A DNA stretch of 64,000 nt from Pseudacidovorax sp. GTDB lineage: Bacteria > Pseudomonadota > Gammaproteobacteria > Burkholderiales > Burkholderiaceae_C. The notes below the pieces were generated by a model, which saw nothing but the letters and a program-made list of their open reading frames with translations, searched no databases and was not told the origin of the DNA. Shown here in pieces: positions 1 through 64,000 of this stretch. Both the position numbers and the translations under genes were made by a program. Numbering within the stretch: the first letter of the stretch is position 1; every line of letters begins with the position of its first letter. Location of the stretch: positions 62,001 through 126,000 of the forward strand of contig NZ_JAGOPN010000011.1 in assembly GCF_017991995.1 (NCBI RefSeq), in the 5' to 3' direction.

Positions 1-789
1 ACCGTGGTGACCGACCTGCGGGCGGTGGATGGGGTGACCCGCTTCCTGGTCTTCGACCATACGCTGAACCGGCGGCGCGCCGGACGCACCGCGCAGCGGC
101 TGGTGGAGATCGACACCTACCGCATGATGGCCCTGCTGAGCCTGCCGCTGGCGATGCGCCGCATGGGAGAACTGGGCGGGGAGGAAGCCCAGCTCGCGTC
201 GCTGATGGAGCGCTTTCGCGGCGCGGCCGACGGCGACGAAGCCCTGCTCGGGGAGCTGGTGGATCTCGCGGCGCGCGTGGAGCATGCGCTGGCCGACCAC
301 GGCGCCCGCTTCTCCGCCACCCGGGCCTACGGCGGCATCGTGGACCGGCGCATGGCGGAGCTGCGCGAGGTGGTGGTGCCGGGGCTGCAGCCGCTGTCGG
401 AGTTCCTGGACCGGCGTTTCCGCCCGGCGGTCGAGAGCTGCGCGGCGACGGCCGCGCGCCAGGCGGAACTGTCCGGGCGCATCGCCCGCGCCGCGCAGCT
501 CCTGCAGACACGATCCGAGGTGGAGCGCGAGCGCCAGAACCAGGCCCTGCTCGCCTCGCTGGACCGGCGTCAGGGCATGCAGCTGCGGCTGCAGGAGACG
601 GTGGAGGGACTGTCCGTCATCGCGATGAGCTACTACGGTGTGGGTCTCGCGGCCTATGCCCTCAAGCCCTTGGCCAAGGCATTGGCCATCAACGAGGTTT
701 GGTTGGTCGGCGCGCTGGTGCCGGTGGTGGTGCTGGTGGTGATGTGGAACCTGCGGCGCCTGCGACGCCATCTCGCCGCGGCGCACTGA
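1..789 (+). CDS. DUF3422 family protein, C-terminal part (cut by window start)
   Basis: The reading frame is open at base 1, so the N-terminus lies outside the window; about 262 residues are visible. The sequence resembles the C-terminal part of DUF3422 proteins, a family of unknown function found in proteobacteria. Two hydrophobic stretches near the C-terminus (about residues 201-222 and 230-248 of the visible part) look like a membrane hairpin, followed by a basic tail rich in Arg. The middle is helical with many Arg and Glu. It precedes the hydrogenase genes on the same strand, but a 233-bp gap with its own promoter separates them, so a functional link is not implied. Family assignment is from memory of the sequence pattern. 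Confidence 0.75.
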   Translation, partial: TVVTDLRAVDGVTRFLVFDHTLNRRRAGRTAQRLVEIDTYRMMALLSLPLAMRRMGELGGEEAQLASLMERFRGAADGDEALLGELVDLAARVEHALADHGARFSATRAYGGIVDRRMAELREVVVPGLQPLSEFLDRRFRPAVESCAATAARQAELSGRIARAAQLLQTRSEVERERQNQALLASLDRRQGMQLRLQETVEGLSVIAMSYYGVGLAAYALKPLAKALAINEVWLVGALVPVVVLVVMWNLRRLRRHLAAAH

Positions 790-791
790 CG

Positions 792-810
792 CTGGAAGCC
801 GGCCTTCCAG
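792..810 (+). terminator. Hairpin just after the DUF3422 stop codon
   Basis: A 7-bp perfect inverted repeat (CTGGAAG / CTTCCAG) with a 5-nt loop begins three bases after the stop codon. No T-run follows, so this is at best a weak or Rho-assisted terminator. Its position at the gene end is the main argument. Confidence 0.3.
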
Positions 811-939
811 TGTGTCGCAGCGATCGGAAGCAGGGCTTTCGGTGACCGGTGCGCGCGAAGACGCACGCGCGCTTCCTGTTTCAGCGTTTTCAACGGGTTA
901 ACAGCGCCCGTTCGGTGTTTTCCCTGAGCGCCCTGGAGT

Positions 940-955
940 TGGCCCGCGACTTGTA
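940..955 (+). promoter_or_regulatory. Candidate sigma-54 promoter of the hydrogenase operon
   Basis: TGGCCC-N5-TTGTA matches the -24/-12 consensus TGGCAC-N5-TTGCW except for one base in each element, with the correct spacing. It lies 68 bp upstream of the hoxK start codon, giving an untranslated leader of roughly 55-60 nt. The cluster encodes HoxA, an NtrC-family activator with the sigma-54 contact motif GAFTGA, and hox structural operons in Cupriavidus use sigma-54. The upstream GC-rich region (811-939) could hold HoxA or IHF sites, but I cannot identify them. Confidence 0.7.
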
Positions 956-1022
956 AGAAGCCTCTTACCGCCGAGGAGCGGTCCCACGACGAGGCCCGAA
1001 CAGGTCAAGGAGACAAGCCCAG

Positions 1023-2111
1023 ATGGAAACCTTCTACGAGGTCATGCGCCGGCAAGGCATCTCGCGCCGCAGCCTGCTGAAGTACTGCTCGCTCACCGCC
1101 ACGTCGCTGGGCCTGGGCCCGGCCTTCGTGCCGCAGATCGCCCATGCCATGGAGACCAAGCCCCGCACGCCGGTGCTGTGGCTGCACGGCCTGGAATGCA
1201 CCTGCTGCTCCGAGTCCTTCATCCGCTCCGCGCACCCGCTCGCCAAGGACGTGGTGCTGTCCATGATCTCACTGGACTACGACGACACGCTGATGGCCGC
1301 CGCCGGCCACCAGGCCGAGGCCATCCTCGAAGAGATCATGACCAAGTACAAGGGCAACTACATCCTGGCCGTGGAGGGCAACCCGCCGCTCAACCAGGAC
1401 GGCATGAGCTGCATCATCGGCGGCAAGCCCTTCATCGACCAGCTGAAGCACGTCGCCAAGGACGCCAAGGCCATCATCAGCTGGGGCTCCTGCGCGAGCT
1501 GGGGCTGCGTGCAGGCCGCCAAGCCCAACCCGACGCAGGCCACACCCGTCCACAAGGTCATCTTCGACAAGCCCATCATCAAGGTGCCGGGCTGCCCGCC
1601 CATCGCCGAGGTGATGACGGGCGTGATCACCTACATGCTGACCTTCGACCGCATCCCCGAGCTGGACCGCCAGGGCCGCCCGAAGATGTTCTACAGCCAG
1701 CGCATCCACGACAAGTGCTATCGCCGGCCGCACTTCGACGCGGGTCAGTTCGTCGAGGCCTTCGACGACGAGTCCGCGCGCAAGGGCTACTGCCTCTACA
1801 AGGTCGGCTGCAAGGGCCCGACGACGTACAACGCCTGCTCCACCGTGCAGTGGAACGAGGGCACGAGCTTCCCGATCAAGGCCGGCCATGGCTGCATCGG
1901 CTGCTCGGAGGACGGCTTCTGGGACAAGGGCTCGTTCTACAACCGGCTGACCGACATCCACCAGTTCGGCGTCGAGGCCAATGCCGACAAGGTCGGTGCC
2001 ACGGCTGCCAGCGTGGTGGGGGCCGCCGCGGTGGCCCACGCCGCCGCCTCGGCCATCAAGCGCGCCGCGCAGAAGCGCGAGCAGAGCAAGGACACGACCT
2101 CCAGGGTCTGA
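1023..2111 (+). CDS. hoxK: Membrane-bound [NiFe]-hydrogenase small subunit HoxK
   Basis: This is the electron-transfer subunit of the periplasm-facing uptake hydrogenase. It carries three Fe-S clusters from the active site to cytochrome b. The 362-residue precursor has a twin-arginine signal (SRRSLLK, residues 14-20) and probable cleavage after residue 42 (HA before METKP). Relative to the mature protein, cysteines fall at 17, 19, 20, 115, 120 and 149 (precursor 59, 61, 62, 157, 162, 191). That is the six-cysteine set that binds the [4Fe-3S] proximal cluster of O2-tolerant enzymes. The C-terminal helix (about 320-345) is the expected membrane anchor. An AAGGAG ribosome site at 1007-1012 supports the ATG start. 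hoxG follows after 17 bp. Confidence 0.97.
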
Positions 2112-2128
2112 GACGGAGACGACACGAC

Positions 2129-3985
2129 ATGGGTGCCTACGAAACTCAAGGCTTCAAGATGGACAACTCCGGGCGGCGCATCGTCGTCGACCCGGTGACC
2201 CGCATCGAGGGCCACATGCGCTGCGAGGTCAACGTCGACAGCAACAACGTGATCCGCAATGCCGTCTCCACCGGCACGATGTGGCGCGGCCTGGAGGTCA
2301 TCCTCAAGGGCCGCGACCCGCGCGATGCCTGGGCCTTCGTGGAGCGCATCTGCGGCGTGTGCACCGGCTGCCACGCGCTGACGTCGGTGCGGGCGGTGGA
2401 GGACGCGCTGGGCATCACCATCCCCAAGAACGCCTACCTGATCCGCGAGATCATGGCCAAGACGCTGCAGGTGCACGACCATGCCGTGCACTTCTACCAC
2501 CTGCATGCACTGGACTGGGTGGACGTGGTCTCGGCCCTGAAGGCCGACCCCAGGAAGACCAGCGAGCTGCAGCAGACGGTGTCGCCTTCGCATCCGCTGT
2601 CCTCGCCCGGCTACTTCCGCGACATCCAGAACCGGCTGAAGAAGTTCGTCGACAGCGGCCAGCTCGGTCCCTTCATGAACGGCTACTGGGGCAGCAAGGC
2701 CTATGTGCTGCCGCCCGAGGCCAACCTGATGGCCGTGACCCACTACCTGGAGGCGCTGGACCTGCAGAAGGAATGGGTCAAGGTGCACACCATCTTCGGC
2801 GGCAAGAATCCGCACCCGAACTACCTGGTCGGCGGCGTGCCCTGCGCCATCAACCTCGACGGCACCGGGGCCGCGGGCGCACCGATCAACATGGAGCGCC
2901 TGAACTTCGTCGAGGCCCGCATCCGGGAGATGATCGAGTTCAACAACAACGTCTACATCCCGGACGTGCTGGCCATCGGCACCCTCTACAAGCAGGCCGG
3001 CTGGCTGCATGGCGGGGGCCTGTCGGCCACCAACGTGATGGACTACGGCACCTACGAGAAGGTCATGGGCCAGGCCGCCACCCAGCAACTGCCGGGCGGC
3101 GCCATCATCGGAGGCAACTGGGACGAGATCCTGCCCGTGGACCCGCGCGACCCCGAGCAGGTGCAGGAGTTCGTGGCCCACAGCTGGTACAAGTACGCCG
3201 ACGAGACCAAGGGCCTGCACCCCTGGGACGGCGTCACCGAACCCAATTACCAGCTCGGCGCGGGCACCAAGGGCACCCGCACCAACATCCAGGAGCTGGA
3301 CGAGAGCGCCAAGTACTCCTGGATCAAGTCGCCGCGCTGGCGCGGCCACGCGGTGGAGGTGGGGCCGCTGTCGCGCTACATCCTGGGCTATGCGCATGCG
3401 CTCAAGGGCCACAAGTACTCCCAGCGCGTGAAGGAGCAGGTCGAAAGCTCCGCACGCATCATCAACACCGACTTCCCCAAGGCCCTGGGCCTGCCGACGA
3501 CGGCCTACACGGCCAAGCAGCTGCTGCCCACCACCATCGGCCGCACGCTGGCGCGTGCGCTGGAATCCCAGTACTGCGGCGAGATGATGCTGGCCGACTA
3601 CCAGGAGCTCATCGGCAACATCAAGGCCGGCGACACGGCCACCGCCAACGTCGAGAAGTGGGACCCGGCCACCTGGCCCAAGGAAGCGAAAGGCGTCGGC
3701 ACGGTGGCCGCGCCGCGCGGCGCGCTGGGCCACTGGATCCGCATCAAGGACGGCCGCATCGAAAACTACCAGTGCGTGGTGCCCACCACCTGGAACGGCT
3801 CGCCGCGCGACACCAAGGGCCAGATCGGCGCCTTCGAGGCCAGCCTGATGAACACGCCCATGGTCAACCCCGAGCAGCCGGTCGAGATCCTGCGCACGCT
3901 GCATTCCTTCGACCCGTGCCTCGCCTGCTCCACGCATGTGATGAGCCCGGACGGCCAGGAACTCACCAGCGTCAAGGTTCGTTGA
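2129..3985 (+). CDS. hoxG: Membrane-bound [NiFe]-hydrogenase large subunit HoxG
   Basis: This is the catalytic subunit that holds the NiFe(CN)2CO centre and splits H2. It has 618 residues, the same length as Cupriavidus HoxG. The nickel ligands are visible as RICGVCTGC (Cys75, Cys78) and DPCLAC (Cys597, Cys600). A 15-residue C-terminal extension follows His603 (STH then VMSPDG). This is the peptide removed by the maturation protease HoxM after nickel insertion. The ATG at 2129 gives the canonical N-terminus; an upstream in-frame extension overlapping hoxK was rejected. It is exported together with HoxK by the Tat signal on HoxK. Confidence 0.97.
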
Positions 3986-4008
3986 CCCCCAGGAACAGGA
4001 GACACACG

Positions 4009-4617
4009 ATGCAACGCATGAACAAGAAGGCCTGCCGGTGCGGCCTGGCCCTGCTGGCCCTGGCCGCGGCGGGGGCCGCCCAGGCCCACCCCGGACATGG
4101 CACGGAGAGCTTCGTCGACGGCCTGGCCCATCCCTTCTCCGGGCTCGACCACCTGTTGGCCATGCTCGCGGTGGGCCTGTGGTCGGCGGCGGCCCTGCCG
4201 GCCGGTCGACGCCTGGCCGGCCCCGCCGTCTTCCTGGCCATGCTGCTCGTGGGCGCGGCGCTGCCGCAGTCCGGGGTGCAGTTGCCGGGTGTGGAAGCGG
4301 GTGTCGCGCTGAGCGTGGTCGCCCTGGGCGTGCTGATGATCGCGGCCCGCTCGGCGGCGCTGCGCCTGCCTGTTCCGGCAGGCCTCTCGCTGGTGGGCAT
4401 GGCCGGGCTGCTGCATGGCATGGCCCACGGTGCCGAGTTGCAGGCGGGCCATTCCTTCGCGGGTTACGCGCTCGGCTTCATGACGGCGTCGGCCCTGCTG
4501 CACGGGGTCGGCCTCGGGCTGGGCAATCGGCTGCAGTCGGGGCGCGGATGGGCATGGCGGGCGACGGCGGGCCTGATGGGTCTCAGCGGCATGGCCCTGC
4601 TGGTCGGGCGCCTCTGA
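4009..4617 (+). CDS. hupE: HupE/UreJ family nickel permease
   Basis: This is a small inner-membrane protein of the HupE/UreJ family, members of which import nickel for hydrogenase or urease. The 202-residue protein has a cleavable signal peptide (hydrophobic stretch about 12-26, AQA before HPGHG). About six further hydrophobic segments follow. The family motif around HPFSGLDHLLAM and a histidine-rich segment (LLHGMAHGAE) are visible as likely metal ligands. It sits between hoxG and hoxZ with 23-25 bp gaps, so it is co-transcribed with the structural genes. In the Cupriavidus megaplasmid locus hoxZ follows hoxG directly, so this is an insertion relative to that order. Confidence 0.9.
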   Translation: MQRMNKKACRCGLALLALAAAGAAQAHPGHGTESFVDGLAHPFSGLDHLLAMLAVGLWSAAALPAGRRLAGPAVFLAMLLVGAALPQSGVQLPGVEAGVALSVVALGVLMIAARSAALRLPVPAGLSLVGMAGLLHGMAHGAELQAGHSFAGYALGFMTASALLHGVGLGLGNRLQSGRGWAWRATAGLMGLSGMALLVGRL

Positions 4618-4642
4618 GCAGGCCACCACAGGAGCGCACACC

Positions 4643-5377
4643 ATGTCCGACACCACCACCCACCACGGGCTGAGCCGCGAGGACATCACCAATGCCCGCG
4701 AGGTCGCCGCGGCACCTTCGCTCAAGTCGGTTTACGTGTATGAGGCGCCGGTGCGCATCTGGCACTGGGTCAACGCCGCCGCCATCACGGTTCTCGCGGT
4801 GACGGGCTATTTCATCGGCTCGCCGCTGCCCACGCAGCCCGGCGAGGCCAGCGCCAACTTTCTCATGGGCTACATCCGCTTTGCCCACTTCGCCGCCGGC
4901 TATGTGCTGGCGGTGGGACTCATCGGCCGCATCTACTGGGCACTGGTGGGCAACCACCATGCCCGCGAACTCTTCTGGGTGCCGCTGTTCCAGCGTGCCT
5001 ACTGGGTCGAGATGTGGGGCATGGTGAAGTGGTACGCCTTCGTCGCCGCCCGACCCGGGCGCTACGTGGGCCACAACCCGCTGGCGCGCTTCGCGATGTT
5101 CTTCGGCTTCTTCCTGCTGACGCTGTTCATGATCATCACCGGCTTTGCGCTGTATGCCGAAGGGGCGCAGCGCGACTCCTGGCAGGACCGGCTGTTCGGC
5201 TGGGTCATCCCGCTGTTCGGCCAGTCGCAGGACGTGCACACCTGGCATCACGTGGGCATGTGGGCGCTGATCTGCTTCATCATCCTGCACGTCTACGCCG
5301 CCATCCGCGAAGACATCATGGGCCGCTCCAGCATCGTGAGCACCATGATCTCGGGCCACCGGACCTTCAAGGATTGA
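4643..5377 (+). CDS. hoxZ: Ni/Fe-hydrogenase b-type cytochrome subunit HoxZ
   Basis: This is a di-haem cytochrome b of 244 residues that anchors the HoxKG dimer to the membrane and passes electrons to quinone. Four hydrophobic helices are visible. Histidines suited to haem ligation occur in RIWHWVN (helix 1), FAHFAAGY (helix 2), and near the C-terminus in HTWHHVGMW and IILHVYAA. The N-terminal 25 residues are a soluble extension. The start follows a CAGGAGCG ribosome site. The gene is 25 bp after hupE and 7 bp before hoxM. Confidence 0.96.
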   Translation: MSDTTTHHGLSREDITNAREVAAAPSLKSVYVYEAPVRIWHWVNAAAITVLAVTGYFIGSPLPTQPGEASANFLMGYIRFAHFAAGYVLAVGLIGRIYWALVGNHHARELFWVPLFQRAYWVEMWGMVKWYAFVAARPGRYVGHNPLARFAMFFGFFLLTLFMIITGFALYAEGAQRDSWQDRLFGWVIPLFGQSQDVHTWHHVGMWALICFIILHVYAAIREDIMGRSSIVSTMISGHRTFKD

Positions 5378-5384
5378 AAGGGCC

Positions 5385-6062
5385 ATGCGCCCGCCCTACG
5401 CCACTGCGCCCGAAGGCGCCCGTCACCCCTCGGGTGACACCTCCGAGACGATCTGCGTGCTGGGCATCGGCAACGTGCTCTGGGCCGACGAGGGCTTCGG
5501 CGTGCGCTGCATCGAGGCGCTGCAGCAGCGCTACGAGTTCGCGCCCCAGGTGCAGCTCATCGACGGCGGCACTCAGGGCCTGTACCTGGTGCAGCACGTG
5601 CAGCAGGCCCGCCGGCTGATGATCTTCGACGCCATCGACTACGGCCTGGCACCGGGCGAGCTCAAGCTCGTCGAGAACGACGACGTGCCGCGCTTCATGG
5701 GCGCCAAGAAGATGAGCCTGCACCAGACCGGCTTCCAGGAGGTGCTGATGCTGGCTCTGCTGACCGAGAAGTACCCCGACGAGGTGCTGCTGATCGGGTG
5801 CCAGCCCGAGGAGATCGAGGACTACGGCGGCAGCCTGCGGCCGGCGGTCCGGCAGGCGCTGGAGGATGCGCTGGCGCTGGGTGTGGACACGCTGCGCCGC
5901 TGGGGCGCGCAACCGGTTCCGCGCGAGCGTCCGCTGAGTGAGGTCGAAAGCGTCACCTTCGCCGAGTTGTCCCTGGGCCGCTACGAGGCAGAGCGCCCGC
6001 CCGAGGAGGTGGCCTGCCGCACCGGCGACGAACGCTTCATGCCCGCGCGGGAGGCGTCCTGA
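5385..6062 (+). CDS. hoxM: Hydrogenase maturation endopeptidase HoxM
   Basis: This is a HyaD/HupD-family protease that removes the C-terminal peptide of HoxG once nickel is bound. The 225-residue protein has the family opening GIGNVLWADEGFGVR, with the Glu that contacts nickel, and a second conserved acid in DAIDYG. A histidine in MSLHQTGFQE matches the third metal-binding position. It is slightly longer than typical members (about 200 residues) because of a low-complexity N-terminal extension of about 20 residues and a longer tail. A later start cannot be excluded. It is tightly packed: 7 bp after hoxZ and 2 bp before hoxL. Confidence 0.94.
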   Translation: MRPPYATAPEGARHPSGDTSETICVLGIGNVLWADEGFGVRCIEALQQRYEFAPQVQLIDGGTQGLYLVQHVQQARRLMIFDAIDYGLAPGELKLVENDDVPRFMGAKKMSLHQTGFQEVLMLALLTEKYPDEVLLIGCQPEEIEDYGGSLRPAVRQALEDALALGVDTLRRWGAQPVPRERPLSEVESVTFAELSLGRYEAERPPEEVACRTGDERFMPAREAS

Positions 6063-6064
6063 CC

Positions 6065-6391
6065 ATGTGCATCGGCATTCCCATGCAGGTGCTGTCCCTC
6101 GAACCCGGCCATGCGCTGTGCGACGGCCGCGGCGAGCGCCGCCGCGTGCGCACCGCGCTGGTCGGCGACCCCTGGCCCGGCGACTGGCTGCTGGTGTTCC
6201 TGGACAGCGCGCAGGAGCGCATCTCGCCCGAGCGCGCCGCCGAGGTCAACGCCACCCTGGACCTGCTGGCCGCAGTGCAGGCCGGCGATGGCGGCGACCG
6301 GGACGCGGCTTTCGCCCTGCCTTCGCAACTGAGCGCCGCCGATCTCTCGGCGTTGACCGGCGCCACCCCCATCACGGAAACGCACCCATGA
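6065..6391 (+). CDS. hoxL: HypC/HupF-family hydrogenase chaperone HoxL
   Basis: This is a HypC-like chaperone specific to the membrane-bound hydrogenase. The 108-residue protein starts MCIGIPMQV, which carries the essential N-terminal Cys2 of the family used to hold the Fe(CN)2CO unit or precursor. A longer C-terminal tail than HypC (about 30 residues) is typical of HoxL/HupF. HypC itself is encoded separately at 12077. The stop codon overlaps the hoxO start (ATGA), indicating translational coupling. Confidence 0.93.
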   Translation: MCIGIPMQVLSLEPGHALCDGRGERRRVRTALVGDPWPGDWLLVFLDSAQERISPERAAEVNATLDLLAAVQAGDGGDRDAAFALPSQLSAADLSALTGATPITETHP

Positions 6392-6876
6392 GTACCGAAT
6401 CCCTGCTGAGCCTGCCGGTACAGGCTCCCCAATCCGTGCCGGACACCGCGCCGCTGGTCAGCCGCCTGGCCGAATCATGCGGCGCCACCTGGGTGGACGC
6501 CGACACCATCGACGCCTGGGCGGCGCTGGGGGGCGACCGCGTCGTGCTCCTCGCCGGCGACCCGGTGCGCCATCCGGAAGGACTGGATGTGGCCGTGGTG
6601 CTGCCCGAACTGCAGCGCAGCCTGCCGGGCCGCTTCGAGGTCGGCGTCGTCCGGCGCCACGAGGAGGAGGCGCTGGCCCGCCGCTTCGGCTCGCATCGCT
6701 GGCCAACGCTGCTCTTCCTGCGCGATGGTCAGTATGTGACGACGCTGCCCGGCATGCACGACTGGGAGGTCTTCCTGCGCAAGACCGAAGAGGCCCTGGC
6801 CGCTCCCGTCTCGCGGCCGCCGGGCATCGGCATTCCCCTTGTGGCCGCCGCGACGAACGGCGATGGCTGCCATTGA
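6388..6876 (+). CDS. hoxO: HyaE/HoxO thioredoxin-like hydrogenase chaperone
   Basis: This is a 162-residue HyaE/HupG-family protein with a thioredoxin-like fold (WPTLLFLRDGQYV is the typical strand after the cis-Pro). It has no CxxC redox motif, as expected for HyaE. Members act as chaperones of the small-subunit precursor with its Tat signal and help build the Fe-S clusters of O2-tolerant enzymes. Start and stop are fixed by the ATGA overlap with hoxL and by the 20-bp gap to hoxQ. The C-terminal segment after about residue 140 is variable. Confidence 0.9.
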   Translation: MSTESLLSLPVQAPQSVPDTAPLVSRLAESCGATWVDADTIDAWAALGGDRVVLLAGDPVRHPEGLDVAVVLPELQRSLPGRFEVGVVRRHEEEALARRFGSHRWPTLLFLRDGQYVTTLPGMHDWEVFLRKTEEALAAPVSRPPGIGIPLVAAATNGDGCH

Positions 6877-6896
6877 ACCCTGACTCCGGACGCCCC

Positions 6897-7763
6897 ATGA
6901 AAGACTTCCCCATCCCCGTGCGCAGCATCGGCCCCGGCAGCCAGGTCGAGGACGAGGTGCTCGACTACATGCCCATGCCTCAGGGCATGGAGACCTTCCG
7001 CGCGCCGCGGATGCCGGAACCCGAGGAACTCGCCGGCCGCGAGCGTGCCCATGCGGCGTTGCGCGAGGCACTGGCCCAGCTGGAGACCGTCTGCCAGGGC
7101 GCCGGCAACCGCCAGGTCGACCTGGCTGGCCTCGACGCTGCCGACCTCGCGCTGGTGAACCAGGTGCTCGGCGAGGGTGAGGTCAGCGCCGTGGTGCATG
7201 CGGCCGACGAAGCCGGGCATGTCGTTCAGGTGCAGGAGGCGGTGTTCGCCGGTGTCTGGCGCGTGGTGACGACGGCGCATGGCCGTGTGCTGTCCGACAT
7301 GATCGAGCTCGGTCCCATCCCCGAGGTGCTCAAGCTTGCGGCCCGCCAGGACGTGGACCCGGTGGTGCCGCACTGGCAGGGCGAGCTGCCCCCCAACGTG
7401 CAGAACGCCCCGGCCCTGCTCGCCGAGATCGAGGACCAATGGCGCCTGTGGCACCCGGGCCAGGCGGCCCATGTGGTCAACCTCACGCTGCTGCCCATGT
7501 CGGTGGAGGACATCGGCTTTCTCGACCACCACCTGGGCACCGGCCGCGTGCTCATCCTGTCGCGCGGCTATGGCAACTGCCGCATCACCAACACGCTGCG
7601 GCCCCACACCTGGCGGGTCGTCTACTACAACTCGCAGGACGTGGTCATCCTGAACACCGTGGAGATCAGCGAACTCCCGGAGGTGGCCCAGGCGGCCGCC
7701 GAGGATCTCGCGGACTCGCTGGAGCGCCTGACGGAAGTGCTGGCATGGGTGGAGCACGCATGA
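6897..7763 (+). CDS. hoxQ: HyaF/HupH-family hydrogenase assembly protein HoxQ
   Basis: This is a 288-residue HyaF/HupH-family protein that works with HoxO on small-subunit assembly. Characteristic segments are ELPPNVQNAPALLAEIEDQW in the middle and GYGNCRITNT, with a conserved Cys, in the C-terminal half. The ATG at 6897 begins the conserved MKDFPIPV segment; longer in-frame extensions lie inside hoxO. Its stop overlaps the start of a 30-codon open frame that leads to hoxR. Confidence 0.93.
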   Translation: MKDFPIPVRSIGPGSQVEDEVLDYMPMPQGMETFRAPRMPEPEELAGRERAHAALREALAQLETVCQGAGNRQVDLAGLDAADLALVNQVLGEGEVSAVVHAADEAGHVVQVQEAVFAGVWRVVTTAHGRVLSDMIELGPIPEVLKLAARQDVDPVVPHWQGELPPNVQNAPALLAEIEDQWRLWHPGQAAHVVNLTLLPMSVEDIGFLDHHLGTGRVLILSRGYGNCRITNTLRPHTWRVVYYNSQDVVILNTVEISELPEVAQAAAEDLADSLERLTEVLAWVEHA

Positions 7764-7852
7764 CCGCGTTCCGGGCGGCGCTGCGTCTCCCTGCCGGCAC
7801 CCATGCCCTCGGGGCGACGGACGTCGCCGAGGCAGGCGAGGGACGCCCATGA
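7760..7852 (+). CDS. Possible 30-codon linker ORF between hoxQ and hoxR
   Basis: An open frame of 30 codons overlaps the hoxQ stop by ATGA and its own stop overlaps the hoxR start by ATGA. No family is recognisable, and the composition (Ala, Gly, Arg-rich) is that of any GC-rich frame. It could be a real coupling peptide, a decayed gene, or chance. Without it, ribosomes leaving hoxQ would have to re-initiate 85 bp downstream, whereas the neighbouring hoxL-hoxO, hoxR-hoxT and hoxT-hoxV junctions are 4-bp ATGA overlaps. Confidence 0.25.
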   Translation: MTAFRAALRLPAGTHALGATDVAEAGEGRP

Positions 7853-8061
7853 GCTTCGAGGGCAGCTACCTGGGCGATGCCGCGCGGCTGCCGGCCGACG
7901 CGCGGCTGGAGTGCAAGATCTGCTGGTGGGTCTACGACCCGGCCCTGGGCGACGAGGTCTGGCAGGTGCCGCCCGGCACCGCCTTCGCCGAGCTGCCGGC
8001 CTGGTGGCGCTGCCCACAGTGCGATGGCGATGCAGAGCAGTTCATGGTGCTGTCGCCATGA
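7849..8061 (+). CDS. hoxR: Rubredoxin HoxR
   Basis: This is a 70-residue rubredoxin with two CxxC motifs (CKIC at 22-25 and CPQC at 55-58) that bind a single iron. Aromatic residues WWVYDP follow the first motif as is usual. HoxR/HupI rubredoxins in hydrogenase operons are needed for correct Fe-S cluster state of the small subunit under air. The stop overlaps the hoxT start (ATGA). The N-terminal extension of about 20 residues before the first CxxC is typical of HoxR. Confidence 0.95.
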   Translation: MSFEGSYLGDAARLPADARLECKICWWVYDPALGDEVWQVPPGTAFAELPAWWRCPQCDGDAEQFMVLSP

Positions 8062-8546
8062 CCGAGCTGGCGGCGCGTGTGCAGGCCCTGGTGGCGCTGT
8101 TCCGCCACGTCGAGCGCACCCGCATGGCAGGTGTGCCGGTGCTCAACGCCGCCCTGCAGGTCGAGGCCGTGGGCTTCGAGCCCGTGCCGGCCGAGCCGGA
8201 CGAGCCCCCCGCTGCGGTGGGCGTGCTGCTGACGCCCTGGTTCATGAACCTCGTGTGGCTGCCGCTACAGCCCGACGCTCGGGCCGACCGGGTGGGGCAG
8301 GGCAGGGTGAGGGCCGTGGGCGCCACGCGCTTCGAGTTCATCGGCGCCCACGCACCCGGACTGGGCGCCTACGAGGCCTGCTCGTTGGCATCGCCGATGT
8401 TCGCGTTCCCCGACCAGGCCCAGGCCCGTGCCACCGCCCGGGCGGTCCTGGCCGATTTGCGGCTGGCCGCGCCCCCCGCCCCGCCCGTTGCTCAAGGCCG
8501 CCGCGGCTTCCTGCTCGGCCGCTCGGCCGTGGAGACGCGGCCATGA
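8058..8546 (+). CDS. hoxT: HybE/HupJ-family hydrogenase assembly chaperone HoxT
   Basis: This is a 162-residue protein of the HupJ/HybE family. The diagnostic segment is GVLLTPWFMNLVWLP, with ACSLASPMFAFP further on. Family members bind Tat signals or precursor subunits and act in cofactor insertion and export proofreading. The start is set by the ATGA overlap with hoxR, and the end overlaps hoxV the same way, so hoxR, hoxT and hoxV are translationally coupled. Confidence 0.92.
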   Translation: MTELAARVQALVALFRHVERTRMAGVPVLNAALQVEAVGFEPVPAEPDEPPAAVGVLLTPWFMNLVWLPLQPDARADRVGQGRVRAVGATRFEFIGAHAPGLGAYEACSLASPMFAFPDQAQARATARAVLADLRLAAPPAPPVAQGRRGFLLGRSAVETRP

Positions 8547-9658
8547 GCGAGCTGGACCGCCTCGCCGGCGTGCTGCGTCTGCGTCCTGGAGCGGCCCGGC
8601 CGGGCAGCGTGCGCAACGACCGGCCCGACTGGGCCGGCAGGCTGACACTCGGCAAGCCGTCGGCCGAGGTGCCCGGGCTTCTGGCCGGCCTCTACAGCCT
8701 CTGCGGCCATGCCCATCGGCTGTGCGCGCAGATGGCGCTGCAGGCGGCGGAGCACGGCGAAGCGCCTGCCGATGCCGCGGCGGCCGGCGCGCTGCAGCAC
8801 GAGACCCTGTGCGAACACGTGCGCCGTATCGCGCTGGACTGGCCCGCCGCGCTCTCGCCGGTTGCAGCGGCTGCGGCGACATCGTCACTGCAGGCTTGCC
8901 CGCCGCTGCGCGTGCGAGAAGCCGATCCGCGCGACACCCTCGAGTGGCTGCAGCAGCATCTGCTGGCCATGCCGGCAGCCGACTGGCTGCGCAGCTGGGA
9001 TGTGTCACCCGACTGGTGGGCCGACTGGAGCACGCGCAGCCAAGGCTGGTTGCCCGCACTGGCGCGCGACGCACGCCCTGGCGCCGACTGGCCGGTGCCC
9101 GCCGCCGCACCGCTCCATGTGCACGCCGACGCCGCGTCGCTGCGTGGGCTCGCCGCCCGCCTGCGCGCCACGCCCAGCTTCACCCGCCAGCCGCTCTGGC
9201 AAGACCACGTTGCCGAGACCGGCAGCTGGACCCGCCTGAACGATGCTGCTCGCCCCATGCCCCCGACGCCCTGGCAGCGGCTGGGCGCGCGCGTGGCCGA
9301 GCTGGTGCGGCTGAGCCTGCCCGACGAGCCGGGTCGCAGCGGCAGCGGCTGGCTGGCATTCGGCGCGCTTCAGATCACGCCGGGCGAAGGGCTGGCGTGG
9401 GCGGAGATGGCGCGCGGCCTGCTCGTCCACCACACCAGTCTGGACGAGACAGGGCGTGTGGCCGCCTACCACGTCCTCGCGCCGACGGAATGGAACTTCC
9501 ATGCCCAGGGTCCCGTCGCCACCGCGCTGGAGCGCCTGCGCCCGGCGCACGGCCCCTTTGCGCAGCGTCGCATCGCGGCGCTGATGGCGGCTTACGATCC
9601 CTGCGTGCGCTTCGAGGTGGAGGCGCCGCCGATGGAAGAGGAACGCGCCCATGCATGA
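8543..9658 (+). CDS. hoxV: HupK/HoxV hydrogenase expression/assembly protein
   Basis: This is a 371-residue HupK/HoxV protein, a scaffold related to the hydrogenase large subunit that is thought to carry the Fe(CN)2CO unit. Echoes of the large subunit are visible. One is a Cys-containing N-terminal segment (LYSLCGHAH) where HoxG has the first CxxC. The other is DPCVRF near the C-terminus, where HoxG has DPCxxC, with the second Cys missing. It has no processing peptide. It overlaps hoxT by 4 bp and hypA by 8 bp. Confidence 0.93.
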   Translation: MSELDRLAGVLRLRPGAARPGSVRNDRPDWAGRLTLGKPSAEVPGLLAGLYSLCGHAHRLCAQMALQAAEHGEAPADAAAAGALQHETLCEHVRRIALDWPAALSPVAAAAATSSLQACPPLRVREADPRDTLEWLQQHLLAMPAADWLRSWDVSPDWWADWSTRSQGWLPALARDARPGADWPVPAAAPLHVHADAASLRGLAARLRATPSFTRQPLWQDHVAETGSWTRLNDAARPMPPTPWQRLGARVAELVRLSLPDEPGRSGSGWLAFGALQITPGEGLAWAEMARGLLVHHTSLDETGRVAAYHVLAPTEWNFHAQGPVATALERLRPAHGPFAQRRIAALMAAYDPCVRFEVEAPPMEEERAHA

Positions 9659-9995
9659 AGCCAGCCTGGCCGGAGGCATCCTGAAACTCGTGGAAGACGC
9701 CGCGCAGCGGGAAGGCTTCCGGCGCGTGACGGCGCTGCGGCTGGAGGCCGGGCGGCTGGCCGGCGTTGAGGTGCGGGCCCTGCGCTTCGCGCTGGAAGCC
9801 ATCGCGCCCGGCACGGTGATGCAGGGCGCCGAGATCGCCATCGACGAACCCGAAGGCCAGGCCTGGTGCCTGCCGTGCGCCGCCACCGTGCCGCTGGCAC
9901 AACGCGGCGACCCCTGCCCCCGATGCGCCCGCCACCAGCTCCAGCCGACCGGTGGAACGGAGCTGCGCGTGCTTGACCTGTTGGTCGACGATTGA
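9651..9995 (+). CDS. hypA: Hydrogenase nickel-insertion protein HypA
   Basis: HypA delivers nickel to the large subunit together with the GTPase HypB. The 114-residue protein begins MHE, with the Ni-binding His2, and has a zinc-binding pair of CxxC motifs at Cys73/Cys76 and Cys89/Cys92. Spacing and length are standard. The ATG lies inside the last codons of hoxV (8-bp overlap), and hypB follows after 10 bp with a GAGGAGA ribosome site. Confidence 0.96.
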
Positions 9996-10005
9996 GGAGA
10001 CGACG

Positions 10006-10965
10006 ATGTGTGTGGTGTGCGGATGCGCCGATGCCGGCGCCGGAGCAACGAAGGCCCATGGCCATGAACACAGCCATGGCGATGAACATGGCCATGGTCA
10101 CGATCACGGCCATGTGCAGGTGGATCCGGCGCATGGCGACCTGCATTTCGGTGCGGGCGCTGCGCGCGTGTCGGTGCCGGGCATGAGCCAGGCGCGCACG
10201 GTCAAGCTGGAGGCCGACATCCTGGGCGAGAACCGCCGCATCGCGCGGCAGAACCGAAGCCACTTCCAGGCTCACGGCGTGACGGCGCTCAACCTGCTGT
10301 CCAGCCCAGGCTCGGGCAAGACGACGCTGCTGTGCGCCACCATCGAGGCGCTCAAGCGCCGCGCGCCCGGCGTGGACGTGGCCGTCATCGAAGGCGACCA
10401 GCAGACCAGCTTCGACGCCGACCGCATCCGCGCCACCGGCGCGCCGGCCATCCAGGTCAACACCGGCAAGGGCTGCCACCTGGACGCGCCCATGGTGGCC
10501 GAGGCCTTCGGCCAGCTGCACAGCCACGATCACCACCACCACGGCCATGGCGAGGCGGCCGGCAGCCTGCTCTTCATCGAGAACGTCGGCAACCTCGTCT
10601 GCCCGGCGCTGTGGGACCTGGGCGAGGCGGCCAAGGTGGTCGTGCTGTCGGTGACCGAGGGCGAGGACAAGCCGCTGAAGTACCCGGACATGTTCGCCGC
10701 CGCCGAGCTGATGGTGCTCAACAAGGTGGACCTGCTGCCGCACCTGCGCTTCGACGTGCAGCGCTGCATCGACATGGCCCGGCGCGTGAATCCGACGCTG
10801 CAGGTCATCCAGCTCTCGGCAACGACCGGCGAAGGCATGGACGCCTGGCTGGACTGGCTGCTCGAATGGACGGCGCCCAGGGATGACAGCCAGGCGGCGC
10901 TGCGTGCCCGGGTCGCCGCGCTCGAAGCCGAACTCTCCCATGCCCGCGCCGCCCTGGACCGCTGA
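10006..10965 (+). CDS. hypB: Hydrogenase nickel-incorporation GTPase HypB with two His-rich regions
   Basis: HypB is the SIMIBI-class GTPase that loads nickel with HypA. The 319-residue protein has the N-terminal metal site MCVVCGC (Cys2, Cys5, Cys7), then a His-rich stretch (about 18-36) for nickel storage. The P-loop is SPGSGKT (100-106). The G-domain metal site is Cys157-His158 and Cys199, and NKVD is the guanine motif. A second His cluster (His172-182, including HDHHHHGHG) sits in the loop before LLFIENVGN, where HypB proteins usually have a few ordinary residues. The last about 30 residues are a helical, possibly coiled-coil tail. The stop overlaps the hypF start by one base. Confidence 0.96.
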
Positions 10966-12086
10966 TGCCGGCCGTCCTCGCTTTCGGCGCCTGGCTCAAG
11001 AACGCCGCCTGCCTGCTGGACGGCAGCACCCCGCAGTGGTCGCCGGTGCATGGCGACCTGGGTGACCCCGAGGCATGCCGCGCGCTGGAAGCATCGGTCC
11101 GGCTCTTGGCGGCGCAGGCACGCCGGCCGCTGGCCGGCATCGCACACGATCTGCATCCGGACTTCTTCAGCACCCGCCTGGCCGTCGAGCTGGCCGCCGC
11201 CTGGGGCGTGCCGGCGGTGCCCGTGCAGCATCACCATGCCCACATCGGTGTCGTCATGGCCGACCATGGCCTGGAGGAACCCGTTCTTGGCCTGGCTCTC
11301 GACGGCGTCGGACTGGGCACCGACGGCACGGCCTGGGGCGGCGAGCTGCTGTGGGTGGCGCCGCGCGAATGGCGCCGCATCGGCGGGCTGTGGCCGCTGC
11401 AGCTGCCCGGCGGCGACGTGGCCGCGCGCGAGCCCTGGCGCATGGCGGCGTCGGCCCTGCAGGCCCTGGGGCGCGGCGGCGAGATCGCGGCGCGATTCGC
11501 GCCCGTCGTCGGCGCGCCGGCCGCCAAGGCCGTGCAGCGCATGCTGGCCGCGGGGCTGAACTGTCCCGTCACCAGCAGTGCCGGCCGCTGGTTCGACGCC
11601 GCCGCGGGTGCGCTCGGCCTGAGCGTCAGGCAGGCGCACGAGGCCAAGGCGGCCATCGCGCTGGAGAAGCTCGCGGCGCAGCACCTGGCGCAGGCCGAGG
11701 TGCAGCCCCGAGAAGACCTCGTCGATCCCCAGGCCCTGCAGCGCCTGGACCTGCGACCGCTGCTCGGCCACTTGCTTGCCCACCCGCTCGACGGCCCTGC
11801 GGCGCCCGAGGCGGCGGCGTGGTTCCACCTGTCGCTGGCCCATGCCCTCGCCGACTGGGCGGCGGCCGCGGCGCGCGAGACCGGCGTGCGCACCGTCTGC
11901 CTCGGCGGCGGCTGCTTCTTCAACGCGGTGCTGGCAACGCACGTGACCGGGCGGCTCGCGTCGCACGGCCTGCGTGTGCTGGCGCCGCGATCCACGAACT
12001 GCGGCGACGCCGGCCTGGCCCTGGGCCAGGCCTGGGTCGCCGCCTGCCAACTGGCAACCCTGACCGAGGCCGCCCCATGTGCCTAG
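10965..12086 (+). CDS. hypF: Short HypF: Kae1-like carbamoyltransferase domain only
   Basis: Full-length HypF (about 750 residues) has acylphosphatase, zinc-finger, YrdC-like and Kae1-like domains and makes the CN ligands from carbamoyl phosphate. This gene encodes 373 residues that match only the C-terminal Kae1-like part. It starts with the segment before AHDLHPDFFSTRLA, then has the metal site HHHAH (about 88-92), DGTAWGGE and GGGCFFN. The hydrolase and adenylation domains are absent upstream, so this is a genuine short gene, not a window artefact. A similarly truncated HypF is known from the Cupriavidus megaplasmid hox locus. It overlaps hypC by 10 bp. Confidence 0.92.
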   Translation: MPAVLAFGAWLKNAACLLDGSTPQWSPVHGDLGDPEACRALEASVRLLAAQARRPLAGIAHDLHPDFFSTRLAVELAAAWGVPAVPVQHHHAHIGVVMADHGLEEPVLGLALDGVGLGTDGTAWGGELLWVAPREWRRIGGLWPLQLPGGDVAAREPWRMAASALQALGRGGEIAARFAPVVGAPAAKAVQRMLAAGLNCPVTSSAGRWFDAAAGALGLSVRQAHEAKAAIALEKLAAQHLAQAEVQPREDLVDPQALQRLDLRPLLGHLLAHPLDGPAAPEAAAWFHLSLAHALADWAAAAARETGVRTVCLGGGCFFNAVLATHVTGRLASHGLRVLAPRSTNCGDAGLALGQAWVAACQLATLTEAAPCA

Positions 12087-12304
12087 CCATTCCCACCCGT
12101 CTGATCGAGATCCGCCCGGGCGCACAGGCCCTCGTCGACCTCGGCGGCATCCGCAAGCAGATCTCCATCGCCCTCGTGCCCGAGGCGGTGGTGGGCGACT
12201 ACGTGATCGTCCATGTCGGCCACGCCATCGGCCGGATCGACCCGGAGGAGGCCGAGCGCACGCTGCGCATGTTCGGCGAACTCGCCGCGCAGGAGGCCCA
12301 GTGA
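12077..12304 (+). CDS. hypC: Hydrogenase maturation chaperone HypC
   Basis: HypC carries the iron centre from the HypD complex to the large-subunit precursor. The 75-residue protein starts MCLAIPTRL, with essential Cys2, and has VGDYVIVHVGHAIGRID, including the conserved His. It is shorter than HoxL, its paralogue in this cluster. It starts inside the end of hypF and lies 1 bp before hypD. Confidence 0.96.
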   Translation: MCLAIPTRLIEIRPGAQALVDLGGIRKQISIALVPEAVVGDYVIVHVGHAIGRIDPEEAERTLRMFGELAAQEAQ

Positions 12305-12305
12305 C

Positions 12306-13454
12306 ATGAAGTACATCGACGAGTTCCGCGATGGCGACATCGCCCGCAAGATCGCCGACCGGCTGCAGGCCGAGGCGTTGCCCGACCGGCAGTACAGCTT
12401 CATGGAGTTCTGCGGCGGCCACACGCACGCCATCTCGCGCTACGGCGTGGCCGAGCTGCTGCCGGCCAACGTGCGCATGGTGCACGGCCCCGGCTGCCCG
12501 GTGTGCGTGCTGCCCATCGGCCGCATCGACCTGGCCATCCAGCTGGCGCTGGCGCGCGGCGCGATCGTCTGCACCTACGGCGACACCATGCGGGTGCCGG
12601 CCTCGGACGGCCTGTCGCTGGTGCGGGCCAAGGCGCGCGGCGGCGACATCCGCATGGTCTATTCCGGCGCCGATGCGCTGGAGATCGCGCGCCGCGAGCC
12701 GGACCGCGAGGTCGTCTTCTTTGCCATCGGCTTCGAGACGACGACACCGCCCACCGCCGTCACCATCCGGCGGGCGAAGGAAGAAGGGCTCAAGAACTTC
12801 AGCGTGCTGTGCTGCCATGTGCTGACGCCGGCGGCCATCACCCACATCCTCGAATCGCCCGAGGTGCGCCAGTACGGCACCGTGCCGCTGGACGGCTTCG
12901 TCGGCCCGGCACACGTGAGCATCGTCATCGGCTCGGCCCCCTACGAGCCCTTCGCCGCGGCCTATCGCAAGCCGGTGGTCATCGCCGGCTTCGAGCCGCT
13001 GGACGTGATGCAGGCCGTGCTGATGCTGGTGCGCCAGGTCAACGACGGCCGGGCGGAGGTGGAGAACGAGTTCACCCGCGCCGTCAACCGCCAGGGCAAC
13101 CGCCACGCGCAGGCACTGGTCGACGAGGTGCTGGAACTGCGGCCGAGCTTCGAATGGCGCGGCCTGGGCGAAGTGCCGCACAGCGCGCTCAGGATCCGGC
13201 CGGCCTATGCCGAATTCGACGCCGAGCTTCGCTTCGGCCTGGACTACCGCGCCGTGCCGGACAACAAGGCCTGCGAATGCGGCGCCATCCTGCGCGGCGT
13301 GAAGAAGCCGACCGACTGCAGGATCTTCGGCACCGTCTGCACGCCCGAAAACCCGGTCGGTTCGTGCATGGTGTCCTCCGAAGGCGCCTGCGCGGCGCAC
13401 TACTCGTATGGGCGCTTCCGGGACATCCCGGTGCGCGTGGAGGCCGTGGCGTGA
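12306..13454 (+). CDS. hypD: Hydrogenase maturation protein HypD
   Basis: HypD is the [4Fe-4S] scaffold on which iron receives its CN and CO ligands. The 382-residue protein shows the family landmarks MEFCGGHTHA, HGPGCPVCVLP and GFETTTPPTA, and the C-terminal cysteine set (CECG, DCRIFG and GSCMVSSEGAC) that binds the cluster. The ATG at 12306 starts the standard MKYIDEFRD. Its end overlaps the GTG start of hypE (GTGA). Confidence 0.97.
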   Translation: MKYIDEFRDGDIARKIADRLQAEALPDRQYSFMEFCGGHTHAISRYGVAELLPANVRMVHGPGCPVCVLPIGRIDLAIQLALARGAIVCTYGDTMRVPASDGLSLVRAKARGGDIRMVYSGADALEIARREPDREVVFFAIGFETTTPPTAVTIRRAKEEGLKNFSVLCCHVLTPAAITHILESPEVRQYGTVPLDGFVGPAHVSIVIGSAPYEPFAAAYRKPVVIAGFEPLDVMQAVLMLVRQVNDGRAEVENEFTRAVNRQGNRHAQALVDEVLELRPSFEWRGLGEVPHSALRIRPAYAEFDAELRFGLDYRAVPDNKACECGAILRGVKKPTDCRIFGTVCTPENPVGSCMVSSEGACAAHYSYGRFRDIPVRVEAVA

Positions 13455-14509
13455 ACGCCCCGGCGAAGAAGGGCTACATCCGCCCGCTGGACATCCGCCA
13501 CGGCCGCGTGGACATGAGCCACGGCGCGGGCGGCCGGGCCTCGGCCCAGCTGATCGAGGAGCTGTTCCAGGCGGCGCTGGCCAACGAATGGCTGGCGCAG
13601 GGCAACGACGGCGCGGCCTTCGCGATTCCCCAGGGGGCCCGCATGGTGATGGCCACCGATGCCCATGTCGTCTCGCCGCTTTTCTTTCCCGGCGGCGACC
13701 TGGGCGCGCTGGCCGTGCACGGCACGATCAACGACGTGGCCATGTGCGGCGCGAAGCCGCTGTACCTGTCGGCCAGCTTCATCCTGGAAGAGGGCTTCCC
13801 GCTTGCCGAGCTCAAGCGCGTGGTGGACTCCATGGCCGCCGCCGCGCGCGAGGCGGGCGTGCCCGTCATCACCGGCGACACCAAGGTGGTGGAGCAGGGC
13901 AAGGGCGACGGCGTGTTCATCAGTACGACCGGCATCGGCGTGGTGCCGGCAGGCGTGGACGTGTCGGGCGCCAACGCCCGGCCGGGCGACGTGGTCCTGC
14001 TGTCCGGCACCATCGGCGACCATGGCGTGGCGGTGCTGTCCCAGCGCGAGTCGCTGGAGTTCGAGACGACCATCGAGTCGGACTCCGCCGCGCTGCACGG
14101 GCTGGTGGCCGACATGCTGGCCGCCGCGCCGGGCGGCGTGCGTGTGCTGCGCGATCCGACACGCGGCGGCCTGGCGACGACCCTCAACGAGATCGCCCGC
14201 CAGTCCGGCGTGGGCATGCTGCTGGAGGAGGCCGCCATCCCGGTCAGGCCGCAGGTCGATGCGGCCTGCGAGCTGCTGGGGCTGGATCCGCTCTACGTGG
14301 CCAACGAGGGCAAACTGGTGGCCGTCTGCGCGCCCGAGGCGGCCGGGGCCGTGCTGGCGGCCATGCGCGCACATGCGCATGGCAGGGCGGCCGCGCGCAT
14401 CGGCAGCGTCACCGAAGACCCCCACCAGTTCGTGCAGATGGCCACCCGCTTCGGTGGCCGCCGGGTGGTGGACTGGCTCAGCGGCGAGCAGCTGCCACGC
14501 ATCTGCTGA
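13451..14509 (+). CDS. hypE: Hydrogenase expression/formation protein HypE
   Basis: HypE dehydrates the carbamoyl group on its C-terminal cysteine to thiocyanate and passes CN to HypCD. The 352-residue protein has the AIR-synthase-like fold, with SHGAGGRAS, DGAAF and TDAHVVSPLFFPGGDLG visible. It ends in PRIC, the obligatory C-terminal cysteine. A GTG start is chosen because it overlaps the hypD stop (GTGA) and begins the family N-terminus. HypX, which follows hypE in the Cupriavidus order, is not present. Confidence 0.96.
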   Translation: MNAPAKKGYIRPLDIRHGRVDMSHGAGGRASAQLIEELFQAALANEWLAQGNDGAAFAIPQGARMVMATDAHVVSPLFFPGGDLGALAVHGTINDVAMCGAKPLYLSASFILEEGFPLAELKRVVDSMAAAAREAGVPVITGDTKVVEQGKGDGVFISTTGIGVVPAGVDVSGANARPGDVVLLSGTIGDHGVAVLSQRESLEFETTIESDSAALHGLVADMLAAAPGGVRVLRDPTRGGLATTLNEIARQSGVGMLLEEAAIPVRPQVDAACELLGLDPLYVANEGKLVAVCAPEAAGAVLAAMRAHAHGRAAARIGSVTEDPHQFVQMATRFGGRRVVDWLSGEQLPRIC

Positions 14510-14670
14510 TGCCTGCGGCACAGGGAGCGGCCGGCACCCTGTCGCACAATCCGGCGCACCGCCGCCGGCCACACGGCGCATCGCCCCCATCGCCAGGAAC
14601 AACGCCCCGCATGCACCGCAACTTCTTCGGCTTCGATCCCCGCCGCCCGGCGCGCGGTGTCACCGCCTGA
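14509..14670 (+). other. hypE-hoxA spacer with a weak 53-residue open frame
   Basis: This 162-bp spacer replaces the position where hypX lies in Cupriavidus. An open frame of 53 residues starts on the hypE stop (TGATG) and ends just before the hoxA ATG. It contains an internal MHRNFFGFDPRRP segment but matches no family I know and is rich in Pro, Arg and Gly. No clear promoter or terminator is visible. It may simply be leader for hoxA. Confidence 0.3.
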
Positions 14671-14671
14671 C

Positions 14672-16120
14672 ATGGACCCCGCTCAGCCCCTGCCCGTCGT
14701 GCTGGTCGTCGACGACGAGGTGCGCTCGCAGGATGCGATGCGTCGCACGCTGGACGAGGACTTCGTGGTGCTCACTGCCAGCGGCGCCGACCAGGCCCGC
14801 ATCCACCTGGAGCGGCAGGAGGTGAGCGTCATCCTGTGCGACCAGCGCATGCCCGGCCTCAGCGGCGTGGCCTTCCTGAAGGAGGTGCGCGAGCGCTGGC
14901 CCGACACCGTGCGCATCGTCATCTCGGGCTACACCGATTCCGAGGACATCATTGCCGGCATCAACGACGCCGGCATCTACCAGTACATCCTCAAACCCTG
15001 GATCCCCCAGCACCTGCTGGGCACGGTGCGCAACGCGGCCGAGGCCCGCACGCTGCAGCGCGACATGAGCCGGCTCGATCTGGAGCTGCGCACCAGCACG
15101 TCGGTGTTGCGCTGGCGGGCCGAACACAAGCTCGACCGCGCCCGCGCCACCTTCGATTTCGACCGCATCGAGCGCCTGCCCGGCAGCCCGATGGATGCCG
15201 TCTGTGCGCTGGCCGGGCGCATTGCGCGGGTGGACCTGAGCGTGCTGATACAGGGCGAGTCGGGCACCGGCAAGGAGCTGCTGGCGCGCGCCATGCATTA
15301 CGCCAGCCCACGCGCGGCCGGTGCGTTCGTGGTCGAGAACTGCGCGGCTCTGACGGACACGCTGCTCGAATCGGAACTCTTCGGCCACAAGCGGGGCGCT
15401 TTCACCGGCGCCTTCGAGGACCATGTCGGCCTGTTCCAGCGCGCCCACGGCGGCACGATCTTCCTGGACGAGATCGGCGAGACCTCGCCCGCCTTCCAGC
15501 TGCGGCTGCTGCGCGTGCTTCAGGAAGGCGAGGTGCGGCCCGTCGGTGCCACGCGCGTGGTGCCGGTGGACGTGCGGGTGATCGCCGCCACCCACCGCGA
15601 CCTGGAGCAGCGCGTGCGCGACGGCCTGTTCCGCGAAGACCTCTACTACCGCATCGCCTGCGTCACCTTCACCGTGCCGCCCTTGCGCGAGCGCAGCGGC
15701 GACATCGGGCCCATCGCCCGGCGCCTGCTGGCCGAGATCGGTCCCGCGCTCGGCCGCGGCGCGGTCCGGCTGGGCGACGACGCCCTGGCGGCGCTGCTGG
15801 CCTATCCGTGGCCGGGCAACATCCGCGAGCTGCGCAACGAGATCTCGCGCGCCGTGGCCCTGGGTGAGGGCGAGGAAATGACCGCCGCCGCCTTCTCCTC
15901 GCGCGTGCTGCAGGGGCAGGCCGGGCGCAGCGTCCAGGCCCAGGCCCAGGCTCTGCCGTCCAGCGGCACCCTGGCCGAGCGGCTGGATGCCGTGGAGGCC
16001 ATGCTGCTGCGAGAGACGCTGCTGCGCCACCGCTGGAACAAGACCCGGGCAGCACTGGAGCTCGGCCTGTCGCGCGTAGGCCTGCGCGGCAAGATGAAGC
16101 GCTTCGGCCTCGAGGATTGA
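14672..16120 (+). CDS. hoxA: NtrC-family response regulator HoxA, activator of hydrogenase genes
   Basis: HoxA activates sigma-54 promoters of hydrogenase genes. The 482-residue protein has a receiver domain with phospho-acceptor Asp57 (ILCDQRMPG) and conserved Lys in ILKPW. A linker follows, then a central AAA+ domain with Walker A GESGTGKE (195-202) and the sigma-54 contact loop GAFTGA (242-247). The C-terminal Fis-type helix-turn-helix is at about 450-480. In Cupriavidus HoxA is active when not phosphorylated and is silenced by HoxJ unless H2 is sensed. An in-frame GTG 15 bp upstream is possible but has no ribosome site. Confidence 0.95.
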   Translation: MDPAQPLPVVLVVDDEVRSQDAMRRTLDEDFVVLTASGADQARIHLERQEVSVILCDQRMPGLSGVAFLKEVRERWPDTVRIVISGYTDSEDIIAGINDAGIYQYILKPWIPQHLLGTVRNAAEARTLQRDMSRLDLELRTSTSVLRWRAEHKLDRARATFDFDRIERLPGSPMDAVCALAGRIARVDLSVLIQGESGTGKELLARAMHYASPRAAGAFVVENCAALTDTLLESELFGHKRGAFTGAFEDHVGLFQRAHGGTIFLDEIGETSPAFQLRLLRVLQEGEVRPVGATRVVPVDVRVIAATHRDLEQRVRDGLFREDLYYRIACVTFTVPPLRERSGDIGPIARRLLAEIGPALGRGAVRLGDDALAALLAYPWPGNIRELRNEISRAVALGEGEEMTAAAFSSRVLQGQAGRSVQAQAQALPSSGTLAERLDAVEAMLLRETLLRHRWNKTRAALELGLSRVGLRGKMKRFGLED

Positions 16121-16131
16121 AGGAGACCGAC

Positions 16132-17145
16132 ATGACGCAAACCGACCCCTTCAACGTGCTCTGGCTGCAGTCGGGCGGCTGCGGCGGCTGCAGCATGTCG
16201 CTGCTGTGCGCCGACACCACGGACTTCCACGGGCTGCTGCGCGACGCCGGAATCCGGTTGCTGTGGCATCCCTCGCTGTCGCTGGAGACGGGCGGCGACG
16301 TGGTGGCGATCCTGGACGACGTGCTGGAAGGCCGGGTGCGGCTCGATGCGCTGTGCGTGGAAGGTGCGCTGCTGCGCGGCCCCAACGGCACGGGGCGCTT
16401 CCATGTGCTGGCGGGCACGGGCCTGCCGATGATCCACTGGGTCCAGCGCCTGGCCGAGCGGGCCGGCGTGGTCGCGGCCATCGGCAGCTGCGCGGCCTGG
16501 GGCGGCATCACGGCGGGCGGCGCCAATCCGACCGATGCCTGTGGCCTGCAGTACGAAGACGACCGTATCGGCGGCCTGCTGGGCGCCGGCTTCCGGTCTC
16601 GCGAGGGCCTGCCCGTGGTCAACGTGGCCGGGTGCCCGACCCATCCCGGATGGGTGATCGACACCTTGATGGCCATGGCCGCGGGCGAGTTGACGGCCGA
16701 TGCGCTGGACGCGCTGGGCCGGCCGCGGCTGTATGCCGACCAGCTGGTCCACCACGGCTGCACCCGCAACGAGTTCTACGAGTTCAAGGCCAGCGCGGAG
16801 AAGCCCTCCGACCTCGGCTGCATGATGGAGCACATGGGCTGCAAGGGCACGCAGGTGCATGCGGACTGCAACACGCGGCTGTGGAACGGGGAGGGCTCTT
16901 GCACGCGTGGCGGCTATGCCTGCATCGCCTGCACCGAGCCCGGCTTCCAGGAGCCCGGGCATCCCTTCCACGAGACGCCCAAGATCGCCGGCATCCCCAT
17001 CGGCCTGCCCACCGACATGCCCAAGGCCTGGTTCGTCGCACTGGCCTCGCTGTCCAAGTCGGCCACGCCCCGGCGCGTGAAGCTCAACGCCACGGCCGAC
17101 CACCGCGTCGTCACGCCGGCCATCCGCCGGACACGGCTGAAGTGA
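16132..17145 (+). CDS. hoxB: Regulatory (H2-sensing) hydrogenase small subunit HoxB
   Basis: This is the small subunit of the cytoplasmic H2 sensor (HupU type). The 337-residue protein has no Tat signal and starts directly with the Fe-S domain. The proximal cluster motif is SGGCGGCSMS (Cys17, Cys20) with the ordinary four-Cys set, unlike HoxK. Later cysteines for the medial and distal clusters are in HHGCTRNEF, LGCMMEHMGCKG and ACIACTEPGF. The ATG at 16132 follows an AAGGAGA ribosome site; an in-frame TTG 15 bp earlier was rejected. hoxC follows after 4 bp. Confidence 0.95.
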   Translation: MTQTDPFNVLWLQSGGCGGCSMSLLCADTTDFHGLLRDAGIRLLWHPSLSLETGGDVVAILDDVLEGRVRLDALCVEGALLRGPNGTGRFHVLAGTGLPMIHWVQRLAERAGVVAAIGSCAAWGGITAGGANPTDACGLQYEDDRIGGLLGAGFRSREGLPVVNVAGCPTHPGWVIDTLMAMAAGELTADALDALGRPRLYADQLVHHGCTRNEFYEFKASAEKPSDLGCMMEHMGCKGTQVHADCNTRLWNGEGSCTRGGYACIACTEPGFQEPGHPFHETPKIAGIPIGLPTDMPKAWFVALASLSKSATPRRVKLNATADHRVVTPAIRRTRLK

Positions 17146-17149
17146 ACGC

Positions 17150-18610
17150 ATGACGCGGCTTCTCGTCGGACCGTTCAACCGCGTCGAGGGCGACCTCGAG
17201 GTCACGCTCGACATTGCCGAGGGCCGTGTGCGCGCAGCCCACGTCAATGCACCCATGTACCGGGGCTTCGAGCAGATCCTGCGCGGCAAGTCGCCACACG
17301 ATGCGCTGGTGTTCGTGCCGCGCATCTGCGGCATCTGTTCGGTCTCGCAGTCGGTCGCCGCGGCGCATGCGCTGGCCGACCTGGCCGGCGCGGCGATGCC
17401 GCCCAACGGCCGCCACGTGACCAACACGATCCTCGCCATCGAGAACCTGGCCGACCACCTGACCCACTTCTACCTGTTCTTCATGCCCGACTTCACGCGC
17501 GCCGCCTATGCCGGCCGCCCCTGGCATGCCGAGGCGGTGGAGCGCTTCACCGCCGGGCGCGGTGAGCAGGTGCGAAAGGCCATCGCGGCGCGCCAGCGCT
17601 GGTTCGAGCTGCTGGGCACGCTGGCCGGCAAATGGCCCCACACCCAGAGCCTGGAGCCGGGCGGCTCGTCGCGGGCCATCGAGCCCGCCGAGCGCACCCG
17701 GCTGCTGGCGCGGGTGCGCGAGTTCCGGAATTTCCTGGAACGCGAGCTCTTCGGCGGCACCACGCTGGAAGCCTTCGACGCGCTGCCCGACGAGGAGGCC
17801 CTGTGGACCTGGCACGCCCACCAGCCCGCGCGCGGCGACTTCCGCCTTTTCCTCAGCGCCATGCTCGATCCGGTGCTCGCTGCCCTCGGACCCGGCCCGG
17901 GGCGCTACCTGAGCTATGGCGCATATCCGCAGCCCGACGGCACTCACGGCTTCGCGGCCGGCCTGTGGGATGCGACGCTCGGCGCCCTGCAGCCGCTGGA
18001 CACGGCCGCGATCACCGAGGACGCCACGCATGCCTGGCTGCTGGACGCCGGCGGCCCTCGCCACCCGCGTTCGGGCCTGACCGAGCCCGACGCCGACAAG
18101 CCCGGTGCCTACACCTGGAACAAGGCGCCGCGCCTGGCCGGCCAGGTCGTGGAGACCGGCGCCATCGCCCGCCAGCTCGCCGCGGGCCATGCGCTGGTGC
18201 ACGATGCCGTGCGCCGCCATGGCGGCACCGTGTTCACGCGTGTGCTGGCCCGCGTGCTGGAGCTGGCCCGCGTGGTGCCTCGCATCGAGGGCTGGCTGCA
18301 GGCGCTGCAGCCCGGCGAGCCCTACTGCGTGCCCGCGGCATTGCCCGACGAGGGCGAAGGCATGGGCCTGAACGAGGCCGCACGGGGCGCACTCGGCCAC
18401 TGGCTGCAGGTGCGTGGCGGCCGGATCGCCAACTACCAGATCGTGGCGCCGACCAGCTGGAACTTCTCCCCGCGCGACGCCGCCGGCACGCCCGGCGCCC
18501 TGGAACAGGCCCTGGTCGACGCGCCGGTGCAGGACGGCGAGACCACGCCGGTGGCCATCCAGCACATCGTGCGCTCCTTCGACCCCTGCATGGTCTGCAC
18601 GGTGCACTGA
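17150..18610 (+). CDS. hoxC: Regulatory (H2-sensing) hydrogenase large subunit HoxC
   Basis: This is the catalytic-type subunit of the H2 sensor (HupV type), which binds H2 and signals to the kinase HoxJ. The 486-residue protein has the nickel ligands RICGIC (Cys60, Cys63) and DPCMVC (Cys480, Cys483). It ends at VH three residues later. It therefore has no C-terminal extension and needs no maturation protease, which separates regulatory from energy-converting hydrogenases. The stop overlaps the hoxJ start by one base (TGATG). Confidence 0.96.
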   Translation: MTRLLVGPFNRVEGDLEVTLDIAEGRVRAAHVNAPMYRGFEQILRGKSPHDALVFVPRICGICSVSQSVAAAHALADLAGAAMPPNGRHVTNTILAIENLADHLTHFYLFFMPDFTRAAYAGRPWHAEAVERFTAGRGEQVRKAIAARQRWFELLGTLAGKWPHTQSLEPGGSSRAIEPAERTRLLARVREFRNFLERELFGGTTLEAFDALPDEEALWTWHAHQPARGDFRLFLSAMLDPVLAALGPGPGRYLSYGAYPQPDGTHGFAAGLWDATLGALQPLDTAAITEDATHAWLLDAGGPRHPRSGLTEPDADKPGAYTWNKAPRLAGQVVETGAIARQLAAGHALVHDAVRRHGGTVFTRVLARVLELARVVPRIEGWLQALQPGEPYCVPAALPDEGEGMGLNEAARGALGHWLQVRGGRIANYQIVAPTSWNFSPRDAAGTPGALEQALVDAPVQDGETTPVAIQHIVRSFDPCMVCTVH

Positions 18611-19965
18611 TGCCTCGCCCCCGCCGCACGGACACGCCACCGCCCCTGCCTCCGCAAGGCATGGACGACGCCGCCTGGGTCGACGTGATCCAGAAGATGG
18701 ACGAGGTCTATTCCCAGCTGGTCACCGACGAGATCGAGCTGGAGAAGAAGAACGCCGAGCTGGAGCAGTCGCAGCAGTTCATCTTCAGCGTGCTGTCGGC
18801 GATGTCGGACGTGCTGGTCGTCTGCGATGCCCAGGGGCTGATCGAGGAGACCAACGCCGCGCTGTGCGAGCTGGTGGGCCGCAGTGACCAGCAGTTGCGC
18901 GGCACCTCGCTGTACGACCTGCTGGCCGACGAGACGAGTGTGGCCGCAGCCCGTTCGGTGATGGCCAACCGCAGCCCAACCCGGCGCGGTGAATCCATCG
19001 AGCTGAACCTGCGCGGTGCGGGCGGCGAGGGCGTGCCGGTGGATGCCAACTGCACGCCGCGCTTCGCGGCGTCGCAGCGCCGCGTCGGCACCGTGCTGGT
19101 GGCCCGCCCGACGGCCGAGATCCGCCGCGCCTACGAGGAGCTGCGCACCGCCCACGAGGCGCTCAAGCGCACGCAGCAGCAGCTGCTGCATTCCGAGAAG
19201 ATGGCCTCGCTCGGGCGACTGGTGGCGGGCGTGGCGCACGAGCTAAACAATCCCATCAGCTTCGTCCTCGGCAACGTGCACGCCCTGAGCCGCTACAGCG
19301 AGCGGCTGCGCGACTACCTGCAGGCCGTGCACGAGGGCCGCGACGCCGACGAACGCCAGGCCATGCGCACGAGGCTGCGCGTCGACCACATCCTGGACGA
19401 CCTGCCGTCGCTGCTGGAAGGCACGCTGGAAGGCGCGCAGCGCACGGCCGACATCGTCAACGGCCTGAAACGCTTTTCGGCCATCGATCCCGAGACCCGC
19501 CAGGATATCGACCTGAACGAGGTGGTCGACCGCGCCGTGCTCTGGGTCACCAAGGGCGCGCCGAGCGGCCTGAAGCTGGACTGGCGGCGAGGGGCACCCT
19601 GCTGGATCCATGGCAATGCGGGACAGCTCCAGCAGGTCGTCATGAACCTGCTCCAGAACGCACTCGATGCCACGGCCGAACAGTCAGGCCAGGCGCCGGA
19701 GGTTCGCATCGAGATCGTCACGTCCGACACGCATGCGCATCTGCGGGTGGCCGACAACGGTCCCGGCGTTTCGCCCGCCCATCTGTCCCGCATCTTCGAA
19801 CCCTTCTTCACGACCAAGCCGGTGGGCAAGGGGACGGGGCTGGGCCTGTCCATCAGCTACGGGATCGTGGAGCGCCACGGCGGACTGCTGCGTGCGCAGA
19901 ACCTGCCTTCGGGTGGCGCGTGCTTCGAGTTCACGCTGGACCGGCTTGCAGGGCGTGCGCCCTGA
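18610..19965 (+). CDS. hoxJ: Hydrogenase regulatory histidine kinase HoxJ
   Basis: HoxJ is a soluble PAS-containing sensor kinase that associates with HoxBC and controls HoxA. The 451-residue protein has a charged helix (about 27-56), a PAS domain (about 58-165) and a coiled-coil linker. The H-box is VAHELNNP (phospho-acceptor His210), the N-box is NLLQNALDA (347-355), and the ATP-lid glycines are DNGPG and GKGTGLGLS (407-413). No membrane segments are visible. All kinase motifs look intact, unlike the point-mutated HoxJ reported in Cupriavidus necator H16. Confidence 0.94.
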   Translation: MPRPRRTDTPPPLPPQGMDDAAWVDVIQKMDEVYSQLVTDEIELEKKNAELEQSQQFIFSVLSAMSDVLVVCDAQGLIEETNAALCELVGRSDQQLRGTSLYDLLADETSVAAARSVMANRSPTRRGESIELNLRGAGGEGVPVDANCTPRFAASQRRVGTVLVARPTAEIRRAYEELRTAHEALKRTQQQLLHSEKMASLGRLVAGVAHELNNPISFVLGNVHALSRYSERLRDYLQAVHEGRDADERQAMRTRLRVDHILDDLPSLLEGTLEGAQRTADIVNGLKRFSAIDPETRQDIDLNEVVDRAVLWVTKGAPSGLKLDWRRGAPCWIHGNAGQLQQVVMNLLQNALDATAEQSGQAPEVRIEIVTSDTHAHLRVADNGPGVSPAHLSRIFEPFFTTKPVGKGTGLGLSISYGIVERHGGLLRAQNLPSGGACFEFTLDRLAGRAP

Positions 19966-20003
19966 TGCGTCCCGGGCCATGCGTCACTGCCAGAGGAAGA
20001 CCC

Positions 20004-22091
20004 TTGCGCACATTCCTTCTCCCTTGCGCCGCATTGCCTGTCGCAGCGCTCCTCACCGGCGTGCCGGCCTGGGGCCAGGACGGCCACCTGCCCGAGGTGT
20101 CGGTGCGGGGCCCACGCGATGCGGCCATCGGCACCGCCGACTCCGCCAGCGAGGGCGCGGCCGAGAAGGCCTCGTTCCAGGCCCGTCCCAAGCTGCGGCC
20201 GGGCGACATCGTGGAAGCCGTCCCCGGCGTCGTGGCCACCCAGCACTCCGGCGACGGCAAGGCCAACCAGTACTTTCTGCGGGGCTTCAACCTCGACCAT
20301 GGGACCGACTTCGCGGTGACGGTCGACGGGATGCCGGTGAACATGCCCACGCATGGACACGGCCAGGGCTTCGCCGACCTCAACTTCCTGATCCCCGACC
20401 TCGTGTCGGGCGTTCGCTACCGCAAGGGCCCCTATTTCGTGGACAGCGGCGACTTCTCGCTGGCCGGCAGCGCCTCCCTGGACTACGTCAGCGCACTCGA
20501 GGCCCCCTTCGCGGAAGTCACGCTCGGCAGCCACAACTTCCGGCGGCTGCTCGCCGCGGGCTCGCGCACGGTTGCGGACCAGACCTGGCTCGGCGCCGTG
20601 GAACTGGAGGGCAACGACGGCCCCTGGGACACGCCCGAGCGGCTGCGCAAGGCCAATGCCGTGGTCCGCTATTCGCAGGGATCGCCCACGCGCGGCCTGA
20701 GCATCACCGGCATGGCCTACCAGAGCCGCTGGAATTCGACCGACCAGATTCCTGAGCGGCTGGTCGACAGCGGCGAGCTGTCCCGCTTCGGCTCGCTCGA
20801 CCCCACGGACGGCGGCAGGACGCGTCGCCTCAGCCTGTCGGGCAAGTGGTTCGAGAACGGCCCGCAGGGCAACACGCAGATCAGCGCCTATGCCATCGAT
20901 TACCGCTTCGACCTGTTCTCGGACTTCACCTACTTCCTGGACCGGCCCGACACCGGCGATCAGTTCGAGCAGACCGACCGGCGGCGCATCTTCGGTGCGC
21001 AGGCGTCGCACAGCCTGCCGAACCGGCTGGGCGGGCTCGACGGCATCCTGAGCTTCGGCGCGCAGTGGCGCGGCGACCGCATCGGGGAGGTCGGCCTCTA
21101 CGACACCGTGGCGCGTCAGCGCACGGCGACGGTGCGCAACGACAGGGTGTCCCAGGACCTGATGTCGATCTACGGGCAGCAACTGGTGAACTTCACCGAG
21201 CGCCTGCGGGGCTATGTGGGCATGCGCGGCGACCTGCTGCGCTACACGGTCGATGGGCGTGAGCCGATCTACGGCCCGGTGAACAGCGGCCGCGGCCACG
21301 ACGCGCTGGCGAGTCCCAAGGCCGGGCTGGCCTTCACGATGACCCCCGCGCACGAGTTCTACCTCAATGCAGGTGTCGGCTTCCACAGCAACGACGTGCG
21401 CGGCGCCACCATCCAGCTCGATCCGCAGAGCGGCCTGCCGGCCGAGCGGGTGCCGGCGCTGGTCAAGGGCCGCGGGGCCGAGATCGGCTGGCGTTTCCAG
21501 CCCGATGGCGACTTCACCGCCACGGTCGCGCTCTGGCAACTCCGGCTGGACTCCGAGCTGGTCTATGTCGGCGACGCCGGCACTACGGAGCCGGGCCGTG
21601 CCAGCGCCCGGCGGGGCATCGAGGCCACGCTGCGATGGAAGGTCGATCGACGTTGGCGGCTGGAGGCCGACGCCGCGTTGTCGCGTGCGCGCTTTCGCGG
21701 CCTCGCGCCCGAAGGCGAAGGCAACTTCATCGACAACGCCGTCGAGCGCGTCCTGGCCGCCGGCCTGACCTACACCGATGGCCCGCTCACCGCATCGCTG
21801 CGCCTGCGGTATCTGGGGCCGCGCGCGCTGGACACGCTGGACAGCGTCCGCTCCAGGTCCACCACCCTGCTGAACTTCGGTGCCCGCTATGCCGTCAACC
21901 GCCACCTGACGCTGGGCCTCGACTGGTTCAACCTCACCCGACGCAAGGGCAACGACATCGAGTACTTCTATGCGTCGTGCACGGCCGGCGAGCTGGCGCG
22001 GGGCGAATGCGGCAGCGGCGGCATCGAAGGCCGGCACATCCATCCGATGGAGCCGCGCAGCGCGAGGATCAGCGCCCGCTGGTCGTTCTGA
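20004..22091 (+). CDS. TonB-dependent outer-membrane receptor, possible nickel uptake
   Basis: This is a 22-strand-type receptor of about 695 residues with a signal peptide (hydrophobic 5-20, then AWGQD). A plug domain follows (about 30-160: VVATQHSGDGKANQYFLRGF, then a His-containing loop MPTHGHGQGF). The C-terminal barrel ends in the aromatic SARWSF. The TTG start is chosen because AGAGGAAG lies 4 bp upstream and the signal peptide is ideal. An ATG at 19965 overlaps the hoxJ stop (TGATG) and is the alternative. Placement right after hoxJ suggests a metal substrate such as nickel, but nothing in the sequence proves the ligand. Confidence 0.85.
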   Translation: MRTFLLPCAALPVAALLTGVPAWGQDGHLPEVSVRGPRDAAIGTADSASEGAAEKASFQARPKLRPGDIVEAVPGVVATQHSGDGKANQYFLRGFNLDHGTDFAVTVDGMPVNMPTHGHGQGFADLNFLIPDLVSGVRYRKGPYFVDSGDFSLAGSASLDYVSALEAPFAEVTLGSHNFRRLLAAGSRTVADQTWLGAVELEGNDGPWDTPERLRKANAVVRYSQGSPTRGLSITGMAYQSRWNSTDQIPERLVDSGELSRFGSLDPTDGGRTRRLSLSGKWFENGPQGNTQISAYAIDYRFDLFSDFTYFLDRPDTGDQFEQTDRRRIFGAQASHSLPNRLGGLDGILSFGAQWRGDRIGEVGLYDTVARQRTATVRNDRVSQDLMSIYGQQLVNFTERLRGYVGMRGDLLRYTVDGREPIYGPVNSGRGHDALASPKAGLAFTMTPAHEFYLNAGVGFHSNDVRGATIQLDPQSGLPAERVPALVKGRGAEIGWRFQPDGDFTATVALWQLRLDSELVYVGDAGTTEPGRASARRGIEATLRWKVDRRWRLEADAALSRARFRGLAPEGEGNFIDNAVERVLAAGLTYTDGPLTASLRLRYLGPRALDTLDSVRSRSTTLLNFGARYAVNRHLTLGLDWFNLTRRKGNDIEYFYASCTAGELARGECGSGGIEGRHIHPMEPRSARISARWSF

Positions 22092-22157
22092 GCGCCGCGG
22101 CGCAGACAAGGTCCGGGCTCACCACAAGACCCGACCCAGCGGGCACCTGGAACGGGG

Positions 22158-22901
22158 TCATCGGAGCCATCGCCCCAGCGCGGCTGCGACCGCCCCCGGC
22201 TGCTCCATGGTGCTCATATGCCCGCATTCCTCCACCACCACCAGCTGCGCACCGGGGATGTGGCGCTGCATCTCCTCATGGCGCGACAGCGGGCTCCAGC
22301 CATCCTCGCGGCCGCACAGCAGCAGCGTCGGCACGCGGATGCCGGCCATCAGGTCCGTGGCGTCGGGCCGTTGGAGCAGGGCGCGGATCTGCGCCTCGAA
22401 CTGGGCGGGCGTGAAGCGCTCGATCATGTCCAGGATCCGCGCGAACACCGGCGAATCCCAGCGCGCCGGATGCACCATGCCTCGGGCCCATTGGTGGCCC
22501 ATGGCGCGCATGCCGTCCGCCCGGGCCAGCGCCAGAAGCGCCATGCGCTGGGTGGCCTCGGCCTCGCCGGTCGCGCCGGCGGGGCGCGCCTGGTAGCCGG
22601 TATCCAGCAGCGCAAGCCGCTGCACGCGGTGGGGCGCCTGCCGCCAGATCTCCAGCGCACAGCGGCCGCCCATGCTGTGGCCGGCGACGCTGAAAGCCTG
22701 CCCGGCCGGCAGCATCGCGATCGCCTGCCGGGCCATGTCCTCGATAGTGTCGGCTGCGCCGTGCCGGGCGACGACGCAGTCGGCGACCGGTGCCAGGGCC
22801 TGCACCTGGGCATCCCAGACGGCTTCATCGCACAGCAGGCCCGGGATCAGCAGCAGCAAGGGACGGGACGGCTGCGACGGGGTGGTGGGCGCATCAGTCA
22901 A
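22158..22901 (-). CDS. Alpha/beta hydrolase
   Basis: This is a 247-residue hydrolase of the alpha/beta fold. The nucleophile elbow is GHSMGG, the acid lies in CGREDGWSP, and the His in ECGHMSTME. The oxyanion segment is LIPGLLCDE. The substrate is unknown. The start chosen is a TTG overlapping the end of the upstream Bug gene, because the homology begins soon after it. Longer frames run into that gene with low-complexity Arg/Ser sequence. It is the last gene of the - strand string that starts with the response regulator and converges on the TonB receptor. Confidence 0.8.
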   Translation of the reverse strand: MTDAPTTPSQPSRPLLLLIPGLLCDEAVWDAQVQALAPVADCVVARHGAADTIEDMARQAIAMLPAGQAFSVAGHSMGGRCALEIWRQAPHRVQRLALLDTGYQARPAGATGEAEATQRMALLALARADGMRAMGHQWARGMVHPARWDSPVFARILDMIERFTPAQFEAQIRALLQRPDATDLMAGIRVPTLLLCGREDGWSPLSRHEEMQRHIPGAQLVVVEECGHMSTMEQPGAVAAALGRWLR

Positions 22902-23910
22902 GCTTGGCTCCCGACTTGAGGACGATCTGCGCCCAGAGCGCCTTCTCCGCCACGACGAAGCGGGCGAATTCTTCCGGCGTGCTGGCCACCACCTCCGCGC
23001 CGGTCGGGCGGATCTGCGCCTCGACCTCGGGCGTGTGGAGCGCACGGGCCGTGGCCGCCTGCAGCGGATGCACCATGGCGGCGGGCGTGCCCCTGGGTGC
23101 CCACAGGCCGTACCAGTTGGTCAGCACATAGCCCGGCAGCCCGGACTCGACCATCGTCGGCAGGTCCGGCAGCATCGCCATGCGGGCCTGCGAGGTCACC
23201 GCCAGCGCCCGCAGCCGGCCCGCGCGCACCTGCTGCATCGACGAGGAGGCCGAGTCGAACATCACCTGGATCTGCCCGCCGATCAGGTCGGTCTGGGCGG
23301 GCGCGGCGCCCCGGTAGGGCACGTGCACCATGTCGACGCCCGCGAGTTGCTTGAGCAGTTCGCCCGCCAGATGGGCGGCGCCCGCGTTGCCGGAGGAGCC
23401 GAAGGAGAGCGCACCCGGATGCGCCTTGGCATAGGCGATGAGGCCCCGCACATCGCGCACCGGCAGCTGCGGATTCACCAGCAGCAGCATTGGCACACGG
23501 GTGAGTTGCGTGATGGGCGCGAAGTCCTCGATCACGTCGAAGCCGACATGCTTGAACAGCGCGGGATAGGTGACGTGCACCGAGGCGTTGACGAGCAGCG
23601 TCTCGCCGTCGGGCCGCGCCTGGGCCACGGCCTGGGCACCGAGCATGCCCCCGCCGCCCGGGCGGTTGTCGACCAGGAAGGGCGTGCCGAGCGCCTGTTG
23701 CAGGCCCTGCGCGGTGATCCGCGCGATCTGGTCGGCCGGCCCGCCGGGCGGATGCGGCACGATGACACGCACCGGCCCCTTCGATGCGGACTGCGCCCGC
23801 GCGGCCCAGGGCAGCCAGGGCAGGGCGCTGGCTGCCAGCGCCGTGGCCAGGGCCCGCCGGCGGCCGGGTTGTGCGGGCGGCTGTGTGCGCCCGGTGTTGC
23901 CTGGGATCAT
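22894..23910 (-). CDS. Bug-family (TctC) tripartite tricarboxylate transporter binding protein
   Basis: This is a periplasmic solute-binding protein of 338 residues with a Tat-like export signal (GRRRALATAL then hydrophobic, ARA before QSA). The family landmarks are VIVPHPPGGPAD, VDNRPGGGG and VPYRGAAP. Bug proteins bind small carboxylates or amides; the membrane partners TctA/TctB are not in this window, as is common in this family. It sits between a LysR regulator and the hydrolase at 22158, with which it overlaps by 8 bp, suggesting a joint role in uptake and hydrolysis. Confidence 0.92.
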   Translation of the reverse strand: MIPGNTGRTQPPAQPGRRRALATALAASALPWLPWAARAQSASKGPVRVIVPHPPGGPADQIARITAQGLQQALGTPFLVDNRPGGGGMLGAQAVAQARPDGETLLVNASVHVTYPALFKHVGFDVIEDFAPITQLTRVPMLLLVNPQLPVRDVRGLIAYAKAHPGALSFGSSGNAGAAHLAGELLKQLAGVDMVHVPYRGAAPAQTDLIGGQIQVMFDSASSSMQQVRAGRLRALAVTSQARMAMLPDLPTMVESGLPGYVLTNWYGLWAPRGTPAAMVHPLQAATARALHTPEVEAQIRPTGAEVVASTPEEFARFVVAEKALWAQIVLKSGAKLD

Positions 23911-24011
23911 GTCGTCTCCTGTCGATGCGGGCTCCAGCCCGAGCGTCGCAGGATGCCCTCCAGCGCAGCGCGCAACCATGCGCGTGCGCCCCTTTCCATG
24001 CGTTCTGCCTG

Positions 24012-25217
24012 TCACCGTCGCGGGGCCGCCGCGGCGGCCAACGCCTCCTGGAACGCCGCGAGGGCGGGGGTCGGCGCGAAGCCGGTGCGCACGGTGAAGC
24101 CGATGGCCCGCGGCGGATGCGGCAGCGCGACCTGGAGCGTCGCGAGCAGCCCGGCCTGAAGCTCGCCGTGCCACTGGCTCGGCGGCGCCACCGCCAGCCG
24201 GTCGCTCTGTTGCAGCAACGTCGCGATCAGCGCCGGACTGTTGATGTGCACGCCGCTCGGGGCGGGCAGGTTGTGGGCATCGAAGGCGCGGGCCAGCGCC
24301 TCCCAGGCGGGCGAGCCCGCCATCGGCAACACCCATTGGGCACGCCCCAGGTCGGCCAGGCGCATCCGGCGACGCGTCAGCAGCGGGTGGCCGGCGCGAA
24401 CCAGAAACGCCAGCGGGTCATGGAAGAGCTGCACCTGTCGCAGGTCCGCTGGCACCTGGGGCCGTAAGGCGCCCACCATGATGTCGATCTGCGCCTGCTG
24501 CAGGCTGCTGCGCAAGGTGTCGTAGGTACCGTCCACCACCGACAGCTGCAACTCGGGCCAGCGCGCACTGACGTGCTGCAGCGCCGCGGAGACCACGGCG
24601 CCGGTGGAGTAGGGCAGCGTGCCGATGGCCAGGCGGCCACGCAGCCGACCGCGGGCGGCTGCGGCATCTTCGGCCAGCGCCTGCATCTCGCGCAACGCCA
24701 GCGCCGCATGGTGGGCCACCCAGGCGCCACGGCTGGTGGGGCGCAGGCCGCCGGCCAGACGGTCGAACAGCGGCTCGCCCGCCAGGTGTTCCACCTGCGC
24801 CAGTGCCTGCTGCACCGAGGCCTGCGCCATGCCCAGCCGCGACGCCGCGCGGCGCTGACTGCCGGCGGTGGCCAGCAGCACCACCACGTCCAGCTGGCGC
24901 TCGCTCACCTGGGCGGCCAGGCGACCGCCGCCGACCGCCGTCCGCCAGGGCCCTGCATCCGCACGCGCGAGGTGGGCCAGGGTCTCGCGCATGCGCGCGA
25001 AGAGCGGCGCGCCCTGCGCGGTCGGCCGCATGCCGTGGCGGCTGCGTTCGAAGAGGCGCAGGCCCAGCGCCGCTTCCATCTGCGCGATGGCGCGCGCCAC
25101 GGTGGGCTGCGACAGGTGCAGCGCCCCGGCTGCGGCGGTCGTGCTGCCGTGCGCGGCCACCGCCATGGCCGCGCGCAAGGACCGCAGCGTCGGCAGGGCT
25201 GCCTCTGCAGGGACCAT
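24012..25217 (-). CDS. LysR-family regulator with two tandem DNA-binding domains
   Basis: The 401-residue protein is about 100 residues longer than a normal LysR regulator. It contains two complete LysR helix-turn-helix modules in series. The first covers about 9-68 (STTAAAGALHLSQPTVARAI, then LFERSRHGMRPTAQG). The second covers about 106-165 (SQRRAASRLGMAQASVQQAL, then LFDRLAGGLRPTSRG). One substrate-binding domain follows (about 190-400). The ATG at 25217 is preferred over a TTG nine bases upstream. It starts 17 bp after the kinase gene, so it probably belongs to the same transcript, and precedes the Bug gene by 101 bp. Target unknown; the Bug and hydrolase genes are the obvious candidates. 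Confidence 0.9.
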   Translation of the reverse strand: MVPAEAALPTLRSLRAAMAVAAHGSTTAAAGALHLSQPTVARAIAQMEAALGLRLFERSRHGMRPTAQGAPLFARMRETLAHLARADAGPWRTAVGGGRLAAQVSERQLDVVVLLATAGSQRRAASRLGMAQASVQQALAQVEHLAGEPLFDRLAGGLRPTSRGAWVAHHAALALREMQALAEDAAAARGRLRGRLAIGTLPYSTGAVVSAALQHVSARWPELQLSVVDGTYDTLRSSLQQAQIDIMVGALRPQVPADLRQVQLFHDPLAFLVRAGHPLLTRRRMRLADLGRAQWVLPMAGSPAWEALARAFDAHNLPAPSGVHINSPALIATLLQQSDRLAVAPPSQWHGELQAGLLATLQVALPHPPRAIGFTVRTGFAPTPALAAFQEALAAAAAPRR

Positions 25218-25234
25218 GGCGGCCAACGGCGTAC

Positions 25235-26647
25235 TCAGCCCGCCGCCACCATCGGCAGCCGCAGGTCGAAGCGCGCCCCGCCACCCGGCGCATTGCCCGC
25301 CTCCAGCCGGGCGCCGTGGGCGTGCATCACGGCCTGCGCCAGCGACAGGCCCAGGCCCAGGCCGGCCGCCGCCTCCCGGGCGCGGGCGCCGCGGTAGAAG
25401 CGCTCGAACAGGTGCGGCAGGTCGCTGGGCTCGATGCCGGGGCCGTCGTCCGTCACGCGCACGATGGCCTCGCGGGCCGCCGCATCGGCCAGCAGGCTCA
25501 CGTTGACGGCACCGCCCTGCGGCGAGTACTTGATGGCGTTGTCGATCAGGTTGGTCAGCGCGAGTTGCACCGGCACGCGGGCCGACACGGCCTGCAGGTC
25601 GGCCCCCTCGCTCACCGTCAGCACCACCTGGCGCTGGCGCGCGACCGGGGCCATGCGCCGCATGGTCTCGCGCACCAGGTCGGCCAGCGACAGCGACTCC
25701 ATCTCGCCGCGCTCCTGGCCGGCATCCAGGCGGGCCAGCACCAGCAGCTCCTCCACCAGCAGGGTGAGCGATTCCACCTCGTCCAGCGCGGAATGCAGCG
25801 TCTCCACATAGCTGGCGGCATCGCGCGGGCGGCGCAACGCAATTTCCAGCTCGGCCCGCAGGCGCGACAGCGGCGAGCGCAGCTCGTGCGAGGCATCGGC
25901 CGTGAAGTTGCGCTGCGCCTCGATGCCGCGCTCCAGGCGGTCGAGCATCTCGTTGAGCGTGTCCACCAGCCGCCCGATCTCGTCCGGCACGCCGGGGTGC
26001 GGCAGCCGGCTGGCCAGGTTGCGCTGGCCGATGCGGCGCGCCTGTTCGACGATGTCGTCGATGGCATTGAAGACGCGGCGGGTGAGCAGCTCGCCCGCGA
26101 TGCCCAGTGCCAGGATCAGCACCACGGTCAGCAGCAGCATCATGACGCCGGCGCTGGCCACCGCGTGGTTCAGGTCCTCCAGCGAGGCGGCGACCTGCAC
26201 GGCCATCAGGTCGGGCCGGTTGGGCACCGGCACCGACACCACCCGCGTGGGTTCACCGGCAAAGCGCTCCAGGTCCTCGTAGAGCGGGCCGCCGCCGACC
26301 AGTTGGGCCCGCAGGTCCGCCGGCACCGGCAGCGTGGCCGAGCCGAGGTTGGCGCTGCGCGCCACCACCTGCCCGTCCTTGTCCACCACCTGCACCAGGC
26401 GATCCACCCGCGCATACGAAGGCCCGCGGTTGCGCGCGGCCTCGTGCACGACGGCGGGCGTGCCCGGCTCGGCCACGGCCAGCATGCCGGACTCCAGCTC
26501 GGCCAGCGCCAGGATGGCGTCGTCCAGGTCGCCGCGCAGGTCGGTCGAGAAGGCCCAGATGCCCACGGCCGCCACCACCGCCATCACCAGCGAGACGACG
26601 GCGAAGTGCACGATGGCCAGGCGCCGGCGGAAGCTCAGCATGGTCAT
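25235..26647 (-). CDS. Sensor histidine kinase of an OmpR-type two-component system
   Basis: This is a 470-residue membrane kinase. TM1 is at about 13-34, a periplasmic sensor loop at about 35-165, TM2 at about 166-187, then HAMP (to about 240). The H-box is ASHELRSPLSRLR (His254), the N-box NLIDNAIKYSP, and the ATP-lid motifs DDGPGI, FERFYRG and GLGLGLSL. The ATG at 26647 overlaps the stop of the response regulator (ATGA), which fixes the pairing. The layout resembles QseC/TctE-type kinases; the signal is unknown. Confidence 0.93.
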   Translation of the reverse strand: MTMLSFRRRLAIVHFAVVSLVMAVVAAVGIWAFSTDLRGDLDDAILALAELESGMLAVAEPGTPAVVHEAARNRGPSYARVDRLVQVVDKDGQVVARSANLGSATLPVPADLRAQLVGGGPLYEDLERFAGEPTRVVSVPVPNRPDLMAVQVAASLEDLNHAVASAGVMMLLLTVVLILALGIAGELLTRRVFNAIDDIVEQARRIGQRNLASRLPHPGVPDEIGRLVDTLNEMLDRLERGIEAQRNFTADASHELRSPLSRLRAELEIALRRPRDAASYVETLHSALDEVESLTLLVEELLVLARLDAGQERGEMESLSLADLVRETMRRMAPVARQRQVVLTVSEGADLQAVSARVPVQLALTNLIDNAIKYSPQGGAVNVSLLADAAAREAIVRVTDDGPGIEPSDLPHLFERFYRGARAREAAAGLGLGLSLAQAVMHAHGARLEAGNAPGGGARFDLRLPMVAAG

Positions 26648-27321
26648 GCGGTGGCCCCCACGTCCAGCCGGAAGCCGCGCCCGCGCACGGTGACGATGGA
26701 AGGATCGGCGATGCCCTCCAGCTTGCGCCGCAGGTTGCCCATGTGCACGTCGATGAGGTTGTCGATGGCGAGCAGGTCGTCCTTCCAGATCTGCTCGGCG
26801 ATGCGGGCACGGCTCACCACCTCGCCCGGATGGCGCATCAGGATGTGCAGCAGCGCGAACTCCTTCTGCGTGAGGTCGATGGGCTGGCCATGGCCGGTGA
26901 GGGCATGGCTGAGCGGATCGAGCCGCAGCGCGCCCACCACCAGCACCGAGGGTCGGGCCAGGTCCGAGCGGCGCAGCAGCGCCCGCGCGCGCGCCAGCAG
27001 TTCGTCGAAGGCGAAGGGCTTGGTCAGGTAGTCGTCGGCGCCGAGGTTGAGGCCCTCCACGCGGTCGACCAATGCATCGCGGGCGGTGAGCATGAGCACG
27101 GGCGTGGTCACGCCGCGCTCGCGCAGGTCGCGGCACCAACCCAGGCCGTCCTGGCCCGGCAGCATGCGGTCGAGCACGATGAGGCCGTAGGCAGTGACGA
27201 AGGCCTCTTCGTCCGCCTCTTCGGCCGAATGGACCACGTCGACCACGAAGCCCTCCTCCTGCAGGCCGCGCGCCAGCACGCGGGCGGCCTTGCGGTCGTC
27301 TTCAACCAGGAGGATGCGCAT
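26644..27321 (-). CDS. OmpR/PhoB-type response regulator
   Basis: This is a 225-residue regulator with an N-terminal receiver (acidic pocket EDD at 7-9, phospho-acceptor Asp51 in VLDRMLPG, Lys in LTKPF). The C-terminal winged helix at about 127-222 has DLTQKEFALL and the recognition segment DNLIDVHMGNLRRKL. It is coupled to the kinase gene by a 4-bp overlap. It is transcribed divergently from the hydrolase-ACP-ketosynthase operon. The 173-bp gap between them contains three direct repeats with the 11-bp spacing typical for this class of regulator. Confidence 0.94.
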   Translation of the reverse strand: MRILLVEDDRKAARVLARGLQEEGFVVDVVHSAEEADEEAFVTAYGLIVLDRMLPGQDGLGWCRDLRERGVTTPVLMLTARDALVDRVEGLNLGADDYLTKPFAFDELLARARALLRRSDLARPSVLVVGALRLDPLSHALTGHGQPIDLTQKEFALLHILMRHPGEVVSRARIAEQIWKDDLLAIDNLIDVHMGNLRRKLEGIADPSIVTVRGRGFRLDVGATA

Positions 27322-27382
27322 CGGGAATGGGCAATGGCGGGCACATGGGGCAGGCAGTATGCCTTTGCAGGCCCGTTTTCCG

Positions 27383-27438
27383 CCTGAAGAAGTCTTCAGG
27401 ATTTCTTGGGACTTTCTTCAGGCAGCGCTGCGTAATCT
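27383..27438 (+). promoter_or_regulatory. Three 11-bp-spaced direct repeats plus -10 box: response-regulator promoter
   Basis: Repeats TCTTCAGG (27393-27400), TCTTGGGA (27404-27411) and TCTTCAGG (27415-27422) lie exactly 11 bp apart on one DNA face. Ten bases after the last repeat is TAATCT (27433-27438), a -10-like hexamer. This is the geometry of PhoB/OmpR-class activation, where the tandem site replaces the -35 box. A divergent copy (27383-27390) forms an 18-bp palindrome with the first repeat and may serve autoregulation of the regulator gene at 27321. The + start codon is at 27495. Confidence 0.65.
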
Positions 27439-27494
27439 GCGGCCCCAACGACGGATGGCCCGCCCGCACGAGGCAGGGGTCCGTGGAGCCGACG

Positions 27495-28334
27495 ATGACC
27501 GCATCCTTCCTGTCCGACGCTGCTGCGTCCCCCGTGCGCGGCGCCGTGCTGCTGCTGCCCGGCCTGTGCAGCACCGCCGACGAACTGCTGCACCTGCAGT
27601 CCTCGCTGCGCCGAAGCGGCTGGCATGTGAGCGCGCCCCACATCGCGGGCTATTCCTTCGATGCCGACGGCCAGCGCAGCACCGGCTTCGACCAATGGGT
27701 GGACCGGGTGTGCGCCGAGTTCGCGCAGCTCAAGCAGCAGTACGGCACCGTGCTGCTGGCCGGCATCTCGGCCGGCGCCGCGCTGGCCCTGGCCGCCGTG
27801 GCGCGGCTGGGGCAGGCCGCGGCCGGCGTGGTGCTGATGTCCACCACGCTGCGCATGGACGGCTGGAGCGTGGGCCGCAGCCGCTGGCTGCTGCCGCTGG
27901 CCCTGTACACGCCGCTGGGCCGCCTGTGGCGCTACCGCGAGCGCGCGCCCTACGGCGTCAAGAACCAGCGCGTGCGCGAATGGATCGAGCAGGAGCTCAA
28001 GGACCGCCAGATTTCCCGCGCCGGCTGTGCCGCCATCGGCGTGGCCCACCTGCGCGAATACGACCGTCTTCGTCGCGCCGTGCGCCGCAGCCTCGACCGC
28101 GTGCGCTGTCCCGTGCTGGCCCTGCATGCCCGCGAGGACGAGGTGGCCAGCCTGTCCAACATCGACCTGCTCGCCCAGGGCCTCAAGCATGCGCCGCTGC
28201 ACACGGTGGTGCTCGAGAACAGCTACCACATGATCTCGATCGACAACGACCGCCGCCAGGTGGCCGAGGAGACGATCGAGTTCGCCCGCGCCGTGGCCGA
28301 AGGCCGCGCCCCTTCCACCTCCAACCAAAGCTGA
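27495..28334 (+). CDS. Alpha/beta hydrolase (thioesterase/esterase-like) of an ACP-ketosynthase operon
   Basis: This is a 279-residue alpha/beta hydrolase. The oxyanion segment is LLLPGLCSTADE, the nucleophile elbow AGISAGAAL (Ser92), the acid in HAREDEVAS, and the His in NSYHMISID. It resembles carboxylesterase/serine aminopeptidase-type hydrolases. Beside an acyl carrier protein it could act as a thioesterase or acyltransferase; this is inference. The ATG at 27495 has GTGGAG upstream, and the long upstream extension crosses the promoter repeats and was rejected. The ACP gene follows after 3 bp. Confidence 0.85.
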   Translation: MTASFLSDAAASPVRGAVLLLPGLCSTADELLHLQSSLRRSGWHVSAPHIAGYSFDADGQRSTGFDQWVDRVCAEFAQLKQQYGTVLLAGISAGAALALAAVARLGQAAAGVVLMSTTLRMDGWSVGRSRWLLPLALYTPLGRLWRYRERAPYGVKNQRVREWIEQELKDRQISRAGCAAIGVAHLREYDRLRRAVRRSLDRVRCPVLALHAREDEVASLSNIDLLAQGLKHAPLHTVVLENSYHMISIDNDRRQVAEETIEFARAVAEGRAPSTSNQS

Positions 28335-28337
28335 TCC

Positions 28338-28619
28338 ATGCCGTCGACCACCTTCCAGACCATCGCCCGCATCGCCCAGGAAGAGCACCGCTGCGACCCG
28401 GCCCTGCTGCGCCCCGAGGTGCCGCTGGCCGACCTGGGCCTCGACTCCCTGGCACTGATGGAATTCATCTTCTCGGTCGAGGACGCGCTCAAGCTGCGGC
28501 TGCCCGAGGAGCGGCTGGACCCGCGCGAGGCCGGCATCACCCTGGGCGACCTGTGCGACGCCATCGACGCGCACATGGCACAGCAGCAGACCGGCGGCGC
28601 CACGCCGGCCCACGCATGA
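28338..28619 (+). CDS. Acyl carrier protein
   Basis: This is a 93-residue carrier protein with the phosphopantetheine site GLDSLALMEF (Ser37) at the start of helix 2. It is less acidic than the housekeeping AcpP, and the C-terminal tail (after about 80) is low-complexity, so it is probably a dedicated carrier. It lies 3 bp after the hydrolase and 34 bp before the ketosynthase. The three genes likely build or load one acyl product. Confidence 0.9.
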   Translation: MPSTTFQTIARIAQEEHRCDPALLRPEVPLADLGLDSLALMEFIFSVEDALKLRLPEERLDPREAGITLGDLCDAIDAHMAQQQTGGATPAHA

Positions 28620-28657
28620 GCACCCTCGACGCAGGCCAGGCCGAGGTGACGCTGTGA
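28616..28657 (+). other. 13-codon coupling ORF between the ACP and ketosynthase genes
   Basis: An ATG overlapping the ACP stop (ATGA) opens a 13-codon frame whose stop overlaps the GTG start of the ketosynthase (GTGA). It may act only to carry ribosomes to the downstream start. No ribosome site stands out before the GTG. The same design of a short frame with stop/start overlap at both ends is seen at 7760-7852. Confidence 0.25.
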
Positions 28658-29883
28658 GCACGCCCGTCGCCATCACCGGTCTGGGCCTGGTCAGCCCGCT
28701 GGGCACCAGCGTCCAGGCCCTGGACCGGGCGCTGGCCGCCAACCAGTGCGCCATCGCACCGCGCGAAGTCGTCATCGACGGGGTGGAGCGCTTCACCGTC
28801 GGCGTGGCGGCCTGCAGCGAGTTCGACGAGCGCAAGAGCCGCGCACCTTCGGGCGTGACGCTCGACCGCGGCACGGCGATGGCCCTCAGCGCCGCTTTCG
28901 AGGCCGCGGAGCAGTCGCGCCTGTTCGAGAGCAGCCGCCAGCCGGCGCCCGAGCGCCTGGGCGTGTTCTGGGGCACGGGCATGGGCGGCGCGAGCAGCTT
29001 CGACCAGTCCACCGAGCAGCTCTACGGCCGCAAGCGCCGCCTGCGGCCCACCACGGTGCTGACGACCATGCCCAATGCGGCCGTGGCCGAGCTTGCGCTG
29101 GCCTTCGGCGCACGCGCCTCGGCCGTGGGCTACGCCTGCGCCTGCGCCTCGTCGGCGGTGGCCATCGGCGAGGCCATGCGGGCCGTGCGCGGCGGCTGGG
29201 TGGACGTGGCCATCGCCGGCGGTCATGAGGCCCTGCTGACGCCGGGCGTGATTGCCAGCTGGCAGGCCATGCGCGTGCTGGCGCCGCTGGAGGCGCATGC
29301 CGCCCACACCTGCCGGCCCTTCTCGGCCGACCGTGCGGGCTTCGCGCTGGGCGAGGGTGCGGGCGCGGTGATCATCGAATCGGTCGCCTCGGCCGAACGC
29401 CGCGGCGTGGATGTGCAGGCGCTGCTGGCCGGCTACGGCACCAGCTGCGATGCAAGCCACATCAGCAACCCGAACAGCGAAGGCCAGGTGCGCGCGGTAC
29501 GCGCCGCGCTGGCCGACGCCGGTCTGGCCGCCAGCGACATCGGCCATGTGAATGCGCACGGCACCGGCACCGTCGCCGGCGATGCCGCCGAGGCCGCCAC
29601 GCTCGCCGAGATCTTCGGTGCGCGCGGTGTGCCGGTGAGTGCCACCAAGGCGCTGCACGGCCACATCATGGGCGGCGGCGGGGCCATCGAACTGCTGTGC
29701 GCCCTGCGCGCGATGGAACTCGGCCAGCTGCCCGCCAGCGCCACCGCGCCCGACTCCACCCTGGGCGTGGACCTCGTGCACGGCCTGGCGCCACGCGCCA
29801 ACGGCGACATCCGGCATGTGATGTCCAACGCCTTTGCGTTCGGCGGGACGAATGCGGTGCTGATTGCGAGCCGGGTGGGGTAG
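28654..29883 (+). CDS. Beta-ketoacyl-ACP synthase (FabF/KS type)
   Basis: This is a 409-residue condensing enzyme. The catalytic set is present: Cys164 (YACACASS, where FabF has ATACTSG), His302 in NAHGTGT, Lys332 (TKAL) and His337 (HGHIMGGGGA). The C-terminal FGGTN motif is intact. The Ser167 after the active Cys region and the GGGG stretch differ from housekeeping FabF, suggesting a dedicated substrate. The GTG start begins the usual PVAITGLG. No ketoreductase, dehydratase or acyltransferase gene lies alongside. The gene converges on the acyl-CoA ligase with 17 bp between the stops. Confidence 0.9.
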   Translation: MSTPVAITGLGLVSPLGTSVQALDRALAANQCAIAPREVVIDGVERFTVGVAACSEFDERKSRAPSGVTLDRGTAMALSAAFEAAEQSRLFESSRQPAPERLGVFWGTGMGGASSFDQSTEQLYGRKRRLRPTTVLTTMPNAAVAELALAFGARASAVGYACACASSAVAIGEAMRAVRGGWVDVAIAGGHEALLTPGVIASWQAMRVLAPLEAHAAHTCRPFSADRAGFALGEGAGAVIIESVASAERRGVDVQALLAGYGTSCDASHISNPNSEGQVRAVRAALADAGLAASDIGHVNAHGTGTVAGDAAEAATLAEIFGARGVPVSATKALHGHIMGGGGAIELLCALRAMELGQLPASATAPDSTLGVDLVHGLAPRANGDIRHVMSNAFAFGGTNAVLIASRVG

Positions 29884-29900
29884 GGCGGCCAGCGTCGGCG

Positions 29901-31583
29901 CTACGCCTTGACATCTCCCGAATCGGCCATCCGCGCGGGGGGTTGGCTGTGAAGGGGCGGGGCGCCCTCCCGAGCCTGGGCACGGAGTACATCCTTGCGG
30001 ACTTTGCCGGAGGCCGTGGTGGGAAATTCCCCGACCAGGAAGTAGTGCTCGGGCAGCTTCTGCCGCGCGACACCCGCAGCCGCCAGCATTGCCTCGATTC
30101 CCGATGTCTCCTGCGGGGCATCGGCGCGCAGGATCAGGAAGGCGCACACGGTCTCTCCCAGCCGGGCATGGGGCATGGCAACCACTGCGGCGCCCGTCAC
30201 CGAAGGATGCTGGTGCAGCAGATCCTCCACCTCCTTGGCGCTGATCTTCTCGCCACCGCGGTTGATCAGATCCTTGATCCGACCCGTGAAGACCACCGCG
30301 TTGTCGGGCGTGAGATAGCCGACGTCGCCGGTGTGGAAGAAGCCGTCTTCATCGAAGGCTTCGCGGGTCTGCTGCGGGTCGACATAGCCGACGAAGAGCG
30401 AAGGGCCCCGCGCGCAGATCTCACCCTCACCGCCCGGCGGCAGCGGATGGCCGGCAGGGTCGAGCACCCGCACCTCGTAGTCCACCACCTCGCCGTCGGT
30501 CTCGGCCGCCAGGCGGGCCTGGTCGGGACGGCTGAATCCCAGGGTGATCATGGGCGCCTCGCTGGAGCCATAGACGCGAAAGGCGGTACACCCCGGGAGG
30601 ACGCGCGACACGCGATGGATGACTTCCGGCGCAACTGCGGCGCCGCCACAGGGAAACAGCCGTAGCGATGGCAAGCGGCGCCGCTCGCGTTCGGCCACAT
30701 CCATCAGCTCCTGCAGGAACGGCGTGGCGCCGATGGTGAAGCACACGCCCTCTTGCTCGATGATGTCCGCGGCGCGGGCCGCGTCCCACCGCTCCATCAG
30801 CACGCAGCGTGTGCCGACATAGAAGGGCATCTCGATGCCGTGGCTGAAGCCCGTGACATGGGTCAAGGGCGACGGCATGAGCGTCGTGTCGCCCGCCTTC
30901 AGGCCCCAGTGCCGGGCGCACATCAGCGTGGCGCGGATCAGCGTGTCGTGCGTGTGCAGTACCGCCTTCGGTCGCCCGGTGGTGCCGGATGTGTAGAGCA
31001 CCAGCTTGACCGCCTGGGTGGACACGGCCGGCAGCGGCGCGGGCGGCGGGGCATTGGCGACCAACTCACGCAGATCGCGACCGGAGCCGTGCGGGCCACG
31101 CACGGTCCACACATGGGCCAGGTCGGGCAGATGGGGCCGCAAGCGCTCCAGCATGGCGGCATGGTCCCAGCCGCGGAACTCGGGCGCGATGAAGATGCCC
31201 TTGGCACGGCTGTCCGCAAGGATCAGCTCGACCTCCTTGTCGCGATAGATGGTCACGATCGGGCACACGACCACGCCCAGCAGGCAGGCGGCCACATCGA
31301 TGACAGCCGCTTCGTGCCAGTTGGGGGTCTGAAAGGCCAGCACATCGCCTGGGCGGAAGCCGGACGCCTGCAGGTACGACGCCAGCGCGCGGGCCTGCGA
31401 CCACACTGCGCCGGCGGTCACCGGCGTGCCACCGCAGACCTGCGTGACCCGGTCCGGCTCGCGCTCGGCCATGTCGCGCAGCGCCGCGGCCACGGTGCGG
31501 CGAGGCCATCGGCCGTCGGCCCACCACTCTCGGGCGCGGGCCGCGTCCCACTGCAACTGCCAGCCGCTCACGTCGGTCTTCAT
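29901..31583 (-). CDS. AMP-forming acyl-CoA ligase
   Basis: This is a 560-residue adenylate-forming ligase. The P-loop-like motif is LYTSGTTGRPKAV, then YGSSEAPM (A5), DGFFHTGD (A7) and GRIKDLINRGGEKIS (A8). The catalytic Lys is in TASGKVRKD. The sequence resembles cyclohexanecarboxylate/aryl-CoA ligases more than long-chain fatty acid ligases, but the substrate is not readable. It is the last gene of the - strand operon that starts at 39468. It follows the Liv importer by 25 bp, so it probably activates the imported acid. Confidence 0.9.
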   Translation of the reverse strand: MKTDVSGWQLQWDAARAREWWADGRWPRRTVAAALRDMAEREPDRVTQVCGGTPVTAGAVWSQARALASYLQASGFRPGDVLAFQTPNWHEAAVIDVAACLLGVVVCPIVTIYRDKEVELILADSRAKGIFIAPEFRGWDHAAMLERLRPHLPDLAHVWTVRGPHGSGRDLRELVANAPPPAPLPAVSTQAVKLVLYTSGTTGRPKAVLHTHDTLIRATLMCARHWGLKAGDTTLMPSPLTHVTGFSHGIEMPFYVGTRCVLMERWDAARAADIIEQEGVCFTIGATPFLQELMDVAERERRRLPSLRLFPCGGAAVAPEVIHRVSRVLPGCTAFRVYGSSEAPMITLGFSRPDQARLAAETDGEVVDYEVRVLDPAGHPLPPGGEGEICARGPSLFVGYVDPQQTREAFDEDGFFHTGDVGYLTPDNAVVFTGRIKDLINRGGEKISAKEVEDLLHQHPSVTGAAVVAMPHARLGETVCAFLILRADAPQETSGIEAMLAAAGVARQKLPEHYFLVGEFPTTASGKVRKDVLRAQAREGAPPLHSQPPARMADSGDVKA

Positions 31584-31608
31584 CCTCGGATCTCCTCAGG
31601 CGGCCGCT

Positions 31609-32313
31609 TCACACGGCCAGATAGCGCATCTTGAGTTGCGGGTCGGCATCGAACGCGGCCCAGTCGCCGGCGAAGACGATCTGGCCGCTGTCCAGCAGGT
31701 ACACGTATTCGGTGCACTGCCGCGCATAGGCGATGCTCTGCTCGGCCACCAGCACCGTCAGGCCCAGCGCCGTCCGTGCCGCGCGCACCTCGCGCGCAAG
31801 GTCGTTGGCCACCTTGGGCGCCAAGCCTTCTGCCGGTTCGTCGAGCATCAGCAGGGCCGGCGATGCCATCAGGCCCCGCGCGACGGCCACGAGTTGCTGT
31901 TGGCCGCCAGAGAGTTGATCGCCCAGCCGCTCCAGCAGCGGAGCTAGCAGGGGAAACAGCTTTACTACCGCGTCCACGGTCATGCGGGGTCGGTCACGGG
32001 GCGCGGCATACCAGGCCAGCTCCAGGTTCTGCCGGACGGTCAGAGTCGCGAAGAGCCGACGGTCCTCCGGCACCAGCGCCAGGCCCATCCGCGCGCGCGC
32101 CTCGGTGGACTGCCCCTGCAGGGCCACGCCGTTGAAGCGCAACTCTCCTTGCGTGCGCGGGCCCGCGTCCAGCACGGACTTCATGAGCGTCGACTTGCCC
32201 GCGCCATTGCGCCCGAGCAGGGCCACGCCGGCACCGGCGGGCACACGCAGGTCGATACCGAACAGCGCCTGGCTGTCGCCGTAGGAAGCGTGCAGGCCAC
32301 GGATCTCAAGCAT
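31609..32313 (-). CDS. livF: LivF-type ABC transporter ATP-binding protein
   Basis: This is a 234-residue ABC ATPase of the branched-chain amino acid/carboxylate importer class. Walker A is GRNGAGKST, the signature LSGGQQQ, Walker B LLMLDEPAEGL, and the H-loop region is AEQSI as usual for LivF. It lacks the extra C-terminal helix of LivG. The ATG at 32313 overlaps the end of livG by 8 bp. Confidence 0.93.
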   Translation of the reverse strand: MLEIRGLHASYGDSQALFGIDLRVPAGAGVALLGRNGAGKSTLMKSVLDAGPRTQGELRFNGVALQGQSTEARARMGLALVPEDRRLFATLTVRQNLELAWYAAPRDRPRMTVDAVVKLFPLLAPLLERLGDQLSGGQQQLVAVARGLMASPALLMLDEPAEGLAPKVANDLAREVRAARTALGLTVLVAEQSIAYARQCTEYVYLLDSGQIVFAGDWAAFDADPQLKMRYLAV

Positions 32314-33139
32314 GTGCCATGTCCTCCTCGGCGCCCAGATAGACCTCCTGCACCCGGGCGTCGGCGCGGATCTGCGCTGGCGTGCCCGAAGCAATGAGCT
32401 CACCGTGGTGCAGTACGGAGATGCGGTCGGCCAGGCCAAAGACGACGTCCATGTCGTGCTCGGTCAGCAGCATCGACAACCGATGGCGCTGCCGCACGGC
32501 ATTGAGCAGCGTCACCGTGGCCCGCCTCTCTGCAGCCGACATGCCGGCCGTGGGCTCGTCAAGAAACAGGATGGTGGGCCGCAGGGCCAGCACCATTGCC
32601 AGTTCGAGCCGTTTGCGGTCGCCATACGAAAGGCTGCCCGCCGGCACGTCAGGCCGACCGGCAAAGCCGGTGTCGGCCAGCAGTTGCGGCATCGCATCCT
32701 CGAAGCCCCTCGCTGTCGCGCGCGAGATGCCGCGCCACGGCCGGGCCCGGCGCTCCCGCGCCTCCAGAGCGACGCGCAGGTTGTCGCGCACCGACAGGCC
32801 GGTGAAGACCTTGGCCACCTGGAAGGTCCGGCCGAAGCCGCGGTGCACGCGCGCATGGGCGGGCATCCGGCCCAGATCCTCGCCCGCAAAACGCACCTGC
32901 CCCCGGTCGGCCACGAGCTCTCCCGTGAGGACCTTGAACAGCGTGGTCTTTCCTGCACCGTTGGGGCCGATGACCACGTGCGATTCACCCGGCTCGACCG
33001 TCAGGCTCACATCGCGCAGGACGGGGATGCGTCCATACGCCTTGATCAGGCCAAGGGCTTCCAGGCGGGCGGCCGCGAAGCGACCTTTGGTTTCGCCTTG
33101 GGGCGGTGTGCTCTTCCGAGCGGCATTGGGGTTGCTCAT
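32306..33139 (-). CDS. livG: LivG-type ABC transporter ATP-binding protein
   Basis: This is a 277-residue ABC ATPase. Walker A is GPNGAGKTT, the signature is degenerate as LSYGDRKRLE (typical LivG), Walker B is ILFLDEPTAGM, and the H-loop is LTEHDMD. An N-terminal extension of about 30 polar residues precedes the domain. The ATG at 33139 overlaps the stop of livM (ATGA). Together with LivF it forms the ATPase pair. Confidence 0.92.
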   Translation of the reverse strand: MSNPNAARKSTPPQGETKGRFAAARLEALGLIKAYGRIPVLRDVSLTVEPGESHVVIGPNGAGKTTLFKVLTGELVADRGQVRFAGEDLGRMPAHARVHRGFGRTFQVAKVFTGLSVRDNLRVALEARERRARPWRGISRATARGFEDAMPQLLADTGFAGRPDVPAGSLSYGDRKRLELAMVLALRPTILFLDEPTAGMSAAERRATVTLLNAVRQRHRLSMLLTEHDMDVVFGLADRISVLHHGELIASGTPAQIRADARVQEVYLGAEEDMAHA

Positions 33140-34161
33140 CGCGTGACCTCTCGAGGGGTCGCGGGGAGGGTGAGGGGTTCCGGCGCCGGGCGGCGCAGCC
33201 GATCCACCAGACCCAGAATGCCACCTGGCAAGGACAACACCACCCCGAGCAGCAGCAGGCCGGTGACCATGTCCGAGAGCCCGACCAGTGTGCGGGTGGC
33301 GTAGAACACGCACGACAGAACGATGGCGCCCAGCACCGGCCCCCAGAAATACGCGCTACCACCCAGAAGCGTGTAGAGGATGGGGTTGGTGGAGTTGGAC
33401 CAATGCGCCAGTTCCGGCGTCACGATCTGGGCCCAGGGCGCCACCAGCGCACCGGCAGCAGCCGTGACACCCCCCGCGATGGCGAAGATTGCCAGCCGAT
33501 GCCGTTTGACCGGGATGCCCAGGAACTCCGCGCGGTCCGGGTCCTGCTTGAGCGCCTGCAGGGCCCGCGCAAAGGGGGTCCCCTGCAGCCAGCGCACGAA
33601 CGCAATGAGCAGTGCGCATGTGACGACGATGGCGAAGTAGAAGCGGTCACCCTGCGCCAGATCGAGCCCCCAGGTCGCTCCGCCCAGACGTGGGCGCGCC
33701 AGGCCGGCCAACCCGTCGTTCCGGCCCAGCACCGAGGTGTTGGCGATCAGCAGATGCACCAGCTCGGCGAAGGCCAGGGTGAGGATGGCGAAGTACACGC
33801 CTTCGCTACGCCGCAGCGCCACCATGCCGACTGCCGTGGCCAGAGCCGCACCCAGCAGCCCGGCCAGCGGCACCATCAGCACGAAGGGCACGGCCTGCGA
33901 CTGCAGCAGCAGCGCGCAGAGGTAGGCGCCGGCTGCGAAGAACATCGCCTGGCCGAAGCTGAGCACACCCGACATGCCGAACAGGAGGTTGAAGGCGAGG
34001 CCAAAGACCGCGTTGATCCAGATCATGCCGGCGATGAAGACCAGCCCGCGGTTCAGCCCGGCGGGCACCAGCAGCGACACCAGCACCAGAAGAGCCAGGA
34101 CCATCCAGTCGCGCCGGGAGATGGCGACGCCCCGCTTGACGGGCGCGGAAGCGGCGTTCAT
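33136..34161 (-). CDS. livM: LivM-type ABC transporter permease
   Basis: This is a 341-residue inner-membrane permease with about nine hydrophobic helices. The LivM landmarks are NLLFGMSGVLSFGQAMFFAAGAY and RSEGVYFAILTLAFAELVH. The coupling region is ALKQDPDRAEFLGIPVKRHR, where the ATPase docks. The ATG at 34161 overlaps the livH stop (ATGA). Confidence 0.93.
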   Translation of the reverse strand: MNAASAPVKRGVAISRRDWMVLALLVLVSLLVPAGLNRGLVFIAGMIWINAVFGLAFNLLFGMSGVLSFGQAMFFAAGAYLCALLLQSQAVPFVLMVPLAGLLGAALATAVGMVALRRSEGVYFAILTLAFAELVHLLIANTSVLGRNDGLAGLARPRLGGATWGLDLAQGDRFYFAIVVTCALLIAFVRWLQGTPFARALQALKQDPDRAEFLGIPVKRHRLAIFAIAGGVTAAAGALVAPWAQIVTPELAHWSNSTNPILYTLLGGSAYFWGPVLGAIVLSCVFYATRTLVGLSDMVTGLLLLGVVLSLPGGILGLVDRLRRPAPEPLTLPATPREVTR

Positions 34162-35045
34162 GCGCGGGCCTTTCCCATGAGGCCCTGTGGGCGAAGCAGC
34201 AATATCAGCGTCATGGCCAGGAAGAAGGGCAGACCGGGCAGACCGGGCAGCACCCACTGCCCCACCGCGTCGATCAACCCGAGCAACAGCGACCCCACGA
34301 ATGCGCCACTGATGCTGCCCATGCCGCCGATGATGATGACGCCGAAGGCCTGGATCACGAAGGCGCTGGCCAGCGTCGGCGACAAGGTCTGGTTGGACAA
34401 CAGCAGCCCGCCGGCCAGTCCGGCCAGCGCAAACCCCAGCGCCACCGCGCCGGTGTACACCCAGCGCACCCGGATGCCCAGCAAACGGGCCATCCAGGCA
34501 TCGGCCGCGATCGCCTTGACGAGCCGGCCAGGCGCCGTACGGTTGAGAAAGCCCTCCAGCCCCAGGTACACCACGACACCGCACACGATGATGAAGAGTG
34601 ACAGGCGCGGGAGCACGGCGTCGCCGAGCAACCAGGCGCCGTCCAGCACCGCAGGCGGCATCACACTGTGATAGTTGAGGCCCCACAGCAGCTTGGTGGA
34701 CCCTTCGCACACCAGCAGAAGGGCATAGGTGGCGATCAGCACATAGGCGTCGTCGACGCCCGACAGCCGCCGCAACACGAGGCGGTCGACCACCAGGCCC
34801 AGCAGCGCCACCGCCACCCCGGCCACCAGCGACGCGAACAGGTAGAAGGCGATGGAGCCCGCGCCGCCCAGCGCCTGCGTCAGAGAGTACGCCGCGTAGG
34901 CACCGATCATGAAAAAGCCGCCGTGCGAGAAGTTGAGGATGTGCAGCGTTCCGAACACCAGCGTGAGGCCGGCGGCGACGAGAAAAGTCGCCATGGCCCA
35001 GGTCAGGCTGTTCACAAGCAGCGTGGCAATGTCCGACAGCGCCAT
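34158..35045 (-). CDS. livH: LivH-type ABC transporter permease
   Basis: This is a 295-residue permease with about eight hydrophobic helices. The landmarks are GLTLVFGTLHILNFSHGGFFMIGAY near the N-terminus, AIAADAWMARLLGI (coupling loop) and GGMGSISGAFVGSL. The ATG at 35045 lies 13 bp after the binding-protein gene, so both are one transcript. Confidence 0.93.
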   Translation of the reverse strand: MALSDIATLLVNSLTWAMATFLVAAGLTLVFGTLHILNFSHGGFFMIGAYAAYSLTQALGGAGSIAFYLFASLVAGVAVALLGLVVDRLVLRRLSGVDDAYVLIATYALLLVCEGSTKLLWGLNYHSVMPPAVLDGAWLLGDAVLPRLSLFIIVCGVVVYLGLEGFLNRTAPGRLVKAIAADAWMARLLGIRVRWVYTGAVALGFALAGLAGGLLLSNQTLSPTLASAFVIQAFGVIIIGGMGSISGAFVGSLLLGLIDAVGQWVLPGLPGLPFFLAMTLILLLRPQGLMGKARA

Positions 35046-35058
35046 GACAGGACCGTCC

Positions 35059-36312
35059 TCAGGCAGTGCGCAACTGCAGCTTCTTGCCCGGGGTCGGCGG
35101 GAACAGGACCGACTTTCCGTCCACCTTGACGTACTGGGCGACCTTGTAGCCCTTCGCATCATCGGCCGGTTCGAGGTAGACGAGCTCGACATCCTTGATG
35201 GCCTGGTTGTCTTCGGCGCGCATGGTGCGCGGCCCCGTCACGGTGTCCCAGGTCAGGCCCTTGAGGTTGGCGATGACGGCCTCCGTGTCGGTCGATTTGC
35301 CTTTCTCGATGGCCTTCAGCAGGGCGTAGAGGCTGGCATGCGCTTCTGCGGCCCAGCCCAGGGGTTCGGGGTCCTTGGTGCGTGCCGTGTAGTCGGCCAC
35401 AAAGCGGTCGCTGATCGGGTTGCCCTTGTTGGCAGCAGCGTAGTAGTGCATGCCCGTCCATTGCGCCGGCAGCTGCTGCTTGAGTCCGCGCGCGACGAGG
35501 AACTCGTTGGCAGCATCGCAGATGACCTTGTAGCGACTCATCAGGCCGAAGCCGCGGGCCTGCTGGAACATGGTGATCGCATCGCCGCCATAGGTGCAGT
35601 TGAAGACACCGTCCGCCGGTTGGCGCAGTGCCTGGGTGATCGAGTTGCGGTAGTCGGAAACCCCATAAGGCATGAGCACCGGATCGATGATCTCGGGCTT
35701 CTTGCCGGTGAGTGCCGGATAGAACTCCAGCAACGCGTCGACGAAGATGCTCCAGGTGGTGCGACCATATTCGTGGTCGGGCACCAGGCCCGTCCATCGC
35801 GTGATCTGAGGGTACTTCTGTGCCATCAGCTTGGCCTGCGCCCGGGTGCGTGCATCGGGCGCGTCGCCGGGGCGGAACACGTTGGGCGAGTAGTTCTCGT
35901 GGTTCATCTTCTCGGTACCCGCGCCGCAGGTCATGAAGACGCCCTTCTCCTGCTGCATCACCGGCGCCAGCGCAAGCACCACGGCGCTGGAGATGCCGCC
36001 GGTGTGCAGGTTGATGCCGGCGCCGAGCAGCTCGCGTGCCGCCGCGAGCGCAGCGGCCGGATTGGCCTTGTCGTCGCGCAGTTCCAGGGCCACCTGACGG
36101 CCCAGGATTCCCCCCGCCTTGTTGATCTGCTCCACCGCGATCTCGGCGCCGTTCTTCACGTAGGAGCCGATGAACTCCTGTGGGCCGCTCAGCGGCGTGA
36201 TGAGCCCGATGCGCAGCGGCCCGGACTGGGCACGGACCCAGGCCGGCATGCTGGCGACGGTCGCCGCGACGGCGGCCTGCTTGAAGAGGGTGCGGCGATG
36301 CAGGGATGTCAT
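35059..36312 (-). CDS. LivK-type periplasmic substrate-binding protein
   Basis: This is a 417-residue type I periplasmic binding protein with a twin-arginine-like signal (HRRTLFKQAA, cleavage near VRA before QSG). The domain shows PLRIGLITPLSGPQ and GGILGRQVALELRDD. Proteins of this Liv-like class in Burkholderiales often bind aromatic or alicyclic acids instead of leucine. The linked CoA ligase and acyl-CoA dehydrogenases make a carboxylic acid ligand more likely. Length is typical. Confidence 0.9.
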   Translation of the reverse strand: MTSLHRRTLFKQAAVAATVASMPAWVRAQSGPLRIGLITPLSGPQEFIGSYVKNGAEIAVEQINKAGGILGRQVALELRDDKANPAAALAAARELLGAGINLHTGGISSAVVLALAPVMQQEKGVFMTCGAGTEKMNHENYSPNVFRPGDAPDARTRAQAKLMAQKYPQITRWTGLVPDHEYGRTTWSIFVDALLEFYPALTGKKPEIIDPVLMPYGVSDYRNSITQALRQPADGVFNCTYGGDAITMFQQARGFGLMSRYKVICDAANEFLVARGLKQQLPAQWTGMHYYAAANKGNPISDRFVADYTARTKDPEPLGWAAEAHASLYALLKAIEKGKSTDTEAVIANLKGLTWDTVTGPRTMRAEDNQAIKDVELVYLEPADDAKGYKVAQYVKVDGKSVLFPPTPGKKLQLRTA

Positions 36313-36370
36313 GGTGTGTCTCCGGATTGCTCTTGGTGGCGGTGGAAGGTCAGGGACGACAAAGGCAGGC

Positions 36371-37165
36371 TCAGCGCCCGCTGAAGACGGGCTTGCGCTT
36401 CTCGCGGAAGGCGCGCACGGCCTCGGCATGGTCCTGGGTGAGGTTGGACATGCATTCGTAGGCCACGCCGGCATCAAAGTAGCTGTGGAACAGCTGGCGC
36501 AACGGCAGGTTGGCGGTGATCTTGCTCCAGCGGATGGCCTTGGTGGCGCCCGATGCCAGCTGGGATGCCAAGGCGTCGACGGCGCCGTCGAGCTGTGCGA
36601 GCGGCACCACCTCGGTGAGCAGACCGATGCGCTCGGCCTCTTTGGCACCCAGCAGTTCGCCGGTCAGCAGATAGCGCTTGGCTTTGGCATAACCCACCAG
36701 TTGCGGCCAGATCAACGCGCCGCCGTCGCCGGCCACCAGGCCCACGCTCACATGCGGATCGCCGATGCGAGCCTCGTCGGAGGCGATGATCACGTCGCTC
36801 AGCAATGCAAGGCTGGCGCCCAGGCCGGTCGCGTGCCCGTTGAGCTTGCAGATCAGCGGCTTCTCCAGGTCGAGCTGCGAATAGACGATGTCTTTTGCCT
36901 CTCGGGCGGTGCGCTCGAACTCGGCGGGCTCATCGATGGACTGCTGCATCCAGTCGATGTCGCCACCGGCACAGAAGGCACGGCCTCGGCCGGTGAGGAC
37001 GACGATGTCGCTGCCTTCGTCGCGTTGCGCGTCGGTGAAGACGCGGGACAGCTCGTGGTGCAGCCGCGCATTGACCGCATTGCGCTGCTCGGGCCTGTTG
37101 AGCGCGATGGTCAGCACGCGACCCTGGCGCTCGAACTCGATGCAGGTGTAGCTGGAAAAGTCCAT
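36371..37165 (-). CDS. Crotonase-family protein lacking the usual hydratase glutamates
   Basis: This is a 264-residue member of the enoyl-CoA hydratase/isomerase superfamily. The oxyanion-hole segments are FCAGGDIDWM and NGHATGLGASLAL. Where enoyl-CoA hydratase has its two catalytic Glu residues, this protein has Ser (GASLAL in place of GCELAM) and His (GDPHVSVG in place of GQPEILLG). An Asp appears in AGDGG. It is therefore probably not a simple hydratase; isomerase or hydrolase chemistry is possible. It lies between the dehydrogenase pair and the binding protein of the catabolic operon. Confidence 0.88.
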   Translation of the reverse strand: MDFSSYTCIEFERQGRVLTIALNRPEQRNAVNARLHHELSRVFTDAQRDEGSDIVVLTGRGRAFCAGGDIDWMQQSIDEPAEFERTAREAKDIVYSQLDLEKPLICKLNGHATGLGASLALLSDVIIASDEARIGDPHVSVGLVAGDGGALIWPQLVGYAKAKRYLLTGELLGAKEAERIGLLTEVVPLAQLDGAVDALASQLASGATKAIRWSKITANLPLRQLFHSYFDAGVAYECMSNLTQDHAEAVRAFREKRKPVFSGR

Positions 37166-38275
37166 TCAGATCTCCTGTGGAGTGGGCGCGCCGCCGGCGC
37201 GGACGAACGCAGCCAGGTGCAGGTCCTCTGCACCGTGCCATTGCGCGTTGACGCGGGCGCGGCGCAGATAGTGGCTGGCCGCGTGTTCCTCGGTGATGCC
37301 GATGCCGCCGTGCATCTGCACCGCTTCCTGCGTCAGCTTGCGGGCGTTCTCGCAGGCCAGCGCCTTGGCAGCATGCACGGCACGCGCCGCCTCGACGGGT
37401 GGGGCGTTGCAGCACAAGGCGGCAACGGCTTCGTCGATGACCGCACGGCTTTCGGCGATCCGGATGTATGCATCCACCGCACGGTGCTGAAGGGCCTGGT
37501 TGCTGCCGATGGGCATGCCGAACTGCCGCCGCGTCTTCAGATGTTCCAGCGTCTGATCGAAGGCCGACTGCATCAGGCCGACCGAATCCGACGCTACCGC
37601 GACGGCCGCCAGTGCGCGGGCCTGGGCCATGGCGTCGGCAAAGCGACCCTCGGGGTCAGCCAGCGGCTCGGCAATCGCTGCGGCCAGATGCACCGTGGCA
37701 GCCCCACGTCCGTCGAGCAGCGGATACGGCTGGCGTTGCACGCCGCTTGCGGAGACCGGCAGGTACCAGAGCCGGCCATCTGCGGGAATCAGCAGGACAT
37801 CGGCGATGTCCGCATCCACCGCCACCTCGAGGCGGCCCTGCAGTCGACCGTCTGCGGTGAGCGTGACGCCCGGCCTCACGACCTGATCGGGTGGGACCAG
37901 GGCAACCACAAGGCGGGTGCCTTGCTGCATCTCAGGCAGCCACTTCGACCTTTGCGCGGCGTCGCCCAGCGCTTCGATCAGCTGCGGTGCGAGTACGCCG
38001 CAGCTCAGCAGCGGCTCCGTGAGCAATGCGCTTCCCGCGATCTGGCAGAGCAGGGCGATGGACGACGGGCGCAGGCCGAAGCCGCCGTGGGTCTCGGAGG
38101 TGGCGACCGCGAACCAACCCAGCTCCGCAAGAGAGCGCCAAATTGCCGGATCATGGCGACGCCTGTCGGGCGCGAGGTGCTGCCGGTCCTCGAAACGATG
38201 GCGCTGTGCAACCCACCGGCGCGCAGCCGATTCGAGGGCCTGATCGGTGTCGTCCATCCAGGTCGTCGGGTTCAC
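37166..38275 (-). CDS. Acyl-CoA dehydrogenase, smaller subunit of a likely heteromer
   Basis: This is a 369-residue acyl-CoA dehydrogenase homologue. The FAD/C-terminal domain has RRQFGMPIGSNQALQHRAVD and VQMHGGIGITEE. Where the canonical enzyme has the catalytic Glu (IYEGT), this one has WHGAE. Its N-terminal and middle domains are divergent. The GTG start overlaps the stop of the preceding dehydrogenase gene (GTGA), and an ATG 18 bp later is possible. The tight coupling with a second dehydrogenase suggests an alpha2-beta2 enzyme of the kind known for pimeloyl-CoA or steroid side chains. Confidence 0.87.
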   Translation of the reverse strand: MNPTTWMDDTDQALESAARRWVAQRHRFEDRQHLAPDRRRHDPAIWRSLAELGWFAVATSETHGGFGLRPSSIALLCQIAGSALLTEPLLSCGVLAPQLIEALGDAAQRSKWLPEMQQGTRLVVALVPPDQVVRPGVTLTADGRLQGRLEVAVDADIADVLLIPADGRLWYLPVSASGVQRQPYPLLDGRGAATVHLAAAIAEPLADPEGRFADAMAQARALAAVAVASDSVGLMQSAFDQTLEHLKTRRQFGMPIGSNQALQHRAVDAYIRIAESRAVIDEAVAALCCNAPPVEAARAVHAAKALACENARKLTQEAVQMHGGIGITEEHAASHYLRRARVNAQWHGAEDLHLAAFVRAGGAPTPQEI

Positions 38276-39468
38276 AGGCCGAGCTCCGCTTTGCTGATGA
38301 TGTTGCGTTGGATCTCGTTGGAGCCGCCATAGATGGTCGACGCGCGGCCATGCAAATACTCGCGCACTGCACCGGGCGTCGTGGCAGGCCCCACGGGGGA
38401 CGCGAGGGTGTCGGCGTTCACGAAAAGGGGGTCGTAGACCACGGCTGCGGCGCCCAGCCAATCCAGCGTGGCCTCGGCAATGGCCTGCTGCAGCTCGGTG
38501 CCGCGGATCTTCATGATCGACGCTTCGACCCCCGGTGGTGCCGCCGGGTCCATGGTGCGGGCGTAGGCAAGGCAGAAGGCACGCAGCGCATGCAGGCGCA
38601 GTTCCAGCTCGGCCAGCCGCCGCTCGAAGACGGGGAGATTGCGCACCGCATCGCTGGGCGCCTCGGCCATCAACGCACGAAGGTGCTGCAGCTGGCGCGT
38701 GGCGCGGCCCGTCTCGGCCGAGAGGATGCGCTCGTTGGACAGCAGGAACTTGGCGTAGCTCCAACCCTTGCCCTCCTCGCCCACGAGCATCTCCACGGGC
38801 ACCTCGACCTCATCGAGGAAAACTTCATTGACATGATGGCAGCCGTCCATGGTGCGGATTGGACGCACCTGCACGCCGGGGCTGCGCATGTCGATGAGCA
38901 GGAACGAGATGCCCTGCTGGGGCCGGCCTTCGTCACTGGTGCGCACCAGGCAGAACATCCAGTCGGCCCATTGCACATAGCTGGTCCAGATCTTCTGGCC
39001 ACTGACGACGTAGCGGTCGCCGCGCCGCACAGCCCGCGTCTTGAGCCCGGCCAGGTCCGAGCCGGCACCGGGCTCGGAATAGCCTTGCGCCCACCACTCC
39101 TGCGACGACAGGATGGGCGGCAGGAAGCGTCGCTTCTGCGCCTCGGAGCCGAAGGTGTAGATCACCGGCCCGACGTAGTTCACGCCGAACGGAATCAGCC
39201 ACGGCGCGCCGCAGCGCATGCTCTCCTCCTCGAACACGAAGCGTTGAAGCGGCGTCCATGCCGCGCCGCCGTGTTCCCGCGGCCAGTGGCCGGCCACCCA
39301 TCCGCGGGGTGCCAACGAACGAAGGAAGGCGAGGTTGTCTTCCTTGGTCAGAAAGAGGTTCGCCTGCACCTTGTCGCGAACGTTGCGCGGCAGCTCGTTC
39401 TCGCAGTAGTCGCGCACTTCCTGGCGAAAGCGTTGTTCGGCTTCAAAGGCAGGGCTGTTCAGCATCAC
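38272..39468 (-). CDS. Acyl-CoA dehydrogenase, larger subunit of a likely heteromer
   Basis: This is a 398-residue acyl-CoA dehydrogenase. FAD-binding motifs YSEPGAGSDLAG and SGQKIWTSY are present. The C-terminal segment reads STIYGGSNEIQ, with Gly where many enzymes have the catalytic Glu; the base may come from another helix or from the partner at 37166. It is the first gene of the catabolic operon. A palindromic operator lies 11 bp upstream of its start codon, in the gap to the TetR gene. A second ATG follows the first directly. Confidence 0.92.
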   Translation of the reverse strand: MMLNSPAFEAEQRFRQEVRDYCENELPRNVRDKVQANLFLTKEDNLAFLRSLAPRGWVAGHWPREHGGAAWTPLQRFVFEEESMRCGAPWLIPFGVNYVGPVIYTFGSEAQKRRFLPPILSSQEWWAQGYSEPGAGSDLAGLKTRAVRRGDRYVVSGQKIWTSYVQWADWMFCLVRTSDEGRPQQGISFLLIDMRSPGVQVRPIRTMDGCHHVNEVFLDEVEVPVEMLVGEEGKGWSYAKFLLSNERILSAETGRATRQLQHLRALMAEAPSDAVRNLPVFERRLAELELRLHALRAFCLAYARTMDPAAPPGVEASIMKIRGTELQQAIAEATLDWLGAAAVVYDPLFVNADTLASPVGPATTPGAVREYLHGRASTIYGGSNEIQRNIISKAELGL

Positions 39469-39478
39469 ACAAACAAAA

Positions 39479-39499
39479 TGAACGATGAGTCATAATTCA
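39479..39499 (-). promoter_or_regulatory. Palindromic operator, probable target of the divergent TetR repressor
   Basis: A 21-bp imperfect palindrome (TGAACGATGAGTCATAATTCA) with 8 of 10 base pairs matching around a central G. The core ATGAGTCAT is perfect. It lies 11 bp upstream of the first dehydrogenase start codon and 121 bp from the TetR start. Size and symmetry fit TetR-family operators. The surrounding AT-rich stretch likely holds the operon promoter. Confidence 0.55.
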
Positions 39500-39540
39500 G
39501 TTTCGTCCGATCCGATGCGCTGACCACTAGGGAAAACGCT

Positions 39541-39562
39541 GCGGCTCGGCACGCCGAGCCGC
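39541..39562. repeat. Perfect 9-bp hairpin in the leader of the TetR gene
   Basis: GCGGCTCGG and CCGAGCCGC are separated by CACG, forming a very stable hairpin in the gap between the divergent dehydrogenase and TetR genes. No T-run follows on either strand, so it is not a classical terminator. It may insulate the two transcripts or shape the TetR leader RNA. Confidence 0.5.
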
Positions 39563-39619
39563 TTCAGTAGACTGGGACGGAGGCTATTCGCCGTCGAGCG
39601 AAGCCAGAAAGGACGCGTA

Positions 39620-40291
39620 TTGGCCGCCGCGACAGGCATCCCTCGCACCGCGAGAAAAAAATCAGCCGCTGTGCGACTCAGCCGCGAGGAGAAGGCAGCG
39701 CGCACCCGCGATCGCCTGATGGTCTCTGCCGCCAAGGTGGTCGGCGAGTTCGGCTACCGCGATGCTTCAGTCCAGCGCATCACGGCAGAGGCAGGCATTG
39801 CCCAAGGCACCTTCTACCTCTACTTCGAATCTCGGCAAGCGCTCTTCGACGAGCTCCTGCCGTACTTCGGCGTCCAGATGCTCGAGCTCGTGCGCCAGCG
39901 TGCGCACGGCGCCAAGGGCTTCTTCGAGGTGGAGGAGGTAGGCGCCCGCGCAGTCTTCGAATACCTTTCGGAAAACCCGTGGTTCTGGCGCGTCCTCAAC
40001 GAAGCGGAAGTTGAGGCGCCCAAGGCCTGGTCCCGTCACCACGAAGAGGTGGTGCGTCGCTACGTGAAGTTTCTCAAGCGTGCGAAGCGAGATGGAGAAA
40101 TCATCAACTACGGTGAAGATGAACTCGCCACGCTGGCCTATCTGCTCATTGCCGCGCGGGACTACCTGTACCTCTACCACCTGCATCGACGGACGCAGTC
40201 TTCCGGCATACCAGATGCGGTGATGAAGACCTACCTCCGTTTCCTCAAGGGAGGCCTGATGGGTGGAGGGCTTCCGGCGGGAGCGCCATGA
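39620..40291 (+). CDS. TetR-family transcriptional regulator
   Basis: This is a 223-residue TetR regulator. The helix-turn-helix at about 45-65 reads ASVQRITAEAGIAQGTFYLYF. The C-terminal ligand domain is aromatic-rich. An extra basic N-terminal arm of about 25 residues (ARKKSAAVRLSREEK) precedes the domain. The TTG start is preferred because AGAAAGGA lies about 7 bp upstream and no ATG occurs before the helix-turn-helix. It is divergent from the nine-gene catabolic operon and most likely represses it until an acyl-CoA ligand binds. Confidence 0.9.
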   Translation: MAAATGIPRTARKKSAAVRLSREEKAARTRDRLMVSAAKVVGEFGYRDASVQRITAEAGIAQGTFYLYFESRQALFDELLPYFGVQMLELVRQRAHGAKGFFEVEEVGARAVFEYLSENPWFWRVLNEAEVEAPKAWSRHHEEVVRRYVKFLKRAKRDGEIINYGEDELATLAYLLIAARDYLYLYHLHRRTQSSGIPDAVMKTYLRFLKGGLMGGGLPAGAP

Positions 40292-40390
40292 GCGCTTGCT
40301 CAGCGACTTGACACCAGGCCGCAGACGCCGCCCAAAGTGGCGGTCGGACGTTTGGCCTCAGGAGCTGGCCGCAGCGGCCTTCGTCATGGC

Positions 40391-41071
40391 TCAGGCGGCT
40401 GCGGCCGCGCCCGCTTCGAACTGGATCGTCGCCAGACCGCGGTCCAGGTGCACGTTCAGCTCGCTCACCATCTCGTCCAGGCTGTCGCCCAGCGCGCAGT
40501 CGAGGAAGCGCCGGTGGTTGGCCTCGAAGTCCACCTTGGGCGCATGCGCGATCTGACAGATGGCGAAGCCGAGCTGGATCTTCTGCGTCATCTGCTGCCA
40601 GAACGCGGGCATCAGGTGGTTGCCGCAACGCTCGTAGACCAGGCCGTGGAAATGCGCCTCGGCGCGGATCTCTTCCGACAGGTCGTCGCTGCGCACGGCC
40701 GCGATCATGTGGTCGAAGCGGGCCTGCAGCTCATCGCGGAAGGCGGCGTCGCGCAGCGGCCAGATGCGGCGGTAGGCCTGGCTTTCCATCACGCGTCGCA
40801 TCTCGTAGACGTCGCGCAGCACGGCGGCATTGACCTCGGTGACGAAGGTGCCGGCATAGGGCCGGTTGGTGGCCAGGCCGCTTTCGATCAGCTCACGGAT
40901 GGCCTCGCGCAGCAGCCCGCGGCTCACGGCCAGATCGCCGGCCAGCCGGCTTTCGACCAGCTGCGTGCCCGGCGCGATGCGGCCCGAGAGGATGGCGCGG
41001 CGCAGCGTCTCGGCCACCTGGTCGCGGCGGGTCAGCGTGGGCAGGGGCTCGAAACGGGGGATGCTGCTCAT
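40391..41071 (-). CDS. GntR-family (FadR/FCD) transcriptional regulator
   Basis: This is a 226-residue regulator with an N-terminal winged helix (about 15-80: LVESRLAGDLAVSRGLLREAIREL). The C-terminal FCD domain has metal-site residues Asp87 and histidines in EAHFHGLVY and FEANHRRF. It is the last gene of the amino-acid importer operon, 55 bp after the permease at 41127, so it probably controls that operon. It converges with the TetR gene; the 99-bp gap holds no clear terminator. Confidence 0.92.
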   Translation of the reverse strand: MSSIPRFEPLPTLTRRDQVAETLRRAILSGRIAPGTQLVESRLAGDLAVSRGLLREAIRELIESGLATNRPYAGTFVTEVNAAVLRDVYEMRRVMESQAYRRIWPLRDAAFRDELQARFDHMIAAVRSDDLSEEIRAEAHFHGLVYERCGNHLMPAFWQQMTQKIQLGFAICQIAHAPKVDFEANHRRFLDCALGDSLDEMVSELNVHLDRGLATIQFEAGAAAAA

Positions 41072-41126
41072 GGTGTGGGCGCGATTCTCGGCCAGGGGCT
41101 GATGCGGCTCGCGGGGTGCAAGGGCT

Positions 41127-41792
41127 TCAGGCCCGCAGCGCGAAGCGCTTCTCCAGCCGCGAGGCCAGGTACGAGCCCGGATAGATCAGCACGAAGTAGA
41201 TCAGGCCCACGGCCGTGAGGATCTCCAGCGGCCGGTAGAAGGCGGCCGACAGCGCGCGGCCCTGGTACATCAACTCCTGCACCGCGATGACCGACGCGAT
41301 GGAGGTGTTCTTGGCCAGCTCAATGCCACGGTTGGTGAAGGCGGGCAGCATGCGCGCCAGCACCTGCGGCACGATGACCCGGCGCATCAGCTGGGTGCGC
41401 GTCATGCCCAGCGCGCGGGCGCCTTCCCACTGCCCGACGGGCAACGACGCGATGCCGCCGCGGAAGATCTCGGAACAGTAGGCCGAAGCGTTGAGCACCA
41501 AGCCGCACAGCGCCGCCACCAGCGGCGTGAGTTGCACGCCGGTGAGGATCGGGAAGGCATAGAAGAACCAGATCAGCTGCACCATCACCGGCGTATTGCG
41601 GAACAGCTCGACCCAGCTGCGCCCCAGCAGCACCGGCACGCGCCGGCCCGAGCCGGTGGCCAGCGACAGCAGCAGGCCCAGCACCATCGACAGCGGAAAG
41701 GCGATGACCCACAGCAGCGCCGTCATGCCCACGCCCTTGAGGAGCACGGGCCAGTTCTGCAGCACCGGGGTGAAGTCCCAGGAGAAGTCCAT
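41127..41792 (-). CDS. Polar amino acid ABC transporter permease
   Basis: This is a 221-residue HisMQ/GlnP-type permease with about five hydrophobic helices. The amphipathic start MDFSWDFTPVLQNW and the coupling (EAA) loop GQWEGARALGMTRTQLMRRVIVPQ are typical. It forms a heterodimer with the neighbouring permease at 41798, whose coupling loop is nearly identical. The two genes are 5 bp apart. Confidence 0.94.
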   Translation of the reverse strand: MDFSWDFTPVLQNWPVLLKGVGMTALLWVIAFPLSMVLGLLLSLATGSGRRVPVLLGRSWVELFRNTPVMVQLIWFFYAFPILTGVQLTPLVAALCGLVLNASAYCSEIFRGGIASLPVGQWEGARALGMTRTQLMRRVIVPQVLARMLPAFTNRGIELAKNTSIASVIAVQELMYQGRALSAAFYRPLEILTAVGLIYFVLIYPGSYLASRLEKRFALRA

Positions 41793-41797
41793 GCCGG

Positions 41798-42487
41798 TCA
41801 CCTCGCGGTTGCGGAAACGGGCCGGGTGGCGCGGGTCAGCCGCGCCTCCAGCAGGTGCGCCAGCGTGCTGAGGACCAACAGCGTGACGAAGAAGATGGCC
41901 GCCACCACGGTGTAGACCTCCAGCGGGCGGAAGGTGATGCTGTTGACCTGCATGGCCTGGTAGAGCAGGTCGGAGTACGCCAGCGTCGAGGCCAGGGCGG
42001 TGGTCTTGATGAGCTCGAAGGAGCGTTCCATGAAGGGCGGCAGCATGCGCTGCAGCGCCTGGGGCAGCACCACGCGCCGCAGCACCGCGGGCGGACGCAT
42101 GCCCAGCGCGCGGGCGCCTTCCCATTGGCCGCGGTCGATGCTGACCACGCCGCCGCGGAACACCTCGGCATAGAAGGCGCCCGACTGGGTCGAAAGGGCG
42201 ATGATGGCCGCCACGTACGGGTCCAGGCTCACGCCCAGCACCACGGGCAGCGCATAGAAGGCCCAGAAGAAGTGCACCAGCGGCGGTGTGTTGCGGTAGA
42301 ACTCGGTGAACCACAGCGCCGGCCACTGCAGCCAGCGCGTCTTCGTCAGGCGCATGGTGGCCAGCACGGCGCCGATGAGCACGCCCATGGCGATGGCCAC
42401 CGCCGCGATGCGGAAGGTGCCGAGCACGCCCGTCAGCAGCATCTGGCGGTATTCCCAGACGGCGCCGAAGTCCCAGTCGTAGTTCAT
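41798..42487 (-). CDS. Polar amino acid ABC transporter permease
   Basis: This is a 229-residue HisMQ-type permease. The EAA loop is GQWEGARALGMRPPAVLRRVVLPQ, and LWFTEFYRNTPPLVHFFW is the typical segment before the third helix. The ATG at 42487 begins MNYDWDFG, parallel to the partner start. A 177-bp gap containing a GC-rich repeat separates it from the binding-protein gene upstream. Confidence 0.94.
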   Translation of the reverse strand: MNYDWDFGAVWEYRQMLLTGVLGTFRIAAVAIAMGVLIGAVLATMRLTKTRWLQWPALWFTEFYRNTPPLVHFFWAFYALPVVLGVSLDPYVAAIIALSTQSGAFYAEVFRGGVVSIDRGQWEGARALGMRPPAVLRRVVLPQALQRMLPPFMERSFELIKTTALASTLAYSDLLYQAMQVNSITFRPLEVYTVVAAIFFVTLLVLSTLAHLLEARLTRATRPVSATAR

Positions 42488-42603
42488 GTCATGTGTCCGT
42501 GGCGCCGCGCGCAACCCGGATGGCGCGAGGGCGACTCGAATGGCCGCGGAGCAGGCCATGCCAAGGCACCCGTGGAACTGGCTCTGCCAGGCCACCGGGT
42601 GCG

Positions 42604-42658
42604 CCCCCCTCCAAGCCGAAGGCGACAGAGAGGGGGGAGTCGCGAAGCGACTTGGGGG
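42604..42658. repeat. GC-rich double-hairpin repeat (REP-like) between binding-protein and permease genes
   Basis: CCCCCCTC (42604-42611) can pair with GAGGGGGG (42630-42637). AGTCGC-GAA-GCGACT (42638-42652) is a perfect 6-bp hairpin with a GAA loop, followed by six G. The stretch ends 7 bp before the binding-protein stop codon on the - strand. The pattern resembles dispersed intergenic repeats common in Comamonadaceae genomes. In an ABC operon, such a hairpin after the binding-protein gene can stabilise its mRNA and lower permease expression; this role is inference. Confidence 0.6.
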
Positions 42659-42664
42659 GTGTCA

Positions 42665-43510
42665 CTACTTCTCCAGAGACTCCTTGGTCACGCCAGGCAT
42701 CTTGTCCGGATCCAGCCCCTTGGTCTTGAGGTACTGGGCGTACAGCGCCTGCGTCTGGCCCGAGGCATAGAGTTTCTTGAACTGCTCGTCGAGCATGTCG
42801 CGGAAGGCCGGGTCCTGCTCCTTGCGCACGCCGGCGCTGGTGGCGATGGCGACCACCGGCTGCGGGATCTGCACGCTGCCCTTCTTGATCTTGGAATACG
42901 CGATGGTCAGCACCGAGTGGTAGAAGCCGATGGCATCCACACGGCCGGCATTGAAGGCGGCCACGGTCTCGTCGGTGTTGGTGAAGCGCTCGATCCTGGC
43001 GTTGGGCAGGCGCTTGGTGAGATCGCGGTCGGTGGCGGTGCCCAGGGCCACGCCGACACGCACGGTGGGCTTGTCCAGGTCGCTCCAGTTCTTGACCGTC
43101 AGGCCGTCCTTGGCCAGCACGCCCTGGGCGTACCAGAGCATGGGCGCGGTAGGGAAGTCGATGGCGCGCTTGCGCTCTTCGGTGGCATCGAGCACGAACA
43201 TCACATCGAACTGACCCGACTGCAGGCCGGCCACGCTGTTGGCCCAGGTGGTCTCGACCGGCACCATCTTCACGCCGATGTTCTTGGCGATCTGCTCGCC
43301 CATCAGCACGCCCACGCCGGTCCACTGACCGGTGGCGGGGTCGCGGTAGTACCACGGGTCGCCGGGCGCCACGCCGATGCGCAGCTCGCCGGATTTCTTG
43401 ACCTTCTCCAGCGTCTGGGCCTGGGCCGGCATGCCGGCCAGCAGACCCAGGCCGACCAGGCCGACCAGCAGGCCGCGGCGGACGGCGGCAAAGCGGGACA
43501 GGATGTTCAT
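42665..43510 (-). CDS. Amino acid ABC transporter substrate-binding protein
   Basis: This is a 281-residue periplasmic binding protein (SBP_bac_3 family) with a Sec signal peptide (basic start, hydrophobic 14-28, AQAQ). The domain begins SGELRIGVAPGDPWYYRD. AGLQSGQFDVMF and FNAGRVDAIGFY are family landmarks. The ligand is probably a polar amino acid or related compound. The gene lies 38 bp after the aminotransferase homologue and belongs to the operon 45294 to 40391. Confidence 0.93.
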   Translation of the reverse strand: MNILSRFAAVRRGLLVGLVGLGLLAGMPAQAQTLEKVKKSGELRIGVAPGDPWYYRDPATGQWTGVGVLMGEQIAKNIGVKMVPVETTWANSVAGLQSGQFDVMFVLDATEERKRAIDFPTAPMLWYAQGVLAKDGLTVKNWSDLDKPTVRVGVALGTATDRDLTKRLPNARIERFTNTDETVAAFNAGRVDAIGFYHSVLTIAYSKIKKGSVQIPQPVVAIATSAGVRKEQDPAFRDMLDEQFKKLYASGQTQALYAQYLKTKGLDPDKMPGVTKESLEK

Positions 43511-43548
43511 TCGTCGCTCCTACGAGGTGGAAAGTTGGAAAAGGGGAA

Positions 43549-44481
43549 TCAGGCGGCCGGCGCCGTGATGTAGGCCTGGTACAGGTCGGCCAGGCGCTTG
43601 GTGAGCGGGCCGTAGCCTTCGGTCGGCAGGCGCCGCCCGTCGATGGCCGCCACGGGCGTCAGGCCGCCCAGCGTGCCGGTGACGAAGGCCTCGTCGGCGG
43701 CATAGACCTCCGCCAGCGTGTAGTCGCCTTCGTGCACCGGGATGCCGTTTTCGCGCGCCAGGCGCAGCACCGTGGCGCGCGTGATGCCGTTGAAGCAGTA
43801 GCGCCCGGACGAGGTCCACAGCGCGCCGCCGCGCACGATGAAGAAGTTGGTCGAGTTGCAGCTGGAGACGAAGCCGTTCGTGTCCAGCATCAGCGCTTCG
43901 TCGGCGCCGACGTGGATGGCCTGGATCAGCGCCTGGATGAAGTTGAGCCGGCTGTGCGAATTGAGCCGCAGGTCGAACACGTCGGGCGTGCTGCAGCGGA
44001 TGGTGCTGGTGTGCAGCGCCAGGCCGCGCTTCTTGGCCGCGGCGTCCACCACCTTGTGCTCGGCCACGCAGACCACGGTGGCGCTGCCGATGATGAAGCG
44101 CGGGTCCTGGTTGGGCGTCTTCTTGAGGCCGCGCGTCACCATGAGGCGTGCATGCGCGCCATCGTGCATGCCGTTCACCTCGAAGGTGCGCAGGATCACG
44201 TCCTTGACCTGCTGCTTGGTCAGGCCGATGTCCATGGCGATGGCATTGGCGCCTTCGAACAGGCGGTCGATGTGGGCGTCGAAGGAGATCACGCGGCCGT
44301 TGACCAGCCGCACGCCCTCCCACACGCCATCGCCGCAGACGTAGCCGGCATCGAAGATCGACACCTTGGCCTCGCTGCGGGGCACGAAGTCGCCGTTGAG
44401 ATAGACGAGCACCTGCTCGTTGCGGTCATCGGCCCGGTAGGCCTGGGAGCTCGTGGCGGAGGCGGGGTTGGAAAGCTGCAT
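43549..44481 (-). CDS. Class IV aminotransferase homologue (IlvE/D-amino acid type) with altered active site
   Basis: This is a 310-residue member of the class IV PLP-enzyme fold. The N-terminal half has VYLNGDFVP and FDAGYVCGDGVWEGVR; the C-terminal half has NGITRATVLRLA, EVYAADEAFVTGTLGGLTPV and GPLTKR. By my alignment the PLP lysine (KxxN region in IlvE and D-amino acid transaminases) is replaced by Ser or His in LNSHSRLNF. The conserved Glu of the family signature is Ser in FVSSCNSTNFF. It may be a diverged clade or non-transaminating. It sits between the ATPase and binding-protein genes of the importer. Confidence 0.85.
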   Translation of the reverse strand: MQLSNPASATSSQAYRADDRNEQVLVYLNGDFVPRSEAKVSIFDAGYVCGDGVWEGVRLVNGRVISFDAHIDRLFEGANAIAMDIGLTKQQVKDVILRTFEVNGMHDGAHARLMVTRGLKKTPNQDPRFIIGSATVVCVAEHKVVDAAAKKRGLALHTSTIRCSTPDVFDLRLNSHSRLNFIQALIQAIHVGADEALMLDTNGFVSSCNSTNFFIVRGGALWTSSGRYCFNGITRATVLRLARENGIPVHEGDYTLAEVYAADEAFVTGTLGGLTPVAAIDGRRLPTEGYGPLTKRLADLYQAYITAPAA

Positions 44482-44514
44482 GGGAAGAGGGCGCGGAATG
44501 AGGAAACGGCCGAT

Positions 44515-45294
<780 letters not shown>

Positions 45295-45419
45295 GAAAAG
45301 CGGAAGGATGGATCGGCGTCTGGCAAGAAGGCCGGCGGGGATTTTGTTGGATTGTCTAACAATCGACAGTCTGGTTTTCCCCTGCAGCATCCATGCCAGC
45401 CTGACCTTGTGCCCACGCC

Positions 45420-45453
45420 AAAAGGCCCGCCGCGCTTTCGCGCCGCGGGCCTT
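45420..45453 (-). terminator. Intrinsic terminator of the Gly/Ala-rich protein gene
   Basis: A 9-bp stem (AAGGCCCGC / GCGGGCCTT), one C-C mismatch and a further 4-bp stem (GCGC / GCGC) close on a TTTC loop. On the - strand the stem is followed by CCTTTT. It starts 20 bp after the stop codon at 45473, and separates that gene from the importer operon downstream. Confidence 0.85.
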
Positions 45454-45472
45454 CCAAGTCAGAGACTGCGGA

Positions 45473-46063
45473 TTACTTCTGCAGGTTCACCGCGCCCGAG
45501 CCCTGGGCATTGCCGCTGCCGCCGACAGCCGCACCCGGCGCCCTCAATGCACCGACCGCCGAGCCCGCCGCACCGGCCGTGCCGTTGAGCGAGCCGCCCA
45601 CGGTGTTGGTCAGGCCGCCTGCCGCGCCGCCTGCAGACGTGGCGGCCCCGGTGGCCGTGTTCGCGGCACCGCCCACCCTGTTGGCCACGCCGCCCACGGC
45701 GGTGGGTGCATTGCCCACGGCGCCGGTCACGCCGCTCAGCACGCCGCCGACCGCGTTGCCCACGCCACCCGCCGCGTTGCCGGCGCCGCTCGTCTGGGCG
45801 CCGGCACTGCCGCCGGTGCGGGCGTTGCCGCCCGCGTGGGCGCCGTTGTGGGTCGTGCCGGCATTGGCACCCGCACTGGTGCCCGTCGACATGCCAACGC
45901 CCGCGCGCTGGCCGGCGGCGGAGCCGGATGCATTCACGTCAGCATTGACGCCCACGCCGACCCCCACGCCCTGGGCCTGTGCATGGCCGCCGACGGCCAG
46001 CAATCCGCCCAACAGGGCGCAGGCGAGGAGACGGTGCGATCGTTGTTGTTGTCGTTGCTTCAT
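45473..46063 (-). CDS. Secreted low-complexity Gly/Ala-rich protein
   Basis: This 196-residue protein has a clear signal peptide (basic start, hydrophobic 12-28, HAQAQ). The mature part consists almost only of Gly, Ala, Val, Asn, Thr and Ser, with a run of GV pairs at its start and many short GNA/GGA repeats. It contains no Cys, Trp, Tyr or Phe in the mature part, so it is likely disordered or fibrous. I know no function. The ATG at 46063 has AAAGGAAC upstream; an ATG 18 bp earlier would place that ribosome site inside the gene. It is monocistronic, with its own terminator. Confidence 0.85.
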   Translation of the reverse strand: MKQRQQQRSHRLLACALLGGLLAVGGHAQAQGVGVGVGVNADVNASGSAAGQRAGVGMSTGTSAGANAGTTHNGAHAGGNARTGGSAGAQTSGAGNAAGGVGNAVGGVLSGVTGAVGNAPTAVGGVANRVGGAANTATGAATSAGGAAGGLTNTVGGSLNGTAGAAGSAVGALRAPGAAVGGSGNAQGSGAVNLQK

Positions 46064-46096
46064 GGTGACTGTTCCTTTCATAGTTGGTCACGTGAA

Positions 46097-46117
46097 ACCG
46101 GTCGCCTCTCGACCGGT
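46097..46117. promoter_or_regulatory. Perfect 8-bp inverted repeat upstream of the Gly/Ala-rich protein gene
   Basis: ACCGGTCG and CGACCGGT are separated by CCTCT, 34 bp upstream of the start codon at 46063. The position fits an operator or a 5-prime leader hairpin. No regulator gene is adjacent, so the binding protein, if any, is unknown. Confidence 0.4.
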
Positions 46118-46299
46118 CTGGCCGAACCTTCGATGCACAGTCCGGCCGCCCCGCGTGCGGGCGCAACGCAGGTGGCTGTGGGACGGGGCCTGCAGCCACG
46201 GCCCCTCTGCGTACCCGCGCGTGCCGGTCCGTGGCGGGCGCACGCAGGGGCCGCCCCTTTCGCGTGTTTTATGGATTTCAGCTAATTAGCCGATCTGGG

Positions 46300-46305
46300 T
46301 AAAAT
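46300..46305 (+). promoter_or_regulatory. -10-like hexamer close to the ATPase start codon (possible leaderless transcript)
   Basis: TAAAAT lies 7 bp before the ATG at 46313, within an AT-rich patch unlike the rest of the window. There is no ribosome-binding site before the ATG. If this is the -10 box, transcription would start at or near the ATG. The -35 candidate TTCAGC at 17 bp is weak. Confidence 0.35.
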
Positions 46306-46312
46306 CGCCGAA

Positions 46313-47473
46313 ATGACCTTGTTCCACCGTACAGCCCTGGCCGACCAGATGGCGCGTCAGCTCCTGCGTCCGGGCCTGCTCGACCAGGGCCTGCGCTCCG
46401 GACTGTTCCTGTCGGGTCTGCGGCGGACCGGCAAGACCACCTTCCTGCGGCAGGACCTGATCCCGGCCCTGGAGGCGCTGGGCGCCATCGTCATCTATGT
46501 GGACCTCTGGACGGATACGCGGGCCAACCCCGCCACGCTCATCCACACGGCGATCCAGCGCGCGCTGGGCGAACTGCAGACGCCTGCCTCGGGCGTGCTC
46601 GCGCGCCTGAAGCGGCTCAAAGGGCTGGATGTGGGCGCCGCCGGCTTCAAGTTCGGCTTCCAGCTGAACGAGGTGGGCGCCAAGGGCGGCGTGACGCTGG
46701 CCGACGCACTGACAGAGGTGGTCGACAAGGCCCGGACCGACGTGGTGCTGATCGTCGACGAGGTGCAGCAGGCGCTGGCCGGCGAAGACGGCGCGCAGAT
46801 GCTGCTGGCCATCAAGGCGGCACGCGACGCGATCAACCCGCGGCCCGCCACACCCGGCCACTTCATCTTCATCGGCACGGGCTCGCACCGTGCCCAGGTG
46901 GTGGGCATGACGCTGCAGGGCAAACATGCCTTCGCCGGCGCAACCTCGGTCGACTACCCGACGCTGGACGGCGACTACGTGGCCCATGTGCTGGACGGCA
47001 TCGCCCTGGAAGGCGCCCGCGTCCAGCCCAGTCTGGCCGTCGCCATCGAGGCCTTCGACACCCTGGGCCGGCGCCCGGAAGAGCTCATCCGCGCCCTGCG
47101 CCAGCTGCAGCAGGCCGACCCGGCCGAGGCCGACCGCTTCCTGCCCGTGATCGCCGCCACGCTCAAGACGGCGGCGGCCGACGTGGAACTGCGCAAGGTG
47201 GAAGACCTGGGCACCCTCGCCGGCGCCGTGTTCGACCGCGTGGCCCGGGCCGAGGGCGACGCCACCGGCCTGTTCGGCGCCCAGGCCCTGGCCGACTACA
47301 CCGCCCAACTGGCTCGCGAGGTGACGGCCGACCAGGTGCAGCGCGTGGCCGACGAACTGCGCGACGCCAACCTCATCATCCGCAAGGGCCATGGCGTCTA
47401 TGCGGTGACCGATCCCTTCGTCCAGACGGCCTGGCGCGAGCGCAAGGCACTGGGTGGGGGGACGAGAAGCTGA
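46313..47473 (+). CDS. AAA-type ATP-binding protein
   Basis: This is a 386-residue P-loop ATPase of the small STAND/archaeal-ATPase-like kind. Walker A is SGLRRTGKTTFL (about 34-45), Walker B VVLIVDEVQQAL, and sensor-like FIFIGTGSHRAQV. The C-terminal 80 residues look like a winged helix (ADELRDANLIIRKGHGVYAVTDPFVQ). The function is unknown; such proteins are often standalone ATPases with regulatory or defence roles. Its stop overlaps the diguanylate cyclase start by one base (TGATG), so the two are translationally coupled. Confidence 0.8.
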   Translation: MTLFHRTALADQMARQLLRPGLLDQGLRSGLFLSGLRRTGKTTFLRQDLIPALEALGAIVIYVDLWTDTRANPATLIHTAIQRALGELQTPASGVLARLKRLKGLDVGAAGFKFGFQLNEVGAKGGVTLADALTEVVDKARTDVVLIVDEVQQALAGEDGAQMLLAIKAARDAINPRPATPGHFIFIGTGSHRAQVVGMTLQGKHAFAGATSVDYPTLDGDYVAHVLDGIALEGARVQPSLAVAIEAFDTLGRRPEELIRALRQLQQADPAEADRFLPVIAATLKTAAADVELRKVEDLGTLAGAVFDRVARAEGDATGLFGAQALADYTAQLAREVTADQVQRVADELRDANLIIRKGHGVYAVTDPFVQTAWRERKALGGGTRS

Positions 47474-48528
47474 TGCGCCTGCGCACCGCCCCCGCCGACG
47501 ACCGAGAAGAAATCTACCGGGACCACACCCGCCAGCGCCTGCAGCTCACGGCGGTCGAGATGGGCGTGACCGCCGTGGCCGGTTCTTTGGCGGCGCTGCT
47601 GGCGCGGCTGCTGATCCCGATGCCCGAGTATGTGGGGCTGCGGGTACTGCTGCTGCCGCTCACTGCGCTGTTCGCCTTCCTCATCGCCCGCGCACCCTCG
47701 GTCCAGACCTACGGCCTGGCCTGCATGGCGACCATCGCCACGGTGAGCCTCAACTGCTATCTGGGCGCGCTCGGCACCGACCGGCCGCTCATGTACTTCC
47801 TCCCCGCGGCAATCATCGTCGTCGTCACCACCAGCTTCTTCTGGATCACGTTGGCGCAGTGGGTCGGCGGCTCGCTGGCCTGCTATGCCTTCTTCCTGCC
47901 CTTCGTGTTCGACCACACGGCCAACCGGACCGACACCGTCTTCGCGCTGCTCTATGCGGGCATCGCCCTCGCCACAGCCTTCGTCACCCACCGCCGCGTC
48001 CAGGACTACCAACGCCGCGCCTTCGACCAGGAATGCCGGCTCGCGGAGCTCAGCGCCACGGATGCCCTCACGGGCGCCCGCAGCCGGGCCGAGTTCCTGC
48101 ACCAGGCGGAACAGGTGGCCGGCCTGGCGCGCGAGACAGGGGCCCCGCTTGCCCTGCTGTACCTGGACATCGACCATTTCAAGCGGCTCAACGACAGCCA
48201 TGGCCACGCGGCTGGGGACGCGGTGCTGCGAGGCTTGGCCGGGGCGCTGAGACAGGCCCTGCCGCAGCATGACGTGCTGGGCAGGCTCGGCGGGGAGGAG
48301 TTCTGCGTGCTGCTCCCGGGCCAGGAGCAAGCCCAGGCCGTGGCGGTGGCCGAGCGCCTGCGTCTGCTGCTCGCGCAGGTGCCGCGGCCCGATGAACGCC
48401 TGACCGTCTCTGTCGGCATCGCCGTGCTACGGGCAGACGAATCCGTCATGCAGACCCTGCACCGGGCCGATCTGGCGATGCTGAAGGCCAAGCAGTCCGG
48501 TCGGGACCGGGTATGCACGGCCGACTGA
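47473..48528 (+). CDS. Membrane diguanylate cyclase (GGDEF domain)
   Basis: This 351-residue protein has about five or six hydrophobic helices in the first 170 residues. A short linker and a GGDEF domain (about 190-350) follow. The active loop is GRLGGEEF (GGEEF variant, catalytically competent in known enzymes), and substrate residues are in YLDIDHFKRLNDSHGHAAGD. The RxxD inhibitory site is absent (PQHD at that position). It makes cyclic di-GMP if active. It is coupled to the AAA-type ATPase. Its 3-prime end overlaps the ankyrin gene on the other strand by 83 bp. Confidence 0.92.
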   Translation: MRLRTAPADDREEIYRDHTRQRLQLTAVEMGVTAVAGSLAALLARLLIPMPEYVGLRVLLLPLTALFAFLIARAPSVQTYGLACMATIATVSLNCYLGALGTDRPLMYFLPAAIIVVVTTSFFWITLAQWVGGSLACYAFFLPFVFDHTANRTDTVFALLYAGIALATAFVTHRRVQDYQRRAFDQECRLAELSATDALTGARSRAEFLHQAEQVAGLARETGAPLALLYLDIDHFKRLNDSHGHAAGDAVLRGLAGALRQALPQHDVLGRLGGEEFCVLLPGQEQAQAVAVAERLRLLLAQVPRPDERLTVSVGIAVLRADESVMQTLHRADLAMLKAKQSGRDRVCTAD

Positions 48529-50191
48529 GGTGAAACACCCCCGTGCCCAGCAGCACGGCCCGCACCTCGTCCGCGAACAGATAACGGCGGCCATCGATCA
48601 GCACCGCGTCCGACCCGTCCGGATCGGGCAGGGCGGCCGGCATGCCGTGGCCCCGCAGCGCCTGCGCGCAGCCGGCCCAGTCGCCCTCGCCTGACGGCAT
48701 GTGGAGCGAGGCCCAGGACAGCGTGCCACGCACGTCGTCGCCGAAGCCATGCGGCGCGCGCCAGTCGGCGCCGTTCTCCAGCAGCAGGCGCACAAGCGCC
48801 GCATCGCCGCGGAACACGGCCTGGTTCAGGGCCGAGCCGTCGATGTCGCCCCCGCGAACTTCCAGCGGCCAGCCACAGGCCACCATGGCACGCACGGCGG
48901 CGTCGCATCCATCGGCCGCCAGTTCCGGCAGCAGGCGCCGCTGCGCGTCGTCCAGCCGGGCGAGCACATCGGGCTCGGCACGCTGGAGGGACAGCGCGGA
49001 CGACGTGTCGCCACGGGCGCATGCGGCCACGAAGGCCTCGACCGTGTCGAGGTCGTCGCTGCCTGGACTCCCCGACGCGGCCAACGCCGGCAGCGCGGCG
49101 ATCTCCGGGAGGCCGAAGCGCAGCGCGAGGACGCGGGCCGTCACACCGTCGGGCGTGCGCACATCGGTGCGCGCGCCTGCGTCGATCAGCGCCTGGACAT
49201 GCGCCACCGAACGGCGCCGGCGGATCGCCCACAGCAGCGGCGTGCCCCAGTCCGAGGTCGGCGGACCGGCCGGCGGCTCGTCCGGATCGCCGCCATGCGC
49301 CAGCAGCAGTTGCAGGGCCTGCGGATCGTCGAAGTCGAGCGCGCGGTAGATGGCGTTGGTGCCCGCGATCGTCGCGCCGGCCTCCAGCAGCAGGCGTGCG
49401 CAGGCGGGCGTGCCGAGCGCGTGGTAGAGCGACTCGCCATCGTCCGGCTCGGCGCCAGCATCGAGCAGCCGCTTCGTCATGGCCGCGTCGCCCGCCTGGC
49501 CCGCCGCGCCGTACAACGCCGACACGCGCAAGGACTCGTCCGGCGCGTCCAGCGAGGCGGGCGTCCACCGGCTGCCGATGGACTGGTTGGGCGAGGCGCC
49601 GCCGGCCAGCAGCCCTGCGACGCAGGCCCGCAGGCCCTCCGCGAAACCGGGCACGCGCGCCAGGCCGGAATGGGTGACCGCCACCAGCGGCGGCAGCCGC
49701 AACGGGCCGCCGGGCCGGTGGACCCAGGACGGATCGCGTTGCGTGGCGGCCCGCAGCGCCGCCTCGTCGCCGATGGCGCAAGCCAGCCAGGGATCGGCGC
49801 CAGCCAAGAGCGCAGGATGTTCCGCCAGCAGCCGTGCCGCCACCGCGGGCCGGCTGGCGCCGTTGCCGCCGGCCACATCGCCGGCATAGACCAGCCGCAG
49901 CCAGTGCAGCAGCGCCGCCTGTGGGTCGTCGAGGAGCGCCCGCCGCGCCTCGACGAAGCCCAGCAGATCCGCCCAGCTGGCAAAGCCGTGCTCGCGTGCG
50001 ATACAGGAATGCGCATCGTGCAGCCGCAGCGATGCGGCCGCGAGGGCGGCATCGTCCCGGCCGCGCGCGGCGGGCAATGCCGACCGGAAGCGCTGCATCG
50101 CCGCGGGCGCGCCGCGCCGGTAGTCGGCCAGCAGGGACTTCGCCTGCTTCTTCAGATGCCCGATGTCGGGCCGGGGAGGGAGGGATTGCAT
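48446..50191 (-). CDS. Ankyrin-repeat protein
   Basis: This is a 581-residue protein with several ankyrin-like repeats, for example KRLLDAGAEPDDGESLYHAL, LQLLLAHGGDPDEPPAG, VQALIDAGARTDVRTPDG and VRLLLENGADWRAPHG. The N-terminal segment (PDIGHLKKQAKSLLADYRRG) is shared by a group of bacterial ankyrin proteins. No signal peptide or membrane segment is visible, so it is probably cytosolic, with protein-binding function. The convergent end overlaps the diguanylate cyclase gene. A gap of 191 bp separates its start from the SDR stop; nothing clear is seen there. Confidence 0.85.
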   Translation of the reverse strand: MQSLPPRPDIGHLKKQAKSLLADYRRGAPAAMQRFRSALPAARGRDDAALAAASLRLHDAHSCIAREHGFASWADLLGFVEARRALLDDPQAALLHWLRLVYAGDVAGGNGASRPAVAARLLAEHPALLAGADPWLACAIGDEAALRAATQRDPSWVHRPGGPLRLPPLVAVTHSGLARVPGFAEGLRACVAGLLAGGASPNQSIGSRWTPASLDAPDESLRVSALYGAAGQAGDAAMTKRLLDAGAEPDDGESLYHALGTPACARLLLEAGATIAGTNAIYRALDFDDPQALQLLLAHGGDPDEPPAGPPTSDWGTPLLWAIRRRRSVAHVQALIDAGARTDVRTPDGVTARVLALRFGLPEIAALPALAASGSPGSDDLDTVEAFVAACARGDTSSALSLQRAEPDVLARLDDAQRRLLPELAADGCDAAVRAMVACGWPLEVRGGDIDGSALNQAVFRGDAALVRLLLENGADWRAPHGFGDDVRGTLSWASLHMPSGEGDWAGCAQALRGHGMPAALPDPDGSDAVLIDGRRYLFADEVRAVLLGTGVFHLSRPCIPGPDRTAWPSASPDRPGAGSA

Positions 50192-50382
50192 GGACACCTC
50201 TGTGCATCGAACGCCGATGGCCCGCAAGACCGGCTGCACCCAAGGTGGTGAGGAGGCGGCACCGCGATGGATGCCGCAAGACAGGCAAGTGGGTTCAACC
50301 CTTCCCGCGGACCCGGAGGCGTCTTGCACGCGGGCCGGATCATAAAGGGCGGGCCGGCGGCGGGCCGCCGCCGCCCTGCCCC

Positions 50383-51198
50383 TCAGACCATCGCGAAGCC
50401 GCCCGAGGCGCCGATGGTCTGCCCGGTGATGAACAGCGCCCGGTCCGAGGCCAGGAAGGCCACCAGCCCCGACACGTCGTCCGGCCGCGACAGCCGGCCC
50501 ACGCCCTTGGAGATGGGGTAGATGCCCAGCATCTTGGCCAGCAGCTCGTTGTTCTGCGGCGTGGCGTCCACATGCAGCGGGCCGTCCTTGATGCCCTCGT
50601 GCGAGACGGCGCCCAGCGCGATGGAGTTGACGGTCACCGCATGGCGGCCATGCTCCTTGGCCAGGGCCTTGGCAAAGCCGGCGATGGCTGCCTTGGCGCC
50701 GGAGTAGACGGCCATGTTGGCCTCGCCGATGCGGCCGGCCTCGGAAATGATGTTGACGATGCGCCCACCCTTGCGCGCCACCATGCCCGGCAGCACGGCG
50801 TGGCAGCAGTGCAACGTGCCGTACACGTTGAGGTTGATGATCTTGGCCCAGTCCTCCACCGGCATGTCGACGAAGGCCGGCGTGCGCCCGCCCTTCTCGC
50901 GGCGCTCGGGAATGATGCCGGCGTTGTTCACCAGGATCTCCACCGGCGCATCGAAATGGCTCGCGGCCTGGTCCACCATGGCGCGCACCTGCTCGGCCTG
51001 GGTGATATCGGCCGGTGCGGCCAGGGTCTCGCCGCCCTGGGCGCGGATCTCGGCCGCCACCGCTTCGGCGCGCGGTGCGAACAGGTCGTTGACCACCACG
51101 CGCGCGCCCTCGCGCGCCAGCTCGATGCAGATCTGACGGCCCACGCCCTGGCCGCCCCCGGTGACGAGCGCGACGCGGCGCTCCAGATTGAGTTTCAT
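50383..51198 (-). CDS. Short-chain dehydrogenase/reductase
   Basis: This is a 271-residue classical SDR. The NAD(P) motif is TGGGQGVGRQ, the Asp/Asn at VVNDL suggests NAD preference, NNAG is present, and the catalytic Ser lies in IISEAGRI with YSGAK (Tyr-x-x-x-Lys). It most likely oxidises a 3-hydroxyacyl-CoA or similar alcohol, given the neighbouring hydratase and thiolase-like genes. It is last in the - strand string from 54684. Confidence 0.92.
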   Translation of the reverse strand: MKLNLERRVALVTGGGQGVGRQICIELAREGARVVVNDLFAPRAEAVAAEIRAQGGETLAAPADITQAEQVRAMVDQAASHFDAPVEILVNNAGIIPERREKGGRTPAFVDMPVEDWAKIINLNVYGTLHCCHAVLPGMVARKGGRIVNIISEAGRIGEANMAVYSGAKAAIAGFAKALAKEHGRHAVTVNSIALGAVSHEGIKDGPLHVDATPQNNELLAKMLGIYPISKGVGRLSRPDDVSGLVAFLASDRALFITGQTIGASGGFAMV

Positions 51199-51238
51199 GG
51201 TGTTTCCTTGTGAATGATGGGATTGGAGAGTCCGCGCT

Positions 51239-52060
51239 TCAGCGGCCCTTGAAGACAGGCGCCCGCTTCTCGACGAAGGCGCGCATGCCTTCCTTGCGGT
51301 CCTCGCTGTCGATCAGCATGGCGGCGGCGTAGCGTTCGTATTCGAGGCCGCTGTCCAGGTCGGTCTGCATGCCGCGGTTGACCGCGCGCTTGATGAGTCG
51401 GATGGACAGCGGCGGCATCGCGGCCACGGTACCGGCCAACTTCATCGCGTCGGTCATCAGCTCGGCGCCGGGGCAGACCTGCGTGACGATGCCCATCTGC
51501 AGGGCCTGGGCCGCGTCGATCTGGGCGGCGGTGAACATCAGGTGCTTGGCGCGCGCCTCGCCGATCAGCCGCGGCAGCCGCTGCGTGCCGCCGGCCGCCG
51601 GCAGGGCGCCAATGCGGGCCTCGGGCAGGCCGAACTTCGCATGGTCGGCGGCGATCCGCAGGTCGCAGCACAGCGCGATCTCCAGCCCGCCGCCCAGGGC
51701 GACGCCGTTGATGGCGGCGATGACGGGCTTCTCGAACTCCTCGATGTCGCGCAGCAGGTCGTGCGTGGCCTTCTGCGCGACGAAGAATTCATTGGCGCTG
51801 ATCTGGTGGTCGGCGCGCTCCTTGATGTCGGCACCGGCGCAGAAGGCGCGGTCGCCGGCGCCAGTCAGCACCACGGCGCGCACGCGCTCGTCGGCCCGCG
51901 CCAGCTGCAGGAAGGCCTGCGCCAGGTCGGGCTTCATCGTGCTGCCGATGGTGTTCATGCGCTCGGGGCGGTTGAGGGTGATCACGGCGACATGGCCCTG
52001 CACCGCATAGGTGAGGGTGCCGAGTTCGACGTGGTCGGGGGGCGTGGTCGGGGTGGTCAT
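51239..52060 (-). CDS. Enoyl-CoA hydratase
   Basis: This is a 273-residue crotonase with both catalytic glutamates in place (GGGLEIALCCD and FGLPEARIGALP) and oxyanion segments FCAGADIKER and NGVALGGG. In contrast to the crotonase at 36371, it should be a true hydratase of 2-enoyl-CoA. An N-terminal extension of about 15 residues precedes the domain. It lies between the SDR and the thiolase-like gene. Confidence 0.93.
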   Translation of the reverse strand: MTTPTTPPDHVELGTLTYAVQGHVAVITLNRPERMNTIGSTMKPDLAQAFLQLARADERVRAVVLTGAGDRAFCAGADIKERADHQISANEFFVAQKATHDLLRDIEEFEKPVIAAINGVALGGGLEIALCCDLRIAADHAKFGLPEARIGALPAAGGTQRLPRLIGEARAKHLMFTAAQIDAAQALQMGIVTQVCPGAELMTDAMKLAGTVAAMPPLSIRLIKRAVNRGMQTDLDSGLEYERYAAAMLIDSEDRKEGMRAFVEKRAPVFKGR

Positions 52061-52075
52061 GCGAATCGACCTCCT

Positions 52076-53230
52076 TCAGGCGTCGGGTGCGGAAAGAACA
52101 TGGGCGATGGCCACCGAGCCCAGCCCGATCATGTGGGCCATGGCCCAGCGCGAATGGCTGTGCTGGCGCTCGCCGGCCTCGCCGCGCAGCTGCCGGGTCA
52201 ACTCGGCGATCTGGCCGATGCCGGTCGGCCCCAGCGGATGGCCCATGCCGATCAGGCCGCCCGAGGCATTGATGGCGCAGCGCCCGCCGATGCGCGAGTC
52301 GCCGCGCATCAAAAAGCTCGCGCCCTCGCCGGGCGGGCACACGCCGATGGCCTCGCTGTAGAGCAGCTCCTCCACCGAGAAGGCGTCGTGCAGTTCGAGC
52401 AGGTCCAGCGTCTCGGCCGAGATGGCCGCCTGCTCCAGCGCCGACTGCGCACTGCTGCGCACCAGGTCGACGGCGGCCTGGCCGTAGGCAGTCTCGGGCG
52501 TCTCGCTGCAGGCAGTGGAGGCCCGCACGCGCACGCAGCGCCTGGGGTCCAGGCCCAGCCGGCGCAGGGCGCGGCCCGAGACCACGATGGCCGCCGCCGC
52601 GCCTTCGCCGCGCGGGCAGCACTGCTGCACCGTCAGGTCGCCGGCCACGCGCGGCGAGGCCAGCACCTGCTCCAGCGTGCGCGGCTTGCGGTACTGTGCA
52701 TAGGGGTTGCGCGAAGCGTTGCCATGGTTCTTGACCGCCACCTGCGCCATCGAGGCGACGTCGGCATTGCGCTCGCGCAGGTAGGTGCGCGCCATCATGG
52801 CGAACTTGACCGCCGGGACGTTGGCGGTGTCGCTCAGGTGCGCCAGGCCGTCCTTGTCGGCCGCGCGGCGACCGTCGCCGTGCTTGTCCACACCCACGGC
52901 CAGCACCACGTCGCTGACGCCACGCGCCACCTCGAGGCAGGCCTGCCGGAAGGCGAAGGAGCCCGAGGCCGAGGCGTTCTCGACCTGGGTGACGGCCAGC
53001 CCGGTCGAGCCCAGATGGCGCAGCATCACCCGCCCCGCCGCCATGCCGATGGAGGTGGTGCCGATGTAGGCGCTGTTCACCTGCGGCCAGGCCAGGCCCG
53101 CGTCGGCCAGGGCCTGGCGCACCGCGGTCAGGCCCAGGTGGGTGTAGGGCGTCTCGGTGGGGAACTGGTACGCATGCATGCCGATGCCGGCCACGTACAC
53201 GCCGTCGTTGTCGTCGATCCACGCGCTCAT
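52076..53230 (-). CDS. Thiolase-like (SCP-x/Ltp2 type) protein with Ser in place of the catalytic Cys
   Basis: This is a 384-residue thiolase-fold protein of the lipid-transfer/SCP-x group. The position of the nucleophilic Cys (NACASGS) reads NASASGS, with Ser87 encoded by TCG. The other landmarks are kept: ELHDAFSVEE and GGLIGMGHPLGPTG. Cys-less members such as Ltp2 act as acyl-CoA retro-aldolases and need a DUF35 partner, which is encoded just upstream and overlaps by 4 bp (53227). An aldolase cleaving a branched 3-hydroxyacyl-CoA is therefore a better guess than a thiolase. Substrate unknown. Confidence 0.88.
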   Translation of the reverse strand: MSAWIDDNDGVYVAGIGMHAYQFPTETPYTHLGLTAVRQALADAGLAWPQVNSAYIGTTSIGMAAGRVMLRHLGSTGLAVTQVENASASGSFAFRQACLEVARGVSDVVLAVGVDKHGDGRRAADKDGLAHLSDTANVPAVKFAMMARTYLRERNADVASMAQVAVKNHGNASRNPYAQYRKPRTLEQVLASPRVAGDLTVQQCCPRGEGAAAAIVVSGRALRRLGLDPRRCVRVRASTACSETPETAYGQAAVDLVRSSAQSALEQAAISAETLDLLELHDAFSVEELLYSEAIGVCPPGEGASFLMRGDSRIGGRCAINASGGLIGMGHPLGPTGIGQIAELTRQLRGEAGERQHSHSRWAMAHMIGLGSVAIAHVLSAPDA

Positions 53231-53658
53231 CGCTGGGCCTCCGTCGCCGGCACGAAGCGGCAGTCGAACACCTCGCCCTCCGGCAAGGGATGAGCCACCG
53301 CGCGCAGCGGCATGCCCACGCGCAACTGCGACTCGTCGGTGGTGGCCATCACCCCTTCCTCGATGGGGCCGTCCTCGCCCAGGCGGATGTCGGCGGCGAT
53401 GCGCGGCACTTGCATGCCGGGCAGCAGGGGTACGTGCAGGGTCACGAACTCCAGCAGCGTGCCCGTGCCGGGGCGCGTGATGCGCGCGGCGTCTTTCATC
53501 GGGTCGCCGCACTGGCTGCAGCCGGGCGCGTCGGCCGGAAAGGCCAGGTGGCCGCAGGCCGGGCACTGGGCGAAGACGAAGTCCAGCGATTCGCCGTCGG
53601 CGGCCAGCTGGTAGAGCGTGGGATGGCGGGGCTGGTAGCCCCGCAGGTCGAGGGTCAT
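53227..53658 (-). CDS. DUF35 (Zn-ribbon + OB-fold) acyl-CoA-binding partner protein
   Basis: This is a 143-residue protein with a rubredoxin-like zinc ribbon (CPAC at about 32-35 and CSQC at about 47-50). An OB-fold follows (TGTLLEFVTLHVP, MPLRAVAHPLPEG). DUF35 proteins position acyl-CoA for thiolases, HMG-CoA synthases and Ltp2-type aldolases. The stop overlaps the thiolase-like start (ATGA), which strongly supports a complex. Confidence 0.92.
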   Translation of the reverse strand: MTLDLRGYQPRHPTLYQLAADGESLDFVFAQCPACGHLAFPADAPGCSQCGDPMKDAARITRPGTGTLLEFVTLHVPLLPGMQVPRIAADIRLGEDGPIEEGVMATTDESQLRVGMPLRAVAHPLPEGEVFDCRFVPATEAQR

Positions 53659-53700
53659 GAGAGTCCTAGGGATGAAAGAGCAAATGGGAGGCAAGGCCGG

Positions 53701-54684
53701 TCAGTCGACCTTGGCGCCGGAGTTCTGCACCACCTCGCGCCAGCGGGTCATCTCCGACTTGACGAAAGCATCGAGCTTCTCGCCGCGCATGCCGCGCATG
53801 GGCAGGCTGCCGTTCTTCTCGCTGATGGCCACGAACTCGGGGTCGACGATGGCGGCGGCCACGGCATCGGACAGACGCTGCACGACCGGGGCCGGCGTCT
53901 TGGCGGGCACGAAGACCGCGCCCCAGGCGGTGGAGTCCGCGCCCGAGATGCCCAGTTCGCCCAGCGTGGGCAGCTGGGGCACGTTCGCCAGTCGGGTCTT
54001 GCTGGTCACCGCCAGGGCCTTGAGCTTGCCGGCCTGAACGAAAGGCATCACCACCGCCGCGTAGTCGAAGGCCAGGTCCAGGTTGCCGGCGATCAGGTCG
54101 GTCAGGGCCGGGCTGCTGCCCTTGTAGGGCACATGGGTCAGCTTGGTCCCTGTCGCAGCCTGGAACAGCTCGGCCGTGAGGTGCGTGCCGGTGCCGGCCC
54201 CGGCGGAGCCGAAGTTCAGCTTGCCCGGGTTCTGTTTCGCATAGGCGACCAGCTCGGGCACGGTCTTGAAGCTGCGGCTCGGGTTGATGACCAGGACCAG
54301 CGGCGACTCCGAGATGCCGTGCACCGCCACGAAGTCCTTGACCGGGTCGTAGCGGATGTTCTTGTAGAGCGCCAGATTGGCGCCATGGGTGCCCTGGGTG
54401 CCATACAGGAAGGTGTAGCCATCGGCCGGCTGCCGCGCCGCGTACTCGGCGCCGATGGAGCCGCCCGCACCCGGCCGGTTGTCCACCACCACCTGCTGGC
54501 CCAGCTTGTCGCCCACCTTCTGCGCCAGCACGCGGGCGGTGTTGTCGGTGATGCCGCCGGGCGGGAAGGGCACGACGAAGGTCAGCGGCTTGGTGGGCCA
54601 GGCGTCGTCGGGTGCGGCGCTGGCGGGGCCGTGGGCGACGAGCGCCGCGAGGGTCAGCGCGAGGGCGTGGAAAGCGCGTTTCAT
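53701..54684 (-). CDS. Bug-family (TctC) tripartite tricarboxylate transporter binding protein
   Basis: This is a 327-residue periplasmic binding protein with a Sec signal peptide (hydrophobic 7-19, ASA before APDD). The landmarks are FVVPFPPGGITDN, VDNRPGAGGSIGAE and VPYKGSSPALTDL. It heads the - strand string that contains the DUF35, thiolase-like, hydratase and SDR genes. It is divergent from the IclR regulator across a 170-bp gap with an inverted repeat. It probably captures the carboxylate that the cluster degrades. Confidence 0.93.
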   Translation of the reverse strand: MKRAFHALALTLAALVAHGPASAAPDDAWPTKPLTFVVPFPPGGITDNTARVLAQKVGDKLGQQVVVDNRPGAGGSIGAEYAARQPADGYTFLYGTQGTHGANLALYKNIRYDPVKDFVAVHGISESPLVLVINPSRSFKTVPELVAYAKQNPGKLNFGSAGAGTGTHLTAELFQAATGTKLTHVPYKGSSPALTDLIAGNLDLAFDYAAVVMPFVQAGKLKALAVTSKTRLANVPQLPTLGELGISGADSTAWGAVFVPAKTPAPVVQRLSDAVAAAIVDPEFVAISEKNGSLPMRGMRGEKLDAFVKSEMTRWREVVQNSGAKVD

Positions 54685-54737
54685 GGATGTCTCCGGTTGC
54701 TCTTGATATTCGGTATGCCGTAGACTACTTCAACACC

Positions 54738-54839
54738 TCGTAGAAAAGCAAATCGAAATCGATGAACTCACAGCGCAACCACGGAAAGTCAGCCAGACGC
54801 CGGAACCGGCACGGTCTGTACCATCGTGTTTTTCTACGA
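54738..54839. promoter_or_regulatory. Two inverted copies of TCGTAGAAAA flanking the divergent promoter region
   Basis: TCGTAGAAAA at 54738-54747 and its exact reverse complement TTTTCTACGA at 54830-54839 bracket the 170-bp gap between the Bug gene and the IclR gene. The second copy lies 15 bp before the IclR start codon. Two distant half-sites of the same 10-bp word suggest binding by the IclR regulator with possible DNA looping. Confidence 0.5.
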
Positions 54840-54854
54840 AATATCGGAGAGACG

Positions 54855-55670
54855 ATGCCCACCCTTGTCCCCGCCGCTGCCCGCACCATGACCCTGCTGG
54901 AGGTCTTCGCCCGCGAGAAGCGGGAGCTGTCCAACTCCGACCTGGCCCGGCTGATGGACCTGCCCGAAAGCAGCTGCTCCGACCTGCTGCACACCCTGCA
55001 TGAGCTGGGCTACCTGCTGCGCACGGCGCGCAGCCGGCGCTTCTATCCCACGGCCCGCCTGCTGGCCGTGGCCAAGGAGATCTCGGCCAGCGACCCGCTC
55101 TATGCCGTGGGCGCCGAGGCCTGCGAACTGCTGCGCGACCGCACGGGCGAGACCGGCCTGTGCGGCCGGCTGGAGAACGGCATCGTCAAGGTGATCGCGC
55201 TCAGCGAAGGCCGCCATCCGCTGCGCTACATGCAGCACGTGGGCGACAAGCTGGCGTTGCACGTCTCGGCGCTGGGCAAGGCCATCCTGTCCATCGGCAC
55301 GCCCGAGGAGGCGGCGCGCCAGCTGCGGCTCAAGCCGCTGCGCAGCCTGGCCTCGGGCACGCTGACCGACCTGGCCGCGCTGGAGGCCCAGGTGGCGAAG
55401 GCCAAGGAGCAGGGCTGGATCTGGATCGAGAACGAAGGCAGCGAAGGCCTCACGGCCGTCGCCGTCGCCGGCCAGATCGGCGGCGAGGCCATCGCCCTGT
55501 CGGTGGCTGGCCTCACCGACCGCATGCGCGCCCAGCGCACCCTGTGCATCGAGGCCCTGCAGGAAGTGCAGGCCCTCGTCTTCCGCAAACACGCGGCCGT
55601 GGCCGAAGCCGCGGCGTCCGCCGAATCCCCAGCGCCCGCACCTTCCAAACGAACCAAGGCCCGGGCTTAG
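54855..55670 (+). CDS. IclR-family transcriptional regulator
   Basis: This is a 271-residue IclR regulator. The N-terminal winged helix at about 10-60 has LSNSDLARLMDLPESSCSDLLHTL. The C-terminal effector domain has HVSALGKAILS and SEGLTAVAVAGQIGG. The final about 20 residues are an Ala/Pro/Lys tail. The ATG at 54855 follows GGAGAG; an upstream in-frame ATG would run through the operator region. It is divergent from the Bug-to-SDR string and upstream of the dehydrogenase-to-flavoprotein string, so it could govern both. Confidence 0.93.
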   Translation: MPTLVPAAARTMTLLEVFAREKRELSNSDLARLMDLPESSCSDLLHTLHELGYLLRTARSRRFYPTARLLAVAKEISASDPLYAVGAEACELLRDRTGETGLCGRLENGIVKVIALSEGRHPLRYMQHVGDKLALHVSALGKAILSIGTPEEAARQLRLKPLRSLASGTLTDLAALEAQVAKAKEQGWIWIENEGSEGLTAVAVAGQIGGEAIALSVAGLTDRMRAQRTLCIEALQEVQALVFRKHAAVAEAAASAESPAPAPSKRTKARA

Positions 55671-55729
55671 TGCCACCCCGGCACGGCCCCCAGGCCGGCC
55701 ATCCATCCGACCACCCAGGAGACAAAACC

Positions 55730-56875
55730 ATGTTCACCCTTTCTTCCGAGCAGACGATGCTGCGCGACAGCATCCGCCGCTTCATGAAGGCCGAGATCGC
55801 GCCCATCGTGTCGCGCCACGACCAGGACCGCACCTTTCCCTTCGAGGTGCTCGGCAAGCTGGCCGAGTTCGGCTACCTGGGCGGGCGCCTGCCGGAGGAA
55901 GAAGGCGGCATGGGCATGGACCAGCTCACCTGGGCCCTGCTGATGGAAGAGGCGGGCTATGCCTGGCTGTCGCTGCGCACCATCCTCAACATCACCAACG
56001 CCGCCATCAACAAGCTGGCCCAGGAAGCCACGCCCGAGCAGAAGGAGCGCTTCCTGCGGCCGCTGCTGACCAATGAGCGCCGCTGCTTCAGCGCCATCAG
56101 CGAGCCGGGCACCGGCTCCAACATCGCGCAGGTGCAGACCCGTGCCGACCTGCAGGGCGACCACTACGTGCTCAACGGCCGCAAGCTGTGGATCACCAAC
56201 GGCGCCTTCGGCGACTTCGGCATCGTGGTGGCCCGCACCTTCAGCCCGGACTGCAACGGCCAGCTGTCGACCTTCCTGGTCGAGCGCGATGTGTCGCCCT
56301 TCGAGGTGCGGCGCGTGGACACCATGGTGCTGCGCAGCACCGGCACCGCCGAGCTGAACTTCGACAACGTCCGCATCCCGCGCGAGAACCTGCTGGGCGA
56401 GGAGGGCAAGGCCCTCAAGAAGATGCTGATCGGCCTGGACAGCGCCCGCGTCAACATCGCCATGGGTGCCGTGGGCGCGGCGCAGTCCGCGCTGGACCTG
56501 TCCATCGCGCATGCGCGCACGCGCACGCAGTTCGGCAAGCCCATCGGCAGCTTCCAGCTGGTGCAGAAGCTGATCGTGGACATGACGATCCGCGTCGAGG
56601 CCGCCCGCGCGCTGGGCCTGCGCGCCGCCGCCGCGCTGGATTCCGAAGGCGAGGCCCGCACGGCCGCCTCCATCGCCAAGCTCTATGCCACCGAGGCCGC
56701 GCACGAGGTGGCGAGCATGGCGCTGCAGGTGCACGGTGGCCTGGGCTATGCCACCGACTATCCCATCGAGCGCATCTTCCGCGACACGCGCGGCGGCACC
56801 ATCCCCGAAGGCACGACCGAGGTGCAGACGCTGATCGTCGGCCGCGAGATCCTGGGCATCTCGGCCATCGCCTGA
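55730..56875 (+). CDS. Acyl-CoA dehydrogenase
   Basis: This is a 381-residue homotetramer-type acyl-CoA dehydrogenase. The FAD motifs are AISEPGTGSNIAQ and NGRKLWITNGAFG. The C-terminal part has RTQFGKPIGSFQLVQ and LQVHGGLGYATDYPIERIFRD. The catalytic Glu is present in the expected place (TIPEGTTEVQ). It introduces the 2,3 double bond for the hydratase at 51239 or an equivalent. Start by AGGAGACAAAACC-ATG. The next gene follows after 15 bp. Confidence 0.94.
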   Translation: MFTLSSEQTMLRDSIRRFMKAEIAPIVSRHDQDRTFPFEVLGKLAEFGYLGGRLPEEEGGMGMDQLTWALLMEEAGYAWLSLRTILNITNAAINKLAQEATPEQKERFLRPLLTNERRCFSAISEPGTGSNIAQVQTRADLQGDHYVLNGRKLWITNGAFGDFGIVVARTFSPDCNGQLSTFLVERDVSPFEVRRVDTMVLRSTGTAELNFDNVRIPRENLLGEEGKALKKMLIGLDSARVNIAMGAVGAAQSALDLSIAHARTRTQFGKPIGSFQLVQKLIVDMTIRVEAARALGLRAAAALDSEGEARTAASIAKLYATEAAHEVASMALQVHGGLGYATDYPIERIFRDTRGGTIPEGTTEVQTLIVGREILGISAIA

Positions 56876-56890
56876 GCCGCAGGAGCACGC

Positions 56891-59020
56891 ATGACGACCT
56901 CCACCCACCGCGCCGACCTGGCGCGCCTGATCGACCCTGCCTGCATCGCCCTGGTCGGTGCCTCCGACCGGCCCCATAGCATCGGCGGCCGCACGCTGAC
57001 CAACCTGATGGACCACTCGACCATCCGCGGCGAGCTGTACCTGGTCAATCCCACCAAGACCGAGCTGCGCGGCCGACGCTGCTGGCCCAGCGTCGCCGCG
57101 CTGCCGCAGACGCCCGATGTGGCCATCATCGCGGTGCCCGCGGCCGGCGTGCTGGCCGTCGCCGAGGAATGCGCGGCCCGCGGCGTGCCCTTCCTGGTCA
57201 TCCTGACCTCCGGCTTCGGCGAGGCCGGCGCCGAAGGCGAGCGCGCCCAGCAGCGCCTGAAGGAGATCGCCGACGCCGCCGGCATGCGCATCTACGGGCC
57301 CAACTGCCCGGGCCTGTGCAACATCAACGCCCGGCTGGGCATGACCTTCTCGCCCTCCTTCCCGCACGACCTGGTGCCCGGCCCCATCGGCCTGGCCACG
57401 CAGGGCGGCGGCCTGGGCCGCAACGTCATGCAGGCCATGGAGCGCGGGGTGGGCATCGGCCTGTGGGCCTCCACCGGCAACGAAGTCGACCTGCAGGTGG
57501 CCGACTTCATCCACTACATGGCCACCGCGCCGGACATCAAGGTCATCGTCACCCTGCTGGAAGGCATCAAGGACGGCCCCCGCCTGCTGGCCGCACTGCA
57601 GTGCGCGGCCGACAACGGCAAGCCCGTCATCGCGCTGAAGGTGGGCAAGTCCGAATACGGCCAGCGCGCCGCCCAGTCGCACACGGCGTCGCTCACCGGC
57701 TCGGCCGAGGTCAACAGTGCCGTCTTCCGCCAGTACGGCGTGATCGAGGTGGACGACATCGACGAGCTGGTGGACACGGCCTGGCTCTTTGCCCGTGCGA
57801 TGCCGCCGGCGCAGGAGGCCATCGGCATCTACTGCTCCTCGGGCGGCACGGCCGCGCTCGCGGCCGATGCCGTGGGCACCGCGGGCCTGAAGCTGGCCGA
57901 ATTCGCGCCGCACACCCGCGAGTTGCTGCGCAGCCGCCTGCCCGACTACGCCGCCATCGACAACCCGGTGGACACCACGGCCGCCATCCTGAGCGATGCC
58001 GACCTGATCGAGCAGACGCTGGGCGCCGTCACCACCGACCCCAACCTGGGCTGCGTGCTCGCGCCCATCGCGCTCGAATACGGCGCGACGACGGTGAGCC
58101 TGGCCCACACCATCCGCGCCGCGCAGCAGCGCAGCAGCACGCCCATCATCCCGATCTGGATGAGCGATCGCCTGGGCGAGGGCTACAGGCTGCTCGTCGA
58201 GGGCGGCTTCGCGCCGCCGCGCTCGGTGGGCAAGGCCCTCAAGGCCGTGCAGCGCTGGACGGAGTGGGGCCGCTGGCAGCGTGCCGGCGGGCTGGGCGAG
58301 CCTCGCAGGCCGCTGCCCGCGCCCTCCGCGATGCCGGCGACGGGCATGGTGCGCAATCTCTCGGAGCTGGAGGCCAAGCAGCTGCTGGCGCAGTCCGGCA
58401 TCGCGCTGCTGCCTGCCGCCGTGGCCGCCACGCGCGAAGAAGCGCGCCGCATCGCCGACGGCATGGGCTATCCGGTGGTCGCCAAGATCGCCAGCCCGGA
58501 CGTGGTGCACAAGTCAGACATTGGCGGCGTGAAGGTAGGGATCGGCGACGGTGCCCAGGTCGAGCTGGCCTGGGACGACATCATGGCCTCGGTGCGCCAC
58601 CACAAGCCCCAGGCGGCCATCGATGGCCTGCTGATCGAGAAGATGGCCCCGCGCGGCGGCTTCGAGCTGATGGTGGGCGTCACGCGCGACCCGGTCTTCG
58701 GCCATGTCATGACCTTCGGCCTGGGCGGCATCTATGTGGAGCTGCTGCGCGACGTCACGCGCCGCCTGCTGCCGCTGCGGCCCGCCGATGCCAGCGCCAT
58801 GGTGCGCGAAATGCGCTGCTACCCGCTGCTGCAGGGCGCGCGCGGCAAGCCGCCCGCCGACGTGGCCGCGTTGGAGCGGCTGCTGCTCGCAGTGTCGGAC
58901 TTCGTCACGGCCCATTCGGCCCGCCTGGAGGAGATGGACCTGAACCCGGTATGGGTGGGCAGCGAGGGCGAGGGCGCGCTGCCGCTGGATGCCGTCATCG
59001 TGATGCTGGAGAGCGAATGA
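56891..59020 (+). CDS. ADP-forming acyl-CoA synthetase (acetate-CoA ligase family)
   Basis: This is a 709-residue NDP-forming acyl-CoA synthetase with fused subunits. The CoA-binding Rossmann domain is about 12-110 (VGASDRPHSIGGRTL). Ligase domains follow with the phospho-His segment SHTASLTGS, and a C-terminal ATP-grasp domain is about 490-709 (VAKIASPDVVHKSDIGGVKVG). It makes acyl-CoA from acid, CoA and ATP with ADP release. Its stop overlaps the CoA-transferase start (ATGA), so the two are coupled. Substrate unknown. Confidence 0.92.
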   Translation: MTTSTHRADLARLIDPACIALVGASDRPHSIGGRTLTNLMDHSTIRGELYLVNPTKTELRGRRCWPSVAALPQTPDVAIIAVPAAGVLAVAEECAARGVPFLVILTSGFGEAGAEGERAQQRLKEIADAAGMRIYGPNCPGLCNINARLGMTFSPSFPHDLVPGPIGLATQGGGLGRNVMQAMERGVGIGLWASTGNEVDLQVADFIHYMATAPDIKVIVTLLEGIKDGPRLLAALQCAADNGKPVIALKVGKSEYGQRAAQSHTASLTGSAEVNSAVFRQYGVIEVDDIDELVDTAWLFARAMPPAQEAIGIYCSSGGTAALAADAVGTAGLKLAEFAPHTRELLRSRLPDYAAIDNPVDTTAAILSDADLIEQTLGAVTTDPNLGCVLAPIALEYGATTVSLAHTIRAAQQRSSTPIIPIWMSDRLGEGYRLLVEGGFAPPRSVGKALKAVQRWTEWGRWQRAGGLGEPRRPLPAPSAMPATGMVRNLSELEAKQLLAQSGIALLPAAVAATREEARRIADGMGYPVVAKIASPDVVHKSDIGGVKVGIGDGAQVELAWDDIMASVRHHKPQAAIDGLLIEKMAPRGGFELMVGVTRDPVFGHVMTFGLGGIYVELLRDVTRRLLPLRPADASAMVREMRCYPLLQGARGKPPADVAALERLLLAVSDFVTAHSARLEEMDLNPVWVGSEGEGALPLDAVIVMLESE

Positions 59021-60126
59021 AGAGCGAACCCGCTCCGCCGCTCGCCGGCATCACCGTGCTCGACTTCAGCGAGCTGCTGCCCGGCCCCTTCTTCACGCAG
59101 ATGCTGGCGGAGATGGGCGCCGAGGTGATCAAGGTCGAGCGTCCGCCGCATGGCGACAACGCCCGGCGCCTCGGGCCCGGCGGCTTCGAGGCCGTCAACC
59201 GCGGCAAGAAGAGCGTGCTGCTGGACCTGAAGGACGAGGCCGGCCGCGCCCGGGCCCATGCCCTGCTGGCGGGCGCCGACGTGCTGGTCGAGTCCTACCG
59301 GCCGGGCGTGATGACCCGCCTGGGCCTGGACCACGCCAGCCTGCAGGCCGCGCATCCGCGCCTGGTCTATGTGTCGCTGAGCGGCTACGGGCAGGACGGG
59401 CCCTGGGCCCAGCTGCCCGGCCACGACATCAACTACCTGGCGGCCGCGGGCGTGATGGCGCTGTCGGGCGAGCCGGGCGGGCCACCGGCGCCGGGCTTCG
59501 GGCTGCCGGCCGCGGACCTGTGCGGTGCGATGTATGCGCTTTCAGCCACGCTGGCGGCCCTGCTGCAACGCCAGCACAGCGGCCTGGGCCAGCACCTGGA
59601 CGTGGCCCTCGCCGATTGCGCCCTGCACTGGATGACGCCGCGGCTGGGCAGCTTCCGCGATGGCGGCACGACCCAGCTGGAGGAGCAGCGCAGCGTGGCG
59701 CTGGTCAAGCCGGCCTACGGCATCTTCCGCTGCCGCGATGGCCGGCACCTGTCGGTCGCCGCCCTGGAAGACCACTTCTGGGCGCGGCTGTGCATGGTGG
59801 TGGACATGGGCCCCTTCGACGATGCCCGGTACGGCGGCTTCGCGGCCCGCAAGGCCGAGGCCGAAGACATCAATGCGCGGCTGGCCGCGCAGGTCGCGGC
59901 GCTCGATGCCGATGCGGCTTTCGAGCGCATGGCACGGGCCGACCTGCCGGTCGCGCCGGTGGTGGCACCGACGGAGCTGGCCGCCACCGCGCAGTTCGCC
60001 GAGCGTGGCCGCTTCCTCGGCAGCGAGCCGCTGGCAGCGGTGCCCTTTCCCGTGAACCTGCGCGGGGTCGACCCGCGGGCGCTCGCTGGCGCCCCGCGCC
60101 TGGACAGCGCCGGCACTGCACCGTGA
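59017..60126 (+). CDS. CaiB/BaiF-family CoA transferase
   Basis: This is a 369-residue family III CoA transferase. The landmarks are TVLDFSELLPGPFFTQMLAEMGAEVIKVE near the N-terminus, NRGKKSVLLDLK, and the catalytic Asp in LPAADLCGAMYAL. These enzymes exchange CoA between carboxylates or act as racemases. It overlaps the synthetase by 4 bp and the flavoprotein gene downstream by 4 bp. Confidence 0.93.
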   Translation: MKSEPAPPLAGITVLDFSELLPGPFFTQMLAEMGAEVIKVERPPHGDNARRLGPGGFEAVNRGKKSVLLDLKDEAGRARAHALLAGADVLVESYRPGVMTRLGLDHASLQAAHPRLVYVSLSGYGQDGPWAQLPGHDINYLAAAGVMALSGEPGGPPAPGFGLPAADLCGAMYALSATLAALLQRQHSGLGQHLDVALADCALHWMTPRLGSFRDGGTTQLEEQRSVALVKPAYGIFRCRDGRHLSVAALEDHFWARLCMVVDMGPFDDARYGGFAARKAEAEDINARLAAQVAALDADAAFERMARADLPVAPVVAPTELAATAQFAERGRFLGSEPLAAVPFPVNLRGVDPRALAGAPRLDSAGTAP

Positions 60127-61115
60127 CGCCCGCCCTGCTGCAGACCCGGCTGACGCAGCTGTTCGGCATCCGCCATCCGGTGCTGGGCGGCGGGCTCATG
60201 TGGCTGTCCGATGCCGCGTACGTGAGTGCGCTGGCCCGGGCCGGCTGCATGGGCTTCCTGACGCCGCGCTCCTTTCCGGGCGAGGCCGAATGGCGCGCCC
60301 AACTGCAGCGCTGCAGCGAGCTGGCCGAGGGCCACGCCTTCGGCGTCAACCTCACGCTTTCGGCCCGGCCCGAGGCCAACGCCGACGTCCCGCGCTGGCT
60401 CGACATGGCGCTCGCTCATGGCGTGCGCCATTTCGAGACGGCGGGCTACGGCCCGCAGACGCTGATCGAGACCATCCATGCCGCGGGCGGCGTGGTGATC
60501 CACAAGGCCTCCAGCCTGCGCCATGGCCTGGCCGCGCAGGCCGCTGGTGCCGACGCGATTGCGCTGGTGGGCATGGAGGAGGGCGGCCATCCCGGCATGA
60601 ACGAGTTGCCGACCATGCTGATGGGCGCACTGGCGCGCGGGCGCATCAGCGTGCCGCTGGTGCTGGGCGGCGGCATCGGCCACGGTCGCCAACTGGCTGC
60701 CGCACTGGCCCTGGGCGCGGACGGCGTGCTCATGGGCAGCCGCTTCCTGGTCTGCGAGGAGATCTCGGCCCATCCGGCCTACAAGGCGCACCTGGTGGGT
60801 TGCGACGAGCACAGCACCGTTCGGCTGCTGCAATCGCTGGGCAACACCTGGCGCGTGCTGCGCAACGAGACGGCGCGCCGGATTGAAGCCATCGAACGCG
60901 CCGGCGTCACCGACCACGCGGCCTTCGGCCCGCTGATCGCCGGACGCCTCGCGCGCGACGCCTGCTACGAAGGCGGCGACTGGCAGCAGGGCATGCTGTC
61001 CCTGGGCCCCGCCATCGCCTTCGCCCACCGCATCCAACCCCTGGACGCCATCGTCGACGAGTTCCTGGCCCAGTGCCGGGACGCGATGCGCGCCCTTCCA
61101 GCACTTCTGCCATGA
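60123..61115 (+). CDS. Nitronate monooxygenase-like (NPD) flavoprotein
   Basis: This is a 330-residue TIM-barrel FMN protein of the 2-nitropropane dioxygenase family. The FMN/phosphate motifs are GGGLMWLSDAAY, ADAIALVGMEEGGHPG and LVLGGGIGHGRQLAAAL with GADGVLMGSRFL. A family member in an acyl-CoA cluster may act as an enoyl reductase-like or acyl-CoA oxidising enzyme instead of a nitronate oxidase. The GTG start overlaps the CoA-transferase stop. Confidence 0.88.
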   Translation: MTPALLQTRLTQLFGIRHPVLGGGLMWLSDAAYVSALARAGCMGFLTPRSFPGEAEWRAQLQRCSELAEGHAFGVNLTLSARPEANADVPRWLDMALAHGVRHFETAGYGPQTLIETIHAAGGVVIHKASSLRHGLAAQAAGADAIALVGMEEGGHPGMNELPTMLMGALARGRISVPLVLGGGIGHGRQLAAALALGADGVLMGSRFLVCEEISAHPAYKAHLVGCDEHSTVRLLQSLGNTWRVLRNETARRIEAIERAGVTDHAAFGPLIAGRLARDACYEGGDWQQGMLSLGPAIAFAHRIQPLDAIVDEFLAQCRDAMRALPALLP

Positions 61116-62059
61116 ACTCCTCCCTGGACTTCCTCGGCCGCCTGGCCGTGCCCGTGATCGCCGCACCCATGCTGCGCGTGTCGGGCATCGAGCTGGTGTC
61201 CGCTGCCTGCCGCAGCGGCGTGATCGGCGCCTTTCCCACCGCCAACTGCCGCTCGCTCGACGAGCTGGACGCCTGGATGTCGCGCCTGGACGAGGAGGCA
61301 CGCGCCGGCGGCGACACGGTGGCACCGTACTGCCCCAACCTGATCATGCGGCGCGACCCGGCCAAGGTGCGGGCCGAGGTGGACCTCATCGCCCGCCATG
61401 GCGCGCAGCTGGTCATTACCAGCGTGGGCTCGCCGTCGTCGGTGGTGCCGGTGCTGCACGACGGCGGCTGCCGGGTCTTTGCGGACGTGGCCTCGCTGCA
61501 CCATGCGGAGCGCGCCATCCAGTCGGGCGTGGACGGCCTGGTGCTTCTGACCGCGGGTGCCGGCGGCCACACGGGCTGGGCGAATCCCTTCGCCTTCGTG
61601 CGCGCCGTGCGCCGCGTGTTCGACGGCCCGATCGTGCTGGCCGGCGGCATGGCCGACGGCGTGGCCCTGCGCGCCGCCATCACGCTGGGCTGCAACCTCG
61701 GGATCATGGGCACGCGCTTCATCGCCGCGCAGGAGAGCCTGGCCAGCGAGGGCTACCGCCAGATGCTGTGCGATGCGGACATCGACGACGTGCTGCTGAC
61801 GCGGGCCTTCACCGGACTGCCGGCCAGCTTCCTGCGCCAGTCGGCCGAGCGGCTGGGCATCGACGTGAACACGCTGGACGAAAGCGTGTCGGTCGAAGAG
61901 GCACGCCGCCGCTGGGGCGGGGGATCGGAAGGCGCGGCCAGCCAGCGCTGGACCGACATCTGGAGCGGCGGCCACACGGTGTCGGCCGTGCGCGAGGTGC
62001 AGAGCGTGGAAGCGCTCGTGCGGCAGCTGCGGGCGGAGTACAAGGGCGCGGCGCGCTGA
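61112..62059 (+). CDS. Nitronate monooxygenase-like (NPD) flavoprotein, second copy
   Basis: This is a 315-residue paralogue family member. It has VIAAPMLRVSG at the N-terminus, VLLTAGAGGHTGWANPFAFV (catalytic His region) and VLAGGMADGVALRAAITLG with GIMGTRF. Identity to the preceding gene is low, so this is not a recent tandem duplication. It overlaps the first copy by 4 bp (ATGA) and is the last gene of the string 55730-62059. The pair could form two different flavoenzymes. Confidence 0.88.
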   Translation: MNSSLDFLGRLAVPVIAAPMLRVSGIELVSAACRSGVIGAFPTANCRSLDELDAWMSRLDEEARAGGDTVAPYCPNLIMRRDPAKVRAEVDLIARHGAQLVITSVGSPSSVVPVLHDGGCRVFADVASLHHAERAIQSGVDGLVLLTAGAGGHTGWANPFAFVRAVRRVFDGPIVLAGGMADGVALRAAITLGCNLGIMGTRFIAAQESLASEGYRQMLCDADIDDVLLTRAFTGLPASFLRQSAERLGIDVNTLDESVSVEEARRRWGGGSEGAASQRWTDIWSGGHTVSAVREVQSVEALVRQLRAEYKGAAR

Positions 62060-62083
62060 GCCGTGCGCATGGCCGGTCGCGAT

Positions 62084-63127
62084 TCAGCGGCGCCGGCCGG
62101 CAGGCTTGGCCTCGTCGCCGAGCGGGACGACGGAGTCCCGCTCTTCATAGCGCAGCTCCACCCGCTCGCGCCGCGCCGGCAGGCCCGGCTCGGCAATGCG
62201 GTCCACGAGCAGCCTGGCGAGCCGCCGCGCCGCATCCGCCATGTCGATGGTCAGCACCGATACCGCAGGCTCATGGTCGCGGGCGAAGGCCGTGTCGCCG
62301 ATGGCGACGATGGAGACATCCTGCGGCATGCGCAGGCCGCGCGAGGCCACCGCGCGCAGGGCGCTGTTGAGCATGTGCGTGCCCTGCACGATCAGCGCCG
62401 TCGGCCGGCCGGGCCGGGCCAACAGTTCCGCAATCTCGTCGAAGGCGGAGGCCGTCACGCTCTGCGCCTGCACGATCAGCGCGGGCACCGGCAGGCCCGC
62501 ACCGGCATAGGCCGCCTTGTAGCCCTGGATACGCCGGCGCACGGGCCGCGTCTCGCCCTGCCACAGCACCAGCGCGATGGCGCGGTGGCCCAGCGCCATG
62601 AGCCGCTCCACCGCCGCCCGCACGCCGGCCGCATGGTCGATCACCACGCTGTCGTGCACGCCTGGCAGTTCGCGGTCGAAGACCACAGCCGGCATGGGCA
62701 GCGTCCGTAGCGCCTCGACGAGTTCGGGGCTGCGCTCGTTGCCGGGCGCCAGGATCACGCCGTCCATGCCGCGCTGCATGAACATCGACAGCGTGCGCAG
62801 CTCACGCTCCAGGTCGTTGGCGCCGTTGGCCAGCAGCGGCAGATAGCCCAGTGCCAGGAACTCGTCCTCGAGCGCGCGAAAGACCTGTGCATAGAGCGGA
62901 TTGCCGATGTCCGGCAGCAGGCAGCCCACCGTGCGGCTGAGCCGCGAGCGCAGGGCCTGCGCGGCATGGTTGGGCCGCCAGCCCAGGGTGGCGGCGGCCC
63001 GCTCGACCTTCTCGCGCGTTGCCGCAGAAGCGCCCGCACCGTTCATCGCGCGCGAGGCGCTGCCCAGCGACACACCCGCCAGCCGCGCCACGTCGCGCAG
63101 GTCCACGCGTGCCTTGTCCGTCTTCAT
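62084..63127 (-). CDS. LacI-family transcriptional regulator
   Basis: This is a 347-residue LacI regulator. The helix-turn-helix at about 9-28 is LRDVARLAGVSLGSASRAMN, followed by the hinge (QALRSRLSRTVGCLLPD) and a periplasmic-binding-like effector domain. The ATG at 63127 begins MKTDKARVDLRDVA. An operator-like palindrome overlaps its ribosome-binding region and a better copy lies 56 bp further toward the divergent SDR gene. It most likely represses both genes. Confidence 0.93.
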   Translation of the reverse strand: MKTDKARVDLRDVARLAGVSLGSASRAMNGAGASAATREKVERAAATLGWRPNHAAQALRSRLSRTVGCLLPDIGNPLYAQVFRALEDEFLALGYLPLLANGANDLERELRTLSMFMQRGMDGVILAPGNERSPELVEALRTLPMPAVVFDRELPGVHDSVVIDHAAGVRAAVERLMALGHRAIALVLWQGETRPVRRRIQGYKAAYAGAGLPVPALIVQAQSVTASAFDEIAELLARPGRPTALIVQGTHMLNSALRAVASRGLRMPQDVSIVAIGDTAFARDHEPAVSVLTIDMADAARRLARLLVDRIAEPGLPARRERVELRYEERDSVVPLGDEAKPAGRRR

Positions 63128-63129
63128 CC

Positions 63130-63141
63130 GGATACGTTTCC
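63130..63141. promoter_or_regulatory. LacI-type operator overlapping the regulator's own ribosome site
   Basis: GGATACGTTTCC differs from the perfect palindrome at 63197-63208 by one base. It ends two bases from the LacI start codon at 63127, so repressor bound here should block its own expression. Confidence 0.6.
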
Positions 63142-63196
63142 AGTCCACAGCATGGCTGCATCTTAGGTGACAGCAGTCGAGGGTTAGCGCTAGGCC

Positions 63197-63208
63197 GGAA
63201 ACGTTTCC
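63197..63208. promoter_or_regulatory. Perfect LacI-type operator GGAAACGTTTCC
   Basis: This is a 12-bp perfect palindrome with the central CG typical of LacI-family sites. It lies 58 bp upstream of the SDR start codon at 63267, and 67 bp from the weaker copy. Between them is a further short palindrome TAGCGCTA (63185-63192). The arrangement suggests paired operators over the divergent promoters. Confidence 0.65.
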
Positions 63209-63266
63209 ACCTCGGCACGATGCAGCCTTCCCGAAGCGTTGCAGACAACACAAGGAGCCATCCCCC

Positions 63267-64000
63267 ATGTCCTCATCCGCCCCCGCCATCCAACCCGATG
63301 CCCAGCTCTACGACGAGGCGCTGGGCCGGTTGCGTCCATCGTCCGGCCGATTGGCGGGGCGCCGCATCCTCGTGGTGGGCGCGGGCCAGCGCGACATCGA
63401 CGATCCGCAGCCGCCCGTGGGCAACGGCCGCGCCATCTCGCAGCTGTTCGCCCATGAGGGCGCCACGCTCACCTGCGTGGACATCAACCCCGCCGCGCTG
63501 GCGCAGACCTGCGCCCTGGTGCGCGAGGCCGGCGGCACCGCGCATGAAGAGGTGGCCGACGTGGCCGATGCCCAGGCCATTCCCGGTGTGGTCGAGCGCG
63601 CCGCCGCCCGCATGCAGGGCCTGGACGGGCTGGTGATGGTGGTGGGCGTGGCCAGTGGCCTCGCGCTCGACGCGCAGTCGGCCGAGGCATGGGACGCGGA
63701 GCATGCGGTCAACGTGCGCGCCTGCATGCTGTTCGGCCAGCAGGCGCTGCGGCACATGGCGCCGGGCGGCTCGATCATTCTTCTGTCGTCCATCGCGGCG
63801 CTGCGCAACTCCAGCTTCAACCCGGCCTACGAGACCACCAAGGCGGCGCAGGTCTCGCTGGCGCGTTCCATCGCGATGGCAGGGCAGGCCAAGGGCGTGC
63901 GCTGCAACAGCCTGCTGCCGGGCCTCATGGACACGCCCATCGGCCGCGCGGCCACGCGCCGCCGCACCGACCGCCTGGCCATGCCGCTGCCCTTCGGCCG
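63267..64000 (+). CDS. Short-chain dehydrogenase/reductase (cut by window end)
   Basis: 244 codons are visible and the frame is still open at the last base. The Rossmann start is VVGAGQRDIDDPQPPVGNGRA, in which the usual TGxxxGxG glycine motif is split by about ten residues. Then come CVDIN (Asp, NAD preference), the Ser region in LLSSIAAL and YETTK (catalytic Tyr-x-x-x-Lys). An AAGGAG ribosome site lies 9 bp before the ATG. It is divergent from the LacI gene and probably starts an operon that continues beyond the window. Confidence 0.9.
   Translation, partial: MSSSAPAIQPDAQLYDEALGRLRPSSGRLAGRRILVVGAGQRDIDDPQPPVGNGRAISQLFAHEGATLTCVDINPAALAQTCALVREAGGTAHEEVADVADAQAIPGVVERAAARMQGLDGLVMVVGVASGLALDAQSAEAWDAEHAVNVRACMLFGQQALRHMAPGGSIILLSSIAALRNSSFNPAYETTKAAQVSLARSIAMAGQAKGVRCNSLLPGLMDTPIGRAATRRRTDRLAMPLPFG

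Follow-up and report, generated by a model that had tools for sequence, protein, structure and literature searches.

According to the available portion of the published account, the nodFEG genes of rhizobia provide a dedicated acyl carrier protein (ACP) and ketosynthase (KS) for special fatty acyl groups, and in S. meliloti nodG lies inside the nodFEG operon (PMC4618531). The operon analysed here, a triad of genes for an alpha/beta hydrolase, an ACP and a KS, can be likened to NodF and NodE by their described role in that it also appears to pair a dedicated ACP with a dedicated KS, but it differs in having no NodG-type reductase and in its apparent two-component control. NodA is the acyltransferase of the nod system, where the triad has a hydrolase instead, and NodF and NodE are thought to borrow the reductases and dehydratase of the housekeeping fatty acid synthase. 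The type II polyketide synthases for aryl polyenes and xanthomonadin likewise contain an ACP–KS pair, and the KS of an aryl-polyene-like cluster (locus L069) falls in the same large clade as the triad enzyme; the triad operon, in contrast, lacks genes for a dehydratase, a ketoreductase, an acyltransferase and an MMPL exporter. The accessory ACPs of Ralstonia solanacearum belong to xanthomonadin- and aryl-polyene-like clusters for which the accessible text mentions no hydrolase, and were not counted as triads (PMC9542644).

The polyhydroxyalkanoate synthase PhaC, in the part of the source at hand, uses an alpha/beta-hydrolase fold for acyl transfer, with a Cys in the lipase box (PMC6403647). 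The triad hydrolase shares this fold and, in its Cys-type members, the Cys in the lipase box, whereas the window enzyme is a single domain of 279 aa nearest to the monoacylglycerol lipase fold, with Ser in its lineage. PhaG and RhlA are further alpha/beta-hydrolase-fold proteins serving acyl transfer. LlpE-type lipases are encoded by lipase-like hydrolase genes within Burkholderia RND pump operons and by this description resemble the pump-linked triads reported below, but to our knowledge those operons contain no ACP or KS. No description of the triad or its products was found among the titles and abstract openings of the open-access papers listed, a set to which subscription literature is mostly external.

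Gene content and distribution of the triad

The window (the whole 64,000-nucleotide stretch of Pseudacidovorax sp. DNA that was analysed) contains the three genes as an operon that diverges from the genes for an OmpR-type regulator and a kinase, with the genes, order and direction claimed in an earlier reading made from the sequence only (Table 1). The hydrolase start was set at the ATG at 27495; the gene caller favoured a GTG at 27483. That reading had also noted the lack of a ketoreductase, dehydratase and acyltransferase, and none was seen in the operon when the list of genes around it was inspected by eye; in the same way, the set of ligase, dehydratase, ketoreductase and exporter genes that marks an aryl polyene cluster was not seen around the operon. 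A lone AMP-ligase-like gene, recognized by eye from its motif, lies at 29901–31583, convergent to the operon.

Table 1. Positions and properties of the features of the locus in the window
Feature	Position	Strand	Properties
Sensor histidine kinase	25235..26647	−	470 aa; HAMP, HisKA, HATPase_c
OmpR/PhoB-type response regulator	26644..27321	−	225 aa; 4-bp overlap with kinase start
Operator block, 40 bp	27383..27422	+	inverted CCTGAAGA at 27383–27390; direct half-sites at 27393, 27404 and 27415
Putative −10 element TAATCT	27433..27438	+	assigned from sequence and genus alignment
Alpha/beta hydrolase, monoacylglycerol-lipase fold	27495..28334	+	279 aa; Ser92 in GISAG, Asp215, His245
Acyl carrier protein (ACP), dedicated	28338..28619	+	93 aa; phosphopantetheine site Ser37
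FabF-like ketosynthase (KS), FAFGG clade	28654..29883	+	409 aa; GTG start; Phe at FabF Ile108 position

The gene set had been considered unusual, but it is no single odd operon: among the 58 best hydrolase loci of the family and order, five of which come from the window's own genus, 54 have the three genes together, and we regard the triad as a recurrent cassette. Gene calls in the relatives were made with simple callers, which missed the KS in L195 and the ACP in L196, and an in-frame stop was reported in two of the 58 hydrolases (L169 and L188). A divergent regulator and an 11-bp tandem box are frequent in the triads of the family and order, while the genes listed for L041, L200, L201, L204, L205 and L206 include no two-component pair and no pump. 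In 3 of 34 neighbourhoods there were genes resembling those of branched-chain amino acid transporters. In the plasmid collection, three records matched the KS at E 1e-40, two of which held PAP2 and KSIII neighbours instead of the triad, and 35 records matched a triad hydrolase, each at <60% identity. Loci encoding a PAP2-like protein, an ACP and a KS, found in Variovorax and as a paralogue on contig 24 of the window's own genome (KS 48% identical to that of the window), have ACP and KS families in common with the triad, but a PAP2-like protein, a label tested with Pfam in the related L069 gene only, occupies the place of the hydrolase.

Operator and probable two-component control

The PmrA box, as given in the accessible section of its description, consists of the head-to-tail 6-bp half-sites CTTAAT and CCTAAG, 5 bp apart and hence in 11-bp steps (PMC3973317). 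The gap between the regulator and hydrolase genes contains TCTTCAGG / TCTTGGGA / TCTTCAGG in exact 11-bp steps, located as first reported, with TAATCT 10 bp past the final repeat, plus an inverted copy, palindromic with the first direct copy, that the sequence-only reading had missed. This arrangement of tandem half-sites at ~11-bp steps upstream of a putative −10 is that expected of an OmpR/PhoB-type operator and is shared with the PmrA box; however, the window half-sites are CTTCAG/CTTGGG, with three direct copies and one inverted, and the window regulator scored below the PmrA cut-off (NF007928, 187.8 bits vs 330).

The middle repeat shares just 5 of 8 letters with the outer copies. Taken by themselves, the two outer copies do not stand out: 24 of 100 shuffles had a match when up to three mismatches were allowed. 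The three-copy pattern occurred once in the window without mismatches and in none of 100 shuffles. Conservation of the repeats in relatives had been set beforehand as a test, and among 11 distinct genus sequences 37 of the 40 positions of the block were invariant as compared with 22 of 133 in the flanks, indicating that the operator is real. It is present as one copy per genome, in exactly those genomes of the genus that carry the operon (12 of 15), and TAATCT, although a weak −10, retains TAA..T across the genus alignment. Eleven of 12 divergent regulator–triad or regulator–pump gaps contained near-repeats at spacing 11, 58 in total, while 500 single-base shuffles of the same 12 gaps gave 10.8±5.3 with a maximum of 31.

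The best NCBIfam matches of the window regulator and kinase were heavy-metal families, although below the cut-offs (TIGR01387, 209.3 bits vs 279.2; TIGR01386, 252.9 bits vs 292.55). The regulator is 37–44% identical to those of other triads and up to 48% identical to paralogues of its own genome, and the genus kinases, compared by eye, are unlike other triad kinases in the sensor and HAMP stretch, which leaves a single orthologous regulator pair in all triads unsupported. To judge by these comparisons, the lineages that carry the cassette seem to have swapped regulator pairs. A kinase match was found somewhere in 16 of 34 neighbourhoods, and the search of the kinase sensor part against solved structures was uninformative (best E 0.03). 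From its sequence features, the triad is apparently switched by its own sensor–regulator pair via one dedicated DNA site.

The enzymes and their probable product

The KS has the Cys-His-His plus Lys set of a condensing enzyme, complete as had been claimed, and Cys164, His302, Lys332 and His337 do not vary among the 31 KSs aligned. It is distinct from housekeeping FabF, scoring 304.2 bits against the TIGR03150 equivalog cut-off of 493.75 and lying outside the branch of sequences labelled FabF (SH-aLRT 97). The ACP exceeded the PF00550 gathering score (37.2 vs 20.8 bits) and reached 21.9 bits against the cut-off of 70.45 for housekeeping TIGR00517, while its Ser37, in the motif GLDSL, is retained by all 30 of the ACPs aligned. 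The cut-offs and the KS tree thus rule out FabF and the fatty acid synthase ACP as identities. One triad clade of KSs is likewise ruled out by at least five label changes on starred branches of the tree, in which L202 was labelled apart although it has a triad. The gate residue at the FabF Ile108 position is Phe with a Ser-type hydrolase in 11 loci and Leu or Ile with a Cys-type hydrolase in 14; five further sequences break the pattern or carry another residue, four were unreadable, and most Phe/Ser sequences form one clade, so that the pairing is no independent evidence. With Phe as its gate, the window KS would be expected to make short or unusual chains.

The predicted structure of the hydrolase (pLDDT 91.4) agrees with the alpha/beta-hydrolase fold first assigned, and all 50 fold matches listed of 1936 were monoglyceride lipases or LipS. 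Among 31 aligned sequences, 14 have Ser and 17 have Cys as the nucleophile, and a wider set of 74 has Ser in 38 and Cys in 36, with Ser as the state in the window's lineage. This alternation favours acyl transfer or thioester cleavage, suggesting that the window 'hydrolase' may instead be an acyl transferase or thioesterase, and weakens a plain esterase reading, which could still apply to the window's Ser-type enzyme.

Taken together, the triad probably makes a special fatty acyl group and passes it on. Its more specific description as a signal-switched cassette, in which an inducible NodFE-like module for acyl elongation is joined to an acyl transferase or thioesterase, stands in our view about an even chance of being right. 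In a first step, which we infer strongly, the divergent kinase–regulator pair would sense envelope or metal stress, and the phosphorylated regulator would bind the 11-bp tandem half-sites upstream of the −10 and activate the operon. Ser37 of the ACP would then receive phosphopantetheine, and the ACP and KS would add malonyl units in one or a few rounds of condensation, with reductases and a dehydratase borrowed, by analogy, from the housekeeping fatty acid synthase. Finally, the Ser/Cys alpha/beta-hydrolase would unload the ACP, passing the acyl group to water or an acceptor; the output would be a specialized acyl group or a small lipid, with the cell envelope as its most likely destination. 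If true, a conserved, regulated minimal acyl-making module would join the short list of dedicated ACP–KS pairs; it would offer a self-contained test bed of one regulator, one operator and three enzymes, and the natural variation between Ser and Cys within a single enzyme family would allow one to ask whether the nucleophile decides between hydrolysis and transfer.

Metal-export neighbours and alternative products

The triad lies within RND pump operons in L044, L208 and L210 (OMF-MFP-RND-HYD-ACP-KS) and in L058 (MFP-RND-HYD-ACP-KS), and pump genes are found near it in two further loci, L202 and L209, those of L209 being on the opposite strand. The pumps of L044, L058 and L209 exceeded the CusA/CzcA cut-off, the remaining ones being judged by similarity. 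Heavy-metal P-type ATPase and CueR-like genes adjoin the triad in six loci (L044, L191, L192, L193, L208 and L210). Together with the best, if sub-threshold, matches of the regulator and kinase, these neighbours are consistent with a metal-response module that would alter membrane or LPS acyl chains, limiting metal entry or supporting the RND pump. We consider this unlikely, as 27 of 34 neighbourhoods had no RND match and L208 and L210 were retrieved after their pump had been seen. The association may be partly due to chance because CusA/CzcA-type pumps are present in 106 of 150 genomes of the order. Both CueR proteins tested exceeded their cut-off; the four ATPases tested also passed the cadmium subfamily cut-off but fell below the CopA equivalog cut-off, and the ATPase/CueR cases, all from one family, may reflect one ancestral location. 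In the loci read from the window's genus, the operon had no metal gene next to it. A broader version of the cassette reading, a widespread undescribed Burkholderiales 'acyl-switch' linked to metal efflux, in which a stress-sensing pair would act through one dedicated promoter on synthesis of a specific acyl group on a private ACP and the Ser/Cys alpha/beta-hydrolase would serve as acyl-ACP transferase, placing that group on an envelope lipid, is offered tentatively and is rather doubtful.

Alternatively, the KS could form a 3-ketoacyl-ACP from which the hydrolase frees a 3-keto acid, loss of CO2 then giving a volatile 2-alkanone signal. Three genes would be enough for this, with no need of a reductase, which fits an operon without ketoreductase or dehydratase, and tomato MKS1, the partner in methyl ketone synthesis, has an alpha/beta-hydrolase fold. 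In the accessible parts of the literature, MKS2-type enzymes act on 3-ketoacyl-ACPs to release 3-keto acids, and Sinorhizobium meliloti has 2-tridecanone as an infochemical, but the releasing enzymes published there, the single-hotdog MKS2 and a YbgC-like thioesterase, differ in fold from the triad hydrolase. Moreover, the Cys nucleophile of many hydrolases points to transfer, and a lipid product suits the triad better than a ketone because a PAP2-like protein replaces the hydrolase in related ACP–KS loci, so that we find a methyl ketone maker quite improbable.

It is very improbable that the triad is a leftover ACP–KS pair of a type II polyketide or aryl-polyene system, whether functionless or working for clusters at other sites of the genome. 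The large KS clade is shared with L069, where the cluster includes genes for an AMP-ligase, a FabA-like protein, a lipid A-type acyltransferase and an MMPL protein; L067, L073, L082, L087, L094 and L110 resemble it by gene sizes only. But gene order is kept in many families, the catalytic residues are invariant and the operator is conserved, which argues against a decaying remnant.

Operon, operator and regulator genes

The sequence-only reading had proposed that an alpha/beta hydrolase, an acyl carrier protein (ACP) and a ketosynthase (KS) form an operon divergent from a response regulator and a kinase. Gene calling confirmed this arrangement, placing the three genes (the triad) at 27495-29883 on the + strand and the regulator-kinase pair in the divergent direction at 25235-27321. 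Since the next called gene is convergent, the end of the operon was placed after the KS.

Genes of the operon and its regulators, and elements of the gap between them
Feature	Position	Strand	Remark
alpha/beta hydrolase	27495-28334	+	triad gene 1
ACP	28338-28619	+	triad gene 2; 3 bp after hydrolase
KS	28654-29883	+	triad gene 3; GTG start; 34 bp after ACP
response regulator	26644-27321		divergent from triad
kinase	25235-26647		divergent from triad
direct repeat TCTTCAGG	27393		regulator-hydrolase gap
direct repeat TCTTGGGA	27404		regulator-hydrolase gap
direct repeat TCTTCAGG	27415		regulator-hydrolase gap
TAATCT	27433		regulator-hydrolase gap
inverted copy CCTGAAGA	27383-27390		regulator-hydrolase gap

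The direct repeats at 11-bp steps, also part of the earlier reading, agreed with the sequence, and the three-copy pattern matched once in the window and in 0 of 100 shuffles. The two outer copies alone were unremarkable (a match at up to three mismatches in 24 of 100 shuffles), so that conservation had to decide on the operator. The operon is present in 12 of the 15 genomes of the genus, and in their alignment the 40-bp operator block was nearly unchanged while its surroundings had diverged. Among the 11 distinct sequences, 37 of 40 block positions were invariant as compared with 22 of 133 elsewhere in the intergenic region (Fisher p 7e-19, a purely descriptive value given the relatedness of the rows). 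At up to three mismatches, the operator gave a single site in its own genome, one in each of the 12 operon-bearing genomes and none in the three genomes of the genus without the operon; the repeats are thus conserved within the genus, as the sequence-only reading required, and no wider regulon was found at that stringency.

The 11-bp spacing recurred when near-repeats (five of six letters) were counted in 12 intergenic regions where a regulator diverges from a triad or from a pump, pump here meaning an RND efflux pump. At spacing 11 there were 58 near-repeats, and 11 of the 12 regions had some (mean 10.8 and maximum 31 over 500 single-base shuffles); spacings 22 (35) and 7 (32) came next; because three regions come from the window's genus and several others are related, the independent cases are fewer. 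By eye, half-sites varied by lineage, being CTTCAG in the genus, GGTCAG in five loci (L044, L191, L192, L208, L210) and TTTCAG/TTTAAG in two (L040, L207). One account of Klebsiella PmrA (PMC3973317) gives the half-sites as CTTAAT and CCTAAG with a 5-bp separation. The genus kinases, also by eye, were unlike other triad kinases in the sensor and HAMP stretch, suggesting that the regulator pair was exchanged between lineages while the arrangement persisted.

Spread and neighbourhoods of the gene set

Hydrolase searches of 399 genomes of the family and 399 of the order gave matches at E 1e-25 in 85 and 80 genomes, and the best 30 loci from each yielded 58 distinct loci, five from the window's genus. 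Hydrolase, ACP and KS lay together in one direction in 54 of these 58 best loci, in the order hydrolase-ACP-KS in 53 and ACP-KS-hydrolase in one (L146). No ACP-KS match was found at the other four (L154, L161, L162, L178), and an in-frame stop was reported in two of the 58 hydrolases (L169, L188). Named contigs with the triad belong to a Methylophilaceae bacterium, Methylotenera, two Nitrosomonadales bacteria and Rugamonas. Contig L053 (uncultured Burkholderiales) yielded calls for the hydrolase and KS and none for the ACP. Beyond the order, the triad is rare among the loci fetched. The phylum search (398 genomes) found all three genes in 4 of 30 hydrolase loci, three already found in the order and one (G1158) from another family of the class, and the class search (369 genomes) found a hydrolase match in 2 of 30 KS loci, the window's own and G1158; many of the remaining KS loci are likely FabF.

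Among 34 neighbourhoods (the window and 33 fetched loci, including L203, a hydrolase without ACP-KS), 16 had a kinase match anywhere and seven an RND-pump match, while 13, three of them from the genus, had a regulator-kinase pair divergent from the triad or from a pump-triad operon. The order was OMF-MFP-RND-hydrolase-ACP-KS in L044, L208 and L210 and MFP-RND-hydrolase-ACP-KS in L058; pump genes lay downstream of the triad in L202 and convergent with it in L209. All three pump proteins tested (L044, L058, L209) passed the CusA/CzcA cut-off; similarity to the L044 pump was 43% in L202, 81% in L208 and 82% in L210, and the L059 pump is of a different kind. In six loci, all of one family, the triad adjoins genes for a heavy-metal P-type ATPase and a CueR-like protein. 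The four ATPases tested passed the subfamily cut-offs for heavy metal, copper and cadmium and stayed below that of the CopA equivalog, and both CueR-like regulators tested passed the CueR cut-off. No metal genes of these types (pump, ATPase, CueR) were seen beside the operon in the genus loci read. Since at least one CusA/CzcA-type pump occurs in 106 of 150 order genomes (E 1e-200, at most four scored per genome), and chance adjacency within ~8 kb is estimated at some 1-2% per locus, we consider the triad-pump association suggestive, short of proven. Our best guess for the signal would be metal or envelope stress, because relatives have pump and ATPase/CueR neighbours and because the best profile matches of the regulator and kinase, sub-threshold ones, are heavy-metal families. 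In one locus (L199:3352-11720), the triad stands between two regulator-kinase pairs, all reading in one direction, and an Nramp-type transporter comes after them.

Enzymes and putative product

The KS, which might have belonged to a housekeeping pathway, proved distinct from housekeeping FabF, scoring 304 bits against the FabF profile (cut-off 494) and, in a tree built from 81 KS rows (two identical), falling outside the FabF branch, a label assigned from position in search lists. Its clade includes KSs beside PAP2-like proteins and that of an aryl-polyene-like cluster, and most members carry FAFGG and TK..HGH motifs. Some triad KSs deviate, those of L204-L206 with FGFGG and those of L053, L194 and L196 in lacking HGH; HGH also occurs in one KS of the FabF branch (L034). 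Phe occupies the FabF Ile108 position of the window KS, and as I108F in Bacillus FabF is described as hampering the fit of the acyl chain in the pocket (PMC3996569), the window KS may prefer short or unusual chains. An extra Cys (Cys162), two residues ahead of the catalytic Cys164, is found in 14 of the 15 aligned KSs of the window's clade (exception L194); no other row of that alignment has a Cys there.

All 50 listed fold matches of the hydrolase model (pLDDT 91.4, pTM 0.90) were monoacylglycerol lipases and LipS. Asp215 and His245 were invariant in 31 aligned rows, with Ser as nucleophile in 14 and Cys in 17; a wider set of 74 rows, some from repeated loci and four from hydrolases that have no ACP-KS (three Ser, one Cys), had 38 Ser and 36 Cys. 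Cys in the lipase box is also described for PHA synthases (PMC6403647). Ser and Cys forms serving one gene set would favour thioester chemistry on acyl-ACP over ordinary ester hydrolysis.

The parsimonious reading takes the triad as a private and regulated extension to fatty acid synthesis, in which the dedicated ACP and KS would extend an acyl chain, housekeeping reductases would supply the reduction, and the hydrolase would then remove or transfer the product. The nodFEG system, as described (PMC4618531), likewise has a dedicated ACP and KS but carries its own reductase gene, nodG, whereas the triad would rely on housekeeping enzymes. A fair rival is a 3-keto acid or methyl ketone as product, a route that requires no reductases. 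No literature on the hydrolase-ACP-KS set was found among the titles and abstract openings listed, mainly open-access.

Adjoining genes and other ACP-KS loci

The gene convergent with the KS (29901-31583) is AMP-ligase-like by a motif seen by eye, and genes resembling those of a branched-chain amino acid ABC transporter come after it; these were not seen adjoining the triad in genus loci L049-L051. The product of 17150-18610 has an N-terminus that we take, by eye, to resemble a NiFe-hydrogenase large subunit, a candidate assignment.

Contig 24 of the same genome carries a paralogous PAP2-like protein-ACP-KS set (L039:8473-10633), its KS 48% identical to the window KS. This set also occurs in triad-less members of the genus (L047 and L048; in G004 just the ACP and KS were seen) and in Variovorax (L066, L077, L130). 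L088:4969-9203 is another uncharacterised ACP-KS operon, with LpxD-like hexapeptide and L,D-transpeptidase-like proteins ahead of ACP-KS; similar gene sizes precede ACP-KS in more than 20 alphaproteobacterial loci, the family assignments being those of L088. A further cluster type with the same KS family, at L061:4610-9248 and on a Caballeronia plasmid (L213:4517-9224), lines up a KSIII-like protein, a methyltransferase, an FAD enzyme, an ACP and a related KS; the KSIII assignment is an annotation in L213 and was made by eye in L061.
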